Origin: Senegalimassilia anaerobia JC110
GTDB taxonomy: Bacteria > Actinomycetota > Coriobacteriia > Coriobacteriales > Eggerthellaceae
Assembly (NCBI RefSeq): GCF_000236865.1
Contig: NZ_HE611014.1
Coordinates: 512,130 to 576,129 of the forward strand
DNA length: 64,000 nt
Reading direction: 5' to 3'
Position 1 is the first letter of the stretch. Every line of letters starts with the position of its first letter. Shown piece by piece: positions 1 through 64,000 of this stretch. The position numbers and the translations under genes are program-made. The notes beneath the pieces were generated by a model, which saw nothing but the letters and a program-made list of their open reading frames with translations, was not told the origin of the DNA and did not search any database.

Positions 1-286
1 CATCCGCGGCGCCATCGGCGGCTCGGCGCGCGCAGTCGGCAAGCGCGTTGCGCTCGGCGTGCGCCTGCCCGCACTTCTCGTGCCAGCCCTCGCCGATGAT
101 GCGGCCATCGCGCACGAGCACGCAGCCCACCAGCGGGTTCGGGTTCGTCCAGCCCCAACCGCGCCAGGCCAGCTCGATGGCGCGGCGCATGAAGCGGGCA
201 TCGTCGGCGCCGAGCGCCGCCGGTACGGCCCCCTGCGCTTCGGCGTCCGCGTTCGCCTCGCATCGTTGTTCGGGTATGCCTGCCAT
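1..286 (-). CDS. ribD: Riboflavin biosynthesis protein RibD, N-terminal part (cut by window edge)
   Basis: This is the N-terminal part of the bifunctional diaminohydroxyphosphoribosylaminopyrimidine deaminase / uracil reductase of riboflavin synthesis; only about 95 residues lie in the window. The reverse-strand translation from the ATG at 286 contains FMRRAIELAW, then TNPNPLVGCVLV, then GEGWHEKCGQAHAERNAL. These are the start of the deaminase domain and its zinc-binding HAE motif. An AAAGGG stretch lies a few bases before the start. The gene follows an FMN riboswitch and its terminator, which independently supports a flavin gene. The reductase domain and any further rib genes lie outside the window. 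The first 20 or so residues, before the conserved part, are poorly conserved. Confidence 0.9.
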   Translation of the reverse strand, partial: MAGIPEQRCEANADAEAQGAVPAALGADDARFMRRAIELAWRGWGWTNPNPLVGCVLVRDGRIIGEGWHEKCGQAHAERNALADCARRAADGAAD

Positions 287-330
287 AGGGTGCCCTTTCT
301 CTTGCGGCCGCCCTGCGGGGTCCAGGCATG

Positions 331-362
331 AAAAAACGCCCGCAGGGAATCTGCGGGCGTTG
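331..362 (-). terminator. Intrinsic terminator of the FMN riboswitch
   Basis: Read on the minus strand this is a perfect stem ACGCCCGCAG / CTGCGGGCGT followed by six T. It sits between the FMN aptamer and ribD, so it is the likely expression platform. Just downstream (minus strand, 310-319) is CCCCGCAGGG, which could pair with the 3' arm of the terminator and may form a competing hairpin. Confidence 0.85.
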
Positions 363-470
363 ATAAGCGACGAATGGGGACGCGCGACAGGCGCCGAAGC
401 GCTGCCATGCATCCTTGGTGCTGCGGAATGCCGCAGCAGGCACCGACCGGGGGCCGCGTGCTCTCGTGCT

Positions 471-655
471 CCTGTTCTTCCATCCGGACTGTAACCGTTG
501 GTCCTGGATTCTCACCAGATCAGCCTGACGGGCTGCGACGCTGCGGCCACGGGGCCGCCTGCTTGCAACCTGTCAGGGTCGCGGACTTCGCCCTGCTGCT
601 TCGTGCAGCGTGGAACGTCACCGCCAGTGAGGGATTTCACCTCGCCCTGAACAGA
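471..655 (-). promoter_or_regulatory. FMN riboswitch (RFN element)
   Basis: The minus strand carries the conserved blocks of the RFN element in order: TTCAGGGCGAGGTGAAATCC, CACTGGCGGT, a variable hairpin, GCAGCCCGTCAGGCTGATC, TGGTGAGAATCCAGGACC, and AACGGTTACAGTCCGGATGG with AAGAA after it. FMN binding is expected to favour the terminator at 331-362 and switch off ribD. The spacing from aptamer to terminator is about 110 bases. Confidence 0.93.
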
Positions 656-669
656 TATCTTAGTTGGGA

Positions 670-698
670 AGTATAGGAGCGCCTTCCGCGCGCTGCAA
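670..698 (-). promoter_or_regulatory. Sigma-70-type promoter for the riboswitch-ribD transcript
   Basis: On the minus strand TTGCAG (693-698) and TATACT (670-675) are separated by exactly 17 bases, and the predicted start falls just before the FMN aptamer. Both hexamers match the consensus at four or five of six positions. Confidence 0.75.
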
Positions 699-775
699 GG
701 GGACACTTTCCGCGATTTGGCGCATTTCCTAGGTGAACGCGCTGGGTTTTGTGGGCAAACGGGAGTTCCAACGCG

Positions 776-808
776 AAAAAAAGGCGGCATCTTGTGCGAT
801 GTCGCCCA
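776..808 (-). terminator. Intrinsic terminator after the HemW-like gene
   Basis: On the minus strand GGCGACATC and GATGCCGCC form a stem with one mismatch around a six-base loop, followed directly by a run of T. It lies 23 bases beyond the stop codon of the radical SAM gene. Confidence 0.8.
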
Positions 809-830
809 TGAAAACGCTGCGAAGCCCAGG

Positions 831-2171
831 CTATTCCAGGCAGGCGCTGCAGTTCGTCTCGTCGCCGAACAGCAGGTTGTGCTCCTCGCCGTCAAGCGCA
901 TCGCGTGCCTGGTCGCGCAGATTGTTCATGCCCGAGAGGAACTGGCGGTACAGGATGAGCGTCAGATAGCGCCCCATAGTGGTCAGCGTCAGCTCATCGC
1001 GGTTGTCGGTGGCGAACGCGCGATGCGCGCGGTAGAACGCCATCTCCGCCGGCAGCAGGCGCTCGATGCTGCAGCCGAACTGCTTCTTGAAGTCGTTCTT
1101 GTCCAAGCGCAGCTGGTAGAGGTGCAGAAGGAAATAGTAACGGGCCAGGTCGCGCTTGCTCATGACGCACTTGCCCATGATGGACATGTGGCCGGCTTCG
1201 ATGGCCTCGTTGTACTCCTTCAGGCTGAACGTGTTCACGTACAGCGCACCGTTGAGGTGCGTGATCGAGCCGCTGCCGATGCCGGGGTACTCGTTGTAGG
1301 CAACCTGCAGCTCCTCGGCGTACAGGTTATGGTCGTGGGCGCCCTGCTGGTTCAAGCGGTTGAACGTCCAGATGGTGTCGCGGCTGAAGAAGGGGTGCTC
1401 GCCGCCGCACAGCACCTCGTCGAGGATCTGGTAGTAGCGGAACTCGCGGTTATAGTCCATCTTGCCCAGCGACTTCTCCATCTTGCGGGTGGTGGCGCTT
1501 GAGACGTACAGCGGGCTGAACGTGGTTTGACGCGCCCCGCAGGCAACGATCTTCTCCAGGTCGTCGAGCAGGATGTCCTCCGTTTGGCTGGGGAAGTTGA
1601 AGATCATGTCCACGTTCACGCTGTCGAAGTAGGACGCGGCCTGCCCGATGCGCTCGAAGATCTCCTCGCCGCTGCCGTATTTCTTATAGCGGTCCATCTG
1701 CTTGAGCAGGTCGTTGTTGAAGCTCTGCACACCTACGGACAGGCGCTGCACGCGGCCCTTCATCTCGGAGAGCCACGGCTCGGCAAGGTGGTTCGGGTTC
1801 GTTTCCACGCCCACTTCCTTGATGTGGAAGTTGTCGCGGGCAAGGTCGATGGTCTCGCACAGCTCGTCGAGCAGGATGGTGGGGGTGCCGCCGCCGAAGT
1901 ACAGCGTCTCGAAGTCCCAGCCGCGCTCCTTGAGCATCATCATCTCGCGGCGCAGGTTCTTGAAGTACGTGCGGGCGATGTTATCGTGGAACACGTAGCG
2001 GTTGAAGCTGCAATACGGGCATAGGACCTGGCAGAACGGCACATGAAGGTACAGCATGTACTTGGTGTCGGGCTTTGGGTCGGGAAAGAAGTGCTCGTCG
2101 GTGGGTTGTAGGTCGAGATGGCGTTTGGTCATCCCCTTGACAAGATTCGTGAGAAATCGTTCTGAAAGCAT
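831..2171 (-). CDS. Radical SAM protein of the coproporphyrinogen III oxidase / HemW family
   Basis: The 446-residue protein has the radical SAM cluster motif CxxxCxxC at residues 47-54 (CQVLCPYC), preceded by LYLHVPF, which is typical of the HemN/HemW family. A YFGGGTPT glycine motif follows near residue 90, then the conserved VGVQSFN region. HemW proteins are heme chaperones, HemN proteins are oxygen-independent coproporphyrinogen dehydrogenases, and HutW/ChuW relatives act in anaerobic heme use; the sequence alone does not separate these. The C-terminus ends in an extra CSAC motif. The gene stands alone between the riboswitch region and a divergent symporter gene, with its own terminator. 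Confidence 0.85.
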   Translation of the reverse strand: MLSERFLTNLVKGMTKRHLDLQPTDEHFFPDPKPDTKYMLYLHVPFCQVLCPYCSFNRYVFHDNIARTYFKNLRREMMMLKERGWDFETLYFGGGTPTILLDELCETIDLARDNFHIKEVGVETNPNHLAEPWLSEMKGRVQRLSVGVQSFNNDLLKQMDRYKKYGSGEEIFERIGQAASYFDSVNVDMIFNFPSQTEDILLDDLEKIVACGARQTTFSPLYVSSATTRKMEKSLGKMDYNREFRYYQILDEVLCGGEHPFFSRDTIWTFNRLNQQGAHDHNLYAEELQVAYNEYPGIGSGSITHLNGALYVNTFSLKEYNEAIEAGHMSIMGKCVMSKRDLARYYFLLHLYQLRLDKNDFKKQFGCSIERLLPAEMAFYRAHRAFATDNRDELTLTTMGRYLTLILYRQFLSGMNNLRDQARDALDGEEHNLLFGDETNCSACLE

Positions 2172-2307
2172 GTGCGCCCCTTACGCATCGTTGCCCAGTA
2201 TTCGGTAAGTGACCATGATAGCCCTTTGAGCGGTCACAAGCCGGACAAGGTGAAAAAGCACAACGAGGAACACAAACGCTAGGGAATAGGCACGGGAACC
2301 GCGAACG

Positions 2308-2337
2308 TTACCAATTTGTTTCAAAATAAGGTATAGT
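2308..2337 (+). promoter_or_regulatory. Candidate promoter of the AGCS symporter gene
   Basis: TTACCA (2308-2313) and TATAGT (2332-2337) are 18 bases apart, in an AT-richer patch about 75 bases before the start codon. Confidence 0.55.
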
Positions 2338-2413
2338 GATGTTTCCGTGAATTCTTGTGCGTTTGCACAAATCCAGGGAATCAGTTTCGTATCGGGGAAA
2401 GGGGAAAGCCATC

Positions 2414-3925
2414 ATGGATTTCAACGCATGGCTCGTCGATGTCACAGGCGAGATCGACGGCTTCATGTACACGTACATCCTGCTCATCCTGCTGGTCGCA
2501 GTGGGCGTGTACTTCACCATCCGCACCAAAGGCGTGCAGATCCGCTTCATCAAGGACATGTTCAAGCAGCTGACCGAGAAGAAGCACGTGCAGGGCGAGC
2601 GCTCCATCTCGTCGTTCCAGGCACTCATGGTCTCCACGGCAAGCCGCGTGGGCACGGGCAACATCGCCGGCGTGGCAACGGCCATCGCCACGGGCGGCCC
2701 GGGCGCCGTGTTCTGGATGTGGCTCATGGCCCTGGTGGGCGCGGCGTCGGCCTTCGTCGAGTCCACGCTCGCCCAGATCTGGAAGGTGCGCGGCACCGAC
2801 GGCGAGTTCCGCGGCGGCCCGGCCTACTATATCCATCAGGCGCTCGGCAGCCGTAAGCTCGGCGTGCTGTTCAGCGTGCTGCTCATCCTGTGCTTCGCGT
2901 TTGGCTTCAACGGCCTACAGGCGTTCAACGCATGCAGCGCGCTTGAGTACTACATCCCCGACTACGCCACCAACGGCGTCGCCGTGGCGGCCGGTCTGGG
3001 CTTGGTGGTGTTCACCGCCGGCGTCATCTTCGGCGGCTCGAAGCGCATCAGCGTGATCACGTCCATCATCGTGCCGGTCATGGCCATCGCCTACATCGCC
3101 ATCGCGCTGTGGACCACCATCGCCAACATCACCTGGCTGCCCGCCGTGTTCGGCCTGATGTTCGAAAGCGCCTTCGACTTCCAGTCCATCTTCGGCGGCT
3201 TCGCCGGCTCGGTGGTCATGCTCGGCATCAAGCGCGGCCTGTACTCCAACGAGGCCGGCATGGGTTCGGCTCCTAACGCCGCCGCTACCGCCAGCGTTTC
3301 CCATCCGGTCAAGCAGGGCCTCGTGCAAAGCCTGTCGGTCTATATCGACACGCTCGTCATCTGCACCTGCTCGGCCATGATGGTCCTGGTGTTCTACGTG
3401 CAGGATCCCGCTGCGGCCGAGGGCCTCAACGGCATGCCGCTCGTGCAAATGGCCGTGAACAACTCCGTGGGCCCCATGGGCATCCACTTCATCACGTTCG
3501 CCATCTTCATGTTCGCCTACTCCAGCCTCATCGGCAACTACTTCTACGCCGAGAGCAACTTCCGCTTCATCAAGAACGACTCCAAGGCGGCGCTGATCAT
3601 CTTCCGTCTGGCGTGCCTGGCGGTCATCTTCTACGGTGCGGTGAACAGCTTCGATCTGGCTTGGAACCTGGCCGACATCTTCATGGGCCTTATGGCCATG
3701 ATGAACCTCATCGCCATCCTGCTTTTGGGCAAGTGGGCGCTTGCCGCGCTGAAGGACTACTCCGAGCAGCGCGCCGCCGGCAAGGACCCGGTGTTCGTGG
3801 CCGACAACGTTCCGGGCATGCCGCAGACCGACTGCTGGCATCTCGACGAGGTGAAGGACTTCGGCGCCGGCCCTGTGAAGGAGTACTTCGAAGAGGCTGT
3901 GGACGCCGACGTAAACGAAGCGTAA
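2414..3925 (+). CDS. Sodium:alanine/glycine symporter (AGCS family)
   Basis: The 503-residue membrane protein belongs to the alanine or glycine:cation symporter family, which imports small amino acids with sodium. Family hallmarks are visible: ALMVSTASRVGTGNIAGVA near residue 70, the FRGGPAYYI motif near residue 123, GIKRGLYSNEAGMGSAPNAA near residue 275 and about ten hydrophobic segments. I chose ATG 2414 rather than the earlier in-frame start at 2357 because GGGGAAAGG precedes it and the family normally starts close to the first membrane segment. It is monocistronic, with a promoter upstream and a strong hairpin downstream. The exact substrate is not determined. Confidence 0.92.
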   Translation: MDFNAWLVDVTGEIDGFMYTYILLILLVAVGVYFTIRTKGVQIRFIKDMFKQLTEKKHVQGERSISSFQALMVSTASRVGTGNIAGVATAIATGGPGAVFWMWLMALVGAASAFVESTLAQIWKVRGTDGEFRGGPAYYIHQALGSRKLGVLFSVLLILCFAFGFNGLQAFNACSALEYYIPDYATNGVAVAAGLGLVVFTAGVIFGGSKRISVITSIIVPVMAIAYIAIALWTTIANITWLPAVFGLMFESAFDFQSIFGGFAGSVVMLGIKRGLYSNEAGMGSAPNAAATASVSHPVKQGLVQSLSVYIDTLVICTCSAMMVLVFYVQDPAAAEGLNGMPLVQMAVNNSVGPMGIHFITFAIFMFAYSSLIGNYFYAESNFRFIKNDSKAALIIFRLACLAVIFYGAVNSFDLAWNLADIFMGLMAMMNLIAILLLGKWALAALKDYSEQRAAGKDPVFVADNVPGMPQTDCWHLDEVKDFGAGPVKEYFEEAVDADVNEA

Positions 3926-4020
3926 AGCCGGCGGCTGCTGGCGCGTGCTCGGCCGCTAAGGCGGCGCACGCGAACGGAGCTGTTCGCGTTGTCCTTTTCG
4001 CATGACATAGGTTCGCAAAC

Positions 4021-4056
4021 GAAGCGCCGCCCGGAAATCCGGGCGGCGCTTCTTGT
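4021..4056. terminator. Bidirectional terminator between convergent genes
   Basis: GAAGCGCCGCCCGG and CCGGGCGGCGCTTC form a 14-bp perfect stem with a four-base AAAT loop, between the AGCS gene (plus) and the DUF2797 gene (minus). T-rich sequence follows on the plus side (TTGTGTTT). Confidence 0.8.
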
Positions 4057-4081
4057 GTTTGCCGGGCGCAGGCGGGGTGCG

Positions 4082-5005
4082 CTAGAACAGCGAGATCTGC
4101 TGGGGCTCGCTGGCGTATTCGCAGGCGATCTCGTCGTCCAAAAACTCGATCTCGTGGGATTCCCAATCCTTGATCGGCGCGATGAAGTTCGTCCCGTCCT
4201 GCCAAAACACCAGGTTTGCGCCGACCATGCCCGCGCACACGCCGCCGCACACGTTCGCGAAGCCTTCGCCTTCGGGCAGCTGCATGGTGTGCGCGTCGGG
4301 GGACGGCCCGCCGAAGTAGTACGGCGAAAGGTCGAGCGCGTCCTCGGGCGAGAAACCGGCCTGTGCCACCGCGTCGACGTCTTCGAGCCTGTCGGCCGCC
4401 GTGCGCAGCTCGTGGCAAGCCTCCTCGAAGCTGTATGGCGCGTCGGCCAGCAGCTTCGCCTTGAGCGATGCGCGCATGGTCTCGGCCACGCCGTCCTGCG
4501 CGCACAGCGCCGCTTCAAGCGCGCGAGCGTCATCGGCGCAGGTGAAGCGCCCGACCACGCGCGCCGCGCGGGCGCCTTGCTCGAGCAGGCGCTCGATGCC
4601 GCGCGTTTCGCTCGAGATACCCGCCTTCACATAGCCCGGCGCGAAGTACGCCAGGTACACGTAATGCGGCGTTTGGTTGTACTCGCGCTGTTGCGGCGAG
4701 ATGTAGCTGCTGAAGTAAAACGAGGGGTTGAAGCCGGTCGCCTCGATGCATGCCGGGCACATGTCCTCCTTGCCGTCGGGCAGCAGCTCCGCGTTCAGCG
4801 GGCACGTGCTCCGCTCGTGCGTTCGAAGGTCGATCCGGCCGATGCAGCGCCGGCGCGGCAGCCGGCGCAGCGAGAACGTGCGCCCGAGCACGGGCACGTA
4901 GCCGACCGTGCCCTCGTCAAGGTCGTTGATCGTAAGGTAGGGCCCGTCGACGCTGAAGCCGTAGCCGGCAAGGACGACGGTATGGTCTGCGAACAGGTTC
5001 GGCAT
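4082..5005 (-). CDS. DUF2797 family protein
   Basis: The 307-residue protein has a cysteine-bearing N-terminal half: RRRCIG near residue 53, then CPL and CPACI near residues 68-86, probably a metal site. A middle motif, HYVYLAYFAPGYVKAGI followed by R, RLLEQGA, is typical of DUF2797 and reminiscent of the GIY-YIG endonuclease fold (VYL, then VKxGI and a conserved arginine). The C-terminal third is less conserved. No function is established for the family. It is monocistronic and convergent with the symporter gene, and divergent from the histidine operon. A GAAAGCG stretch serves as a modest ribosome binding site. Confidence 0.8.
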   Translation of the reverse strand: MPNLFADHTVVLAGYGFSVDGPYLTINDLDEGTVGYVPVLGRTFSLRRLPRRRCIGRIDLRTHERSTCPLNAELLPDGKEDMCPACIEATGFNPSFYFSSYISPQQREYNQTPHYVYLAYFAPGYVKAGISSETRGIERLLEQGARAARVVGRFTCADDARALEAALCAQDGVAETMRASLKAKLLADAPYSFEEACHELRTAADRLEDVDAVAQAGFSPEDALDLSPYYFGGPSPDAHTMQLPEGEGFANVCGGVCAGMVGANLVFWQDGTNFIAPIKDWESHEIEFLDDEIACEYASEPQQISLF

Positions 5006-5155
5006 AGCGGCGCTTTCTGTGAAGACATTCTTGCTTGCTTCGCCCGCGGCGTGCTTATCCCGCGTTGCGAATAGGGACGATTATGACGTTTCGTGCCCGA
5101 AAAGGGGAGTTCTCCGGATCTTTCGCCCGCTTCTGCAAAAAATCGGCCAAGTTTC

Positions 5156-5183
5156 TTGCTTTATCACTCTACTGTGCTAAAGT
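5156..5183 (+). promoter_or_regulatory. Possible promoter of the histidine operon
   Basis: TTGCTT (5156-5161) and TAAAGT (5178-5183) are 16 bases apart in the only AT-rich patch before hisZG. I found no T-box or histidine-rich leader peptide here. Confidence 0.4.
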
Positions 5184-5293
5184 ATCGGACAGCACTTGGG
5201 AATGATGCTGCGGAAGCGCCCCGCGCTCGCGCCCGTTCCCTCATCTGCAAATGACCACGGGCCGATGCCCGCAACCGCACGATGAAAGGCAGG

Positions 5294-7006
5294 ATGGATC
5301 AGATGAACTTCGTGACGCCTTCGGGTTTCCGCGACGTGCTCACCGACGAGGCGGTGCTGCGCGAGCAGGCGGCCCAAGCGGTGCAGGCCAACATGGCGGC
5401 CAAAGGCTATCTTCCGGTGGAAACGCCCACGCTCGAGGTGATGGACGTGCTGCAGGCCGGCGGCAGGCTGCCGGGCACCCCGTTCAAGCTCTTCGACGCG
5501 CGCGGCGACCTTCTGGCCATGCGTCCCGACGTCACGCTGCAGATCGCCCGCATGTGCGCCACGCGCCTGGCGGGCCAGCCCGGGCCGTTCCGCTTCCGCT
5601 ACATGCAGCGGGTGTTCCGCGAGGCCGAGGGCCAGACGCGCGCCGAGCCGCGCGAGACCACGCAGATGGGCGTCGAGCTCATCGGCCAGGCGGGCGCGGC
5701 GGCAGACGCCGAGGTGGTGGGCCTGCTGGCCGAATCGCTCAAGCTCGCCGGCGTTGCCGACTTCAAGATCGCGCTCGCATCGGTGTCGGTGCTGCGCGCG
5801 CTGCTCGCAAGCTGCGGTGCCGCACCGCAATGGCGCCAGGCGGTGCTCGATGCGTACCACACGTCGAACTTCGTCACGCTCGACGAGCTGACCTCAGGCG
5901 AGGGCGCGCAGGGCGTTCCGCCGGTGTTCGCCCAGGCCATCGGCAAGCTCGCCCGCATCCGCGGCGGGCGCGCCGTCATCGCCGAGGTGCGCGAGCTGGT
6001 GGCCCCGCTGGGCTGCGAGACGGGCCTTGACGGCCTGGAGCAGGCGTTCGACCTGCTGGAGGCCGCGGGCCTGGCGGACAGCATCCAGGTCGACTTCTCC
6101 GTCATGAGCAGCTTCGACTACTACACCGGCATCGTGTTCGAAGCCTACGCGCCGGGGCTGGGAAGCCCGCTGGGCAGCGGCGGCCGCTACGACAACACCA
6201 TCGGGGCATATGGCGAAAGCCGTCCCGCCGCCGGCTTCGCGTTCTTCCTCGAGCGCGCCATGGCTGCTGCCGCGGCCGCCGATGAGCGCGCCGCATCCGG
6301 CACCGGCCAGCGCCCGCTGCGCATCGCCGTGCCGAAAGGCTCGCTCAACGCCGATTCCATCGCGTGCCTGGCGGCATGCGGCCTGGACGTCACGGGGCTC
6401 GATAACCCCGGTCGTCAGCTCATTATCCGCAACCCGGGCGTGGAGTACATCATCGTGCGCCCCTCCGACGCCCCGGCGTTCGTGGAGCTCGGCGCGGCCG
6501 ATTGCGGCATCTGCGGCGAGGACTCGCTGCTCGAGGCGCAGCCCGAGGTGGTTGAGCTTGCCGACCTGAAGTTCGGCTCCTGCCGCTTCGTGGTGGCCGA
6601 GCCCGCTGGCGCCGCCGATCAGACCGCCGAGCACTACCGTCGCCTGGGCTCCATCCGCATCGCCACGAAGTATCCCAACATCACGCGCGCCCATTACGCG
6701 AAAACCGGCACCCAAGTCGAGATCGTGAAACTGCACGGAAACATTGAGCTGGCACCATTGACTGGATTGGCCGAGCGCATCGTCGACATCACGGCCACGG
6801 GCACCACGTTGCGTGAGAACAACCTGGTCATCGTGGAGGATGTGCTGTCGTCGACGGCCCGATTCTTCGCCAACGGCACCTCGCTGCGCACCGATGCGCG
6901 CATCGTGGAGCTGGCCGACGCCATGCGCGCCGGCGCCGCGGCGGGCAAGTGGGAGGCGACGGTCATCGCCGGCGGCGTGCAGTCGCCCGAGCCCGCAACA
7001 GAATAA
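5294..7006 (+). CDS. hisZG: Fused HisZ-HisG: ATP phosphoribosyltransferase with regulatory subunit
   Basis: This 570-residue protein joins two proteins that are normally separate. Residues 1 to about 340 are HisZ, a class II HisRS-like regulatory subunit: the family opening TPSGFRDVL, MRPDVTLQIAR, RYMQRVFREAE, and FDYYTGIVFEAY with GSGGRYD. From about residue 345 a short-form HisG begins (RIAVPKGSL) and continues to the PRPP loop DITATGTTLREN. Short HisG enzymes need HisZ for activity and histidine feedback, so a fusion fixes a 1:1 ratio. The reading frame is open across the junction with no frameshift. Starts at 5282, 5294 and 5303 are all possible; 5294 and 5303 are best placed relative to AAAGGCAGG. 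It is first in the his operon. Confidence 0.9.
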   Translation: MDQMNFVTPSGFRDVLTDEAVLREQAAQAVQANMAAKGYLPVETPTLEVMDVLQAGGRLPGTPFKLFDARGDLLAMRPDVTLQIARMCATRLAGQPGPFRFRYMQRVFREAEGQTRAEPRETTQMGVELIGQAGAAADAEVVGLLAESLKLAGVADFKIALASVSVLRALLASCGAAPQWRQAVLDAYHTSNFVTLDELTSGEGAQGVPPVFAQAIGKLARIRGGRAVIAEVRELVAPLGCETGLDGLEQAFDLLEAAGLADSIQVDFSVMSSFDYYTGIVFEAYAPGLGSPLGSGGRYDNTIGAYGESRPAAGFAFFLERAMAAAAAADERAASGTGQRPLRIAVPKGSLNADSIACLAACGLDVTGLDNPGRQLIIRNPGVEYIIVRPSDAPAFVELGAADCGICGEDSLLEAQPEVVELADLKFGSCRFVVAEPAGAADQTAEHYRRLGSIRIATKYPNITRAHYAKTGTQVEIVKLHGNIELAPLTGLAERIVDITATGTTLRENNLVIVEDVLSSTARFFANGTSLRTDARIVELADAMRAGAAAGKWEATVIAGGVQSPEPATE

Positions 7007-7162
7007 CAGCTGGTCAGGGCTTCGCGCCCGCAGGCGCCCAGGGGTCGGGCGCCGCAACGTCAAGGCCGCAGAGGCGCCTGCTCGCAGGCGCGGCCGCGAC
7101 AAGGTATCATCATGAAAGAGGCCGGAGGGGTCATCCGGCGTGTACATGGAAAGAAGGACAAC

Positions 7163-8485
7163 ATGCGTCGCGTCATCCTGAACAAAGGCGAGCAATTCTC
7201 CAACAAGCACCTCAAGCGCACGGGCGCGTTCAACGCCCGCGCCATGGAGGCGGCAACGAACATCATCGAGCAGGTTCGCGAACAGGGCGATGCGGCCCTG
7301 CGCGAGCTGACCGAGCGCTTCGACGGCGTTGCCATCGAGGACTTCCGCGTGCCGGCCGAGGCGATCGAGGCCGCCGCGGCGAAGGTCGATCCCAAAACCG
7401 AGGAGGCGCTCAAGAAGGCCGCCAAGCAGATCCGCGAGTTCCACGAGCGCCAGGTCAAGCAGAGCTGGTTCTCCGTGCGCGAGGACGGCGCCCTGGTCGG
7501 TGCGAAGGTCACCCCGCTTGAAAGCGTTGGCATCTACGTGCCCGGCGGCCGCGCGCTGTACCCGTCCACGGTGCTCATGAACGCTCTGCCCGCCGCGGTC
7601 GCCGGCGTTGAGCGCATCGTGTGCGTCACGCCGCCCACCAAGGACGGCAGCATCGACCCGGTGGTGCTCGAGGCCTGCCGCCTGTCCGGCGTCACCGAGA
7701 TCTACACGGTAGGCGGCGCGCAGGCCGTGGCGGCGCTGGCCTACGGCACCGAGACCATCGATCCGGTCTGCAAGATCACGGGCCCGGGCAACGCGTTCGT
7801 GGCGGCTGCGAAGAAGATCGTCTCCGGCGACGTGGGAATCGATATGATCGCCGGCCCCTCCGAGGTGTGCGTCGTGGCCGATGAGACCGCCGATCCCGCC
7901 ATGGTGGCCATCGACCTCATGGCCCAGGCCGAGCACGACCCGCTGGCAAGCTGCTATCTGGTCACGTTCGACGAGGGCTACGCCGACAAAGTCGAAGCCG
8001 CCATCGAGGGCCACATGAAGGCTTCCACGCGCGCCGAGATCACCACCGCCTCGCTGGCCGATCAGGGCCTTGTGGTCATCTGCGACTCCATGGAGCAGGC
8101 CATCCAGTCCGTCAACGTCATCGCCCCCGAGCACCTGGAGCTGCACTTCGACGGCGCGTTCGAGCAGCTCGGCGCCATCCGCAACGCCGGCGCCATCTTC
8201 GTGGGCGAGTGGACCCCCGAGGCCGTGGGCGACTACGTTGCCGGCCCCAACCACACGCTTCCCACCGGCGGCACCGCGCGCTATGCCTCGCCGCTTTCCA
8301 CCGACGAGTTCGTCAAGCACTCCAGTGTCATCCAGTATTCCGCGAAGTCGCTGGCAAACGACGCAGACGCCGTCATCGCCATCGCCCGTCACGAGGGCCT
8401 GTGGGCGCATGCCCGCAGCGTCGAGCTGCGTAAGGCCCTGGTGGAGACCGGCGACATCTATGGTTTGGACGGTGCCGATGAATAG
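7163..8485 (+). CDS. hisD: Histidinol dehydrogenase
   Basis: HisD carries out the last two steps of histidine synthesis, oxidising histidinol to histidine with NAD and zinc. The 440-residue product shows the family series [57 protein letters not shown] and the late [10 protein letters not shown] with its catalytic Glu-His pair. I chose ATG 7163, which has GGAAAGAAGG before it, over an upstream start at 7112. The stop codon overlaps the hisC start by eight bases, indicating translational coupling. A 156-bp GC-rich gap separates it from hisZG. Confidence 0.95.
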
Positions 8486-9542
8486 CGTCCGAGCATCCGC
8501 CCCGCAGCTTGCCGACATCACGCCCTACGACCCGAAGTACCTCCCGGCGCGCGCGTACCTGTCGGCCAACGAGAACCCTTGCGACGTGGAGACCGAGGTC
8601 CGCAACGAGATCAAGCGCGAAATCAACAAGGTGGCCTTCAACCGCTATCCCGACCCCTTGGCCAACGAGCTGCGCGACATGATCGCCGAGGCCAACGGCC
8701 TTGACCGCGATTGCGTGCTCGTGGGCAACGGCGGCGACGAGCTGCTGTTCGACATAGCGCTTGCCTGGGGCGGGCCGGGGCGCAAGTTCCTCAACATGCC
8801 GCCCACGTTCTCGGTGTACCGCAACAACGCCGAGCTCACCAACACCGAGGTGGTCGACATCCCGCGCCTCGCCGATTACACCATCGACGAGGAGGCGGTG
8901 CTGTCCCGCGTGGCGCGCGGCGACATCGATTACGTCATCGTCACCAGCCCGAACAACCCTACGGGCGATTTGGCCGATGAGCGTTTCATCCTGCGCCTGC
9001 TCGACGCCACCGACGCGCTCGTGATGGTCGACGAGGCGTATTTCGAGTTCTCGCGCGGCACGGTGCGCCCCTACCTGGCGCAGCATAAGAACCTGGTCAT
9101 CCTGCGCACGTTCTCCAAGGCGTTCTCGCTTGCCGGCGTGCGCGTGGGCTACCTGCTGGGAAACCCCGAGGTCATCCGCGAGTTCTTGAAGGTGCGCCAG
9201 CCGTACTCGGTGGATGCGGTGTCGCAAGCCATCGCGCGCGTGGTGTTCCGCAACCGCGCGAAGTTCGAGCGCGGCATCATGCAGATCGTCTCGGAGCGCG
9301 GGCGCGTGTTCCGCGAGCTTTCGCAGATGCCGGGCATCACGGCGTACCCCTCGAACGCCAACTACATCTTGTTCCGCGCAGAAGGCGCGGGGGAGGTGTG
9401 GCAGCAGCTCTACGACCGCGGCATCCTCGTGCGCGACTTCAGCCGTGCGCCCATGCTGCAGGATTGCCTGCGGGTCTCCATCGGCAGCCCCGAGGAGAAC
9501 GACGAGTTCCTAGCCGCGCTTCGGGAGATCCTGCCGAAGTAA
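8478..9542 (+). CDS. hisC: Histidinol-phosphate aminotransferase
   Basis: This PLP-dependent class I/II aminotransferase converts imidazole-acetol phosphate to histidinol phosphate. The 354-residue protein shows ANENP near the start, SPNNPTGD, VDEAYFEFS and the PLP-lysine region RTFSKAFSLAGVRVGY. The start ATG 8478 lies inside the end of hisD (eight-base overlap). Upstream in-frame codons inside hisD encode no recognisable HisC sequence. About 100 bases of GC-rich spacer follow before hisB. Confidence 0.95.
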   Translation: MNSVRASAPQLADITPYDPKYLPARAYLSANENPCDVETEVRNEIKREINKVAFNRYPDPLANELRDMIAEANGLDRDCVLVGNGGDELLFDIALAWGGPGRKFLNMPPTFSVYRNNAELTNTEVVDIPRLADYTIDEEAVLSRVARGDIDYVIVTSPNNPTGDLADERFILRLLDATDALVMVDEAYFEFSRGTVRPYLAQHKNLVILRTFSKAFSLAGVRVGYLLGNPEVIREFLKVRQPYSVDAVSQAIARVVFRNRAKFERGIMQIVSERGRVFRELSQMPGITAYPSNANYILFRAEGAGEVWQQLYDRGILVRDFSRAPMLQDCLRVSIGSPEENDEFLAALREILPK

Positions 9543-9648
9543 GGACCGGGCGCCTCGGGGACGCTACGCCGCCCGCCCGGACACTTTGGGGACGTAGCGT
9601 TATCTGTCCGGAATCGCCGCGCACACGACGAGAGAAAGGCGAACAGCA

Positions 9649-10242
9649 ATGAGCGAACGCGTTGCGCGCATCGCGCGCACCACGAAGGAAACCGATATCG
9701 ACCTGTCCGTCGGCCTTGACGGCACGGGCAAAACGGACGTGGAGACGGGCATCGGGTTTTTCGACCACATGCTCACCGCGTTCGGGCGCCACGGCCTGTT
9801 CGACCTGCAGGTGCGCTGCAAGGGCGACCTTGAGGTGGACGGCCATCACTCGGTGGAGGATACGGGCATCGTCATGGGGCAGGCGTTCGCGCAGGCGCTC
9901 GGCGACAAGCGCGGCATCCGCCGCTTCGGCGACATCGCCATGCCCATGGACGAGGCCCTCATCATGGCGGCTGTGGACATCTCGGGGCGCGGCCAGCTGT
10001 ACTGGGACGCCGATGTGCCTGCGGTGATGGTGGGCGCCTTCGACGCCACGCTGGCGAAGGAGTTCTTCATCGCCTTCGCCGCCAACGCCGGCGTCACGCT
10101 GCACATCCGCCAGCTTGCCGGCGAGAACACGCACCACGTCATCGAGGGCATGTTCAAGGCGGTGGCGCGCGCCATGCGCCAGGCCTGCGAGCCCGACCCT
10201 CGCATGGGCGACGCGTTGCCGTCCACGAAGGGGATGCTATAA
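9649..10242 (+). CDS. hisB: Imidazoleglycerol-phosphate dehydratase
   Basis: The 197-residue protein is a monofunctional HisB dehydratase, the usual length when no phosphatase domain is fused. It has the duplicated manganese-binding histidine motifs GFFDHM and DGHHSVEDTGI in the first half, and GENTHHVIEGMFKA in the second. GAGAAAGG precedes the ATG. Since HisB lacks the phosphatase domain, a separate histidinol phosphatase is expected elsewhere; none is in this operon. Confidence 0.95.
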   Translation: MSERVARIARTTKETDIDLSVGLDGTGKTDVETGIGFFDHMLTAFGRHGLFDLQVRCKGDLEVDGHHSVEDTGIVMGQAFAQALGDKRGIRRFGDIAMPMDEALIMAAVDISGRGQLYWDADVPAVMVGAFDATLAKEFFIAFAANAGVTLHIRQLAGENTHHVIEGMFKAVARAMRQACEPDPRMGDALPSTKGML

Positions 10243-10390
10243 GCCTGGCGGCGCCTGCCTGACGGCGGCCGGGCCGCTCGACGTCGCGGGCGGCTGCGGC
10301 GCGCCCCTCCGCCCCTCCCGTTCAAGCTTCGTTCGGGCGCACACCGCCTTCACTGACTTTTATTGGACCTGCGAGATGTAAGAGGCGCCT

Positions 10391-11053
10391 ATGATCGCTG
10401 TTGTTGACTACAAGAAGGGCAACCTGCAATCCGTCGAGCGCGGCCTGCGCGCCGCCGGAGCCCATGCCCGCATCACCGACGATGCCGCTGAAATAGTCGC
10501 CGCCGACGCCATCGTCTTGCCGGGCGTGGGCGCGTTCGCCGATGCCGCGGCCACCATGGACGAGCTCGGCCAGACCGAGGTCATTCGCCGCCGCATCGCG
10601 GAGGGGGTGCCGTTTCTGGGCATCTGCCTGGGCGAGCATCTGCTGTTCGAGGAAGGCGCGGAAGGCGCCGGCGCCGACGGCAACCCGCGCGGCCTGGGCG
10701 TGCTGCCCGGGTGCGTGGACCGCATGCCGCGCCAGGATGCCGAGGGCCGCGCGTACAAGGTCCCGCACGTGGGCTGGAACACCGTCGATTTCCCCGCGGG
10801 AGCTCCCGAGAACCCGCTGTTCGCGGGCATCCCCTCGGGCACGTACTTCTACTTCACCCACAGCTACATCGCGCCTGACGGGCCGTTCGCCATCGCGCAC
10901 ACCACGCACAGCGTGACGTTCCCGTGCGCCGTGCAGAAGGGCAACGCGTTCGGCGTGCAGTTCCACCCCGAGAAAAGCTCGGACGCCGGCGCGGCCGTGC
11001 TGCGCAACTTCGTCGAGATCGTCAAGGCGGCGTCGCCCGCCTTGCAAGGTTAG
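10391..11053 (+). CDS. hisH: Imidazole glycerol phosphate synthase, glutaminase subunit
   Basis: HisH releases ammonia from glutamine for HisF. The 220-residue protein begins MIAVVDYKKGNLQSVE and shows the nucleophile loop PFLGICLGEHLLFE (catalytic Cys) and the late FHPEKSS motif that supplies His and Glu of the triad. The position after the catalytic CLG is Glu-His, where many HisH have Met-Gln or Gln-His. The gene follows a 148-bp gap after hisB and sits nine bases before hisA. Confidence 0.94.
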   Translation: MIAVVDYKKGNLQSVERGLRAAGAHARITDDAAEIVAADAIVLPGVGAFADAAATMDELGQTEVIRRRIAEGVPFLGICLGEHLLFEEGAEGAGADGNPRGLGVLPGCVDRMPRQDAEGRAYKVPHVGWNTVDFPAGAPENPLFAGIPSGTYFYFTHSYIAPDGPFAIAHTTHSVTFPCAVQKGNAFGVQFHPEKSSDAGAAVLRNFVEIVKAASPALQG

Positions 11054-11062
11054 GAGGTCGCC

Positions 11063-11806
11063 ATGTACCTGCTTCCCGCAATCGATATCCTGGGTGGCAA
11101 GGCCGTTCGCCTGGCGAAAGGCGATTACAACCAAGTGACCGTGTACAACGACGACCCCGTGGCGCAGGCGCGCGTCTTCGAGCAGGCCGGTGCCCAATGG
11201 GTGCACGTGGTCGACCTGGACGGCGCGCGCAGCGGCGTCCCGGAGAACATCGCCATCGTTGAGCGCATCGTGCGCGAGACGTCGCTTTCCGTCGAGATCG
11301 GCGGCGGCATCCGCAGCCTGGAGACGCTGAAACGCTTGGCCGATGCCGGGGCGGCGCGCATGGTGCTGGGCACCGCGCTCGTGAACGACCCCGAGCTCGC
11401 GCACGCGGCCATCGCCGCGGTGGGCGGCGACCGCCTGACCGCCGGCATCGACGCGAAGGGCGGGGAAGTGGCCGTTTCGGGTTGGATCGAGGGCTCGGGC
11501 GTGGCCGCCGCCGACCTGGCGCGCGCGATGGGCGCCGCCGGGTTCAAGCACATCGTCTACACCGACATCGCGCGCGACGGTATGCAGACCGGCATCGACG
11601 TGCAGGCTTACGTCGACATGGCGAACGCGTTCGGCAACCCCGTCATCGCCAGCGGCGGCGTGGCTAGCCTCGCCGACATCGAGCGCCTGGCGCCGGTGGC
11701 GGAAAGCATCGAGGGCGTCATCACCGGTCGCGCCGTGTACGAGGGCACGCTCGACGTCGCCGAAGGCGTCGCCCTTTGCGCCAACTTGACGGCAGCGCGA
11801 CCCTAA
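11063..11806 (+). CDS. hisA: ProFAR isomerase (HisA)
   Basis: HisA is a beta-alpha barrel enzyme that isomerises the ProFAR aminoaldose to the aminoketose. The 247-residue product starts MYLLPAIDILGGKAVRL and has IEIGGGIRS and VIASGGVAS, the phosphate-binding loops of the HisA/HisF half-barrels. In Actinobacteria HisA can also serve tryptophan synthesis (PriA); I cannot decide this from the sequence. TTAGGAGG precedes the start. Confidence 0.94.
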   Translation: MYLLPAIDILGGKAVRLAKGDYNQVTVYNDDPVAQARVFEQAGAQWVHVVDLDGARSGVPENIAIVERIVRETSLSVEIGGGIRSLETLKRLADAGAARMVLGTALVNDPELAHAAIAAVGGDRLTAGIDAKGGEVAVSGWIEGSGVAAADLARAMGAAGFKHIVYTDIARDGMQTGIDVQAYVDMANAFGNPVIASGGVASLADIERLAPVAESIEGVITGRAVYEGTLDVAEGVALCANLTAARP

Positions 11807-11941
11807 TGCCCTAAAGGCGCCGAGCATCGTCCGTTTCGCGGTGAAGCCGGGCGCTGCGCGTGAAGCTGCCCGGCCTTGCGCCGCGCCCGCCGGAGCCTTC
11901 CCGTCGATTTCCCTTTCCCCGAGCCGTTGAGGAGCAGATAT

Positions 11942-12706
11942 ATGTTGGCAAAACGCGTGATCCCCTGCATGGACGTGAAGGACGGCCGTGTGGTGAAGGG
12001 GGTCAACTTCGTGAACCTGCGCGATGCGGGCGACCCCATCGAGCTGGCGCAGCGCTACGACGAGCAGCGCGCCGACGAGGTGATCTTCCTTGATATCACC
12101 GCCACCAGCGACAAGCGCGAGACCACGGTGGACCTTGCAAGCCGCGCCAGCGCGCAGCTGCATCTGCCGTACTGCGTGGGCGGCGGTTTCCGCAGCGTCG
12201 CCGACATCCGCCGCATGATCGCCGCCGGCGCCGACAAGGTGTCGGTCAACAGCGCGGCGGTGGACAACCCGCAGCTCATCTCCGACGCCGCCGCGGCGTT
12301 CGGCACGCAGGCCATCCTGTGCGCCATCGACGCGAAGCAGGTGGCCGGCAACCCCAACAAGTGGGAGGTCTACGTGCACGGCGGCCGCACCGCAACCGGC
12401 ATCGACGCCGTGGAATGGGCGGTCGAGGCGGCGCGTCGCGGCGCGGGCGAGATCTTGCTGACCAGCATGGACCGCGACGGCAGCAAGGACGGTTTCGACT
12501 GCGCGTTCACCCGCGCGGTGGCGCGCGCGGTGGACATCCCCGTCATCGCCAGCGGCGGCGTGGGCAAGCTCGAGCACTTCGCCGAGGGCATCATCGACGG
12601 CGAGGCCGACGCGGTGCTGGCCGCCAGCGTCTTCCACTTCGGCGAGTTCACGGTAACCCAGGTCAAGGAATACATGCGCAGCCAAGGCATCCCCGTGCGC
12701 CTGTAG
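11942..12706 (+). CDS. hisF: Imidazole glycerol phosphate synthase, cyclase subunit
   Basis: HisF closes the imidazole ring using ammonia from HisH. The 254-residue protein begins [20 protein letters not shown] and has the catalytic-barrel signatures [27 protein letters not shown] and [11 protein letters not shown] 11942 is chosen because family members start at this sequence and GTTGAGGAGC precedes it; the in-frame start at 11876 would add 22 unrelated residues. A 135-bp spacer separates it from hisA. Confidence 0.95.
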
Positions 12707-12718
12707 AAAGGACCATCC

Positions 12719-13051
12719 ATGCAAACCGAGATTCCCGAGCTGAAATACAACGCCGATGGGCTGATCCCGTGCATCGTGCAGGACGTGGAAACGCGCGAGG
12801 TGCTCATGATGGCGTGGATGAACGCCGAAAGCCTGGTGCTGACGCTCGAGCGCGGCGAGACGGTGTTTTGGAGCCGCAGCCGACAGGAGCTGTGGCACAA
12901 GGGCGCCACCAGCGGCAACACGCAGAAGATCGTCGAGCTTCGATATGATTGCGATGCCGATACGCTTCTGGCCCTCGTGCATCCGGCGGGCCCCGCGTGC
13001 CACACCGGCGCCACCAGCTGCTTCTTCCGCACGCTGGCCGAGCTCGAGTAG
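12719..13051 (+). CDS. hisI: Phosphoribosyl-AMP cyclohydrolase
   Basis: The 110-residue protein is stand-alone HisI, which opens the adenine ring of PR-AMP. It has [23 protein letters not shown], the Asp-rich CDADTLL metal site and the cysteines of [13 protein letters not shown]. There is no fused HisE (PR-ATP pyrophosphatase) domain and no hisE in the window, so that step must be encoded elsewhere. It is the last gene of the his operon, 12 bases after hisF. Confidence 0.95.
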
Positions 13052-13397
13052 GCGTTCGGCCGCCATCGCTCTCGCGGGAAAACGGTGCCCAACTCGCTCA
13101 CGCGCGGTTATCCGTAGGCGCTTTCGCCGCCATGGCGCACCGCGGAAAACGGAATACGAGAAAGCCTGGAGGCCGGGTCATCCCGGCTTTCGCGCGTTTT
13201 GCGCCCCTTTGCGCCCGGTCATGCGCTTCGGGTGGTTATCCGTGGCGACTTGCTTGCGCGCACCCGGCGCCTGCGCTATTCTGCCCCTAGCTTTATTTTC
13301 TCGAAGGAAACCCTTCCCATCATCAAGTTCCCGCTTCCCATCAACGCTCTTTCTATGCGCAAAGCGGGCAACAACCCATATATAAGGAGGAATAAGG
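13052..13397. other. Gap between the his operon and tal: weak terminator and candidate promoter
   Basis: This 346-bp stretch has no convincing gene. A short hairpin GCCGGG-TCAT-CCCGGC followed by TTTCGCGCGTTTT (about 13173-13200) may end the his operon. TTGCGC (13254-13259) and TATTCT (13277-13282) with a 17-base spacer are a candidate promoter for tal-rho. Confidence 0.4.
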
Positions 13398-14080
<683 letters not shown>

Positions 14081-14084
<4 letters not shown>

Positions 14085-16222
14085 GCGACGAGCAGAATGT
14101 AGCGGAGGCGCCGCAGCAGGGCGCCCCCGCGGCCGATGCGGCGCCGGCTGCTCCCAAGCGCCGCCCGGGCCGTCCGCGCAAAAGCGCCGCCTCGTCTGGC
14201 AAGGCCTCTTCCGAGGCTTCCCCCGACGCCGCGTCCGATGCCCCGGCCGATGGGGCTGATAGCGCCCCGAAAACGCCGGCCAAGCGCCGTCCGGGCCGTC
14301 CTCGTAAGAAGGCCGCGCCCGCCCAGAAGGCCGAATCCGCCCCTGCTGCGAAGGCCGCTTCCGCGGCGAAGGCGAAAAAGGCGAAGGAGGCTCCTGCCGA
14401 GCCCGAGGCCGCCGCATCCAAGGCGCAGGCCGCCGAGGCCGCCCAGCCCGTCGAGGCGGTAACCGGCACGCCGGCAAGGCGCCGTCCGGGCCGTTCGCAC
14501 AAGAAGATCGCCACTGCGCCCGTCGCCGCTCAGGCGGTCCCTGCGCAGGACGCATCCGGCAAGCAGCAGGCTCCCGAAGTCGCAGAAACCGTCGAAGCCG
14601 TGCAGGCTCCCGCCGAAGCAGCCGGCTCCGACCAGCAGGCACCCGCCAAGGATATGGCCCCGGGCCGCGCGGCACGCGCCGCGCGCACCCCGCGCAAATC
14701 GGTGCGCGCCCAGGGCGCCAACCGCGAGGGCCGCTCCGAGCAGCATGAGGGCCGCGGCAAATCCGATGCCCGCGAAGGCGCCGAGCGCACCGAGGGCCGC
14801 AGCTTTGGCAACGCCGGTGCCGACCGCCACCAGCGCAACGACCGCGGCGATCGCAACGGCCGCAAGAACGGCAACGACCGCAATGACCGTCACCAGCGCC
14901 ATCAGCGCAACAACAACCGCGAGGTCGTCCCGAGCGTCAACAAAGAGGACCTGGCCAAGCTCAAGGTGGCCGAGCTGCGCGCGAAGGCCGCCGAGCTCGA
15001 CGTCGACGTGGCGGGCCTGAAGAAGGCCGAGCTCATCGACGCCGTGTACGACGCGTCCCTGAAGGCGGAGGGCTTCGTGGAGGTCGAGGGCATCCTCGAC
15101 ATCATGCAGGATGGCTACGGCTTCCTGCGCACCAACGGCTACCTGCCCAGCGAGCAGGACTGCTACGTGGGGCTTTCCACCATCCGCCGCAACGGCCTGC
15201 GCAAGGGCGACAAGCTCACCGGCACCACGCGCCCGGCGCGTCCCAACGAGAAGTACGCCGCCGTGCAGAAGGTGGCCACCGTCAACGGCAAGCCCGTCGA
15301 GGAGCTGGGACGCCGCGTGCGCTTCGGCGATCTCACGCCGGTCTATCCCGACGAGTGCCTGACCATGGAGCATGGCCAGACCACCATCACGGCTCGCGTC
15401 ATCGACCTGGTCAGTCCCATCGGCAAGGGCCAGCGCGGCCTGATCGTCAGCCCGCCGAAGGCCGGCAAGACCACCATCTTGAAGGACATCGCCGCAGCCA
15501 TCAGCGCCAACAACCCCGAGGTGCACCTCATGTGCCTTTTGGTCGACGAGCGCCCCGAGGAAGTCACGGACATGCAGCGCTCCATCAAGGGCGAGGTCAT
15601 CTCCTCCACTTTCGATATGCCCACCGAAAACCACATCCAGGTTTCCGAGCTGGTCATCGAGCGCGCAAAGCGCCTGGTGGAGGACGGCAAGGACGTCGTG
15701 GTGCTGCTCGACAGCCTCACGCGCCTGGCGCGCGCCTACAACCTGGCGCAGCCCGCATCCGGGCGCATCCTGTCCGGCGGCGTGGATTCCACGGCCCTGT
15801 ACCCGCCGAAGAAGTTCCTGGGCGCGGCTCGAAACATCGAGGGCGGCGGCAGCCTGACCATCCTCGCCTCGGCCCTGGTGGAAACGGGTTCGAAGATGGA
15901 CGAGGTCATCTTCGAGGAGTTCAAGGGCACGGGCAACATGGAGCTCAAGCTCGACCGCAACCTGGCAGATCGCCGCATCTTCCCGGCCATCGACCCGGTG
16001 GCATCGGGAACGCGCAAGGAGGACCTGCTGCTCGATCCGCAGAAGGCCCCGCTCATCTGGGCGGTTCGCCGCATCCTTGCGAACACGAACAACACCGAGC
16101 GCGCCATGGACATGCTCATCAAATCCTTGAAGCGCACCGACGACAACGACGAGTTCCTCATGCGCACGGCGAAAAAGGCCCAGCACAACAACGGGAACGC
16201 AAACGCAAACCTGGAGTTCTAG
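14081..16222 (+). CDS. rho: Transcription termination factor Rho with long N-terminal extension
   Basis: Rho is a hexameric RNA helicase that ends transcription. The 713-residue protein is much longer than the roughly 420 residues of E. coli Rho. Residues 1 to about 285 are low-complexity: Ala/Pro-rich stretches carrying three RRPGRPRK/RRPGRSHK repeats that resemble AT-hooks, then an Arg/Asn/Asp/Gly-rich segment. The conserved part follows: Rho N-domain LKVAELRAKAAEL, RNA-binding EGILDIMQDGYGFLR, Walker A PPKAGKTTILK (about residue 458-468), LLVDERPEEVT, and the Q-loop/R-loop core. Long polar insertions are common in actinobacterial Rho. It is coupled to tal and followed 15 bases later by the MetRS-like gene. 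Confidence 0.95.
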
Positions 16223-16237
16223 GGGAGACATATATAG

Positions 16238-18265
16238 ATGGCGACAATGCATGACAATAACGAAACGGTTGCCTGGCCCAAGCGCGCGGTGGTCACGGCC
16301 GGCATGCCCTACGGCAACAAGCCGCTGCATTTCGGGCATATCGCCGGCGTGTTCGTGCCCGCCGACTGCTTCGCGCGCTTCCTGCGTGACCGCATCGGCG
16401 CGGAGAACGTCCGCTTCATCAGCGGCACGGACTGCTTCGGCTCGCCCATCAACGAGGGCTACCGCAAGCTGGTGGAGGCCGGGCAGTTCGACGGCACCAT
16501 CGAGGATTACGTGCTGCGCAACCACAACCGCCAGAAAGACACGCTGGATTCCTATGACATCAGCCTTGATATCTACGAAGGATCCAACATCGGGCATTCC
16601 GGCGAGGTCCACCAGCTCATCAGCGAGGCGTTCATCAAGAAGCTGTATGAGAACGGCTGGCTGCAGAAGCGCGCGACGCTGCAGTTCTACGACCCCGAGG
16701 CCGGCACGTTCCTGAACGGCCGCCAGGTGCAGGGCCATTGCCCCGTGCAGGGCTGCAAGTCCGAGCATGCCTATGCCGACGAGTGCGACCTGGGCCACAG
16801 CTACGCGCCTGAGGACCTTATCGCGCCGAAGTCCTCGCTCACCGGCGTCACGCCCGAGATGCGCCCGGTGGAGAACTGGTACTTCGACCTGCCGGCGTTC
16901 AACGCCTTCCTGAAAAAGCACGTGGAGGCCCTTGAGGCCGACCCCGAGGTGCGCCCCATCGTGCCGCAGACTATCAAGGAGTTCTTGGCCCCGCCGGTGG
17001 TCTACATCAAAAACGAGCTGTACGACCAGTATCTTCAGATCGCCGACAAGCTCGCGCATCATCAGTACCATGAGGCCGAGAAGGGCAAGCAGTCCTTCGA
17101 AATCGAGTTCGACACCATCGACGACCGCGATGCGGCGCGCGATGTGCTCGCCGCGGCGGGCATCCGCTTCCGCACGGGCAAGGCGCTCGTTCCCTTCCGC
17201 ATCACCGGCAACATCGAGTGGGGCGTGAAGGCGCCGGTCATCGACGGGCTCGAGGGCCTGACGGTGTGGTGCTGGCCCGAAAGCCTGTGGGCTCCCATGA
17301 GCTTCACCATGGCCGTCAACGACAAGATGGGCCTGCCGCGCGGCAGCTGGCGCGATTTCTGGTGCTCGGAGGACGCGCAGGTCTACCAGTTCATCGGCCA
17401 GGACAACCTGTACTTCTACGGCGTTGCCCAGCCGGCGCTCATCGAGGCGCTGCGCCCGGGCGATATCCTCGCGCCCGGCGAGACGGATGCGCCCCTGCGT
17501 CAGACCAGCCTTATCGCCAACCATCACATCCTGCTGGGCAACAAGAAGGCCTCGTCGTCGGGCTCGGTCAAGCCGCCGACGGCCGACGAGCTGCTGGAGC
17601 ACTACACCGTCGAGCAGCTGCGCGCGCACTTCCTGGCGCTTGGCCTGGATCAGAAGTCTGTGGGCTTCAAGCCCAAGCCCTTCGATCCCGACGAGGCGAA
17701 GCGCAACGACCCGCGCGTGGCGGACCCGGTCCTCAAGGAGGGCACGCTGCTCACCAACGTGTTCAACCGCCTGGCCCGCAGCTGCTTCTACGAGGCGCAG
17801 AAGAACTTCGAAGGCTGGATGCCGCTTGGCGAGGTGTCGCCTGAGGTGCGCGAGCGTGCGCATGCCTGCATGAACGAGTACGATAAGACCATGCACAAGG
17901 CGGAGCTGCACACGGTCATGTCCATCATGGACACGTTCATCCGCTGGGCGAACAAGTACTGGACGGACAACATCCGCACCGCCGAGAAGGAAGGCGACGA
18001 GCAGCTGCGCCGTCAGGTGCTCGTGGACTGCTTCTACCTGCTTCGCGTATCCACGCTGCTCATGCACCCCGTGGTGCCGAAGGGCTGCGAGAAGATCGCC
18101 GATTACCTCAGCTTCGAGTTCGACGACTTCTTCAGCTGGAACTTCGATTTCGAGGGCATGGACGAGCTGTGCCACGGCGCCGAGCTCGAGGACGGACGCC
18201 ATCGCATCCGCGAGCTTCCCCCGCGCTTCGACTTCTTCTCGAAGCATCCCTCGCAGTTCAAGTAG
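16238..18265 (+). CDS. metG: Methionyl-tRNA synthetase-like class I ligase with altered KMSKS loop
   Basis: The 675-residue protein aligns by motif with MetRS: GMPYGNKPLHFGHIAGV at the N-terminus (HFGH at residues 31-34 in place of HIGH), a zinc-knuckle insert CPVQGC then CDLGH near residues 168-187, the EWGVKAP / WCWPESLW / FIGQDNLYFYG active-site region, and an alpha-helical anticodon domain. The expected KMSKS catalytic loop reads KASSS at residues 437-441, so its second lysine is missing. It could be the housekeeping MetRS of this lineage or a divergent paralogue; no other metG is in the window. A terminator follows the gene. Confidence 0.82.
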   Translation: MATMHDNNETVAWPKRAVVTAGMPYGNKPLHFGHIAGVFVPADCFARFLRDRIGAENVRFISGTDCFGSPINEGYRKLVEAGQFDGTIEDYVLRNHNRQKDTLDSYDISLDIYEGSNIGHSGEVHQLISEAFIKKLYENGWLQKRATLQFYDPEAGTFLNGRQVQGHCPVQGCKSEHAYADECDLGHSYAPEDLIAPKSSLTGVTPEMRPVENWYFDLPAFNAFLKKHVEALEADPEVRPIVPQTIKEFLAPPVVYIKNELYDQYLQIADKLAHHQYHEAEKGKQSFEIEFDTIDDRDAARDVLAAAGIRFRTGKALVPFRITGNIEWGVKAPVIDGLEGLTVWCWPESLWAPMSFTMAVNDKMGLPRGSWRDFWCSEDAQVYQFIGQDNLYFYGVAQPALIEALRPGDILAPGETDAPLRQTSLIANHHILLGNKKASSSGSVKPPTADELLEHYTVEQLRAHFLALGLDQKSVGFKPKPFDPDEAKRNDPRVADPVLKEGTLLTNVFNRLARSCFYEAQKNFEGWMPLGEVSPEVRERAHACMNEYDKTMHKAELHTVMSIMDTFIRWANKYWTDNIRTAEKEGDEQLRRQVLVDCFYLLRVSTLLMHPVVPKGCEKIADYLSFEFDDFFSWNFDFEGMDELCHGAELEDGRHRIRELPPRFDFFSKHPSQFK

Positions 18266-18291
18266 GGTTTCAAAGCACGGCATCCCATCAG

Positions 18292-18328
18292 GCTGGCCAG
18301 CTGCGGCAACGCGGCTGGCCGGTCTTTT
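18292..18328 (+). terminator. Intrinsic terminator after metG
   Basis: GGCCAGC and GCTGGCC pair around an inner GCG-GCAA-CGC hairpin, followed by GGTCTTTTC. It separates the tal-rho-metG unit from rnhA. Confidence 0.7.
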
Positions 18329-18355
18329 CATGGGTGCGGAAAGATTGGTTTGCAT

Positions 18356-18835
18356 ATGCACGTTGATTTGTATTCCGACGGCGCCTCGCGGGGCAACCCC
18401 GGGCCGGGCGGGTACGGCAGCATCCTGCGTTTCATCGACAGCAAGGGCGGGGTGCACGAGCGGGAGTTCTCGCAAGGGTATCGCTGCACCACGAACAACC
18501 GCATGGAACTGCTCGGCGCCATCGTGGCCCTCGAGGCCCTCAAACGCCCGTGCCACGTGACGCTGTACTCCGATTCCCAGTATCTGGTGAACGCGTTCAA
18601 CCAGCACTGGGTGGATGGCTGGCTCAAGCGCGGGTGGAAGAACTCGCAGAAGCAGCCGGTGAAGAACTCCGATCTGTGGAAGCGCATGCTCAAGGCGAAG
18701 GAGCCCCACGACGTGGAGTTCGTTTGGGTCAAGGGCCATGCCGGCCATGCCGAGAACGAGCGCTGCGATGCGCTGGCAACCTCTGCGGCCGACGACCCGT
18801 CGCGCCATAAGGAGGACGCGGGCTTCCGCGGCTAG
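18356..18835 (+). CDS. rnhA: Ribonuclease HI
   Basis: RNase HI cuts the RNA strand of RNA-DNA hybrids. The 159-residue protein has the family opening YSDGASRGNPGPGGYG with the first catalytic Asp, TTNNRMELLGAIVALEAL with the catalytic Glu, LYSDSQYLVNA with the second Asp, and VKGHAGHAENERCD with the flexible His and last Asp. The start may also be TTG six bases upstream (18350). It is transcribed separately from metG, given the terminator between them. Confidence 0.93.
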   Translation: MHVDLYSDGASRGNPGPGGYGSILRFIDSKGGVHEREFSQGYRCTTNNRMELLGAIVALEALKRPCHVTLYSDSQYLVNAFNQHWVDGWLKRGWKNSQKQPVKNSDLWKRMLKAKEPHDVEFVWVKGHAGHAENERCDALATSAADDPSRHKEDAGFRG

Positions 18836-18860
18836 ATAGCGGCGCAAGGCGCTGCCAAGG

Positions 18861-18915
18861 ACGGGCAGGCGGAGCGGGCCGGGGCGGAAACCCCGGTTTC
18901 GCCCCACCTGCCCGT
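18861..18915 (+). terminator. Large hairpin after rnhA, probable terminator
   Basis: ACGGGCAGG and CCTGCCCGT enclose a second hairpin (CCGGGG / CCCCGG). There is no T-run after it, only TCTCCATATATG, so it may be a weak or Rho-assisted stop. Confidence 0.45.
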
Positions 18916-19036
18916 TCTCCATATATGCAGGTAGCCTCACCTGGGCGTATGCCCGTTCAGTGCAAAAGGTACCGCGCTTGTCGCCAGGGTGATACAGTGG
19001 CGTAAGCGATTTTGCAACCGAGAAGGAGGTTCGTGC

Positions 19037-20269
19037 ATGCAACAGGAAATGAAGCTGCGCCGCCGCATCGCCGGTGGAGCGATGGCTTGCGTCCTGTCCT
19101 GCGGCCTTATGGTCCCGCAGCTGGCATTCGCCACCCCTGATTCATCTTCCAAGCAGGCCGAGGCCCAGGCGGTCCTGGCCTCGCTCAACTCCATGCAGTA
19201 CCAGCTCGATCAGGCATCGGCTGACTACGGCCAGGCGCTCGAGGAGCAGGCTCAGGCTCAGCAGTCCGCCGATCAGGCTCAGGAGCGCATCGACCAGATC
19301 AACGTCGAGATCGCCGATGTGCAGTCCCGCTTGGGCGATCGCGCGCAAAGCATGTACCGCACGGGCGCCAGCTCGTTTTTGGACTTGCTGCTCGGCTCCA
19401 CCTCGTTCAGCGAGTTCGCCACGAACTGGGACCTGCTGAACAAGGTCAACGATAACGATGCCGAGCTCGTGCAGCGCAACAAGGATTTGCGCACCGAGGC
19501 TCAGGAGCAGAAGGCCACGTTTGACGAGCAGTCCCGCACCGCCGCTGCCAAGGCATCCGAGGCTAAGCAGATCCAGGACGAGGCTCAGGCCACCGTTAAC
19601 TCCATGCAGCAGACCTATGACGGTCTTTCGGCCGAGGTGGCAACGCTGGTGGAGGAAGAGCGTGCCGCACAGGCGGCCGCTGCTGCCGCAACCGCCCAGC
19701 AGACCGTCGACCAGTCCGCTGCTCAGGCTACCCAGCGTATGGGCATCGCCGGCGCCACGAACAACAACGCAAATGCCGGCGGCAATGGCGGTAACGGCGG
19801 CGCTGCCGATAACGGTGGCGGCAACACGTGGACCGACAACTCCGGCGACTCCGGCAACACCGGTTGGACCGATAACGGCAATTCGGGTAATACCGACAAC
19901 TCGGGCGGTTCCAGCAGCTCCAGCAGCTGGGCTCCGTCTTACAACGCCTCTACGGGCAATGCCATCGTCGACCGTGCATACAGCTGCATTGGCGCGCCGT
20001 ACGAGTGGGGCGGCGTCGGCCCTGACAGCTTTGACTGTTCCGGTCTGGTCAGCTATGCGCTGACCGGCAGCTATTCGCGCTACGGCACCACGTACACGTT
20101 CATGGGCATGTCCCAGGTCTCCGACCCGCAACCTGGCGACATCTGCACCAGCTGGTCGCATTGCGGCATCTACATCGGCGGCGGGCAGATGATCCATGCC
20201 CCAACCTTTGGCCAGACGGTGTGCGTTAGCTCCGTGCAGTCCGACATGATCATCGTGCGTCCCTGGTAG
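19037..20269 (+). CDS. Secreted coiled-coil NlpC/P60 peptidoglycan hydrolase
   Basis: The 410-residue protein is organised like RipA- or PcsB-type cell-wall hydrolases. Residues 1 to about 37 are a signal peptide (KLRRR, a hydrophobic core, then QLAFA). Residues about 45-240 are coiled-coil rich in Gln, Glu and Ala. A low-complexity Gly/Asn/Ser linker follows, and the last 100 residues are an NlpC/P60 endopeptidase with catalytic Cys 334 (FDCSGLV) and His 375 (WSHCGIYIG). It probably cuts peptide stems during cell separation, with the coiled coil controlling access. AGAAGGAGG lies eight bases before ATG 19037; an earlier in-frame start at 18989 would precede the signal peptide. Confidence 0.9.
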   Translation: MQQEMKLRRRIAGGAMACVLSCGLMVPQLAFATPDSSSKQAEAQAVLASLNSMQYQLDQASADYGQALEEQAQAQQSADQAQERIDQINVEIADVQSRLGDRAQSMYRTGASSFLDLLLGSTSFSEFATNWDLLNKVNDNDAELVQRNKDLRTEAQEQKATFDEQSRTAAAKASEAKQIQDEAQATVNSMQQTYDGLSAEVATLVEEERAAQAAAAAATAQQTVDQSAAQATQRMGIAGATNNNANAGGNGGNGGAADNGGGNTWTDNSGDSGNTGWTDNGNSGNTDNSGGSSSSSSWAPSYNASTGNAIVDRAYSCIGAPYEWGGVGPDSFDCSGLVSYALTGSYSRYGTTYTFMGMSQVSDPQPGDICTSWSHCGIYIGGGQMIHAPTFGQTVCVSSVQSDMIIVRPW

Positions 20270-20338
20270 CGCTTCCCGCTTCAGCGGCACATCGACCAGC
20301 ATGTAAACTGGCGGCGCCGAAATATCTGCAGTAAACAA

Positions 20339-20376
20339 CGAGCCCCAAGCTGTTCCACCAGCTTGGGGCTCGTTCG
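20339..20376. terminator. Strong bidirectional terminator
   Basis: CGAGCCCCAAGCTG and CAGCTTGGGGCTCG form a perfect 14-bp stem with a six-base loop. It lies between the NlpC/P60 gene and the convergent engB gene. Confidence 0.8.
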
Positions 20377-20530
20377 CGTTTGCAGGGGTGTTGGCTCGGC
20401 AGAAATGGCTGCTTGGAGCCGGGGCTGGCGAAAGGGCGCCGACCCGATCATGCCCAGGGGGCATTCGGCCTCATGGGCAGCGGGGCATGCAACCCCGGTC
20501 GGCGCGCGCCCGCGCTTTCGCGATACCGCG

Positions 20531-21115
20531 TTAGCCCTCGCAGGCCTGCGTGATGAGCTTGCGCAAGGCGTCGAATCCCTCGCGCTTCTCGCTGGACGTC
20601 ACCAGCATGGGAACGTCCTCGGGCAGGGCGAGCTGGCGTCGCAGCACGGACACCTGCTTGTTCTGCTGGTTGCGGGAGAGCTTATCGGCCTTCGTGAGCA
20701 CCACGGCGAACGGAAGCCCCGCCTCCATGAGGAAGTTGATCATGTTAAGGTCGAGCTGCTGGGCCTCATGACGGATGTCAACCAGGCTGACCACCAGCGC
20801 GAAGTTGCGGTCCTGGTTGAAATAGCCCTCGATCAGCTCCGCCCAGCGGCCTTTCTCGGATTTCGCCACGCGCGCGTAGCCGTAGCCGGGCAGGTCGACG
20901 AAGCGGGCGCCTTCGGTGGCGAAGAAGTTGATGGTGGACGTCTTGCCAGGCTTCTGAGAGACCTTCGCCAGGCTTTTGCGGCCGAACAGGGCGTTGAGCA
21001 TGGACGACTTGCCCACGTTCGAGCGGCCGGCGAACGCCACTTCCGGAAGCGTCGAGGGCGGCAGCTGCGACGAGATGCCGAACGAGCGCTCGAAGGTTAC
21101 GTTGTTGAAGTTCAT
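20531..21115 (-). CDS. engB: Ribosome-biogenesis GTP-binding protein EngB/YsxC
   Basis: This TRAFAC GTPase helps assemble the large ribosomal subunit. The 194-residue protein shows G1 GRSNVGKSS, the switch region KPGKTSTINFF, G3 VDLPGYGYA, G4 LTKADK and G5 TSSEKREG, in the usual order and size. I chose the ATG at 21115, matching family starts (MNFNNVTFERSF); the longer frame to 21214 adds 33 unlike residues. The gene is alone on the minus strand, divergent from the DUF6110 gene. Confidence 0.93.
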   Translation of the reverse strand: MNFNNVTFERSFGISSQLPPSTLPEVAFAGRSNVGKSSMLNALFGRKSLAKVSQKPGKTSTINFFATEGARFVDLPGYGYARVAKSEKGRWAELIEGYFNQDRNFALVVSLVDIRHEAQQLDLNMINFLMEAGLPFAVVLTKADKLSRNQQNKQVSVLRRQLALPEDVPMLVTSSEKREGFDALRKLITQACEG

Positions 21116-21254
21116 ACGGTGCTCCAAATGGTTCGAAGTTGTGCTTGCACCATGATAGCGTGCTTCGCCCTGCGGAAATGCCCACGTCATCCGCCATCCG
21201 CAATAACCCCGCATGACGGCAAGCGGGGATTTCGAGAAATAAAGTTGCCATTGA

Positions 21255-21281
21255 TTGACAATATGTCACCTGCGTCATACT
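21255..21281 (+). promoter_or_regulatory. Promoter with overlapping palindrome before DUF6110 / metal ATPase
   Basis: A consensus -35 TTGACA (21255-21260) is followed by CATACT (21276-21281) at 15 bases, or TACTGT at 17 bases. The palindrome TGACA-ATA-TGTCA (21256-21268) overlaps the -35 box. That is a typical repressor position, but no regulator gene is adjacent. Confidence 0.55.
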
Positions 21282-21361
21282 GTTTCGAACGCAGTAGAAG
21301 TTATTGGGGTCGAACATCGCTTGACGTACGGCGACGACCAGCACAAGAAAGGACGCAGAAC

Positions 21362-21613
21362 ATGAAGTTTAAAAAGCGCGATGGTTGGATGCTCGCCGGC
21401 GGTTTCGCTCTGGGCACGCTGGGCTTGAAGGCGCTGAGCAGCTCCACGGCGAAGAAATGCTACGTGCAGGGCGTCGCCAAGGGCCTGCAGGCCAAGGCCG
21501 CCTATCAGGACGTTGTCGAGCAGGCAAAGGCCCAGGTCGATGACATCGTGGCCGAGGCAAGCTACATCAACGAGTCTGCTAAGACCGAGCAGTCCGCGGT
21601 CGACGGCGAATAG
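21362..21613 (+). CDS. DUF6110 family small protein, partner of the P-type ATPase
   Basis: The 83-residue protein has one hydrophobic segment (GWMLAGGFALGTLGLKALSS) followed by a charged helical tail (about residues 35-83), so it is probably a single-pass membrane protein. I assign it to DUF6110 from memory of small proteins that sit next to heavy-metal P-type ATPases in Coriobacteria and Firmicutes; the function is not established. It lies 15 bases before the ATPase and shares its promoter, suggesting an accessory or chaperone role in metal transport. AAGGA lies before ATG 21362. Confidence 0.7.
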   Translation: MKFKKRDGWMLAGGFALGTLGLKALSSSTAKKCYVQGVAKGLQAKAAYQDVVEQAKAQVDDIVAEASYINESAKTEQSAVDGE

Positions 21614-21628
21614 CGCGAAGACGTCGCT

Positions 21629-23710
21629 ATGAAATATCAGATCGCAAATGAGCTTCCGGGCCGTTTGCGCGTGAAGCTGGCGGGCCCTGTCCCGCCAGCG
21701 GACTTAGATGCGCTGTATCGCGTGCTGGGTGCATGCCCCGACATCGCGAAGTCAACCGTCTATCCGCGCATCGGCAGCGTTGCCCTGACCTATAACGCCG
21801 CACCCGGCGGCCGCGCACGCGTGCTCGAGCATCTGGCGGGCATCGATGCGGCGGCCATCGCCAAGGCCAAGCAGGGGTGCGGCCTTGAGCTTGCCCCGCG
21901 TTCGCATTCCCTGCTCATGGACCTGGCGTCGCTCGTGGGCTTCCATTTCATGCGCCGTTGGTTCCTGCCCGCACCCCTGGCGGCAGCCTGGACGGTTTTC
22001 AGCTACCGCAAGTTCTTGTTCGCCGGCCTGAAGTCGCTGGCGGCGGGCCGGTTGGACGTGCCCGTGCTCGATGCGGCGGCGATCGGCATCTCGTTCGCGA
22101 AGCGCGATCCGCGCACGGCGGGGCTCACCATGCTTCTGCTCAACGTTGGCGAGACGCTTGAGGAGTACACGCGCAGCCGCTCGGAGGGCGCGCTCATCAA
22201 CGCGCTGCTCGACCTGCCCGAGACCGCCCAGCTGGTGGAAGGCGACACCGAGGTGCAGGTTCCCTCCAGCTCCTTGCGCGCAGGTCAGCTCATCGCCGTA
22301 CGCACCGGCATGCCCGTGTGCGTTGACGGCACGGTGGTGCGCGGGTGCGCCATGGTCAACCAGGCGGCGCTCACCGGCGAGCCGCTGGCCGTCGAGCGCA
22401 CCGTCGGCGACGACGTGTTCGCCGGCACGGCGGTGGAGGACGGCGAGATCATCGTCGAGGTGAAGGCGAACGAGGGCCAGACGAAGCTGCGCACCATCAT
22501 CAACCTGGTCGAGCAGACCGAATCCTACAAGTCCCGCACGCAGTCGCGCATGGAGCGCCTTGCCGACCGCATCGTGCCGTGGAACTTCCTGCTGGCGGGC
22601 ATCGTGGCGCTTACCACGCGCAGCCTGGTGAAGACGTCGGCGGCCCTTATGGTCGACTACTCCTGCGCGCTCAAGCTCACCGGCTCCATTGCCGTGCTGT
22701 CGGCCATGAGCCAGTCTGCCCAGGCGGGCTTCACCGTGAAGGGCTCTCAGCACTTCGAGTCCATGGCGCAGTCCGACGTCATCGTGTTCGATAAGACGGG
22801 CACGCTGACCGAGGCCGCCCCGCAGGTGGCGCGCGTGCTTTCCCTTGACGGGTGGGATGATGACGAGGTGCTTCGCTTCGCCGCATGCCTGGAGGAGCAC
22901 TTCCCGCACCCGGTGGCCCGCGCGGTCGTGCGCGCTGCCGCCGAGAAGGGCTTGGAGCACCGCGAGCGCCACGCCGAGGTGGAGTACATCGTGGCGCACG
23001 GCATAGCAAGCTCGCTTGCCGGCAAGCGCGTGGTCATCGGCTCGGAGCACTTCGTCGTGGAGGACGAGCAGGTCGAGATCTCCGAGGCGCAGAAAGAGCT
23101 CATCGCGCGGCAGACCGAGGGCCTCTCGCCGCTCTACCTTGCCGTGGACGGCAAGCTCATGGGCGTCATCGGCGTGCAGGACCCGCTCAAGGCCGGCGTT
23201 CCCGAGGCCGTCGCCGAGCTTCGCCGCCTGGGGCTTTCGCGCGTCATCATGCTCACGGGCGACAACGAACGCACCGCGGCGCGCATCGCCGCGCGCGCCG
23301 GCGTCTCCGAGTTCCACGCGAACCTGCTTCCCGAGGACAAGTACGCCTTCGTCGAGAAGCTCAAGGCGGAAGGCGCGCACGTGGTCATGGTCGGCGACGG
23401 CGTCAACGACGCCCCGGCGCTGGCGCTTGCCGACGTGGGCATCGCCATGGGGCAGGGCACCGCGGTGGCCAAGGAGGTGGCCGACATCACGCTCACGGGC
23501 GGCCAGCTCGGCTCCATCGTGGCGCTGCGCCGTATGAGCGAGGGCCTGATGGGCCGCCTGAACGGCAGCTTCAAGGAGGTCATGGTCATCAACTCGACGT
23601 TGTTGGCGGCCGGCATCGGCGGCATCATCTCCCCGCAGGTCTCCTCGCTTCTGCACAACGCCTCCACCGTCGCGCTGTCCATGCGCAACGGGAAGCGCTA
23701 CGACGCATAG
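21629..23710 (+). CDS. Heavy-metal translocating P1B-type ATPase
   Basis: The 693-residue protein pumps a transition metal using ATP. An N-terminal HMA-like domain (residues 1 to about 75, PGRLRVKL) has no CxxC metal-binding pair. The actuator motif LTGEPL lies near residue 250, the phosphorylation site DKTGTLTE is at Asp 388, the HP motif (EEHFPHPVARA) is near residue 430, and the hinge reads MVGDGVNDAPAL. The intramembrane motif is YSCALKLT rather than CPC or SPC, and the C-terminal helix has LLHNASTVALS. This differs from copper pumps (CPC) and is closer to uncharacterised or manganese/zinc-type subgroups, so the ion is uncertain. Confidence 0.88.
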   Translation: MKYQIANELPGRLRVKLAGPVPPADLDALYRVLGACPDIAKSTVYPRIGSVALTYNAAPGGRARVLEHLAGIDAAAIAKAKQGCGLELAPRSHSLLMDLASLVGFHFMRRWFLPAPLAAAWTVFSYRKFLFAGLKSLAAGRLDVPVLDAAAIGISFAKRDPRTAGLTMLLLNVGETLEEYTRSRSEGALINALLDLPETAQLVEGDTEVQVPSSSLRAGQLIAVRTGMPVCVDGTVVRGCAMVNQAALTGEPLAVERTVGDDVFAGTAVEDGEIIVEVKANEGQTKLRTIINLVEQTESYKSRTQSRMERLADRIVPWNFLLAGIVALTTRSLVKTSAALMVDYSCALKLTGSIAVLSAMSQSAQAGFTVKGSQHFESMAQSDVIVFDKTGTLTEAAPQVARVLSLDGWDDDEVLRFAACLEEHFPHPVARAVVRAAAEKGLEHRERHAEVEYIVAHGIASSLAGKRVVIGSEHFVVEDEQVEISEAQKELIARQTEGLSPLYLAVDGKLMGVIGVQDPLKAGVPEAVAELRRLGLSRVIMLTGDNERTAARIAARAGVSEFHANLLPEDKYAFVEKLKAEGAHVVMVGDGVNDAPALALADVGIAMGQGTAVAKEVADITLTGGQLGSIVALRRMSEGLMGRLNGSFKEVMVINSTLLAAGIGGIISPQVSSLLHNASTVALSMRNGKRYDA

Positions 23711-23810
23711 GCCCGTCGAGGGCCTATGGGCGCAAGCCGACGGGCGGTTGCGTGCCCAGGGCCAGCGAGCTTACCCGTCGGCATTTCGTGAAAACATGGA
23801 CGAACATCGA

Positions 23811-23847
23811 CGCCCCCGTTGCAAACGCCCGGGGGCGTTGTTATAAT
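23811..23847 (+). promoter_or_regulatory. rpsB-tsf promoter embedded in a hairpin
   Basis: TTGCAA (23819-23824) and TATAAT (23842-23847) are exactly 17 bases apart. A stem CGCCCCC (23811-23817) / GGGGGCG (23831-23837) encloses the -35 box in its loop and is followed by TTGTT. The same bases may therefore end the ATPase transcript and start rpsB. Confidence 0.8.
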
Positions 23848-23959
23848 CCGAGGGCTGTTTTATCACACATGCGTGTGCGACCCTTCCCGCTAGTGGCCGA
23901 AATCGGTTGCGGGTGAAAGGGGATGACCGCACGCAGAGGACTAACGAATGGAGAGTGTC

Positions 23960-24724
23960 ATGGCTAAGATCAGCATCCAGACCCTGCTCGATGCAGGCGC
24001 GCACTTCGGTCACCAGAAGCGTCGTTGGAACCCCAAGATGAAGCCGTTCATCTTCGGCGCCCGCGGTGACATCTACATCCTGGACCTCAAGCAGTCCCTC
24101 GTGGGCATGGACCAGGCTTACACCTTCGTCTCCAACGTCGCCAAGAACGGCGGCTCCGTCCTGTTCGTTGGCACGAAGAAGCAGGCCCAGGAGGCCGTCG
24201 CCGACGCCGCCAACCGTTGCGGCATGCCTTACGTCAACGCCCGTTGGCTCGGCGGCATGCTCACCAACTTCGTGACCATCCGTTCCCGCGTCACCCGCAT
24301 GGAGGAGCTGGAGGCCATGGAAGCCGACGGCCGTATGGCGCTGCTGCCGAAGAAGGAGCAGATTCTGCTGCGCAAGGAGCTGTCCAAGCTGCAGCTCAAC
24401 CTCAACGGCATCCGCAACATGAAGCGCGTCCCCGACGCCATCTTCGTGATCGACACCAACCGCGAGGAGATTGCCATCCGCGAGGCTCATCGTCTGAACA
24501 TCCCCGTGGTGGGCACGCTCGACACCAACTGCGATCCCGATGACGTCGAGTACGGCATCCCGGCCAACGACGACGCCATCCGCTCCGTCAAGCTCCTGGC
24601 CGACTTCATCGCCGACGCCGTCGTCGCCGGCACCGGCGCCCCCGTTTCCGCTGAGGAAATGGCCGCTCCGGCCGAGGCCGAGGCTGCTCCGGCTGCCGAG
24701 GCTGCCGCTCCTGCTGCCGAATAA
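23960..24724 (+). CDS. rpsB: 30S ribosomal protein S2
   Basis: The 254-residue protein shows LDAGAHFGHQKRRWNPKM, VGTKKQAQEAV, RWLGGMLTNF and DAIFVIDTNREEIAIREA, all standard S2 sequence. The last 20 or so residues are an Ala/Glu/Pro-rich tail, as in other Actinobacteria. ATG 23960 is chosen because GGAG lies six bases upstream and S2 proteins begin near MAKISIQ; ATG 23948 would add four residues. A leader of about 105 bases could carry S2 autoregulation, but I recognise no motif. Confidence 0.96.
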   Translation: MAKISIQTLLDAGAHFGHQKRRWNPKMKPFIFGARGDIYILDLKQSLVGMDQAYTFVSNVAKNGGSVLFVGTKKQAQEAVADAANRCGMPYVNARWLGGMLTNFVTIRSRVTRMEELEAMEADGRMALLPKKEQILLRKELSKLQLNLNGIRNMKRVPDAIFVIDTNREEIAIREAHRLNIPVVGTLDTNCDPDDVEYGIPANDDAIRSVKLLADFIADAVVAGTGAPVSAEEMAAPAEAEAAPAAEAAAPAAE

Positions 24725-24750
24725 GCACGGGGCCTAACCCCTGGTGTTGC

Positions 24751-24783
24751 ACGCCGTCGGTCCCCGTAGGGCGGCCGACGGCG
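24751..24783 (+). terminator. Hairpin between rpsB and tsf, possible attenuator
   Basis: ACGCCGTCGG and CCGACGGCGT form a ten-base stem with a 13-base loop. No T-run follows, so it may be a processing site or partial attenuator lowering tsf relative to rpsB. Confidence 0.4.
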
Positions 24784-24843
24784 TTCGAGGTTATTAACGG
24801 CGGAGCTCAGGCGCCGCCGCAACAAGGATAGAAAGGATCCAAC

Positions 24844-25710
24844 GTGGCTGCTATCACCGCTTCCATGGTCAAGGAACTGCGCGAGATGACCGACGCCGGC
24901 ATGATGGAGTGCAAGAAGGCGCTCGTCGAGGCCGATGGCGACATGGAGAAGGCCGTCGACGTGCTGCGCACCCGCGGTCTGGCCGCTGCCGCCAAGAAGG
25001 CCGGCCGCGCCACCAACGAGGGCACCGTCATGACCGTCCTGGCCGATAATGCCAAGTCCGCTGCCGTCGTCGAGCTGAACTGCGAGACCGACTTCGTGGG
25101 CATGAACGAGAAGTTCAAGGCCTACGCTGAGAAGCTGGGTCGCGCCGCTCTGGCCGCCAACGCCGCCGACGTCGAGGCCCTGCGCGCCTCCACCTTCGAG
25201 GGCGAGCCCGTCGAGGACATCCTCACCGACGCCATCCACGTGCTGGGCGAGAACATCCAGCTCCCCCGTGCCACCACCGTCAACGCCGGCGGCATCGCCT
25301 CCTACATCCACGGTGGCGGCAAGATCGGCGTTCTGGTGACCTTCGACGTCGAGGGCATCGACCCCGCTTCCGAGGGCTTCCAGGCTTACGGCCGCGACGT
25401 TGCCATGCAGGTTGCCGCCGCTTCCCCGGTGTCCGCCAACCGCGAGTCCGTGCCGGCCGAGGTCGTCGAGCATGAGATGGGCATCTACAAGGCTCAGGCT
25501 GCCGAGTCCGGCAAGCCCGAGGCCATCCAGGAGAAGATTGCTACCGGCCGCATGGAGAAGTTCTACAAGGAGAACTGCCTGACCGAGCAGGCCTTCGTCA
25601 AGAACCCCGACCAGTCCATCAACCAGTACACCGACGAGTGCGCCAAGAACCTGGGCGGCACCATCAAGGTGACCGGTTTCGTGCGCTGGGCTCTGGGCGA
25701 GACCGCGTAA
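24844..25710 (+). CDS. tsf: Elongation factor Ts
   Basis: EF-Ts recharges EF-Tu with GTP. The 288-residue protein starts with the UBA-like domain ITASMVKELREMTDAGMMECKKAL, followed by the EF-Tu contact sequence ELNCETDFV and the core domains. It begins with GTG at 24844 behind GAAAGGA. The usual partners pyrH and frr do not follow; murA does, after a terminator. Confidence 0.96.
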   Translation: MAAITASMVKELREMTDAGMMECKKALVEADGDMEKAVDVLRTRGLAAAAKKAGRATNEGTVMTVLADNAKSAAVVELNCETDFVGMNEKFKAYAEKLGRAALAANAADVEALRASTFEGEPVEDILTDAIHVLGENIQLPRATTVNAGGIASYIHGGGKIGVLVTFDVEGIDPASEGFQAYGRDVAMQVAAASPVSANRESVPAEVVEHEMGIYKAQAAESGKPEAIQEKIATGRMEKFYKENCLTEQAFVKNPDQSINQYTDECAKNLGGTIKVTGFVRWALGETA

Positions 25711-25911
25711 CCCACGCTTTTCGCCACATAGCCAGCGAATCGCAAACGCTGCGGGCCGCTCCTTCGCCTTGTATCCGCTCTAATGCTGCGACATCGGCCG
25801 TCGATGCCGCAGCGGTAGCGGACGCAAGGCTCGGGGCGACCCGTTTTCCTTTCTCGGGCCATTATCGCTTCTGCGCGTCCGCGAATGCGTTGATACGTTT
25901 GCTTTCATCGT

Positions 25912-25946
25912 GAAGGCCCGCCTTGCGCGGGCCTTCGCTTTATAAT
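25912..25946 (+). terminator. tsf terminator followed by a TATAAT box
   Basis: GAAGGCCCGC and GCGGGCCTTC form a perfect ten-base stem followed by GCTTT. TATAAT lies directly after it (25941-25946) and could be the -10 box of murA, but no clear -35 hexamer is seen at the right distance. Confidence 0.7.
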
Positions 25947-25982
25947 GGGCTTTCGCAATCTAGTTCATCCAGGGGGGTTTGC

Positions 25983-27266
25983 ATGTCTGAGAAAGAGATC
26001 ATCGTCGTCGAGGGCAACAACGTCCTTTCCGGCGAGGTGAGGGTTTCCGGCGCGAAGAACTCGGCTTTGAAGCTCATCGCCGCCTCGCTTTTGGGCCAGG
26101 GCGCCTCAACGCTGCACAATGTGCCCCTTATCAGCGATATCGTCGTCATGTCGGAGGTGCTCGAGTGCCTCGGCGCCACCGTCGAGCGCGACGGCCACAC
26201 CATGGTTATCGACACCGCTCAGGTCACGTCCCATGAAACACCCTACGAGCTGGTGTCGAAGATGCGCGCGTCCATTAGCGTGCTCGGCCCGCTGGTGGCG
26301 CGTTTCGGCCAAGCGCGCGTGGCCATGCCCGGCGGCTGCCAGATCGGTGCCCGCAAGATCGATATGCACCTGGTGGGTCTTGAGGCCCTGGGTGTGGAGT
26401 TCACCGTGGACCACGGGTACCTGAACGCCTACACGCCCAACGGCCTGCACGGCGCCGATGTCACGTTGGAGTTCCCCAGCGTCGGCGCCACGGAGAACTG
26501 CCTTATGGCCGCCGTTACCGCTCATGGCATCACCTGCATCGAGAACGCCGCGCGCGAGCCTGAGATCGTCGATTTGGCGAACATGCTCAACGCCATGGGC
26601 GGCAAGGTCAGCGGCGCCGGTTCGTCCATCATCCAGGTGGAGGGCGTGCCGCTTGAAAGCCTGCATCCCTGCGAGCACACCACGGTGGGCGACCGCATCG
26701 AGGCCGGCACCTTCTTGGTGGGCGGTGCGCTCACGGGCGGCCCGGTCACGGTGCGCGGCATCGACCCGTCGTACCTGCATATGGCCATCATGAAGCTGCG
26801 CGCCATGGGCTGCTGCGTCGAGGCAGGGGAGGATTGGATCACCTGCAGCCGCAACCAACCGCTGCAGCCCACCGATATCCAAACGCTTCCGCATCCGGGT
26901 TTCCCCACCGACCTGCAGGCTCAGTTCATGCTGCTGTGCAGCTTGGCCCACGGCACCTCCATGGTCACCGAGAACGTCTTCGAGAACCGCTTCATGTTCG
27001 CCAGCGAGCTGGCGCGCATGGGCGCCGATATCACCATCGAGGACCATCATGCGCTCGTGCGCGGCGTCAACGACCTGCAGGGTACCGACGTGTCCTCCAC
27101 CGACCTGCGTGCCGGCGCGGCGTTGGTGCTGGCGGGCATCGTGGCCGAAGGCGAAACCCGCGTGCACAACATCAAGCACATCGACCGCGGCTACGAGGAC
27201 TACTGCGGCAAGCTCTCCCAGCTCGGCGCGAACGTGTCGCGCCGCCAGGTTGGCGCGGCCGAATAG
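25983..27266 (+). CDS. murA: UDP-N-acetylglucosamine 1-carboxyvinyltransferase
   Basis: MurA commits UDP-GlcNAc to peptidoglycan by adding enolpyruvate from PEP. The 427-residue protein shows VSGAKNSALKLIAASLL at the start, the active-site loop MPGGCQIGARKIDMHL with Cys 119 (the fosfomycin target residue in classic MurA), DRIEAGTFL, PHPGFPTDLQAQ and a final RGYEDYCGKL. ATG 25983 is chosen over 25923 because GGGGGG lies just before it and MurA starts here. The LCP gene begins 15 bases downstream. Confidence 0.95.
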   Translation: MSEKEIIVVEGNNVLSGEVRVSGAKNSALKLIAASLLGQGASTLHNVPLISDIVVMSEVLECLGATVERDGHTMVIDTAQVTSHETPYELVSKMRASISVLGPLVARFGQARVAMPGGCQIGARKIDMHLVGLEALGVEFTVDHGYLNAYTPNGLHGADVTLEFPSVGATENCLMAAVTAHGITCIENAAREPEIVDLANMLNAMGGKVSGAGSSIIQVEGVPLESLHPCEHTTVGDRIEAGTFLVGGALTGGPVTVRGIDPSYLHMAIMKLRAMGCCVEAGEDWITCSRNQPLQPTDIQTLPHPGFPTDLQAQFMLLCSLAHGTSMVTENVFENRFMFASELARMGADITIEDHHALVRGVNDLQGTDVSSTDLRAGAALVLAGIVAEGETRVHNIKHIDRGYEDYCGKLSQLGANVSRRQVGAAE

Positions 27267-27281
27267 CCGGACGGGAGCGTC

Positions 27282-28760
27282 ATGGTCAGGAAACGCAAGG
27301 ACATCACGCAGATCAACTCCAAGCTCACCTCGCGCCGCATGCGCAGCGCTACCTTGGGATCGCACGTCCCCAGGGTGCGCCCGGCGCATATGAACGCCGA
27401 CCAGGTGGGTTTCTCCAGCCCGCGTAGGCAGAAGCGCGCGCAGCGCGGCTACGTGAGCAACGTCATGCCCAGCGCCCAGGGCCCGCGAAGCCGTACCGGT
27501 TATGCCCGAGGGCTCGAGTTCTCGCCGGGGGTCAAGCGCCGCACGCTCGCGAAGCGCGTAGGCATCGCCGTGGCGGTGGTTGCCGTGTTGGCGGCTGTGG
27601 CCTACGGCGTGGGCTCGTTCACCCTCATGGGAAACCTTAACGGCAAGCTGGCGCTCAAGGATTCCGATGCTGCCAAGGCGCTTACTGCTGTGAAGTCCGG
27701 CGATCCGTTCTACACGCTCGTCGTGGCCGAGCTCGATACCCCGGGCATGCCGAACTCCGCCGAGGGCCCCGATGCCCTAGCCCTGGTGCGAACCGATTCC
27801 TCGGGCAAGAACGCCTGTATCATCAGCATCCCCGCCGATGTGCAGGTGTCGCTGAAGGACGGCAAGTATTACCCCATCAGGCAGGCGAGCGTGCGCGAGA
27901 GCGATGCCAGCCTGGTCAGCGCCGTTGCCAGCTTCGCCGACGTGAAGATCTCGCATGTGGTGAAGATCGACGCGCCCGGCCTGGTGCAGCTGGTGGACAC
28001 GCTCGGCGGCGTGGATGTGGACCTTTCCGAAGAGGTGGACGACCCCAATGCCGGCAGCGTGTACTTGCCTGCAGGCGCTCAAACCCTCACCGGCGAAGGC
28101 GCTCTAACGCTGGCGCGCGCCACGAACTTCTCCTCGCCAAGGCAAACCCAGGCGGAAAATCAGCGCAAGCTGCTCGAGGCGGTGTCGTTGCGCATGGTGT
28201 CGGGAGGCAAGTCCAGCTTGGTCGGCCTGCTCGACCAGCTGCAGGGCGCCTTCGGCACCGACATGGGCTCAAGCGATGCGCTGTCTTTGGCCGAGAGCCT
28301 CAAGGGCATGAGCGCCGACTCCGTCACGGGCGCCCTCGTGCCGGGCTACGTCACGCAAAGCGACGGCCAAGATGTGTTCGCGGTTTCGAACTCCTCATGG
28401 ACCGAGATGATGGACCGCGTCGATTCGGGGCAGGAACCCGCCGAGCAGACGCAGGCTGCCACCACCGACCCCGGAAGCTTTACCATCACGCTCAAAAACG
28501 GCGGCGGCATCACGGGTGCGGCGGCCTCCATGGAGTCCACGCTCACTTCGAAGGGCTTCAAGGTCTCGGAGACGGGTAACACCGACACCTCCGTGTACAA
28601 CGAAACGCTGGTCATCTACAACACCAGCGACGCGCAGCCGGCCGCGCAGACCGTGCTCGATGCCATGGGGGTGGGTCGCTTGGTGCAGAACACCGGCGCC
28701 TATTCGTTCGGCACCGATGTGCTGGTTATCCTCGGCAAAGACTGGAAACCATCATCGTAA
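27282..28760 (+). CDS. LytR-CpsA-Psr family protein with LytR C-terminal domain
   Basis: LCP proteins attach teichoic acids or other glycopolymers to peptidoglycan from the outer face of the membrane. The 492-residue protein has a long basic cytoplasmic tail (about 85 residues), one membrane helix (about residues 88-112) and a divergent LCP domain with DALALVRTDSSGKNACIISIPADV and DTLGGVDVDLSEEV. A C-terminal LytR_C domain (FTITLKNGGGITGAA to the end) follows. The usual LCP arginine cluster is weaker than in canonical members. Its position directly after murA fits a wall role. Confidence 0.85.
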   Translation: MVRKRKDITQINSKLTSRRMRSATLGSHVPRVRPAHMNADQVGFSSPRRQKRAQRGYVSNVMPSAQGPRSRTGYARGLEFSPGVKRRTLAKRVGIAVAVVAVLAAVAYGVGSFTLMGNLNGKLALKDSDAAKALTAVKSGDPFYTLVVAELDTPGMPNSAEGPDALALVRTDSSGKNACIISIPADVQVSLKDGKYYPIRQASVRESDASLVSAVASFADVKISHVVKIDAPGLVQLVDTLGGVDVDLSEEVDDPNAGSVYLPAGAQTLTGEGALTLARATNFSSPRQTQAENQRKLLEAVSLRMVSGGKSSLVGLLDQLQGAFGTDMGSSDALSLAESLKGMSADSVTGALVPGYVTQSDGQDVFAVSNSSWTEMMDRVDSGQEPAEQTQAATTDPGSFTITLKNGGGITGAAASMESTLTSKGFKVSETGNTDTSVYNETLVIYNTSDAQPAAQTVLDAMGVGRLVQNTGAYSFGTDVLVILGKDWKPSS

Positions 28761-28772
28761 CCCCATCCAAAC

Positions 28773-28805
28773 GCCCGATGGCCCCATCGGGCGCTGTGGT
28801 AGAAT
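28773..28805 (+). terminator. Hairpin after the LCP gene, followed by a TAGAAT box
   Basis: GCCCGATG-GCCC-CATCGGGC is an eight-base stem with a four-base loop and no T-run. TAGAAT (28800-28805) after it may be the -10 box for the NifU-like gene; no clear -35 is visible. Confidence 0.45.
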
Positions 28806-28847
28806 CGCTCATGATGAACAAAAGACCGAAAGGCAAAGGAGAACCCC

Positions 28848-29081
28848 ATGGTTGAGAAGACCGATGTTGCAGCAGTGCTCGAGCTCATCCGACCCAGCCT
28901 GCAGGCTGACGGCGGCGACGTGAAGCTCATCGACGTCGACGAGGACGGTGTGGTTACCGTCGAGCTGCAGGGCGCTTGCAAGGGCTGCCCCATGTCCCAG
29001 ATGACGCTGGCAAACGGCGTCGAGCGCATCCTCAAGGAGCGCGTGCCCGGCGTCACCCGCGTGGTGCCGGCGGTCATGTAA
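28848..29081 (+). CDS. NifU C-terminal-domain protein (Nfu-type Fe-S carrier)
   Basis: The 77-residue protein is a stand-alone Nfu domain. It opens with AAVLELIRPSLQADGGDVKL and has the cluster-binding ACKGCPMSQMTL (CxxC). Such proteins hold and deliver iron-sulfur clusters. AAAGGAG lies before the ATG. It is the first of three consecutive small cysteine-bearing genes, which may share a transcript. Confidence 0.92.
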   Translation: MVEKTDVAAVLELIRPSLQADGGDVKLIDVDEDGVVTVELQGACKGCPMSQMTLANGVERILKERVPGVTRVVPAVM

Positions 29082-29126
29082 GCAGGTAAACATCAGGTAA
29101 GCAGGCGGAGAAGGGAAGCGGAAGGC

Positions 29127-29423
29127 ATGAAGTGTTGGGAGTTGCGCGGTTGCTACGAAGATGCCGAGATGAACGGCCGCTGCCCGCATAACATTCCCGG
29201 CGAACCGTGCCCCGCAGATTGCCACTTCGCCGCCTGCTTCCGTCCCACCCACGTGGTGTGCACCGATTTCGGCAAACTGCTCAACCCCAGCCGCGATTTC
29301 GACGCGGCGGTCAAGGAGATCTGCCGCTTCTGCGAGTTCTTTTTGGAGCACGGGCCGAGCACGGCGGATCGCGTAGACGAAGGCCCCACCCGTCAGGGCA
29401 ATCCGAACAGGTTCTTGCTCTAA
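29127..29423 (+). CDS. Small nine-cysteine protein (CW-type motif), function unknown
   Basis: The 98-residue protein carries nine cysteines, mostly in its first half: MKCWELRGC, GRCPHN, EPCPADCHFAAC, VVC, and later ICRFC. The opening MKCWE resembles the small two-CW domain family found in anaerobes, which is thought to bind metal. I do not recognise a function. It lies 45 bases after the Nfu gene and 25 bases before a zinc-ribbon gene, so an Fe-S or redox role is an inference from position. Confidence 0.7.
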   Translation: MKCWELRGCYEDAEMNGRCPHNIPGEPCPADCHFAACFRPTHVVCTDFGKLLNPSRDFDAAVKEICRFCEFFLEHGPSTADRVDEGPTRQGNPNRFLL

Positions 29424-29448
29424 GGACGTTTCAGTGGAGGCCGTGAAC

Positions 29449-29658
29449 ATGTATGCCGCGTGCCCTAGCTGCGGGTGCGGCACGTTCGATATGGCGCGAT
29501 ACCGCGCCATTATGGTATTGGGCCCCGAAACGGCCCTGTTCACCCTAGATTGCCCCAAGTGCGGCGCGCAGGTTCAGCTGTTGCGCGCCATCCCCGGCGC
29601 GCTTCGTGAAGAGGTTAGGGCAAGCGCCCAACAGGTTGGCGCAGGGGGCTTGAACTAA
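29449..29658 (+). CDS. Small zinc-ribbon protein
   Basis: The 69-residue protein has two cysteine pairs, CPSCGCG and CPKCG, about 30 residues apart, a likely zinc ribbon, and a C-terminal helix. No further family is recognised. ATG 29449 has GGAGG eight bases upstream; a GTG at 29434 is the alternative but would overlap that ribosome binding site. It closes the three-gene cluster with the Nfu and nine-cysteine genes. Confidence 0.65.
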   Translation: MYAACPSCGCGTFDMARYRAIMVLGPETALFTLDCPKCGAQVQLLRAIPGALREEVRASAQQVGAGGLN

Positions 29659-29669
29659 GGTATCCTTTT

Positions 29670-29701
29670 CTCCGTTCGACTGCTATGGAACGGAGCTTTT
29701 C
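29670..29701 (+). terminator. Terminator-like hairpin covering the lgt ribosome binding site
   Basis: CTCCGTT (29670-29676) and AACGGAG (29689-29695) pair, followed by CTTTTC. The GGAG of the right arm lies eight bases before the lgt ATG, so the hairpin could both end upstream transcription and hide the ribosome binding site. Confidence 0.55.
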
Positions 29702-29703
29702 CC

Positions 29704-30537
29704 ATGTTAAACGAGATATATCGCATGCTCGACCCGGTGGCGTTCGCCGTCGGGCCTTTTGTTGTGCGCTGGTACGGCATCGCCTATGTGGCAGGTTTCG
29801 TGTGCGCGGCGCTCGTGCTGTGGCAGGTGGCGAAGCGCTGGAAGGTGCGGGTGGATGCGGACAGCCTGTTCACGGTGGTGCTGTGCGCCATCGTGGGCGT
29901 GATCTTGGGAGGACGTCTAGGTTACGTCCTTGTCTATGGCGATGGCTACTATTTCTCCCATCCCGCCGAGATCTTGGCGTTCAGCCATGGCGGCATGAGC
30001 TTTCATGGGGGCCTTATCGGCGCGCTGCTCTCGGGCATCGTCGCGGCGCGCTTCACCGGCATCCCGTACCTCACGCTTGCCGATATGGGCTGCATCGCGG
30101 CGCCCATCGGCTTGTTTTTCGGCCGCTGCGCCAACTTCGTGAACGGCGAGTTGTGGGGCGCGCCCACCAGCTTGCCCTGGGGCGTGGTGTTCGGCGGTAC
30201 GGCGGGCGTGATGCCGCGTCATCCCTCGCAGCTCTACGAGGCCCTGCTCGAGGGCGTCGTGTTGTTCTGCGTGTTGTACATCCTGTCGCGCAAGCAACCG
30301 CCGCGTCCGCAGGGGACGTTTCTGGGCGTGTTCTTGGTGGGCTACGGCTTGTTCCGCTTCCTTATCGAGTTCGTCCGCCAGCCCGATGCGCAAATCGGCT
30401 ACCTGTGGGGAGGGTGGCTGACTATGGGCCAGGTCCTCAGCGTGCCGCTCATGGTGGCGGGGGCATGCGCCCTTGTTTATGCCGTTCGCGTTAAGAAACC
30501 GCAAAAAGGGCTTCCAGAAATGATACAAAAGCAGTAA
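29704..30537 (+). CDS. lgt: Prolipoprotein diacylglyceryl transferase
   Basis: Lgt moves a diacylglyceryl group onto the lipobox cysteine of prelipoproteins in the membrane. The 277-residue polytopic protein shows VRWYGIAYVAGF, GGRLGYVL, GGMSFHGGLIGA, and the Lgt signature GRCANFVNGELWG, then HPSQLYEALLEG. About seven membrane segments are predicted. One client in this window is the solute-binding lipoprotein at 61299-62912. Confidence 0.95.
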   Translation: MLNEIYRMLDPVAFAVGPFVVRWYGIAYVAGFVCAALVLWQVAKRWKVRVDADSLFTVVLCAIVGVILGGRLGYVLVYGDGYYFSHPAEILAFSHGGMSFHGGLIGALLSGIVAARFTGIPYLTLADMGCIAAPIGLFFGRCANFVNGELWGAPTSLPWGVVFGGTAGVMPRHPSQLYEALLEGVVLFCVLYILSRKQPPRPQGTFLGVFLVGYGLFRFLIEFVRQPDAQIGYLWGGWLTMGQVLSVPLMVAGACALVYAVRVKKPQKGLPEMIQKQ

Positions 30538-30682
30538 CATATAGGTACGCAACAGACGGGATGCGGGAGCGTAACGGGTTGGCTAACATCTACCCACGCG
30601 CCCTCCGCGTTCGCAAGGCGCTATCTATACTGAGAGCAACGGCACCACGGGGGTTGCCGTTGAAACCTGAGAGGGGTTTACC

Positions 30683-31063
30683 ATGGACGTCAAATTCTTC
30701 AAGTGCATGCATTGCGGCAACGTGGCTATCAAGCCGTTCGACCAGGGCGTGCCCATGTCCTGCTGCGGCGAGAAGATGGTCGAGCTTCGCGCCAACGACA
30801 CCGATGGCGCCAAGGAGAAGCACGTGCCGCAGGTCGTCGTCGACGGCTCCACGGTTCACGTGAAGGTGGGCGAGGTCGCCCATCCCATGACGCCTGAGCA
30901 TCTGATCGCGTTCATCGTGCTCGTCACCGAGAAGGGCTACCAGATCGCCCCGCTCACCGCGCAGGACGCCCCTGAGGCAACCTTCGCTCTGGCCGCCGGC
31001 GATACGCCGGTGAAGGCGTACGAATACTGCAACCTCCACGGCCTGTGGGTCAAGGAGGTCTAG
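30683..31063 (+). CDS. dfx: Desulfoferrodoxin (superoxide reductase)
   Basis: This non-heme iron enzyme reduces superoxide to peroxide without making oxygen, a hallmark of anaerobes. The 126-residue protein has the desulforedoxin domain with C8, C11, C27 and C28 (CMHC, CC) and the catalytic center II ligands H47, H67, H73, C116 and H119 (EKHVPQ, AHPMTPEH, CNLHG). It is therefore a two-iron 2Fe-SOR. A TATACT box at 30626-30631 and a short leader hairpin (about 30638-30662) precede it. GAGAGGGG lies before ATG 30683. Confidence 0.95.
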   Translation: MDVKFFKCMHCGNVAIKPFDQGVPMSCCGEKMVELRANDTDGAKEKHVPQVVVDGSTVHVKVGEVAHPMTPEHLIAFIVLVTEKGYQIAPLTAQDAPEATFALAAGDTPVKAYEYCNLHGLWVKEV

Positions 31064-31087
31064 CACCCGGGCAACGCGCGCGAAAAG

Positions 31088-31124
31088 GACGGACCCGCAG
31101 CGGGTATGCTGCGGGTCCGTTTTC
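31088..31124 (+). terminator. Intrinsic terminator after desulfoferrodoxin
   Basis: ACGGACCCGCAG and CTGCGGGTCCGT form a perfect 12-base stem with an eight-base loop, followed by TTTTC. Confidence 0.88.
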
Positions 31125-31287
31125 GTCTCGGCGTGCGTTTCCGCATGGTGCCCGCTGTTTTTTCGCGGAGATTTTTGCGATGAGTCTAGCGCAAAAGTGG
31201 GGTTTTCCGATTGCCGATAAATCGCAGCCGTTTAGCGGTATAGTTTTTCATTATGTGAGACGAAAACCGCAACGGTAAGGTGGCTGC

Positions 31288-32775
31288 ATGGCAAAGCGAA
31301 CGAAGATTGTATGCACCCTTGGCCCGTCCGTCGACAGCGAGTCGACGCTCAAAGGGCTGATCAACGCGGGTATGGATATCGCCCGCTTCAATTTCTCGCA
31401 CGGCTCGCATGATGAGCAGCGTGCGCGCATGGACCGTTTGCGCAAGGTCCGTCGCGAAATGGACAGCCCCTGCGCCATCTTGCTCGACACGAAGGGCCCG
31501 GAAATCCGCACGGGCGAGCTGGCGGGCCATAAGCCGGTGCAGCTTATGGCGGGCAACTCGTTCACGTTCACCGAGGCGGCGGTCGGAGGCAACGATCGCG
31601 TGGTCAGCCAAACCTGCAAGGGCCTGGCCGATGTCGTTTCTCCCGGCACGGTCATCCTGGTCGACGACGGGCTCATCGAGCTTGCCGTCGATAGCGTCGA
31701 GGGCGGCGACATCCATTGCACCGTGCAAAACTCCGGCATGCTCGGCGAGCGCAAATCCATGAACCTTCCCGGAACATCGCTGCCTCTGCCGGTCATGACC
31801 GACCAGGATCGCGCCGACCTGCTGTTCGGTATCGAGCAAGGTGTCGACTTCATCGCTGCGTCTTTTATCCGCGATGCCGCGGGCGTGCGCGAGATGCGCG
31901 CGTTTTTGAACGAACACGGCGGCTCCGACATCATGTTCCTCTCGAAAATCGAATGCCACGAGGCCGTTGAGAACATCAACGAGATCATAGAGGCGTCCGA
32001 CGGCATCATGATCGCCCGCGGCGATTTGGGCGTGGAGGTTCCGGCATATAAGGTGCCGCATATCCAGAAGGAGATCATCCGCGCCTGCAACCGCGCGTCG
32101 AAGCCCGTTATCACGGCAACGCAGATGCTTGATTCCATGATCCGCAATCCTCGTCCCACGCGTGCCGAGGTGGGGGATGTGGCCAACGCCATCTACGACG
32201 GCACCGACGCGGTCATGCTGTCGGGCGAAACGGCGTGCGGCCAGTACCCGGTTCCCGCCGTGCAGATGATGGCCCGCGTCGCCGAGGCAAGCGAGCCGTA
32301 CCTGTTCGACGAGCGCTTCCCCGATCGCACGCGCGTCGCCGCGCGCGTGGCTCTGGCCGTGGGCCTTGCCGCCGTGCAAACCGCCGAAACCGTCAACGCC
32401 GCCTGCATCGTGGCACCCACCATGTCGGGCCGTACGGTGCGCTTGGTGTCCAATCTGCGCCCGCGCGTTCCCATTTACGCGGTCACGCCGTCGGAGCGCG
32501 TGATGCGTCAGCAGCAAATCCACTGGGGCGTCGTGCCCATGCTCGGCGATGTGCAGGGCGATATGCGCAGCGTCGTGGACAATGCGCGCGATGCCGTGGT
32601 GTCGAAGGGCCTTCTGCGCCCGGGCGACGTCGCCGTGTTCACCGCGGGCGATCGCTCTACCAGCCCTGTGGTGTCCAAGGGCCCTGACGGCGCGGAGTCC
32701 GTCGCAGCCACCAACGTCATGTACGTGGTGCAGATCCGGGAAAACGATACAACCAAACAAAAGGGAGGGAAGTAA
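31288..32775 (+). CDS. pyk: Pyruvate kinase
   Basis: Pyruvate kinase makes ATP and pyruvate from PEP. The 495-residue protein shows RTKIVCTLGPS, MDIARFNFSHG, LLDTKGPEIRTG, KIECHEAVENI, the magnesium site IARGDLGVEVP, and TQMLDSMIRNPRPTRAEVGDVAN with the DAVMLSGETA signature. The C-terminal alpha/beta domain is present, so the length is normal. Its TAA stop shares a base with the ATG of rhaB (TAATG), so the housekeeping glycolytic gene is coupled to the rhamnose operon. A TATAGT box (31239-31244) may be its -10; no good -35 is seen. Confidence 0.95.
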   Translation: MAKRTKIVCTLGPSVDSESTLKGLINAGMDIARFNFSHGSHDEQRARMDRLRKVRREMDSPCAILLDTKGPEIRTGELAGHKPVQLMAGNSFTFTEAAVGGNDRVVSQTCKGLADVVSPGTVILVDDGLIELAVDSVEGGDIHCTVQNSGMLGERKSMNLPGTSLPLPVMTDQDRADLLFGIEQGVDFIAASFIRDAAGVREMRAFLNEHGGSDIMFLSKIECHEAVENINEIIEASDGIMIARGDLGVEVPAYKVPHIQKEIIRACNRASKPVITATQMLDSMIRNPRPTRAEVGDVANAIYDGTDAVMLSGETACGQYPVPAVQMMARVAEASEPYLFDERFPDRTRVAARVALAVGLAAVQTAETVNAACIVAPTMSGRTVRLVSNLRPRVPIYAVTPSERVMRQQQIHWGVVPMLGDVQGDMRSVVDNARDAVVSKGLLRPGDVAVFTAGDRSTSPVVSKGPDGAESVAATNVMYVVQIRENDTTKQKGGK

Positions 32776-34253
32776 TGCCGCAGCAGCGTTACTACCTCGC
32801 CATCGACATCGGGGCGTCAAGCGGGCGCCACGTGCTCGGTAGCGTGAACGGAAACGGCGTCATCGAGCTCGAGGAGGTGCACCGCTTCGACAACGTGCAG
32901 GTGCGCCGCCGCGGGCACGATTGCTGGGATATCGACATGATCTGGGAAAACATCCTGATCGGCTTGGAGAAATGCCGCGAAGCCGGTAAGATCCCCGAGA
33001 CGATCGGCATCGACACCTGGGGCGTGGACTTCGTCTTGGTCGATGCGCAGGGCCGGCTCGTCGGCGACGCGGTGGCGTATCGCGACGCGCGCACCAGCGA
33101 TGTCGCCGCCGATGTCGATGCGGGCATCGGCCTGGAGAGGCTCTATCGCGTCACGGGCATCCAGCGCCAAGCGTTCAACACGGTTTACCAGCTTGCGGCG
33201 CTCTCGCGCGAGCATCCCGAGGAGCTTGAGGCGGCCGATCGCTTCCTCATGGTGCCCGAATACCTGAACTACCTGCTCACGGGCTGCATGGTGAACGAAT
33301 ACACCAACGCCACCACCACGAACCTCGTCAACGCGCGCACCTGCACGTGGGACCCGTTCGCGCTTGAGGCGGCCGAGGCCCCCGCGCGCCTGTTCGGCGA
33401 TATCGCCATGCCCGGCACGGTGGTGGGCGGGCTTACACCCGAGGTGCAGCAGCGCGTGGGCTTCGACGCCCAGGTCATGCTGCCCGCCACGCACGACACG
33501 GGTTCGGCGTTTCTGGCGGTGCCCGCGCGCGACGCGCAGGCGGTCTACCTCTCAAGCGGCACGTGGAGCCTGCTCGGCGTTGAGCACGAGGGCCCCATCA
33601 CCTCCGATGCCAGCAGGTATCAGAACTTCACGAACGAGGGCGGCTACTTGAAGCGCTTCCGCTTCCTGAAGAACATCATGGGCCTGTGGATGATCCAATC
33701 CATCCGCCGCGAGCTCAACGGCGTCAGCTACGTCGCCGGCAAGGGCGCCGAGCTCAAGCGCGCTGCGAAAGAGGTCGGCTTCGGCGAGCTGGCTGATGCC
33801 GCGCGCGCCGAGCAGCAGCTGCACCCCGATGCCCCTGTCTCGCACGTCAACGTCAACGACGATCGCTTTCTGGCTCCCGCGTCCATGATCGAGGAGATCA
33901 AGGCTGCCTGCCGTGAGACGGGCCAACCCGTTCCCGACACCGTCGGCGAGCTGATGCGCTGCGTGTACGAGAGCCTGACGGGCTGTTACGCCGATTCCAT
34001 CAACGAGCTGTCGGCGCTGACCGGCCGCACGTACACCTCCATCAACATCGTCGGCGGGGGATGCCAGGACACCTACCTCAACGAGCTGACGGCCCGTGCC
34101 TGCGGCATCCCCGTGTTCGCCGGCCCCATCGAGGGCACCAGCCTGGGCAACCTTATGGTGCAGATGATCGGCGATGGCGTCTTCGCCGATCTCGACGAGG
34201 CGCGAGAGGCCATCCGCCGTTCGTTCGACGTGGTGGAATATCAGCCCGAATAA
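32775..34253 (+). CDS. rhaB: L-rhamnulokinase
   Basis: The 492-residue FGGY-family kinase phosphorylates L-rhamnulose. It has the RhaB opening YYLAIDIGASSGRHVLG, then IGIDTWGVDFVLVD, RQAFNTVYQL, HDTGSAFLAVP, YLSSGTWSLLG and NIVGGGCQDTYLNE, all typical of rhamnulokinases. The start overlaps the pyk stop by one base. The next genes, rhaA and rhaD, supply the preceding and following steps. Confidence 0.94.
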   Translation: MPQQRYYLAIDIGASSGRHVLGSVNGNGVIELEEVHRFDNVQVRRRGHDCWDIDMIWENILIGLEKCREAGKIPETIGIDTWGVDFVLVDAQGRLVGDAVAYRDARTSDVAADVDAGIGLERLYRVTGIQRQAFNTVYQLAALSREHPEELEAADRFLMVPEYLNYLLTGCMVNEYTNATTTNLVNARTCTWDPFALEAAEAPARLFGDIAMPGTVVGGLTPEVQQRVGFDAQVMLPATHDTGSAFLAVPARDAQAVYLSSGTWSLLGVEHEGPITSDASRYQNFTNEGGYLKRFRFLKNIMGLWMIQSIRRELNGVSYVAGKGAELKRAAKEVGFGELADAARAEQQLHPDAPVSHVNVNDDRFLAPASMIEEIKAACRETGQPVPDTVGELMRCVYESLTGCYADSINELSALTGRTYTSINIVGGGCQDTYLNELTARACGIPVFAGPIEGTSLGNLMVQMIGDGVFADLDEAREAIRRSFDVVEYQPE

Positions 34254-34356
34254 CCCGTGTGCGCAGGGCCCGCCGCGCGTCGGCTCTGCGCACCCGAATC
34301 GGTTCACCGCCGCAACGCGGCTTGAACATAGCAATTCATCCAAGATAGGAGCGCAC

Positions 34357-35616
34357 ATGAGCACAGCTTACGAACTGGCACGCGAGGCATATGCCGCCGA
34401 GGGCATCGACACCGAGGCGGTCCTGGCGAAGCTGGCCGGCAAGGCGATCTCCGTCAACTGCTGGCAAGGCGACGACGTCATGGGTTTCGACCAGAAGGAC
34501 AACGCGGCTTCCGGCGGCATCATGACCACGGGCAACTACCCGGGCCGCGCCCGCACCTTCGAGGAGCTGACGGCCGACTTCGAGAAGGCGTGCAGCCTCA
34601 TTCCCGGCAAGAAGCGCATCAACCTGCATGCAAGCTACGCCATCTTCACCGATGAGAACCCTTGGGTCGACCGCGATCAGATCGAGTACAAGCACTTCGA
34701 GCCCTGGGTGGCATGGGCCAAGGAGCACGGCTACGGCATCGACTTCAACCCCACGTTGTTCAGCCATCCCATGGTCAAGGAGGGCCTGACGGTCTCCTCG
34801 CCGGACAAGGATGTGCGCGACTTCTGGATCCGCCACTGCATCGCGTGCCGCAAGATCGCCGAGCGCATCGGCGAGGAGCTTGACGACATGGTGCTCAACA
34901 ACTTCTGGATCCCCGATGGCCTGAAGGACTACCCGGCAGATCGCTTCGGCATGCGTGAGCGCCTGCGCGATGCGCTCGACGAGATTTACTCCTTCGAAAC
35001 GCCGCACGTGATCGACGCCATGGAGCAGAAGGTCTTCGGCATCGGCGTCGAGGGCTTCACCACCGGCAACCAGGAGTTCTACGTGTCCTATGCCGCGAAG
35101 AAGGGCGGCAACCACGTGGTGCTCATCGACGCCGGCCACTTCAACCCCATGGAAAACATCGCCGACAAGCTCTCCAGCTTGCTGCTGTTCTTCCCGTACG
35201 TGCCGCTGCACGTCACCCGCTCCATGCATTGGGACTCCGACCACGTGGTGCTGTTCGATGACAACATCAAGGAGATCGCCGGCGAGATCGTGCGCTGCCC
35301 GGACGGCTGGGACAAGGTCATCATCGGCCTCGACTTCTTCGACGCGTCCATCAACCGCATCGGCGCCTGGGCGACCGGCACCCGCGCCATGGAGAAGAGC
35401 CTGCTGTTCGAGCTGCTGCAGCCCGTCGAGCGCCTCAAGGAGCTGCAGGATACGTATCGCTTCTCCGAGAAGATGATCGTCACCGAGCAGTTCAAGACCA
35501 TGCCGTTCGGCGCCGTGTGGGATGAGTACTGCCGTCGCGAGGGCGTGCCGACCGATGGCGGGCTGTGGGCTCCCATCAAGGCCTATGAGGACGAGGTGCT
35601 CTCCGGCCGCGCGTAG
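34357..35616 (+). CDS. rhaA: L-rhamnose isomerase
   Basis: RhaA converts L-rhamnose to L-rhamnulose using a metal ion. The 419-residue protein shows SVNCWQGDDV, ASGGIMTTGNYPG, KRINLHASYAI, IDFNPTLFSHP, NNFWIPDG, VLIDAGHFNPMENIADK and HVTRSMHWDSDHVV, which hold the metal-binding Glu, Asp and His residues of the family. ATG 34357 is chosen because GATAGGAG precedes it; the open frame begins upstream inside rhaB. About 100 bases separate it from rhaB. Confidence 0.95.
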   Translation: MSTAYELAREAYAAEGIDTEAVLAKLAGKAISVNCWQGDDVMGFDQKDNAASGGIMTTGNYPGRARTFEELTADFEKACSLIPGKKRINLHASYAIFTDENPWVDRDQIEYKHFEPWVAWAKEHGYGIDFNPTLFSHPMVKEGLTVSSPDKDVRDFWIRHCIACRKIAERIGEELDDMVLNNFWIPDGLKDYPADRFGMRERLRDALDEIYSFETPHVIDAMEQKVFGIGVEGFTTGNQEFYVSYAAKKGGNHVVLIDAGHFNPMENIADKLSSLLLFFPYVPLHVTRSMHWDSDHVVLFDDNIKEIAGEIVRCPDGWDKVIIGLDFFDASINRIGAWATGTRAMEKSLLFELLQPVERLKELQDTYRFSEKMIVTEQFKTMPFGAVWDEYCRREGVPTDGGLWAPIKAYEDEVLSGRA

Positions 35617-35724
35617 GCGGGCAGCCCTTCACGTTCAATGAAAGCAAGTGGCGGGTGTGGAACGCGCATTCGCGCCCGCCCGGTCCGCGCCGTAGTTCCC
35701 GGCGCATGATGGAAAGGTAGGAAC

Positions 35725-36663
35725 ATGGGTATTTTGGATAGCGCGCAGGACGTGCTGGGCCGTGGCGCGCAAGCCGCGCAGGGCGTGCTCGACAAGGGCG
35801 TCACCGTTGCCAAGGGCGCCGTTTCGGGCGTGGCCGTGGAGCAGCAGCCGTTTATGAAGGCGTTCGTGCGCCTGTGCACCGATGGCTGGGACCAGGGCTG
35901 GCACGAGCGCAACGGCGGTAACCTGACGTATCGCCTGACCGATGAGCAGGTTGGCGCGTGCCGCCCGTTCTTCTACGACAACCCCTCCAGCTGGGTGTCC
36001 ATGGGCGTGCAGGCCGACAACCTGCGCGGGGCGTTTTTCGCCACCACGGGCTCGGGCCGCTACATGCGCAACGTGCAGCTCGACCCTGCGGCCAACGTGG
36101 GCATCGTCGAGATCAACGACGCCGGCGACGCATGGCGCATCGTGTGGGGCCTGAAGGACGGTGGCGTTCCCACCAGCGAGTTCCCCACGCACTTCATGAA
36201 CCATAGCGTCCGCGTGGCCGCCACCGATGGCGCCTGCCGTGTGATCTACCATGCGCATCCGCAGAACGTCATCGCGCTGTCGTTCATCATGCCGCTTGAT
36301 GCGCGCACCATCACGCGCGCCCTGTGGAAGGCCATGACCGAGTGCATCGTGGTGTTCCCGAAGGGCGTAGGCGTCGTGCCGTGGATGGTTCCGGGCGGCT
36401 CCGAGATCGCGCAGGCCACCTGCGAGCTCATGAAAACCTACGATGCAGCCATCTGGGCGCAGCATGGGTTGTTCGTGTCCGGCCCTGATTTCGACACGGC
36501 GTTCGGCCTTATGCATACCATCGAGAAGGCCGCGGCCATCTACGCCGAGGCCCGTATGCTCAACGGCGGCAGCGACGAGTTCCGCAACACCATCACCGAC
36601 GACGGCCTGCGCGCCATCGCCCGCGATTTCAAACTCGACATCAACGAAAGCTTCCTGGACTAG
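35725..36663 (+). CDS. rhaD: L-rhamnulose-1-phosphate aldolase with N-terminal extension
   Basis: RhaD cleaves rhamnulose-1-phosphate to DHAP and L-lactaldehyde. The 312-residue protein is about 38 residues longer than E. coli RhaD. The conserved part starts near residue 42 with DGWDQGWHERNGGNLT, then GSGRYMRNVQLDPAANVGIV, VPTSEFPTHF with the catalytic Glu, zinc ligands in YHAHPQN and AQHGLF, and VVFPKGVG. The extra N-terminus (MGILDSAQDVLGRG and on) is Ala/Gly/Val/Gln-rich and looks like an amphipathic helix. GGAAAGG lies before the ATG. Confidence 0.93.
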   Translation: MGILDSAQDVLGRGAQAAQGVLDKGVTVAKGAVSGVAVEQQPFMKAFVRLCTDGWDQGWHERNGGNLTYRLTDEQVGACRPFFYDNPSSWVSMGVQADNLRGAFFATTGSGRYMRNVQLDPAANVGIVEINDAGDAWRIVWGLKDGGVPTSEFPTHFMNHSVRVAATDGACRVIYHAHPQNVIALSFIMPLDARTITRALWKAMTECIVVFPKGVGVVPWMVPGGSEIAQATCELMKTYDAAIWAQHGLFVSGPDFDTAFGLMHTIEKAAAIYAEARMLNGGSDEFRNTITDDGLRAIARDFKLDINESFLD

Positions 36664-36705
36664 CGCAGCTGCCGGCCATAGGAACAAGTGAAAGGCGAAT
36701 CGATC

Positions 36706-38073
36706 ATGGCAATGTCTCAGGAGCGCAAGGGCACCATCGCGGTGTCGTTGACGAACTTCCTGGATTCCGGGTGCATCGTGGCGTCGTCGGTGGCGCTGAC
36801 GGCGTGGGCCGCCGCATTCGGTTTCGGCTCGATGTGGACCTCTATTCTGGGCGCTATCGGCGCGAACGCGTTCGGCGCCGCTATCGGCGCGCTTATCGGC
36901 GGATTTCTGACCGACAAGTACGGCCGCACCATCATCTACCGCTACAACCTGCTGGTATACGCCATCGGCGTGGCAATCGCCATGTGCGCCATGAACCTGC
37001 CCATGGTGGTGGTGGGCGTGGTGCTCTCCGGCCTGTCGGTGGGAGCGGGCGTCCCTGCTTCGTGGAGCTACATCTCCGAAACGTCCACCTCGACCAAGCG
37101 CGCCGCGAACATCGGCATCAGCCAGTTTGCATGGAGCTGCGGCCCGGCCATCATCTTCCTGCTGTCCTTGGCCTTGTCGTTTGCGCTCCCTGGTTTCGCG
37201 GCCGACGGTAAAACGTTGCTGCCCGCTGGAACTTACGGTCCCTTCGACGGCCTGCTGTCCACGCGCATCCTGTTCCTGGTGCTGCTCGTGGTGGCCCTTG
37301 TCGCATGGAATCTGCAGCGCCAGCTGCAGGAGTCCAAGGATTGGGCGGAGAAGCAGAGCGACGCGACCGAGCACGAGTCGTTCGGCCGCATGATGGCCAA
37401 CGCGCTGAAGAACCCCGTCAACGTCAAGACCATCGTGTTCCTGGTGGCCGTGTACCTGACGTGGAACCTGGCGGCTGGCACCAACGGCCAGTTCATGCCG
37501 TATCTGTATGCCGCTGCCGGCAACCTGGATTCGGTGGGGCAGAGCCTGCTCGGCGTGGTGCAATGGGTGCTTGTGGCCGTCTGCTCGCTGGCGGTGTTCT
37601 CCAAGCTGGGCGATAAGGTGCCGCATCGCGTGCTGTTCGGCGTCTCGGCGCTGCTGGCGCTGGCCTCGTGGGTGTGCATCGCCATCTTCGGCGCGGCGCT
37701 CAACAACGGCGCCACCGATTCCATGGGCTGGTGCCTGTGGGCTTACGTCATCCTGTGGGGCGTTTCGGCGGGCTTCTCGGCGCAGTGCTTTTACGCGCTG
37801 TGGGGAACCGAGCTGTTCCCGACGCGCTATCGCGGCGGCGCGCAGGGCATCATGTTCTTCCTGGTGCGCGCGGCGCTCGGCATCTGGTCGCTCGTAGGCG
37901 TCGGCGCCATCATGGGCGACATCTCCACCAACCCCGCCGGGTTCTTCCCGGCTGCGCTCATCATGTGCGCGGTGCTGGTGGTGTCCCTCGTGGTCGGCGT
38001 GGTGTGGTGCCCGGACACGCAGGGCAAGACGCTCGACCAGATCACGGAAGAGCGTTACGGCAAGCTGCAGTAA
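36706..38073 (+). CDS. MFS sugar transporter, probable rhamnose importer
   Basis: The 455-residue protein has about 12 membrane segments and sugar-porter-like motifs: GGFLTDKYGRT between helices 2 and 3, and the ELFPTRYRGGAQG motif in the C-terminal half (related to the PESPR/ELFPT motif). Its position between rhaD and rhaM implies L-rhamnose uptake, but no substrate can be read from the sequence. ATG 36706 is preferred over GTG 36688 because AAAGGCG precedes it. It is unrelated in type to the RhaT permease of E. coli. Confidence 0.85.
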   Translation: MAMSQERKGTIAVSLTNFLDSGCIVASSVALTAWAAAFGFGSMWTSILGAIGANAFGAAIGALIGGFLTDKYGRTIIYRYNLLVYAIGVAIAMCAMNLPMVVVGVVLSGLSVGAGVPASWSYISETSTSTKRAANIGISQFAWSCGPAIIFLLSLALSFALPGFAADGKTLLPAGTYGPFDGLLSTRILFLVLLVVALVAWNLQRQLQESKDWAEKQSDATEHESFGRMMANALKNPVNVKTIVFLVAVYLTWNLAAGTNGQFMPYLYAAAGNLDSVGQSLLGVVQWVLVAVCSLAVFSKLGDKVPHRVLFGVSALLALASWVCIAIFGAALNNGATDSMGWCLWAYVILWGVSAGFSAQCFYALWGTELFPTRYRGGAQGIMFFLVRAALGIWSLVGVGAIMGDISTNPAGFFPAALIMCAVLVVSLVVGVVWCPDTQGKTLDQITEERYGKLQ

Positions 38074-38083
38074 CGTTTTCGCT

Positions 38084-38118
38084 GCATGCCCGGGCGCGCC
38101 GCCCGGGCATGCGCGTTT
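38084..38118 (+). terminator. Perfect 12-bp hairpin after the MFS gene
   Basis: GCATGCCCGGGC (38084-38095) and GCCCGGGCATGC (38101-38112) pair with a five-base loop. Only three T follow. It may partly stop transcription before rhaM. Confidence 0.55.
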
Positions 38119-38214
38119 CGCAGCACGTACGCATCGGCAGGGAAGGGCCCGAAGCCTTCCGTCCATCCCGGCGCTGCCGCAAACTCCGGCATACTGCGTT
38201 TCGCAGCACGTACG
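38113..38214. repeat. 19-bp direct repeat pair between the MFS gene and rhaM
   Basis: GCGTTTCGCAGCACGTACG occurs at 38113-38131 and again, identical, at 38196-38214, 83 bases apart. Each copy ends in the palindrome CGTACG. Spaced identical repeats before rhaM suggest regulator binding sites or a small repeat family. Confidence 0.6.
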
Positions 38215-38298
38215 TACGGTGCGCACAAGGGGCGGGCAATCCCGGGTCCGTGCGCGACTGCGCGCCCATATCCGCAACGATAACGAAAGGAAAAGGCG

Positions 38299-38640
38299 AT
38301 GACCGTACGTAAAACCGCAGAAGGCCGCACCATCAGCGGCTTCAAGATGAAGCTGTATCCCGGGTTTGCCGAGGAGTACGAACGCCGCCACAACGAGCTG
38401 TGGCCCGAGATGGCCGACATGCTCCACGAGTACGGCGGGCACAACTACAGCATCTTCATCGATGAGGAGACCAACATCCTTTTCGGCTACATCGAGCTCG
38501 ACGATCCCGAGCGTTACGCGGAATCGGCCGAGACCGAGATCTGCCGGAAGTGGTGGGATTTCATGGCCAGCGTCATGGAGACCAACGCCGATAACTCGCC
38601 GGTAAGCGTCGACCTGCCGTGCGCGTTCCATCTGGATTAG
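38299..38640 (+). CDS. rhaM: L-rhamnose mutarotase
   Basis: RhaM interconverts the alpha and beta anomers of L-rhamnose, feeding the isomerase. The 113-residue protein carries the family pattern FKMKLYPGFAEEYERRHNELWPEM, HNYSIFIDEETN, WWDFMASVMETN and a C-terminal SVDLPCAFHLD. AAAGGAAAAGG precedes the ATG. It closes the rhamnose operon and lies beyond a hairpin and a direct-repeat pair, so it may be regulated separately. Confidence 0.93.
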   Translation: MTVRKTAEGRTISGFKMKLYPGFAEEYERRHNELWPEMADMLHEYGGHNYSIFIDEETNILFGYIELDDPERYAESAETEICRKWWDFMASVMETNADNSPVSVDLPCAFHLD

Positions 38641-38713
38641 CGCACGCCTCGGCAGCATCGCGGAAATCGTGATAGAGGGAAGCCCGCAAGACCCTCTCCA
38701 TATCAATAGGTAA

Positions 38714-38750
38714 GCGCCCGCAACCTGGCTTGTGTGCAGGTTGTGGGCGC
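38714..38750 (+). terminator. Terminator-like hairpin after the rhamnose operon
   Basis: GCGCCCGCAACCTG (38714-38727) and CAGGTTGTGGGCGC (38737-38750) pair over 14 bases with one G-T wobble. The tail GAATCGTTC is weak in T. Confidence 0.65.
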
Positions 38751-38770
38751 GAATCGTTCAGGCAGGTTTT

Positions 38771-38799
38771 TCTTGAAACCGCACATTCAGGCTCGTATA
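38771..38799 (+). promoter_or_regulatory. Strong promoter of the ribosomal protein operon
   Basis: TTGAAA (38771-38776) and TATAAT (38794-38799) are exactly 17 bases apart. The leader to rplB is about 165 bases and contains a 13-codon open frame (38930-38971) that ends one base before the rplB ATG. Confidence 0.85.
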
Positions 38800-38972
38800 A
38801 TATCCAGTTGCGTCTGGTGACTTATGGATACACCCGGGCGCGTGGATTGACGGAGTCGGTGCGTTCGGCCTCAAACGAGCGTGCTTGGGCAATCGCCATA
38901 TCCACATCTGTAGGAAGGATCTCCGGTGCATGGTGAGGCATGCGAGCGGAAATCCAGATCGAAAGGTTTGAA

Positions 38973-39803
38973 ATGGGAGTCAAACAGTACAGGCCGACTA
39001 GCCCCGGTCGTCGCTTCCAGACGGTTTCGGACAAGGCCGAAATCACCTGCGACAAGCCGGAAAAGTCCCTGCTTGCGCCGCTGAACAAGAAGGCGGGTCG
39101 CAACAACCACGGTCACATCACCGTCCGTCACCAGGGCGGCGGCGTGAAGCGTCGTTACCGCATCATCGACTTCAAGCGCAACAAGGACGGCGTGCCTGCA
39201 AAGGTCGCTACCATCGAGTACGACCCGAACCGCTCCGCTCGTATCGCTCTGCTGCACTACGTTGACGGCGAGAAGCGCTACATCCTTCACCCGAAGGGCC
39301 TGAAGGTCGGCGACATGATCGTTAGCGGCACCGATGTGGACATCAAGCCCGGCAACGCCATGCCGCTGTCCTGCATCCCCGTCGGTACGCTCATCCACGC
39401 TGTCGAGCTGCAGCCCGGCCGTGGCGCCGCGCTTGCCCGCTCCGCCGGCACGAGCATCCAGCTGATGGGCAAGGAAGGCAAGTACGCCATCCTGCGCATG
39501 CCCTCCTCCGAAATGCGCCGCGTGCTGCTCACCTGCCGCGCCACCATCGGCGAGGTCGGTAACGCCGAGCACTCCAACATTACGATCGGCAAGGCCGGCC
39601 GTAATCGTTGGCGTGGCATCCGCCCGACGGTTCGCGGTACCGTCATGAACCCTGTGGACCATCCCCACGGCGGTGGCGAAGGCAAGAACAAGACTTCTGG
39701 CCGTCACCCTGTCAGCCCCTGGGGCGTTCCGACCAAGGGTCATCGTACGCGCAACCCGAAGAAGGCCTCTAGCCGCCTGATCATTCGCCGTCGCAAGAAG
39801 TAG
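38973..39803 (+). CDS. rplB: 50S ribosomal protein L2
   Basis: The 276-residue L2 protein shows [37 protein letters not shown] and the catalytic-region motif [18 protein letters not shown] near residue 220. ATG 38973 matches family starts ([14 protein letters not shown]) and has GAAAGG upstream. An in-frame ATG at 38940 would add 11 residues. L2 opens this cluster; rpsJ, rplC, rplD and rplW, which normally precede it, are absent here. Confidence 0.97.
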
Positions 39804-39825
39804 CGCTAAGCGTTAAGGAGTAATA

Positions 39826-40098
39826 GTGAGCAGAAGTTTGAAGAAGGGTCCTTTCGTTGAGCCTCGCCTTCTTGATCGCATCGAGAAGATGAACGCGGCC
39901 GGCGAAAAGAACGTCATCAAGACCTGGTCCCGTGCCAGCACCATCTTCCCCGAAATGGTGGGCCACACCATCGCGGTGCACGACGGTCGCAAGCACGTGC
40001 CGGTTTACGTTACCGAGTCCATGGTCGGTCACAAGCTGGGCGAGTTCGCCCCCACGCGTACCTTCAAGGGTCACGCAGCCGACAAGAAGAAGCGATAA
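39826..40098 (+). CDS. rpsS: 30S ribosomal protein S19
   Basis: The 90-residue protein begins [16 protein letters not shown] and has the S19 signature [18 protein letters not shown] at its end. It starts with GTG at 39826 behind TAAGGAG. Gene order with L2 and L22 is standard. Confidence 0.97.
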
Positions 40099-40111
40099 GA
40101 AGGGGTGAATC

Positions 40112-40453
40112 ATGGAAGCTAAAGCAATCGCACGCACCGTGCGCATGTCGCCCCGCAAGGCACGCATCGTCGTCGACCTGATCCGCGGCAAGTCCGTTCC
40201 GGCTGCCCGTGAGATCTTGATGTTCACCAATCGCGCAGCCGCCGAGGTTGTCGAGAAGACGCTGAACTCCGCTGTGGCAAACGCTGAGTACCAGCATCAT
40301 GTGCGTCCGGAGACGCTGGTCGTGAAGACCGCCTTCGTCGATGAGGGCCCCACGCTCAAGCGCATCCGTCCCCGCGCTAAGGGTTCCGCTTCGCGCATCC
40401 GCAAGCGCACCTGCCACATCACCATCATCGTCGCTCCGCGAGAGGAGGCATAA
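40112..40453 (+). CDS. rplV: 50S ribosomal protein L22
   Basis: The 113-residue protein shows [21 protein letters not shown], the [21 protein letters not shown] helix and the hairpin tip [20 protein letters not shown] that lines the exit tunnel. It follows S19 by 13 bases. Confidence 0.97.
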
Positions 40454-40458
40454 AGTCT

Positions 40459-41172
40459 ATGGGTCAGAAGGTAAGCCCTACCGGGTTCCGCCTCGGTATC
40501 ACCGAAGAGTGGCGCAGCCGTTGGTACGCCGACAAGGATTACGCCCAGAACCTGGCAAACGACTTGGCCATTAGGAAGTTCCTGGACAAGCAGCTGGCCC
40601 GTGCCGCCGTCTCCAAGGTCGAGATCGAGCGCGCAGGCGACAAGATCAAGGTCATCGTCACCACGGCTCGCCCGGGTGTCGTGATCGGCAAGAAGGGCGC
40701 CGAGATCGACGCTCTGCGCAAGAAGCTCGAGAAGGTCGCCAACGGCCCGGTCAACATCGAGGTCGTCGAGGTCAAGCGCCCCGAGCTGGACGCCAACCTC
40801 ATCGCCCAGTCCGTTGCCGAGCAGCTCGAGGGCCGCGTCGCATTCCGTCGCGCCATGCGCAAGGCCGTGCAGTCCGCCCGCAAGTCCGGTGCCAAGGGCA
40901 TCCGCATCCAGTGCGCCGGTCGTCTCGGCGGTGCCGAGATGAGCCGCCGCGAGTGGTACCGCGAGGGTCGCGTGCCGCTGCACACGCTGCGTGCCAAGGT
41001 TGACTACGGTTTCTGCACCGCCCGCACGCAGATGGGCGCCATCGGCGTTCAGGTGTGGGTGTACCACGGCGAGGTCCTGCCGGGCCAGAAGGCTCCGCAG
41101 CCTCAGCTCGAGGGCAGCTCTCGCCCGAACCGTTCCCGCCGCAACGACCGTAATGATAGGGGGCGCAAGTAA
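40459..41172 (+). CDS. rpsC: 30S ribosomal protein S3
   Basis: The 237-residue protein has the N-terminal [18 protein letters not shown], the KH domain [18 protein letters not shown] and the C-terminal [25 protein letters not shown] short basic Arg/Asn/Asp tail ends the protein. Its TAA stop overlaps the rplP ATG. Confidence 0.97.
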
Positions 41173-41594
41173 TGCTCGTACCTAAGCGTGTTAAGCACCG
41201 TAAGGTGCAGCGCGGTTCCATGAAGGGCCGTGCAAAGGGTGGTACCCGTCTGAACCACGGCACCTGGGGCATTCAGGCCCTGGAAGCCCACTGGATCACC
41301 AACCGTCAGATCGAGGCCGCTCGTATCGCCATGACCCGTTGCATGAAGCGTGGCGGTAAGGTCTGGATCACCATCTTCCCGGACAAGCCGATCACCAAGA
41401 AGCCGGCTGAGACCCGCATGGGTTCCGGTAAGGGCAACCCCGAGGCCTGGGTCGCGGTCGTCAAGCCCGGTCGCATCATGTTCGAGATCGACGGCGTCGA
41501 CGAGGCCACGGCCAAAGAGGCGCTCCGCCTTGCAATCAACAAGTTGCCCATCAAGTGCAAGATTGTGACCAAGGAAACGGAAGGGCAGGAGTAA
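41172..41594 (+). CDS. rplP: 50S ribosomal protein L16
   Basis: The 140-residue protein shows [54 protein letters not shown] and [15 protein letters not shown]. It is coupled to rpsC (TAATG), and rpmC starts directly at its stop codon. Confidence 0.97.
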
Positions 41595-41789
41595 ATGAAA
41601 GCAGCAGAGATTCGTGAGCTGTCTGCCGACGATCTGCAGGCCAAACTCAAGGAAGCACGCGCTGAGCTTTTCAACCTGCGCTTCCAGATGGCAACGAGCC
41701 AGCTTGACAACACCGCACGCGTGAAGCAGGTCAAGAAGGACATCGCTCGCATCCAGACCGAGATGCGCGCCCGTGAGCTGAGCGCATAA
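41595..41789 (+). CDS. rpmC: 50S ribosomal protein L29
   Basis: The 64-residue protein has the L29 pattern [34 protein letters not shown] and [15 protein letters not shown]. The start is directly after the rplP stop. Confidence 0.96.
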
Positions 41790-41805
41790 AGGAAGGTTTG
41801 ATAAC

Positions 41806-42066
41806 ATGAGCGAAGAGCGTAATACGCGTAAGGTCCGCCAGGGCGTCGTGGTCAGCGCCGCTAACGACAAGACGATCGTCGTCTCCGTCGCCGAGCGCAA
41901 GCCGCATCCGGTGTACAAGAAGATGATGACGACCACCAAGAAGTTCCACGCGCATGACGAGAACAACGAGGCTGGCGTCGGCGATACCGTCACCATCATG
42001 GAGACCCGTCCGCTGTCCAAGATGAAGCGCTGGCGTCTGGTGGAGATCAACGAAAAGGCGAAATAG
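41806..42066 (+). CDS. rpsQ: 30S ribosomal protein S17
   Basis: The 86-residue protein shows [38 protein letters not shown] and [20 protein letters not shown], the OB-fold of S17. GGAAGG precedes the ATG. A 50-bp spacer separates it from rplN. Confidence 0.97.
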
Positions 42067-42116
42067 CCCTTTCCTCTTATCCCATCAGATTACCGATTGA
42101 AAGATAGGTTGAAGCA

Positions 42117-42485
42117 ATGATTCAGATGCAAACCATGCTCGCGGTCGCCGACAACTCCGGCGCTCGCAAGGTGCAGTGCATCAAGGTCCTGGGCGGCTCC
42201 AAGCGCCGTTACGCGGGCCTGGGCGACGTGATCATCTGCAGCGTCAAAGAGGCTATGCCCAACGGTGCTGTCAAAAAGGGTGACGTCGTGCGCTGCGTCG
42301 TTGTGCGCGTGAAGAAGGAAGTTCGTCGCGCTGACGGCAGCTACATCAAGTTCGACCAGAACGCCGCCGTCCTGATCGACGCCAACGGTGCGCCGCGCGG
42401 CACGCGTATCTTCGGGCCCGTCGCCCGCGAGCTGCGCGAGAAGAAGTACATGAAGATCGTGTCCTTGGCACCTGAGACGCTGTAA
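42117..42485 (+). CDS. rplN: 50S ribosomal protein L14
   Basis: The 122-residue protein shows [44 protein letters not shown] and [15 protein letters not shown], covering the whole L14 family length. Confidence 0.97.
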
Positions 42486-42500
42486 AGGGGGTTATTCGCA

Positions 42501-42824
42501 ATGAACAGCATGAACATCAAGAAGGGCGACACCGTCCGCGTTCTGTCCGGCAAGGACAAGGGCAAGGAGGGCCAGGTCGTTTGTTCTCTCCCCAGCAAGC
42601 AGCGCGTGGTCGTCGAGAAGGTGAACATGGTCAAGAAGGCCATGCGCCCCACTCAGCAGAACCCGCAGGGCGGCATCATGTCCGTCGAGGCTCCCATCCA
42701 TGTCTCCAACGTCATGGTCATCTGCCCCGAGTGCAAGCAGCCCACCCGCGTGTCCCACCGCGTGAACGAGGCCGGCAAGAAGGTCCGCGTTTGCAAGAAG
42801 TGCGGCAAGGACATCGATAAATAG
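42501..42824 (+). CDS. rplX: 50S ribosomal protein L24
   Basis: The 107-residue protein begins with the KOW motif [19 protein letters not shown], then VEKVNMVKK and [17 protein letters not shown]. The C-terminal half carries two cysteine pairs (CPECK, CKKCG), a zinc-ribbon feature seen in some L24 proteins. Confidence 0.96.
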
Positions 42825-42835
42825 TTTTGTTGAAG

Positions 42836-42912
42836 GCGGCCCGCCTTTGCGCGGGCCGCGTTTAGAATATGACCCTGGCCATATAAGACCAGGGACGCAG
42901 GGTCGGAAATCC
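42836..42912 (+). other. Hairpin array between rplX and rplE
   Basis: Three hairpins follow one another: GCGGCCCGC / GCGGGCCGC (42836-42859), CCCTGG / CCAGGG, and ACGCAGG / CCTGCGT. A TAGAAT box lies after the first. This may be a transcript processing or attenuation site inside the ribosomal operon. Confidence 0.45.
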
Positions 42913-42940
42913 TGCGTTTAATTCATCGAAAGGAAATCGC

Positions 42941-43492
42941 ATGACTGCTCCTCGTCTCAAAGAGAAGTACAAGAACGAGATCGTCGCTAAGCTGGAAAGC
43001 CAGCTGGAGATCGCCAACATCAACGACGTTCCGCGTCTGGAGAAGATCGTTGTGAACATGGGTGTCGGCGCCGCCGCCTCCGACCACAAGCTGCTTGATG
43101 CCGCCATGAACGACATGCGCATCATCACCGGCCAGCAGCCTTGCATCACCCGCGCCAAGAAGTCCATCGCAGGCTTCCATGTGCGCGAGGGTCAGGCAAT
43201 CGGCTGCAAGGTCACCCTGCGCGGCGACCGCATGTGGGAGTTCCTGGATCGTCTGCTGGCCGCTGCTCTGCCGCGCGTCCGCGACTTCCGCGGCATCTCC
43301 CCGACCAGCTTCGACGGTCGCGGCAACTACACGCTCGGCATCACCGAGCAGCTGATCTTCCCCGAGATCGAGTACGATAAGGTCGACCGCACCCGTGGTA
43401 TGGACATCACGTTCGTCACCACCGCCGGCAACAACGAGAACGCCTTCGCGCTGCTGTCCGCGCTCGGCTTCCCGTTCAAGGACCGCGACTAA
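42941..43492 (+). CDS. rplE: 50S ribosomal protein L5
   Basis: The 183-residue protein shows [71 protein letters not shown] and [18 protein letters not shown] precedes the ATG. Confidence 0.97.
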
Positions 43493-43511
43493 CCCTTTTG
43501 TTTGACCGTAA

Positions 43512-43568
43512 GGATGGCCGGTCAGGCCATCCTGCAGGCAGTTTAAAGCCCGCTTTCCAGGCGGGCTT
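43512..43568 (+). other. Two hairpins between rplE and rpsN
   Basis: GGATGGCC / GGCCATCC (43512-43532) and AAGCCCGC / GCGGGCTT (43546-43568) lie in tandem with little T after them. They resemble processing or attenuation sites. Confidence 0.45.
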
Positions 43569-43591
43569 GGAAACAAGAAAGAAGGATTTGC

Positions 43592-43777
43592 ATGGCAAAG
43601 AAATCGATGATCGCCAAGAGCGAGCGCGAGCCGAAGTTCTCCACGCGCCAGCACAATCGCTGCACGCGTTGCGGGCGTCCGCGCGCTTACTACCGTAAGT
43701 TCGGCCTGTGCCGCGTGTGCCTGCGCGAGCTGGCCAACAAAGGCGAGCTGCCCGGCGTGACCAAGGCTTCCTGGTAG
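43592..43777 (+). CDS. rpsN: 30S ribosomal protein S14, type Z (zinc)
   Basis: The 61-residue protein is the short zinc-binding S14 with C24, C27, C40 and C43 (CTRC and CRVC). The pattern [20 protein letters not shown] is intact. GAAAGAAGG precedes the ATG. Confidence 0.97.
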
Positions 43778-43886
43778 GCCCCAACACAAGGTACGTACGG
43801 GTGTGCCACGGTTCAGGCGGGGGTGCTAAGGGCGCTTATCCGAACCGAACCGATCGGCTCATCACGAACCAAAGGAGAAACTTACT

Positions 43887-44285
43887 ATGACCATGACTGA
43901 CCCTATCGCAGATATGCTTACGCGCGTGCGTAACGCTAACTCTGCCGGCAAGGCTACGGTCTCCATGCCCTCCAGCAAGAAGCTGGTCGAGATCGCCCGC
44001 ATCATGCAGGAAGAGGGCTATGTGGCCGGCTACGAGGTTGTCGAAGGCGAGCCTCGTGCCACGCTCGAAATCACGCTGAAGTACGGCGAGAAGAAGGCCA
44101 AGACCATCCGCGGCATCCGCCGCATCTCCAAGCCGGGTCTGCGCATCTACGCCGGCAAGGACGAGCTGCCCCGCGTTCTGGGCGGCCTCGGCACTGCAAT
44201 CGTCTCCACGTCCAACGGCGTGATGACCGACCGCGACGCCCGCAAGAAGGGCATCGGCGGCGAGGTTATCGCGTACATCTGGTAG
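43887..44285 (+). CDS. rpsH: 30S ribosomal protein S8
   Basis: The 132-residue protein shows [34 protein letters not shown], the middle KPGLRIYAG and the C-terminal [25 protein letters not shown] 43893, two codons downstream, is an equally plausible start. Confidence 0.97.
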
Positions 44286-44304
44286 GAAAGGAAGGGATAG
44301 GTTT

Positions 44305-44844
44305 ATGTCTCGTATCGGCAAGCAGCCCGTTACCGTTCCTGCCGGCGTCGACGTGAAGATCGACGGCCACATCGTGACGGTCAAGGGCCCCAAGGGCGAG
44401 CTCACCCGCGAGTTCAACCCCATGATGACCATCAGCCAGGAAGGCGAGGAGATCATCGTCTCCCGTCCCGACGATTCCCGTGAGGCCAGGAGCCTGCACG
44501 GCCTTACCCGCACCCTCATCCACAACATGGTCGAGGGCGTTTCCAACGGCTACCAGAAGAAGCTGCAGCTGGTCGGCGTCGGCTATCGTGCCGCGCTGAA
44601 GGGCAAGGACCTGGAGATGCAGCTGGGCTTCTCGCACCCCGTGCTCATGGAGTGCCCTGAGAACATCACGTTCGAGGTTCCCAGCCAGACCGAGATCGTC
44701 GTCTCCGGCATCAGCAAGGAGCAGGTCGGCCAGGTGGCCGCTAACGTCCGCGCATGGCGCAAGCCTGAGCCTTACAAGGGCAAGGGCATCCGCTATGAGG
44801 GCGAGCATGTCCGCCGCAAGGTCGGCAAGGCTGGCAAGGACTAA
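44305..44844 (+). CDS. rplF: 50S ribosomal protein L6
   Basis: The 179-residue protein shows [27 protein letters not shown], the [21 protein letters not shown] core and the family end motif [16 protein letters not shown]. The ATG lies 19 bases after rpsH. Confidence 0.97.
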
Positions 44845-44876
44845 GCGCGCAAGCGTAACTGAACGAAGGGATTACC

Positions 44877-45245
44877 ATGAATAAGCTTCAGAAAAAGCAA
44901 GCTGCGCTGGCCCGTCGCCATCGTCGCGTGCGCGGTAAGATCTCCGGCACGCCGGAGCGTCCCCGTCTTTGCGTGACGCGCAGCAACAACAACATCTACG
45001 TGCAGTTCGTCGACGACGTTGCGGGCAAGACCCTGTGCGGCGTTTCCACCCTGGGCCCTGATTTCAAGGCCACGGGCAAGAATGGCGCTAACGTCGAGGG
45101 CGCTACCGCTCTCGGTGAGATCGCAGGCAAGAAGGCTCAGGAATGCGGCATCACGGAAGTCGTTTTCGATCGTGGTGGCAACCTGTACCATGGGCGCGTC
45201 AAGGCTCTGGCCGACGCTGCTCGTGAAGCCGGTCTGAAATTCTAG
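44877..45245 (+). CDS. rplR: 50S ribosomal protein L18
   Basis: The 122-residue protein shows [57 protein letters not shown] and [17 protein letters not shown]. This is the standard 5S RNA-binding L18. Confidence 0.97.
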
Positions 45246-45259
45246 AAGGGGTTTAGTCT

Positions 45260-45781
45260 ATGGCTCGCAACAAGCAAGAGAACGCCGCAGCTCCCGAGCT
45301 CGAAGAGCGCGTCGTTTACATCAACCGCGTGTCCAAGGTCGTCAAGGGTGGTCGCCGCTTCGGTCTGACCGCGCTGGTGGTCGTGGGCGACCGCAACGGC
45401 CATGTCGGCATCGGCATGGGCAAGTCCCAGGAAGTGCCTACGGCCATCAAGAAGGGCGTGGAGGACGCAAAGAAGAACATGTTCTCCGTGCCGCTGACCG
45501 ACGAGAAGACGCTGCCGCATGAGATCATCGGCGAGTTCGGTGCCGGTCGCGTCCTCATCAAGCCTGCTGTTCCCGGTACCGGCGTTATCGCCGGCGGCGC
45601 TGCTCGTGCCGTCCTGGAGCTGTCCGGTGTGGAGAACGTCCTGTGCAAGTCTCTGGGCACCGACAACGTCATGAACGTCGTCAAGGCCACGGCCGAGGGT
45701 CTGAAGGAAATGCAGTCCCCCGAGTCCGTTGCCGAGCGTCGTGGCATTTCCGTTGCCAAGATCTACGGCTGGAAGGAGTAA
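45260..45781 (+). CDS. rpsE: 30S ribosomal protein S5
   Basis: The 173-residue protein has [20 protein letters not shown], the S5 signature [42 protein letters not shown] and the C-terminal [17 protein letters not shown]. The ATG lies 14 bases after rplR and AAGGGG precedes it. Confidence 0.97.
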
Positions 45782-45784
45782 CCC

Positions 45785-45976
45785 ATGTCCGACGCTAAGA
45801 AGACGCTGCGTCTTACGCAGGTGAAGAGCTCCATCGGTTACAAGAAGGATCAGGCTGCAACGCTGAAGGCCCTGGGTCTCGGCAAGATTGGCCGCTCCAT
45901 CGATCAGGTCGACAATGCCAACATCCGTGGCATGATCTTCAAGGTGAAGCATCTCATCAAGGTGGAGGAGCTGTAA
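45785..45976 (+). CDS. rpmD: 50S ribosomal protein L30
   Basis: The 63-residue protein shows LRLTQVKSSIGYKKDQAATL, KALGLGKIGRSIDQVDNANI and GMIFKVKHLIKVEE, standard L30. It starts three bases after the rpsE stop. Confidence 0.96.
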   Translation: MSDAKKTLRLTQVKSSIGYKKDQAATLKALGLGKIGRSIDQVDNANIRGMIFKVKHLIKVEEL

Positions 45977-45993
45977 AGTTCCCAATCGCCACC

Positions 45994-46022
45994 TTGGCAT
46001 ACTTACCCGTCTAGGGTATAAT
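45994..46022 (+). promoter_or_regulatory. Internal promoter for rplO-secY
   Basis: TTGGCA (45994-45999) and TATAAT (46017-46022) are 17 bases apart in a 160-bp gap. It would allow rplO and secY to be transcribed separately from the upstream r-protein genes. Confidence 0.78.
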
Positions 46023-46135
46023 TATTGATTGGCGTGTCGGCTTCCGGCGCGCCAATCGGCTGTATTGGAAGTTTGCTGGCGGCGAGCTGCCAGCACCGGG
46101 CGGGAGCCCGGTAAGCTATCTGCAAGGAGAAAAGA

Positions 46136-46585
46136 ATGGAACTCAAGGACCTCAAGCCCGCAGAGGGCTCTCGTAAGAACCGCAAGCGCGTCGGCCGCGG
46201 CCACGCTGCCGGTCAGGGCAAGACCGCCGGCCGCGGTATGAACGGCCAGAAGTCCCGCTCCGGTGGCGGCAAGGGCGCCGGCTTCGAGGGCGGCCAGACC
46301 CCGCTGGCACGTCGTCTGCCGAAGCTGCCCGGCTTCCGCAACATCAACCGTGTCGAGTACCTGCCCGTGAACGTCTCCCGTCTCGAGGAGAAGTTCGAGG
46401 CCGGCGACGTCGTCGATGGCGCTTCTCTGAAGGCCAAGGGCATCATCAAGCATGAGGACGCCCTGGTGAAGGTTCTCGGCGATGGCGACATCACCAAGGC
46501 CCTGACCGTCAAGGTCGATAAGGTTTCTGCCTCCGCCAAGGCGAAGATCGAGGCAGCTGGCGGAAAGGTCGAAGAGCCTTGCTAA
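46136..46585 (+). CDS. rplO: 50S ribosomal protein L15
   Basis: The 149-residue protein shows [20 protein letters not shown], the Gly/Arg-rich [21 protein letters not shown] segment and [17 protein letters not shown]. Its stop overlaps the secY start by seven bases. Confidence 0.97.
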
Positions 46586-47859
46586 GCTCTATCATCGACG
46601 CGTTCAAGGTTCCCGAGCTGCGCAAGAAGATCTTGTTCACGCTGGGCATCCTTGCGCTCTATCGATTCGGTTCCTACGTGCCGGTTCCGGGCATCCCGTT
46701 CCGCGAGTTCGCTGACTCGTTCCAGGATTCGGGCGTGTCCATGACCATGCTGGACCTGTTCACCGGCGGCGCGCTTTCGAACTTCTCGGTATTTTCGTTG
46801 GGCATCATGCCCTACATCACCGCATCCATCATCATGCAGCTGATGCAGGGCGTTATCCCGGCGGTGGGCCGTTGGGCGAAGGAAGGCGAGACCGGCAGGC
46901 GTCGCATCACCCAAGTCACGCGTTACCTGACGCTGGCGCTTGGCCTGATCAACGCCATCGGCTACCTGCTGCTGTTCAAGTCCCCGCAGTACGGCGTGGT
47001 GTTCTCTTCCGAGGTCCCCGAGATCGTCACCGACATCCTGGTGGTGTTCACGTTGGTGGCCGGAACCGCGTTCATCATGTGGATGGGCGAGCTCATCACG
47101 CAGCGCGGTGTCGGCAACGGCATGTCGCTCATCATCTTCGTGAGCATCGTCAGCCGTGTGCCTTCGGCCATCTTCTCTTCGGTGAACCTGACCACCGATA
47201 CCGGCATGGGCATTGCCATTACGGTGCTCATCCTGGCAGTGGTGCTCGTGTGCATTCCCGCGATCATCTTCGTGGAGCGTGCGCAGCGTCGCATCCCGGT
47301 GAACTACGCCAAGCGCGTGCAGGGTCGTAAGATGATGGGCGGTCAGTCCACCTACATTCCCTTGAAGGTGAATGCGGCGGGCGTCATCCCGATTATCTTC
47401 GCAAGCTGCCTGATCTACTTCCCGGCTCAGCTTGCTGCTCTGTTCAATGTGGGTTGGTTGACGGCGTTCGCCGATGCCATCTCCACGGGTTGGGTGAACT
47501 GGATCCTCACCATCGCGCTCATCGTCTTCTTTGCGTATTTCTACACCTCCATGGTGTTCAATCCCGAGGAGACGGCGGACAACCTGCGCAAGCAAGGCGG
47601 CTTCATTCCTGGTGTGCGTCCCGGTTCCGCTACCGTGACTTACATCAAGAACGTGCTGCATCGCGTCACGCTTCCGGGCGGCATCTTCATCGCGGTCATC
47701 GCGGTCGTGCCGACCATTATCTTCTACTTCACCGGCAACACGCTTATCCAGGCGTTCGGCGGTACTTCCATCCTCATCATGATCGGCGTTGCGCTCGATA
47801 CCATGAGCAAGGTTGAAAGCCAGTTGAAGATGCATAACTACGAGGGGTTCTTCAAGTAA
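46579..47859 (+). CDS. secY: Protein translocase subunit SecY
   Basis: SecY forms the protein-conducting channel. The 426-residue protein has ten hydrophobic helices, the N-terminal [30 protein letters not shown] region and the conserved [28 protein letters not shown], and [21 protein letters not shown]. The best start is TTG 46579, inside the end of rplO, with GGAAAGG upstream; it matches the typical SecY N-terminus. A strong terminator follows. Confidence 0.95.
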
Positions 47860-47880
47860 GGAAACCTTGCAGTTACCGAT

Positions 47881-47907
47881 AGGGAGGGCCTTAGGGCCCT
47901 CCCTTTT
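47881..47907 (+). terminator. Strong terminator after secY
   Basis: AGGGAGGGCC and the complementary GGCCCTCCCT pair with a very short loop, followed by TTTTTG. A TATGAT box (47911-47916) comes right after and may help start adk. Confidence 0.85.
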
Positions 47908-47957
47908 TGTTATGATGGAGAAGCATTATCTGCATATCTCGAAAGGATTGCTTCACC

Positions 47958-48584
47958 ATGAACATCGTGTTGCTGGGCGCCCCGGGCGCCGGTAAGGGCA
48001 CGCAGGCTGCCAAGCTGGTCGAGGATTGCGGCCTGTGCCATATCTCCACGGGCGACATCCTTCGCGCTGCCGTTAAGAATCAGACTCCCCTGGGCGTTAA
48101 GGCCAAGGGCTTCATGGACGCCGGCGAGCTGGTTCCCGATGATCTGATCATCGATCTGATGAAGGAGCGCATCGAGCAGCCTGACACCGAGAAGGGCGTC
48201 ATCCTGGACGGTTTCCCGCGTACCACCACGCAGGCTGTGGCTCTTGATACCATGCTCGCCGAGCTGGAGCGCCCGCTGAATGCCGCTCTGCTCATCGACG
48301 TCGACTTCGAGGTTATCGTCAAGCGTCTGACCTCTCGTCGTATGTGCAAGGAATGCGGCCACATCGGCTCCGTCGCTGACGCTGCATGCCCCGCATGCGG
48401 TGGTGAGATGTATCAGCGCGACGACGACAACGAGGCCACGGTTCGTAACCGCCTCGACGTCTACGAGAAGTCCACGGCTCCGCTGATCGACTACTATCGC
48501 GGCTGCGACCTGCTCGTGTCCATCGACGGCGACCGCGACGTCGACGTTGTGTATGCTGATGTGAAGCAGACTCTTGGTCTGTAA
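47958..48584 (+). CDS. adk: Adenylate kinase (zinc LID type)
   Basis: Adk balances AMP, ADP and ATP. The 208-residue protein shows the P-loop GAPGAGKGTQ (residues 7-16), HISTGDILRAA, GFPRTTTQA and a LID domain with two cysteine pairs (CKEC, CPAC) that bind zinc. GAAAGGA precedes the ATG. The usual next genes map and infA do not follow. Confidence 0.96.
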   Translation: MNIVLLGAPGAGKGTQAAKLVEDCGLCHISTGDILRAAVKNQTPLGVKAKGFMDAGELVPDDLIIDLMKERIEQPDTEKGVILDGFPRTTTQAVALDTMLAELERPLNAALLIDVDFEVIVKRLTSRRMCKECGHIGSVADAACPACGGEMYQRDDDNEATVRNRLDVYEKSTAPLIDYYRGCDLLVSIDGDRDVDVVYADVKQTLGL

Positions 48585-48617
48585 CATCTGCCGTAAAACG
48601 TGCATATTGCTTGAGAG

Positions 48618-48648
48618 GGGAGGGGTGAAACTACCCCTCCCTTTGCTT
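48618..48648 (+). terminator. Intrinsic terminator after adk
   Basis: GGAGGGGT-GAAACT-ACCCCTCC is an eight-base stem followed by CTTTGCTT. Confidence 0.75.
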
Positions 48649-48670
48649 ATCCCGTATAATGGTTCGCCGT

Positions 48671-50848
48671 ATGCCTACCATGAAACAGAACATATCCTAC
48701 TGGCACCAGCAGCTTATGCTTAAGCATGGCGCTACGGTAAAGCACGTCTTGAAAAGCGTCGTGTTGTTGGTGCTTGCGGCCTTGGTGCTGGAAACGTTCG
48801 TGTTCAACTTCAATTACTTTCGTACGGCGGGGTACCACACTACTAACCTGAACAATCGCTTGGCGCTTACGAAGACGCTTGACAACCAGTATCGAGTTAC
48901 CGAGGTTAATCACGTCATCGAGTTCAAGAACCTCAACTCTGAGGTTCACAACGTGTGGTTGAACTTCGATTACCGGCAACCTGCCCAGCAGCTGAAGGTG
49001 AAGATTCAGTTCACCGACGAGGCTCATAGCACGTATTTCGATTCTACTGAGTACACAGTTGGCGTGCCCGAGGTGGACGTCAATACGCTGTGCGATCAAA
49101 GCGAGTACATCAATCTGAACACCACGGGGTTGGTGTCCAATCTCAAGATCACTATCACCGGCGAGGATATCAACTACCCGGTGAAGCTCTCGGACGTGTC
49201 CATCAACGCGCGAGAGCCGTTCCTGTTCAACCAGACGCGCTTCTTGCTAACGTTGGGCATTCTGTCGCTTGCGTTCATCTTCCGTCCGAAGTCTGCTATT
49301 TACCGCATCGGCATCGTTCGCAATCCCCGTAAGTCGAAAGCCGCGCTTATCACCGCCGTGGCAATCGAGATCGTGCTGCTCAGTTCCTATTTGTTCATGG
49401 GCTCGAACTTGGTAGGCGTCGCTACCAGCACGTACAATTCCGGCTCCTGGGATGGCACCGGCATCGCCAACACATTTAAAGTTGGCGGTGAGAATGCTCA
49501 GCAGTACGCCGAGCTTGCCAAATCCATGGCCCATGGCCAGTTGTACCTGGAGGAAACCCCTCCGCAATGGCTTCAGGAAATGGACGACCCTTACGACAAG
49601 GGCGCCCGCGATGAGCTGCAGAAGGAAACGGGCGAGGAGTACCTTTTCGACGTTGCCTACCACGACGGGCATTACTATGTGTACTTCGGCGTGGTTCCCG
49701 TGCTCGTGTTCTACTTGCCGTTCTATTTGCTGACCGGGTCGAATTTCCCGACGGCCATCGGCGTGCTCATAGCCGTCATCATGTTCGTGCTGGGCTGCTC
49801 GGCTCTGCTCGACAGGTTCGCGCGCTATCACTTCAAGCGCGTCAGCCTTGGCTTGTACCTGTTGCTGCAGATTCCGCTGGTTATGTGCTGCGGCATCTTG
49901 TATCTGCTGAAGTTCCCCACGTTCTACTCGCTTCCCATTTCCATGGGTCTGGCGTTTTCGGTTTGGGGCTTGTATCTGTGGATGCGCGGCCGTGCGGCGA
50001 AGCGTCCTTGCGGTTGGTATCTGGGCGGAAGCCTGTGCATGGCCCTGGTTGTCGGATGCCGTCCGCAGCTTATCGTGCTGTCGCTGGTGGCATTCCCGCT
50101 GTTCTGGCGCAAGTACATCACGAAGCGAACCATCCTCACGCGCAAGGGTGCGATCGAGTTCGCTTGCTTGATGGCGCCGTACATTGTGGTGGCGGTGGGG
50201 TTGATGCTGTACAATCATGCGCGCTTCGGCAGCTTTACCGATTTCGGCGCGAACTACAACCTGACGGTCAATGACATGACCAAGCGCGGTTGGAACATCG
50301 GGCGTCTGGCTCCGGCGTTGTTCGCGTACTTCCTGCAGCCGCCATCTATGACCGGCGTGTTCCCGTTCCTGCAGCCTGCTCCGTTCGAGACCACGTATTT
50401 GGGGCAGACCATCAAGGAGGTCACGTTCGGCGGCGTGTTGGCATGCCTTCCCATCCTGTGGATCCTGCCGTTCTCGCGCCGTATCTTGGCCTTGCGTTTC
50501 ATGCAGCGCTCGACGCGCACTATCGCCGGCGTCATCATCGCCTTGCTGTTCGGCGGCGTGGTGGTTGCGCTCATGGATGCGCAGATGGCGGGCATCCTGC
50601 AGCGCTACTATGCGGACTTCAGCTTCATGTTCCTGGCGGCATCGGTGCTTCTGGCGTTTATCGTCAACGAGAACCTTAGACCCGGGTCGACGGCCCAGGT
50701 GCTGCTCATGAAGGGGCTGCTGGCGCTCGTCTGCATCTCGGTGCTGTATATCTCGCTTATCTGCTTCGTCCCGGAAACCGGATGGTTCTCCGATATCTAC
50801 CCCTGGTCGTATCAGGACATCATCGAGACGGTGCTGTTCTGGACCTAG
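48671..50848 (+). CDS. Large polytopic membrane protein, GT-C glycosyltransferase-like
   Basis: The 725-residue protein has an N-terminal membrane helix (about residues 26-48) and an extracytoplasmic beta-rich part of about 120 residues. Roughly a dozen further hydrophobic segments follow, with a long soluble loop between them (about residues 255-320). Motifs such as YVYFGVVPVLVFYLPFYLLTG are typical of GT-C-type membrane glycosyltransferases or polymer-assembly proteins in Actinobacteria; I cannot name the substrate. A TATAAT box at 48655-48660 overlaps the ATG at 48659, so the start is more likely 48671 or 48680, with little or no leader. No Shine-Dalgarno sequence is seen. Confidence 0.7.
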   Translation: MPTMKQNISYWHQQLMLKHGATVKHVLKSVVLLVLAALVLETFVFNFNYFRTAGYHTTNLNNRLALTKTLDNQYRVTEVNHVIEFKNLNSEVHNVWLNFDYRQPAQQLKVKIQFTDEAHSTYFDSTEYTVGVPEVDVNTLCDQSEYINLNTTGLVSNLKITITGEDINYPVKLSDVSINAREPFLFNQTRFLLTLGILSLAFIFRPKSAIYRIGIVRNPRKSKAALITAVAIEIVLLSSYLFMGSNLVGVATSTYNSGSWDGTGIANTFKVGGENAQQYAELAKSMAHGQLYLEETPPQWLQEMDDPYDKGARDELQKETGEEYLFDVAYHDGHYYVYFGVVPVLVFYLPFYLLTGSNFPTAIGVLIAVIMFVLGCSALLDRFARYHFKRVSLGLYLLLQIPLVMCCGILYLLKFPTFYSLPISMGLAFSVWGLYLWMRGRAAKRPCGWYLGGSLCMALVVGCRPQLIVLSLVAFPLFWRKYITKRTILTRKGAIEFACLMAPYIVVAVGLMLYNHARFGSFTDFGANYNLTVNDMTKRGWNIGRLAPALFAYFLQPPSMTGVFPFLQPAPFETTYLGQTIKEVTFGGVLACLPILWILPFSRRILALRFMQRSTRTIAGVIIALLFGGVVVALMDAQMAGILQRYYADFSFMFLAASVLLAFIVNENLRPGSTAQVLLMKGLLALVCISVLYISLICFVPETGWFSDIYPWSYQDIIETVLFWT

Positions 50849-50935
50849 GCGGCGGCGTGCGGTGGGTGGCCTTCGCACGCGCTAGCTTCTATTGTCAACC
50901 CCGACCGATTTCAACGGCGAAAGAAAGGGCATCAC

Positions 50936-51661
50936 ATGCAACTGTTCATCGAGGAGACCTACGAGGATATGAGCCGTCGCGCGGCTGATCTGATCGCCGC
51001 GCAGCTGATCGTGGACCCGGCTTCCACGCTGGGCTTGGCAACCGGCTCCACGCCTATCGGGCTGTACGCGGACCTGGTGGAGGACTTCCGGGCCGACCGT
51101 ATCAGCTTCGAGCAGGTCACCACGTTCAACCTGGACGAGTACCGTGGCCTGTCCCCCGAGCATGACCAGAGCTATCGCTACTTCATGCAGAAGAACCTCT
51201 TCGACCATGTCGACATCGACCCCGAGGCAACGAGCGTCCCCGACGGCGCCAATCCTGATGCACAGGCCGCTTGCGAGTCTTACGAGCAGGCCATCAGCGA
51301 AGCCGGCGGCATCGACCTGCAGCTGCTGGGTCTGGGCCACAACGGTCACATCGGCTTCAACGAGCCCTGCGACGAGTTCCCCGTGCGCACCCATGTGGTC
51401 GAGCTGACGGAGAGCACCATCAACGCCAACAGCCGTCTGTTCGAGTCCATCGACCAGGTTCCCCGCGAGGCCTACACCATGGGCATCGGCACCATCATGA
51501 AGGCGCGTGCCATCCTGGTGGTGGCCAGTGGCGTCGATAAGGCGCAGATTGTGCGCGACGCGTTCTTCGGCCCCGTCACGCCGCAGGTTCCCGCGTCCGT
51601 GCTGCAGCTGCACCCTAACGTCACCGTCGTGGTGGACGCCGAGGCCGGCTCGCTGCTGTAA
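50936..51661 (+). CDS. nagB: Glucosamine-6-phosphate deaminase
   Basis: NagB turns glucosamine-6-phosphate into fructose-6-phosphate and ammonia. The 241-residue protein shows LGLATGSTPIGLY, TTFNLDEYRGL with the catalytic Asp, GLGHNGHIGFNEP with the catalytic His, and YTMGIGTIMKARAILVVASG. It is a short NagB lacking the C-terminal allosteric segment of the E. coli enzyme (266 residues). AAAGAAAGG precedes the ATG. It opens an amino-sugar gene set with nagA next. Confidence 0.94.
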   Translation: MQLFIEETYEDMSRRAADLIAAQLIVDPASTLGLATGSTPIGLYADLVEDFRADRISFEQVTTFNLDEYRGLSPEHDQSYRYFMQKNLFDHVDIDPEATSVPDGANPDAQAACESYEQAISEAGGIDLQLLGLGHNGHIGFNEPCDEFPVRTHVVELTESTINANSRLFESIDQVPREAYTMGIGTIMKARAILVVASGVDKAQIVRDAFFGPVTPQVPASVLQLHPNVTVVVDAEAGSLL

Positions 51662-51693
51662 GGCGAACCGGTGCCATAATCGATAACACATTC

Positions 51694-51725
51694 GAAGGGC
51701 TTTCCGCGCATGCGGAAGGCCCTTC
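51694..51725 (+). other. Hairpin between nagB and nagA
   Basis: GAAGGGCTTTCCGC and GCGGAAGGCCCTTC form a 14-bp stem with one T-G pair and a four-base GCAT loop. There is no T-run, so it looks like an attenuator or processing signal rather than a full stop. Confidence 0.5.
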
Positions 51726-51749
51726 CATATTTGAAAGGAGCATGCGGGT

Positions 51750-52895
51750 ATGCGCATTGCAAACGGCAAGGTGTTCGACGGTCAATGCTTCCGCGAACGC
51801 GATGTGGTAGTGGAGGGGCAGACCTTCTCCAGCATCGAGGCATCGGGAGACGTAGCGTGCGGCGCGGGTGGCGCCGCCGATACGCTGGACGCTTCGGGAT
51901 GCTATGTGATTCCAGGCCTGATAGATGTGCACTTCCACGGTGCCATGGGCCACGATTTCTGCGATGCGTCCGATGAGGGCATCTCCGCCATCGCGGCATA
52001 CGAGGCAAGCCGTGGCGTGACCTCCATCTGCCCGACTACCATGACGCTTCCTGAAGAGCGCCTGGCTCCCATCGTGGCCAGCGTGGCCGCGCATGAAGCA
52101 GCAGCGGGGGAGGCCGGAATCGTGGGCATCAACATGGAAGGTCCCTATATCGCCCCCGACAAGGTGGGCGCGCAGAATCCTGCGTACGTACGCAGCGCCT
52201 CCATCGAAGAGTTCGGCCGCCTGCAGCAGCAGGCTATGGGCCTCATCAAGCTGGTGGACGTGGCTCCCGAGCAGCCGGGCAACCTGGAGTTCATCCGCCA
52301 GATGTCCCATGACGTGCGCGTCTCCGTAGCCCATACGTGCACAAGCTATGATGACGCGTGCGCGGCCTTCGATGCCGGCGCGCGCCATATGACGCACCTG
52401 TTCAATGCCATGCCCGCATTGCATCATCGAGAGCCCGGCCCTATTGCCGCCGGTGCGGAGCGTAACGACGTAACGGCCGAGATCATCGCCGACGGCGTGC
52501 ATATCCATCCCGCTATGGTGCGCCTGGCGTTCGCTCTGTTCGGCGACGATCGCATGATCTTGATCAGCGACAGCCTGCGCGCCTGCGGGCTCGGTGATGG
52601 CGAATACGAGCTGGGCGGCCAGCAGTTCTTCGTCAAGGGCAATCGCGCCACCATCGCCAACGGCAGCCTTGCCGGCAGCGTTTCCGACGTGATGGCGTGC
52701 ATGCGCACGGCGGTGCGCACCATGGGCATCCCGCTGACCAGCGCCGTGAAGGCTGCAACGGTCAATCCGGCCCGCGCCTTGGGCCTTGACGGCAAGCTCG
52801 GCGCCATCGCCCCGGGTTATCAGGCCGATGCCGTGGTGCTCGACCGCGACCTGAACATCAAGCACGTGGTGCTTCGAGGGAAGGCCATCGCGTAG
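51750..52895 (+). CDS. nagA: N-acetylglucosamine-6-phosphate deacetylase
   Basis: NagA removes the acetyl group from GlcNAc-6-phosphate. The 381-residue amidohydrolase shows VIPGLIDVHFHGAMGHDF, the metal-site GINMEGPYIAP, VSVAHTCTSY, HMTHLFNAMPALHHREPG and ISDSLRACGLGDG with the catalytic Asp. A final NPARALGLDGKLGAIAPGYQAD motif is typical of the family. GAAAGGAG precedes the ATG. Confidence 0.95.
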   Translation: MRIANGKVFDGQCFRERDVVVEGQTFSSIEASGDVACGAGGAADTLDASGCYVIPGLIDVHFHGAMGHDFCDASDEGISAIAAYEASRGVTSICPTTMTLPEERLAPIVASVAAHEAAAGEAGIVGINMEGPYIAPDKVGAQNPAYVRSASIEEFGRLQQQAMGLIKLVDVAPEQPGNLEFIRQMSHDVRVSVAHTCTSYDDACAAFDAGARHMTHLFNAMPALHHREPGPIAAGAERNDVTAEIIADGVHIHPAMVRLAFALFGDDRMILISDSLRACGLGDGEYELGGQQFFVKGNRATIANGSLAGSVSDVMACMRTAVRTMGIPLTSAVKAATVNPARALGLDGKLGAIAPGYQADAVVLDRDLNIKHVVLRGKAIA

Positions 52896-53003
52896 CGATA
52901 GGTCGACCGGTTGCGCCGATGCGATGCGCTTTGCGCCGTTCGGGTGCCTGTTCGCGCCGTAAGGCGGATTCCATCCTTTGTTTGTGAAACGTTGGCCAGC
53001 GCG

Positions 53004-53033
53004 TTGACGAACGGCGAACCCCGATACTATGCT
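53004..53033 (+). promoter_or_regulatory. Candidate promoter of the NanA-like gene
   Basis: TTGACG (53004-53009) and TATGCT (53028-53033) are 18 bases apart, about 45 bases before the start codon. Confidence 0.55.
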
Positions 53034-53077
53034 CATTGAAGTTTGCTCAACAAAAAGAAAGAGGCAAGGTACTCATC

Positions 53078-54022
53078 ATGACCGATTCCCCGTTCCACGG
53101 CGTAATCCCCCCGGTGGTCATCCCGCTGACCGAGAAGAAGCAGCTTGACCTGGAGGCCTTCGAGCGCTCCATCAACCGTATGATCGACGCCGGCGTCGAC
53201 GGCTTATTCTTCCTGGGCTCCTCGGGCGAGGTTGCGTTCCTCACCGACGCCCAGCGTTACCATGTGCTGCAGGAGGCCGTGGCCATCGTGAACCATCGCG
53301 TGCCCGTGCTTGCCGGCGTCATCGACATGGAAACCCTGCGCGTGGTCGATCAGGCCAAGCGCGCCAAGGGCTTCGGCGTCGACGCGCTGGTCGCTACCGC
53401 CCCGTTCTACGCCCTGGGCGGCCCGAAGGAGACTGAGCGTCACTTCCGCGCCATCCGCGAGCATACCGACCTGCCGCTGTTCGCCTACGACCTGCCCGTG
53501 TGCGTGCACACCAAGCTCGACCCCACCATGCTGGTGCGTCTGGGCAAGGACGGCGTGCTGCAGGGTGTGAAGGACTCCTCCGGCGACGACGTCAGCTTCC
53601 GCTGGCTGGTGCTCGAAAACGAGGACGCCGGTCATCCGCTGCAGCTGCTCACCGGCCATGAGGTGTGCGTCGACGGCGCGTACCTGGCAGGCGCCGACGG
53701 CAGCGTGCCGGGCCTGGCCAACCTCGACCCGCACAGCTACGTGGAGCAGTGGAAGGCCGCTCAGGCCGGCGACTGGAACCGCGTCAAGGAGATCCAGGAT
53801 CACCTTGCCCGCCTGATGTTCCTGACCCGTGTGGTCAAGGCCACCGTCGGCTTCGGCGCCGGTGTGGGCGCGTTCAAGACGGCTTTGTGGCAGATGGGCG
53901 TGTTCAACACGAACCAGATGCGCGAGCCCGTCCAGGCGCTCGAGGGCGAGGATGTCGCGGCCATCGTCGAGGTCATCAAGAAGGCCGGCCTCATGGACGC
54001 GGACGCTCCCATCCGCAAGTAG
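53078..54022 (+). CDS. nanA: DapA-superfamily aldolase, probable N-acetylneuraminate lyase
   Basis: The 314-residue beta-alpha barrel protein shows FLGSSGEVAFLT, the catalytic-tyrosine region FAYDLPV and the Schiff-base lysine in GVKDSSGD, the pattern shared by NanA, DapA and related lyases. I infer sialate lyase from its place beside nagA, nagB, a ROK kinase and nanE; sequence alone would also allow a 4-hydroxy-tetrahydrodipicolinate synthase relative. ATG 53078 is chosen over 53036 because AAAGAAAGAGG precedes it. An intrinsic terminator follows directly. Confidence 0.75.
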   Translation: MTDSPFHGVIPPVVIPLTEKKQLDLEAFERSINRMIDAGVDGLFFLGSSGEVAFLTDAQRYHVLQEAVAIVNHRVPVLAGVIDMETLRVVDQAKRAKGFGVDALVATAPFYALGGPKETERHFRAIREHTDLPLFAYDLPVCVHTKLDPTMLVRLGKDGVLQGVKDSSGDDVSFRWLVLENEDAGHPLQLLTGHEVCVDGAYLAGADGSVPGLANLDPHSYVEQWKAAQAGDWNRVKEIQDHLARLMFLTRVVKATVGFGAGVGAFKTALWQMGVFNTNQMREPVQALEGEDVAAIVEVIKKAGLMDADAPIRK

Positions 54023-54039
54023 CTTTTCTTCGCTTTTGC

Positions 54040-54076
54040 AAGCCGGCGCAGGTTCCACCCGCGCCGGCTTTTTTGT
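54040..54076 (+). terminator. Strong intrinsic terminator between the NanA-like gene and the kinase
   Basis: AAGCCGGCGC (54040-54049) and GCGCCGGCTT (54061-54070) pair with an 11-base loop and are followed by a run of T. Confidence 0.88.
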
Positions 54077-54138
54077 TTGCGGTACCATGGTTGGCACCAG
54101 GTGATAAGGTGCTTTTCGAAAAGGGAAGGGTGGGGTGC

Positions 54139-55194
54139 ATGGAATATCCCGCATACGTTGCGGCGCTTGATATCGGCGGCACGAAGATCGCCGGCGCGCT
54201 GCTGCGATACGAGCAGATCGACGCTGCCCCTGAAGTCGTGTTTGAAACTCAGGTGCCCACGCAGGCGCAGCGCGGGGGCGGCCCCGTGCTCGTCACCGTG
54301 TGCGATGTGGCGAACACGGTGCTTGCCGAGGCGCGCTCGCGCCGAGAGCGGGTGCTCGGCATCGGCGTGTCCACCGCCGGGCGCGTGGATGCGGTCACGG
54401 GCGGTATCGCGTATGCCAACGAGATTATGCCCGGATGGACCGGCCAGCCCATCAAGGAGCGCTTGCAGGAGTCCTGCGAGCTGCCGGTGTCGGTGCTTAA
54501 CGACGTGCAGGCCCATGCGCTCGGCGAGGCTCGCTGGGGCGCTGCCAGCGGGGCTGATACCTGCATGATGATCGCCGCCGGCACGGGCATCGGCGGCGCC
54601 GTGATCGCCCATGGGCGCTTGGTGCGCGGCAACCACGGTTTCGCCGGAGAAATCGGGCATATCGCCTGCTCGCAGGCTGTGGGTATCCCGTGCGTGTGCG
54701 GCGGTGCCGGTCATTTGGAGCTGGTGGCGTCGGGAAGCGGCATAGAGGCTCGCTATGCCGAGATCACGGGCAACCATATCGATGGCGCCGAGATCTCCCG
54801 CCGTGCAGCTGAAGGCGAGCCTGCGGCGCACAAGGTGATCATGACGGCGGGCATCGCCCTGGGCGAGGCCATCGCGGGCATCACGAACCTGCTCGATCCC
54901 GATATGGTGGTTATCGGCGGCTCGGTGCCCAAGGCGGGCACGAAGTGGCGTGCGGCGGTGCAGGAGGGCTTCGAGCGTCAAATCCCGCTGGCGCAGCGTA
55001 GTCTGCCTATCCTTGCTGCCGAGCTGGGCGGGCACGCTCCGCTTATCGGCGCGGCAGAGGATCTGCTTGACTACTTGGAGGATGTCGAGGCTCAGCAGGA
55101 GCTCGACGAGTTTGACGACGTCGAGGACATCGAAGCGTCTGACGAGTTGCATAACCCCCAGGAGCACCTGGATATGGAAGATCCGCAGGAGTAG
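54139..55194 (+). CDS. ROK family sugar kinase, probable N-acetylmannosamine kinase
   Basis: The 351-residue protein has the ATP-binding start ALDIGGTKIAGALL, the second glycine motif AAGTGIGGAVI, and the ROK zinc motif GEIGHIACSQAVGIPCVCGG. Placed before nanE and after a NanA-like gene, it is probably NanK, phosphorylating ManNAc; glucokinase or GlcNAc kinase are alternatives. The last 40 or so residues are strikingly acidic (Asp/Glu in about half of positions) and lie beyond the normal ROK end. GGGAAGGG lies near ATG 54139. A strong terminator precedes the gene, so it has its own transcript. Confidence 0.85.
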   Translation: MEYPAYVAALDIGGTKIAGALLRYEQIDAAPEVVFETQVPTQAQRGGGPVLVTVCDVANTVLAEARSRRERVLGIGVSTAGRVDAVTGGIAYANEIMPGWTGQPIKERLQESCELPVSVLNDVQAHALGEARWGAASGADTCMMIAAGTGIGGAVIAHGRLVRGNHGFAGEIGHIACSQAVGIPCVCGGAGHLELVASGSGIEARYAEITGNHIDGAEISRRAAEGEPAAHKVIMTAGIALGEAIAGITNLLDPDMVVIGGSVPKAGTKWRAAVQEGFERQIPLAQRSLPILAAELGGHAPLIGAAEDLLDYLEDVEAQQELDEFDDVEDIEASDELHNPQEHLDMEDPQE

Positions 55195-55277
55195 TTCCCT
55201 CGGTAAATCGCAGCGCCCGACGCCGTGGATTCGCGGCTACGGGCGCCGCTTGTTTAAGATCGTGAAAGGATGGGGAA

Positions 55278-55958
55278 ATGGATCCCATTATCGAGCAATT
55301 GCGCGGCAAGGTCATCGCCAGCTGCCAAGCGTATATGGGCGAGCCGCTGCGCCACCCCGAGACCATGGCGCAGATGGCCCGTGCGTGCGAGCTGGGCGGC
55401 GCTGGCGGCATCCGCTGCCAGGGCCTGTCCGATATCGCGGCCATCAAAGGCCGCACTGAGGTGCCTGTCATCGGCATCTGGAAGGAAGGCCACGAGGGCG
55501 TCTACATCACGCCCACGCTGCGTCATGCGCGCGCCTGCGTGATGGCAGGCGCCGACATCGTGGCAATCGACGCTACCGATCGCCCGCGCCCCGACGGCAA
55601 GACGCTTGAGGACACGGTGCGTCCGCTGAAGGAGGAGGGCGTGCTCGTGATGGCGGACTGCTCCACCATCGAGGACATCCGCCATGCGTTCGCCATCGGC
55701 TGCGATATCGCCTCCACCACGCTCTCGCACCCTGGCGCCGCCATCGACTGCGGCATGGCTGACGGCCCGGATGTGGCGCTGGTGCGCCAGGCCGTGGAGG
55801 AGTTCCCCGACAAGCCTGTCATCTGCGAGGGCCGCGTGCATACGCCTGCCGACGCCAAGGCTGCCATGGATGCCGGCGCGTGGGCTGTCGTGGTCGGCAC
55901 CGCCATCACGCACCCCACCAGCATCACCAGCTGGTTCGTGGAGGCTGCTAGCAAGTAG
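55278..55958 (+). CDS. nanE: N-acetylmannosamine-6-phosphate 2-epimerase
   Basis: NanE converts ManNAc-6-phosphate to GlcNAc-6-phosphate, linking sialate breakdown to NagA. The 226-residue barrel shows RGKVIASCQAY, GGAGGIRCQG, VPVIGIWKEG, VAIDATDRPRPDG, ADCSTIED, CEGRVHTPADAKAAMDAGAWAVVVGTAIT, all diagnostic for NanE. GAAAGGA precedes the ATG and a strong terminator follows. Confidence 0.95.
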   Translation: MDPIIEQLRGKVIASCQAYMGEPLRHPETMAQMARACELGGAGGIRCQGLSDIAAIKGRTEVPVIGIWKEGHEGVYITPTLRHARACVMAGADIVAIDATDRPRPDGKTLEDTVRPLKEEGVLVMADCSTIEDIRHAFAIGCDIASTTLSHPGAAIDCGMADGPDVALVRQAVEEFPDKPVICEGRVHTPADAKAAMDAGAWAVVVGTAITHPTSITSWFVEAASK

Positions 55959-55976
55959 GTTTTAGCAGTCCCATCG

Positions 55977-56012
55977 GAAGCCCCGGCTTTTGTTGGCCGG
56001 GGCTTCTTTTTG
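55977..56012 (+). terminator. Strong terminator after nanE
   Basis: GAAGCCCCGGC (55977-55987) and GCCGGGGCTTC (55996-56006) pair with an eight-base loop, followed by TTTTTG. Confidence 0.88.
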
Positions 56013-56020
56013 TCCCGTTC

Positions 56021-56138
56021 GATGAGTCCTTGCTCGGTTCCCCAGTCGCTCAGACAGTCCTCGCTTGGCGGAACAGTCCACTGGACTGTTCCAGTCGCTG
56101 CGGAACTCGCTTTATGAGGTACCGAGCAAGGGCTCATC
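56021..56138. repeat. 118-bp imperfect palindromic element between nanE and the ABC importer
   Basis: The outer arms (56021-56041 and 56118-56138) are inverted copies matching at 19 of 21 bases. At the centre GGAACAGTCCA and TGGACTGTTCC (56070-56092) form an 11-bp perfect inverted repeat around one base. The middle parts share the short motif CCAGTCGCT. No open frame is credible inside. It resembles a MITE- or REP-like element, or a large hairpin. Confidence 0.65.
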
Positions 56139-56218
56139 TGTGTTACTCGGATTGTTGGCTCGCCGATAACAAGGGCTTCCTAGGTTATATGTTATTGCTT
56201 CTGAAATCCAAGCAAATG

Positions 56219-56260
56219 AAAATCGCCCCCGCTGCTCTTGCGAGCGGCGGGGGCGATTGC
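56219..56260 (-). terminator. Terminator of the minus-strand ABC operon
   Basis: On the minus strand AATCGCCCCCGC and GCGGGGGCGATT pair around an inner CTC/GAG helix and are followed by TTTTCATTTG. Confidence 0.85.
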
Positions 56261-56289
56261 GTTTCCCGTTAGGTTAGCCCGTTGGAAGG

Positions 56290-57138
56290 CTACTTGCCCA
56301 ATTCGGGATGGAGCAGGGAGGGGGCGGCGCCCAGGAGCAGGCGCGTGTAGTCGTCCTTGGGGTTGTTGAAGATCTGCTCAGCGGTGCCGCGCTCAACGGC
56401 CTGACCATGGTTCATGACGATGATCTGGTCGGAGATGTAGCGCACCGTCTGGATGTCATGGCTGATGAACACCATGGCAAGGTTGAGCTCCTTCTTCAGA
56501 TCCATCAGCAGGTTGAGGATCTGGGCGCGCACGGACACGTCGAGTGCCGAGGTGGGCTCGTCGGCGATGATGGCGTCGGGTTTCAGGGACAGCGCACGGG
56601 CGATTGCCACGCGCTGACGCTGGCCGCCGGACATCTGGCCGGGCAGCGCCTCAAGGACGCTGTTGGGAAGGCCCACCATCTCGATGAGCTCGCGCACGCG
56701 AGCCTCGCGGGACTTCGCGTCGCCCACCTTGTGCACGATCATGGGGTCCATTAGCTGCTCGCGGACGGTCATGCGCGCGTTCAGGGCCGTTGCCGGGTCC
56801 TGGAACACGACGGAGATGACGCGGCCGATGATCTTACGCTGCGCTGCGGTGCGCTTCGTGACATCGGTGCCCTTGAAGTACACATGACCGGACGTGGGGG
56901 TCTGCAGACCGCACATGACGTTGGCCGTAGTGGACTTGCCGCAGCCGGACTCGCCGACGATGCCGATGGTCTGGCCCGGCATGAGCTTCAGGGACAGGCC
57001 GTTGACGGCGTGGACCTTGTTGGGGTGCAGCAGGGAGCCGGTACGCGTCTTGAACACCACGTGGATATCATCAAGGAAGATGATAGGCGTCTGCTCGTCG
57101 TTGTTGGCGACGGCTGCACTGTTGGTTGCTTCGGCCAT
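56290..57138 (-). CDS. ABC importer ATP-binding protein (DppF/SiaI type)
   Basis: The 282-residue ATPase shows Walker A GESGCGKST, the Q-loop FQDPATAL, signature MSGGQRQRVA, Walker B IIADEPTSALD and the H-loop ISHD, in the oligopeptide-type subfamily with an N-terminal strand that spans the Opp motif. It is the last gene of the importer and its start overlaps the previous gene by one base, so the two are coupled. In Corynebacterium this position is taken by SiaI of the SiaEFGI sialic-acid importer. The peptide-importer alternative cannot be excluded. Confidence 0.85.
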   Translation of the reverse strand: MAEATNSAAVANNDEQTPIIFLDDIHVVFKTRTGSLLHPNKVHAVNGLSLKLMPGQTIGIVGESGCGKSTTANVMCGLQTPTSGHVYFKGTDVTKRTAAQRKIIGRVISVVFQDPATALNARMTVREQLMDPMIVHKVGDAKSREARVRELIEMVGLPNSVLEALPGQMSGGQRQRVAIARALSLKPDAIIADEPTSALDVSVRAQILNLLMDLKKELNLAMVFISHDIQTVRYISDQIIVMNHGQAVERGTAEQIFNNPKDDYTRLLLGAAPSLLHPELGK

Positions 57139-59159
57139 TAGTTCGCACCTCCCGTGAGATAAGGCTTGACGCCGATGCGCTTCAGCTCGCTGTCAGGCAG
57201 CTCGGCGTAGTAGTGGTCGGAATTCGCCACACGCTTGAGCATGGGTCGCACGTTCGACGTCTTGTCCGGATGGCTGGAGCGCGGACGGAAGCGGTCGCCT
57301 TCGGGGAAGTCCTTCGGCGAAGGTACCGAGCCGGGAACCTGATGCAGGCGCGCACCGCCGGCCTCGATGGACAGAACGGAGCCGAGCAGGCCGCGCGTGT
57401 ACTCGTGGATGGGGTTGGTGAGGATCTCCTTCACCGGGCCCTGCTCCACAACCTGGCCAGCGTACATGACGGTGATGGAGTTGGCGACCTCGGCAACAAG
57501 CGCCAGGTCGTGGCTCACGAACACCATGGCGAAGCCAAGCTCGTGCTGCAGCTTGTTCAGCAGGTCGATGACCTGCTTCTGGACCGTCACGTCAAGGGCG
57601 GTGGTGGGCTCGTCGGCGATGACCAGCTTGGGGTCGCGCGTCAGGGCCATGGCGATGAGCACGCGCTGGCGCTGGCCGCCGGAGAGCTCGTGCGGATAGG
57701 AATCCAGCGTGCGCTTTGGGTCCAGGCCGACCAGCTCGAGCAGCTCCTCGGCGGTACGGGTGCCGCCGCGCTTGGTCAGCTGCTTCATCTGAGAGCGGAT
57801 GAGCATGGAGGGGTTGAGCGAGGACAGGGCGTCCTGGTAGACCATGGCGATCTCGCGGCCGCGCAGCTCGTTCATCTCCTTGTCGGAGAGGTTGAGCAGG
57901 TTCTTGCCGTCGTACATGATCTCGCCGGAGATTTCGGCCTTCTTGTCCAGCAGGCCCATGATGGCCAGGCTGGTGATGGACTTGCCGCAGCCGGACTCGC
58001 CCACAAGGCCCATGGTCTGGCGCGGGCGCACCACGAAGCTGACATGGTCGACCACGTTCACATCGCCATGGCGGGGGAACTTGATGCACAGGTCCTTGAC
58101 TTCCAGGATGGGCGGCACGTCGGTGCGGGCCTCGAAGCGGTCGGTGCGCGTAAGCTCGGCTTCCTTAAGGGCGGCCAGGCGCTTGTTGAGCATGTCGGCC
58201 TGAGCAGCGTAGGCCAGCGTCGGGTCGGCGACCATACGATCGGCCTCGCGGTCCTTGTTCAGGTCGTTCTCGTCGACCTTCACGGCGCTCTTCGGCGCGG
58301 CGATGGCGTCGGTGATGCCCTCGGAGACGATGTTGAGGCACAGAACGGTCAGCATGATCATGATGCCGGGGAACAGCGCCTGCCACCAACGGCCGGCCAG
58401 CACGCCGTTGCGGGCGTCGGCCAGGATGTTGCCCCAGGTGGGGGTGGGCTCGGGGATGCCGGCGCTGATGAAGGCCAGGGAGGCCTCGAACACGATGGCG
58501 TCTGCCACGAGCACGATGGTGAACACGAGGACGGGAGCCACGCAATTGCGCACGACGTGCTTCCACAGGATCCACGGGGCGCGGGCGCCGGAGACGACGA
58601 CTGCGCGGACGTAGTCCTGGTTGTACTCGCTCATGACGTTGGCGCGCACGATACGGGCGATCTGCGGGATGTACAGAAAGCCGATCGCGAAGATGAGCGA
58701 AGGTACGGAGTTGCCGAACACCACGATGAAGGTTGCGGCAAGCGCGATGCCGGGGAAGGACATGATGATGTCCAGGATGCGCATGATGACGTTGGCGATG
58801 CGCGGGCGCACGACGGCGGCGATAGCGCCGATGATGGAGCCCACGACCAGTGCGAAGCCGGTAGCGCCCAGGCCGATGACCAGGGAGTACTTAGCGCCGC
58901 ACATCAGGCGGGACATAACGTCGCGGCCCTTGTCGTCGGTGCCGAACAGGTGCGCGGAATCAGGCGCGCAGAACGAGGTGAAGATCTCGTAGGGGCTGTA
59001 GGGCGCGATGAAGTCGGCGAGTGCGGCCACTACGATGATAGCGATGAGGATGACCAGCGAGATACGCGCGCCGATGGTCATGTTCTTCCAGCGACGGAAG
59101 CGGACCTTGCCGGCGCCGTCCTCCATCTTCTTGGTGAGGTCGCCACGAAGTTGAACCAT
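57138..59159 (-). CDS. Fused ABC permease and ATP-binding protein (DppC-DppD / SiaG type)
   Basis: The 673-residue protein is a natural fusion. Residues 1 to about 290 are a DppC-like permease with six hydrophobic segments, HLFGTDDKGRDV and the EAA-type loop VRAVVVSGARAPWILWKHV. A linker of about 60 residues rich in charged residues leads into an ATPase from about residue 352, with GESGCGKSITS, LSGGQRQRVLIAMAL, VIADEPTTALDVT and VSHD. The Opp/Dpp C-terminal extension is present. Family-5 ABC importers with this fusion include SiaG-type sialate transporters. It lies four bases after the partner permease gene. Confidence 0.88.
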   Translation of the reverse strand: MVQLRGDLTKKMEDGAGKVRFRRWKNMTIGARISLVILIAIIVVAALADFIAPYSPYEIFTSFCAPDSAHLFGTDDKGRDVMSRLMCGAKYSLVIGLGATGFALVVGSIIGAIAAVVRPRIANVIMRILDIIMSFPGIALAATFIVVFGNSVPSLIFAIGFLYIPQIARIVRANVMSEYNQDYVRAVVVSGARAPWILWKHVVRNCVAPVLVFTIVLVADAIVFEASLAFISAGIPEPTPTWGNILADARNGVLAGRWWQALFPGIMIMLTVLCLNIVSEGITDAIAAPKSAVKVDENDLNKDREADRMVADPTLAYAAQADMLNKRLAALKEAELTRTDRFEARTDVPPILEVKDLCIKFPRHGDVNVVDHVSFVVRPRQTMGLVGESGCGKSITSLAIMGLLDKKAEISGEIMYDGKNLLNLSDKEMNELRGREIAMVYQDALSSLNPSMLIRSQMKQLTKRGGTRTAEELLELVGLDPKRTLDSYPHELSGGQRQRVLIAMALTRDPKLVIADEPTTALDVTVQKQVIDLLNKLQHELGFAMVFVSHDLALVAEVANSITVMYAGQVVEQGPVKEILTNPIHEYTRGLLGSVLSIEAGGARLHQVPGSVPSPKDFPEGDRFRPRSSHPDKTSNVRPMLKRVANSDHYYAELPDSELKRIGVKPYLTGGAN

Positions 59160-59162
59160 ACT

Positions 59163-60119
59163 CTACACCGTCCTAATTCGCGGATCGATAAGGATGTAGA
59201 GCATGTCGACGATGACGTTCACGATGATGAACGTGATGGCGACGACGAGAACGACACCCTGAACCAACATGACGTAATTCGAAGTAACGCCGGAGACGAT
59301 GGCCATGCCCATGCCCGGAAGGGCGAAGATGACCTCGAGGACCACGGCGCCGCCGATCATGTAGCCGAACTTCAGGCCAAGCACGGTGACGGGCGTGATC
59401 AGGGCGTTGCGCAGCACGTTGCGGGCGACGACGGTGCCGTAGGGGATGCCGAAGCCGCGGGCGGTGCGCACGTAGTCCTTATCGAGCTCCTCGACCATGG
59501 ACGTGCGGATGATGCGCGTCATCTGGCCGGTCAGCGGCACGGCAAGGGCGATGCCGGGCATGGCCATGCGCGCAAGCCATCCACCGGGGTCTTGCGTGAG
59601 CGCAGGCAGGGCGCCGGAGGCCGGCAGCAGGTGCAGCGTGGAGGAGAACAGCAGGATGAACAGCACCGACAGCCAGAACGACGGCGTGGCGATGCAGGCG
59701 ATGGAGAAGATGCGGATGACCTGGTCGGGCCAGCGGTCGCGATACAGGGCGGAAACGACGCCGAGGATGGCGCTGGCGACGATGGCGATGATGAAGCCGA
59801 AGAAGCCGAGCTGCAGCGTGATGGGCAGCGCGGTGGCGATGCGAGCGGACACGGACTGGTTCGAGGGACCGAACGTGCCCAGATCGCCATGGAAGAAGCC
59901 GACCATGTAGTCGCCGTAGCGAACGATCAGCGGATCGTTGAGGCCGTGCTCGACGCGGTAGGCCTCCAACTGGTCGGGTGACGCGTTTTCGCCAAGCGCC
60001 GAGAAGGCGGGGTCGATAGGCGAAAGCGACATCAGGAAGAAGACGAGAACGGTGACACCGAACACCATGATGGGCAGCCAAAGCAGGCGATTGCCGATCA
60101 GTCGAAGCAGGTTGTTCAC
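59163..60119 (-). CDS. ABC importer permease (DppB/SiaF type)
   Basis: The 318-residue permease has six hydrophobic segments, the N-terminal DppB pattern PIMVFGVTVLVFFLMSLSPIDP, FGPSNQSVSA and the EAA motif DYVRTARGFGIPYGTVVARNVLRNALIP-like. It starts with GTG at 60119 behind AAAGGAGGGG, a very strong ribosome binding site; the longer ATG frame at 60146 overlaps this site and is less likely. The fused permease-ATPase gene begins four bases downstream. Confidence 0.86.
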   Translation of the reverse strand: MNNLLRLIGNRLLWLPIMVFGVTVLVFFLMSLSPIDPAFSALGENASPDQLEAYRVEHGLNDPLIVRYGDYMVGFFHGDLGTFGPSNQSVSARIATALPITLQLGFFGFIIAIVASAILGVVSALYRDRWPDQVIRIFSIACIATPSFWLSVLFILLFSSTLHLLPASGALPALTQDPGGWLARMAMPGIALAVPLTGQMTRIIRTSMVEELDKDYVRTARGFGIPYGTVVARNVLRNALITPVTVLGLKFGYMIGGAVVLEVIFALPGMGMAIVSGVTSNYVMLVQGVVLVVAITFIIVNVIVDMLYILIDPRIRTV

Positions 60120-60167
60120 TCGATCCCCTCCTTTCTGTAGGCTCATAAGAGCATGCTTACGTTACAT

Positions 60168-60204
60168 GGTTTGCCATCGTTCAGCTCACGCAGGCTGGCA
60201 AACC
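60168..60204 (-). promoter_or_regulatory. Inverted repeat near the start of the permease-ATPase transcript
   Basis: GGTTTGCCA (60168-60176) and TGGCAAACC (60196-60204) are perfect inverted nine-base arms 19 bases apart. On the minus strand a TATAAT box lies just upstream at 60211-60216, so the repeat begins near the predicted transcript start. A -35 candidate TGCGAA (17-base spacing) is weak. It could be an operator or a stabilising leader hairpin. Confidence 0.55.
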
Positions 60205-60261
60205 TTCCACATTATACCGATTTGCAAGATTCCTTCGCAGATAAACGGCGAAATAGGATAA

Positions 60262-61164
60262 CTAATCAGCCAGCTGCTTTTCGCAGACATGCCACCAGTT
60301 GTTTCCGGTGCCGCGCGCGTATTCGCAGCCGACGCAGGGTTTCGTGCAGAACTCGGCGCTTCGCATTTCGTCGGGGAACAGGTTGTGCCCGTCGTAAGGG
60401 GTGCGCGGCAGCTCGGGGTCGGCCTGCTCCATGCCGCGGATGAACATGGAAGCCATCTGCTTCATGCCCAGCGCGGTGGGGTGGGTTCCGTCGATGGCGT
60501 CGTAGTCGTAGCCGAACGCCTGCATGTCCACGAGATAGCAGTTGTCGGCGTCGCTGGCGGCAGCGCGGATGATCTTGTTGTACTCATCGACGCAGATGCC
60601 GCGGAACCAACGCGGGGACGTGGGGCGATGCGCGCCTTTCACGCGCCCGGGAAGGAGCGTGGAGACCCAGATGCGGGCGTTCGGGTATTGGGCGTGCATC
60701 GTTGTCAGCATGCGGCGGTAGGATTCCTCGAAGTTGGCAAGGGTTCCTTCGGGGGCCATGCCCGCCACCTTGCCATGGTCCGGGCACTCGGCCGCAAGCT
60801 TCGGCGGAGCGGAAGGCGTTGCCGCGCAGATCTGCGCGTACCCCGAGCCCCAGCCGTAGTCGTTGATGCCGATATGCACGAGGATGTCATCGGGGGTACG
60901 CCCGTCGGCCTGCAGGTGCTCGATGCGCTCGGCCGAGGCGCCGACGGGGAAGTCGCGGCCTTCCACCACGCAGCCCGACCAGGACGCGTTGGCCAGGAAC
61001 TGTCCGTCGAAGTGGTCGATGACCTGACCCCACCAGGTGTCGTGCGGCGTTTTCACGCCGGTGAGCTCAAGCTGCTCGCCTTCGAAGAACACGCGCCAGC
61101 CTTGCGGCAGGATGCCCTCGAAGGAGCTGATGGAGTCTCCGTATACGGAAAACAAACGTGTCAT
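60262..61164 (-). CDS. SGNH/GDSL hydrolase, possible sialate O-acetylesterase
   Basis: The 300-residue protein has the blocks of SGNH hydrolases: YGDSISSFEG with the nucleophile Ser near the start, NASWSG, HIGINDYGWG and DGTHPT with the catalytic His. Its C-terminus has four cysteines (FCTKPCVGCEY and VC) that may bind metal. No signal peptide is visible, so it should act in the cytoplasm. It is flanked by the binding-protein gene and the permease genes of the importer, so I infer that it removes acyl groups from the imported ligand. The ligand itself is not shown by sequence. Confidence 0.82.
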   Translation of the reverse strand: MTRLFSVYGDSISSFEGILPQGWRVFFEGEQLELTGVKTPHDTWWGQVIDHFDGQFLANASWSGCVVEGRDFPVGASAERIEHLQADGRTPDDILVHIGINDYGWGSGYAQICAATPSAPPKLAAECPDHGKVAGMAPEGTLANFEESYRRMLTTMHAQYPNARIWVSTLLPGRVKGAHRPTSPRWFRGICVDEYNKIIRAAASDADNCYLVDMQAFGYDYDAIDGTHPTALGMKQMASMFIRGMEQADPELPRTPYDGHNLFPDEMRSAEFCTKPCVGCEYARGTGNNWWHVCEKQLAD

Positions 61165-61235
61165 GCGGTGATAACCCCCCTAAATCGAATTGACGTGAAC
61201 ATGGTATACGCTTCATGCGCATATGGGGTCAAGAC

Positions 61236-61271
61236 GCAAAGAAAGCCCACCTCGCAATGAGGCGGGCTTTC
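61236..61271 (-). terminator. Terminator after the solute-binding protein gene
   Basis: On the minus strand AAAGCCCGCCTC and GAGGTGGGCTTT pair with one wobble and a five-base loop, followed by CTTTG. It separates the abundant binding-protein message from the esterase and permease genes. Confidence 0.8.
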
Positions 61272-61298
61272 CGGTTGCAGCCTATAACTTGGCGGTTA

Positions 61299-62912
61299 TT
61301 ACTTCAGCTTCGCGTTCTGGAAGTACAGGCCGGTGGTCGGGCTGGGCTCGAAGCCTTCGATAAGGCCGGCCCAGTAGCCGGTGACGACCTTCTTGTGGAA
61401 CAGCGGGTACAGCGGCACTTCCTCGGAGATGATGTCGAAGCACTTGTTGTACGCCTCCTGGCGCGTCTTGGCATCGGTGGCCTTGCGAGCCTGGTCGAGG
61501 TACTCGTTGAACTCCTGGCACTTGCCGTCGCCGGCCTTAGCCCAGCAGGAACGGCCCTGGCACCAGTCGGTGTTCTCGCCGTAGAACCAGGCCAGATGCA
61601 CGTCGGCGTTCGTGCCGAAGCAGGAGACGTCGCCGGGGGCCAGGAACACGTCGAAGGGCAGGATCTCGTCGGTCTTGGAAGCGGCCATGGTGGGGTAGGG
61701 GGCAGCCTGCACGTCGAGCGTGACGTTCATGCCGACGGCCTGCAGGTCCTGCTGGATCTGAGCGGACAGGTCCTTGATCCAGTTGTCGATGACGAGCAGC
61801 TTGACCTCGAGGTTCTCCTGGCCGGCCTCCTTGAGCAGGGCCTTTGCCTTCTCGGGATCGTACTTGTAGACCGTGGATGCCTCGTGGTAGGCCGGGTTGT
61901 CCTTCGGCAGGTAGGAGGTCAGCGTCTCAGCGTTGCCGCCCAGCTGGTTCTTGATCAGCTTGTCGTAGTCGATGGCGTAGTGGAAGGCCTGACGGACGCG
62001 CTTGTCGTTGAAGGGCTCCTTCTGGCAGTTGAACATCAGGAAGCCGATGCCGTAGCTGTCGACGCTGTCGACGGTGACGCCTGCACCGACCAGCTGGTCG
62101 ATGTTGGAGAACGGGATGTTCTCGCCGGCGATGGCGGTACCCTCCTGCAGGGCGGTCACGCGAGCGGTGTTGTCAACGCGCACGAGCCACTGCATGGCGT
62201 CGGCGGAAGCCGGCTTCGGGCCGTTGTACTTGGGGTTGGGGACGAAGTTCAGCTCGCCGCCATCCTCGCCGTTGCACTCGCCGAAGGCCCATGCACCGGA
62301 GCCGGTCGGCGGGGTGGTCATGGTCTCCTTGGTGATCTCGGCAGCCGGGAACACGCGGCACAGGGACAGGCGCTCTTTGAGCTGCTTGTCGCTGTCGACG
62401 AACGGGTAGGCCAGCGTGAAGGACACGGTGGCGTCGTCCTTGGCGGCGACGGTGTCGATGAAGGATAGCATGTCCTTGTAGGTGGCGTTGGCCTTGTTGG
62501 CCTCGATGACGGCCACGACGTCGGCGGCGGTCACGGCCTCGCCGTTGGAGAACGTGGCGCCTTCGCGCAGAGCGACCTCGTACTCGGTCTCGGAGACCTT
62601 GACGGGCTCGCCGGCGGCCAGGGCGGCGTTGGACTCGCCGGTGAAGTAATCCAGCTCGTAGAGGCCCTCCAGGCAGTGCTGGATAGCGGGCAGCATCAGA
62701 GCGGAGCTTGCGCCGATGGGGTTGTAGTTAGCGTTCTTGTAGCTGCAAGCAGCGGTGATCACACCGCCGGTGTTGGCAGCGGAGCCGCTGGGCTTGCCGC
62801 CCTCGGAAGAGGAGCTGCTGCCGCAGCCGCTCAGGGCCAGGCCGGCCGTTGCGGCGGCAACGGCGCTGCCCGCCAGGAAAGTGCGGCGAGACAGAGAATA
62901 CTGCTGTTCCAT
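61299..62912 (-). CDS. Family-5 solute-binding lipoprotein with Tat-type signal (SiaE-like)
   Basis: The 537-residue protein starts with LSRRTFLAGSAVAAATAGLA and a lipobox ending at Cys 30 (ALSGC), so it should be exported by the Tat route and lipidated by Lgt. A Ser/Gly linker and an SBP_bac_5 domain follow (GLYELDYFTGE, AIDYDKLIKNQLGG, DPEKAKALLKEAG, VPLYPLFHKK). Family-5 proteins bind peptides or sugars, including sialic acid in the SiaE/Sat type. The genes downstream complete an importer. ATG 62912 has GGAGGG six bases upstream; an earlier in-frame start (62996) would precede the signal. Confidence 0.85.
   Translation of the reverse strand: MEQQYSLSRRTFLAGSAVAAATAGLALSGCGSSSSSEGGKPSGSAANTGGVITAACSYKNANYNPIGASSALMLPAIQHCLEGLYELDYFTGESNAALAAGEPVKVSETEYEVALREGATFSNGEAVTAADVVAVIEANKANATYKDMLSFIDTVAAKDDATVSFTLAYPFVDSDKQLKERLSLCRVFPAAEITKETMTTPPTGSGAWAFGECNGEDGGELNFVPNPKYNGPKPASADAMQWLVRVDNTARVTALQEGTAIAGENIPFSNIDQLVGAGVTVDSVDSYGIGFLMFNCQKEPFNDKRVRQAFHYAIDYDKLIKNQLGGNAETLTSYLPKDNPAYHEASTVYKYDPEKAKALLKEAGQENLEVKLLVIDNWIKDLSAQIQQDLQAVGMNVTLDVQAAPYPTMAASKTDEILPFDVFLAPGDVSCFGTNADVHLAWFYGENTDWCQGRSCWAKAGDGKCQEFNEYLDQARKATDAKTRQEAYNKCFDIISEEVPLYPLFHKKVVTGYWAGLIEGFEPSPTTGLYFQNAKLK

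Positions 62913-64000
<1,088 letters not shown>

Follow-up and report, generated by a model that had tools for sequence, protein, structure and literature searches.

The first gene of the histidine operon of Senegalimassilia anaerobia JC110, hisZG, combines in one reading frame a HisZ core and a short-form HisG, both complete, the regulator and the catalyst that usually form the first enzyme of histidine synthesis as two proteins. We propose that this gene very probably encodes a complete short-form ATP phosphoribosyltransferase (ATP-PRT; EC 2.4.2.17) in one chain, regulated by its HisZ half and held together by a covalent 1:1 tether. The advance is a modest one: the fusion is real and conserved, being shared by nearly all gut Actinobacteria of this kinship, appears to have evolved repeatedly, is mechanistically expected, and belongs to a type that was already known. 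A single sentence in a 2022 paper names hisZ-hisG as one of the his gene fusions met with in various genomes (PMC9413887). We found no taxa, tree, linker or enzyme data on this fusion in that paper, and PMC1963479, one of the two sources that it cites for the fusion, makes no mention of hisZ. The literature searched, in which subscription journals are sparsely represented, yielded no account of the fused protein, of where it occurs or of its biochemistry.

One frame for a HisZ core and a short-form HisG

The window, i.e. the whole stretch of DNA that was analysed, comprises 64,000 nucleotides, and the features discussed are collected in Table 1. The frame runs uninterrupted to its TAA codon from either of two ATG codons. 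The ATG at 5294 is the better placed start, with the ribosome-binding context AAAGGCAGG, and its numbering is used here; the alternative in-frame ATG at 5282 adds four residues, giving the 574-residue reading in which the Pfam positions below are numbered. The junction of the two halves was inspected for a stop or a frameshift; none was present in the window, and the junction is also open in close relatives.

Table 1. Features of the hisZG region (window positions).
Feature	Position	Strand	Details
24-bp near-palindrome CTTTATCACTCTACTGTGCTAAAG	5159..5182	.	candidate operator upstream of his operon
hisZG fused gene	5294..7006	+	570 aa, 60.0 kDa, TAA stop 7004-7006
HisZ (HisRS-like regulatory) core	5294..6271	+	residues 1-326; PF13393, TIGR00443, alignment to the genome's own HisS and to separate HisZ
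Ala-rich linker	6272..6313	+	residues 327-340, about 14 residues; AAAADERAASGTGQR region
Short-form HisG catalytic domain	6314..7003	+	residues 341-570; PRPP loop VDITATGTTLREN
hisD (histidinol dehydrogenase)	7112..8485	+	PF00815 E 2.2e-168
hisB (imidazoleglycerol-phosphate dehydratase)	9649..10242	+	PF00475 E 8.9e-64
hisI (phosphoribosyl-AMP cyclohydrolase)	12719..13051	+	near operon end; PF01502 E 2.1e-35

Pfam matches residues 15-325 to tRNA-synt_His, the HisRS core that HisZ shares (E 2.6e-73), and residues 393-549 to the HisG domain, PF01634 (E 6.3e-49; 166.4 bits against a cut-off of 25.5). Among the NCBIfam models, the HisZ model TIGR00443 scores 276.4 (cut-off 271.65) and the HisG model TIGR00070 scores 193.1 (cut-off 75.75). 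The original prediction of HisZ and HisG in one frame therefore holds, with both domains above their cut-offs and the frame open through the junction, and its assignment of the catalytic half to short-form HisG fits the evidence given below. A single chain of 60 kDa and a fixed 1:1 stoichiometry would follow from such a frame. An annotation of the N-terminal half as histidyl-tRNA synthetase (HisS) was rejected: the HisS model TIGR00442 scores 163.3, under its cut-off of 286.75; the anticodon-binding region, or C-terminal domain, is absent in the alignment to the genome's own HisS; and that protein, a bona fide HisS scoring 445.6 bits, has its gene on a different contig. The catalytic arginine of HisRS, found in the motif VRGLDYY of the genome's HisS, is a serine in the MSSFDYY of the HisZ half. 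The best relative of the HisZ half among solved structures is 3od1. The separate HisZ proteins of relatives carry a C-terminal tail of 44-124 residues beyond the core, and the fused proteins have no such tail. Two f14 fusions, L199:809-2266 (-) and L200:689-2086 (-), are missing a further stretch of about 80 HisZ residues (roughly 191-270 in the numbering of the window protein), and their HisZ half would represent a naturally minimised regulator.

HisZ ends at about residue 326, and Pro341 (nt 6314) is the first residue of HisG. The original placing of the linker at about residues 335-345 was slightly late, since the Ala-rich segment and linker occupy residues 325-340. In the AlphaFold2 (AF2) model the helix continues to residue 335 and is followed by a loop (336-341) and by the first HisG strand at 342. 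Across 93 loci, a set in which some genes occur twice, the linker measures 8-54 residues (median 15) and has no conserved motif, with both flanking domains strongly conserved. The AF2 model of the whole chain, a monomer model built with 50 fused sequences, has a mean pLDDT of 91.3 and a pTM of 0.89, and its HisZ half superposes on HisZ/HisRS structures (3.8 A over 338 columns for L. lactis HisZ).

The C-terminal regulatory domain of the long-form type (HisGL) is absent from the HisG half: the catalytic domain stops near residue 549 and the chain at 570. The best matches among solved HisG chains include 11te and short-form chains such as 2vd2, 5m8h and 8oy0. In Psychrobacter arcticus HisG, Arg32 and Arg56 assist the departure of pyrophosphate (PMC9734150). 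The alignment with 5m8h_E, its numbering anchored on the Arg56-Lys57 pair named in PMC9734150, puts Arg374 of the window protein at the Arg56 position, which is Arg in all sequences examined, and Ser350 at the Arg32 position; the earlier statement that all HisG motifs are intact is not strictly right at the latter position. In nearly all native HisG proteins of Coriobacteriia, whether or not they are fused, this position likewise holds Ser, Ala or some other residue, which marks the substitution as a trait of the lineage and not an effect of fusion. Arg is retained there in Lachnospiraceae HisG and in the divergent HisG of a few Coriobacteriia. With Ser in place of Arg32, the enzyme may depend on Arg374 for catalysis more heavily than P. 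arcticus HisG does on Arg56, and so may most separate HisG proteins of Coriobacteriia on their own Arg at that position.

The histidine operon and its upstream near-palindrome

The fused gene is followed on the same strand by hisD, hisC, hisB, hisH, hisA, hisF and hisI; hisD, hisB and hisI were checked by Pfam, and hisC, hisH, hisA and hisF were assigned by reading their translations. No second hisG was found in the genome, which is 99.96% complete. The operon does not include hisE, and the genome has a single PRA-PH gene, located on a different contig; this probable hisE (L209:1423-1902 (+), on contig G000:C3) stands just upstream of a presumed phosphoglucosamine mutase gene, judged from the opening residues of its product. 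Upstream of hisZG no T-box or His leader reached the Rfam gathering threshold, and a simple scan for sigma-70 promoters and terminators returned nothing. Elsewhere in the window, an FMN riboswitch lies at 468-658 (-) (Rfam RF00050, 91.7 bits).

By chance, 0 occurrences of the conserved near-palindrome (CTTTAnCACTCTACTGTGnTAAAG) ahead of the operon are expected in the window. Allowing 0-2 mismatches, the element is also found ahead of most Coriobacteriia hisZ(G) loci examined, whether fused or not, and is absent upstream of the Lachnospiraceae hisZ loci examined. Its sequence can be read as two HisR-type boxes that overlap with a shift of 8 bp, the published HisR consensus being cacTTTAnnnnnnTAAAgtg (PMC9413887), and we offer as a suggestion only that it is a predicted HisR target. 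The genome's only TrpR-family protein, L210 (G000:C2:316234-316476; E 2.1e-18), is encoded away from the his operon and is a candidate for the HisR regulator. The genome has two extra copies of the near-palindrome, at G000:C3:201301-201324 and G000:C4:208092-208115; an operon for an amino-acid ABC transporter and a gene for an amino-acid permease are their neighbours.

Distribution and number of origins

The original prediction called for a survey of Coriobacteriia, and in that survey the fusion proved nearly universal in Eggerthellaceae and frequent across the order, hence not unusual for this lineage. With the whole fusion as query, at least 109 of the 138 Eggerthellaceae genomes carry it (95 with one alignment across both halves and 14 with both halves in one frame), the remainder being mostly fragmentary contigs or genomes without the pathway. 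Two sister families were sampled as well: 45 of 61 genomes of one and 38 of 41 of the other have the fusion, and neither family showed a separate native hisZ/hisG pair. The fused genes of other genomes of the same genus are 92-93% identical and open at the junction, and the junction is likewise open in dozens of further species; named carriers include Ellagibacter isourolithinifaciens, Adlercreutzia, Slackia, Rubneribacter and Anaerotardibacter. Such recurrence across the genus and dozens of species excludes chance or a local sequencing error, and the evidence fits the Coriobacteriia origin claimed earlier. The fusion also matters for genome annotation, which may score hisZ or hisG as missing in Coriobacteriia.

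In other families of the same order (f4, f7, f9, f10 and nearly all of f6) a separate hisZ stands directly 5' of hisG, as it does in every deeper family of the class that was examined, apart from f11, f13 and f14; such pairs often overlap or stand a few bases apart. A fusion was scored only when both domains matched in the same frame. A long stop-to-stop frame was discarded as the criterion, as L025 and L030 have long overlapping frames and separate genes. Several genomes of f1 and f7 (L003, L018, L020, L023, L202) lack the native type and have a divergent, Clostridia-like HisZ/HisG of the KGR type, which is separate except in L003, where it is fused; this looks like gene replacement in a few genomes of the order. 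One further divergent fused frame, L201:354-2129 (+) in genome G409, has a single stop codon within its HisZ part, either a sequencing error or the mark of a decayed gene.

A tree of concatenated HisZ and HisG (93 rows, quick method) requires six changes between the fused and separate states, an approximate count in which gain is not separable from loss; a single origin for all fusions is therefore unsupported. The fused groups are a Lachnospiraceae clade (8 rows, support 98), f11+f13+f14 (9 rows, support 98), L169 amid the otherwise separate f6, L003 amid the divergent Clostridia-like group, Eggerthellaceae, and f2+f3+f5. A tree in which the last two are constrained to a single group fits just as well (AU p 0.64); they may represent one event, so that the fusion likely had at least five origins in the sample. 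Most of the separate Lachnospiraceae pairs examined at the junction are in-frame with a single stop between them, an illustration of how readily fusions of this kind can arise.

Proposed mechanism and relation to known enzymes

Short-form ATP-PRT has been studied in detail: by itself HisGS works slowly and does not respond to histidine, and a HisZ tetramer placed between two HisGS dimers speeds catalysis and inhibits it when histidine-bound (PMC9734150, PMC10795190). From these characterised separate-gene enzymes we infer the activity, activation, feedback inhibition and quaternary structure of the fusion. The HisG half would convert ATP and PRPP to PR-ATP, and the HisZ half, a relative of HisRS, would serve as an allosteric activator through which histidine binding shuts the enzyme down. 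Four identical chains would replace the 4+4 octamer and form the same particle, each HisZ carrying its own HisG via a short linker at the place where the HisZ C-terminal tail was lost.

Other readings of the locus have some arguments in their favour. Neighbouring genes divided by a stop or a change of frame are frequent sites of sequencing or assembly error, and two adjacent genes do persist in some relatives, as would fit a pair of truly separate genes with a spurious join at the junction. However, considerably more than 100 independent genomes of the family have the fused frame, as do genomes of the sister families, and the linkers vary in sequence and length and so are not copies of one error; we regard this explanation as already refuted by the comparative data and give it practically no weight. 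It is also highly improbable that a single translation product is processed afterwards into HisZ and HisG, to yield the usual octamer of two proteins. The linker is variable and Ala-rich and might be cut by a protease, but no cleavage motif is conserved among the linkers, and the repeated formation and long retention of the fusion argue that the two halves are tolerated, or favoured, as one chain.

The HisZ half could instead be a mere structural or activating scaffold, or its regulation could be altered through loss of histidine feedback. The missing tail, compared with the separate HisZ of Coriobacteriia, and the internal loss in L199 and L200 point in this direction. Nevertheless, DYYTG and GGRYD around the histidine site are invariant or nearly so in 50 fusions, and tail-less HisZ is known elsewhere: the HisZ proteins of L. 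lactis and T. maritima have no C-terminal domain and are functional, and the naturally tail-less T. maritima protein still binds histidine, 1USY being the histidine-bound form (PMC10795190). We therefore consider altered regulation unlikely and favour a one-chain enzyme under HisZ control. On balance, we lean towards a wider account in which the fusion arose repeatedly, at least five times in the sample, and became fixed in Coriobacteriales, the HisZ tail giving way to a short tether each time; the product would be a one-chain, HisRS-regulated, homotetrameric ATP-PRT that parallels HisGL, with catalysis in Coriobacteriia depending on the Arg56-type arginine alone.

A natural HisZ-HisG fusion would fix the subunit ratio, and it offers a single construct for work on the way in which a relative of tRNA synthetases turns a distant active site on and off. 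Its existence further suggests that regulation of the first histidine step was brought into a single chain at least twice, along different routes. With the two-gene short-form enzymes of L. lactis, T. maritima, P. arcticus and Acinetobacter baumannii (1Z7M, 1USY, 5M8H, 8OY0) the window protein shares both domains, the hisZ-hisG order seen in many relatives, and the Arg56 position; its HisZ half resembles that of L. lactis and T. maritima in being a core without a C-terminal domain. It differs from the two-gene enzymes in having one chain instead of two, Ser in place of Arg32, and an expected homotetramer instead of a 4+4 hetero-octamer. The fusions of Lachnospiraceae (L054, L058-L063, L068, L070) have the same domain order, a tail-less HisZ and a linker of 12-17 residues, but they have an independent origin on the tree and their HisG retains Arg32 (KGR). 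HisGL, as in E. coli and M. tuberculosis, likewise combines catalysis and histidine regulation in one polypeptide; however, its regulatory part is C-terminal and the enzyme a homohexamer (PMC10795190), whereas the regulator of the window protein is N-terminal and HisRS-like. Since the regulatory domain differs from that of HisGL in both kind and place, the one-chain layout would be convergent.
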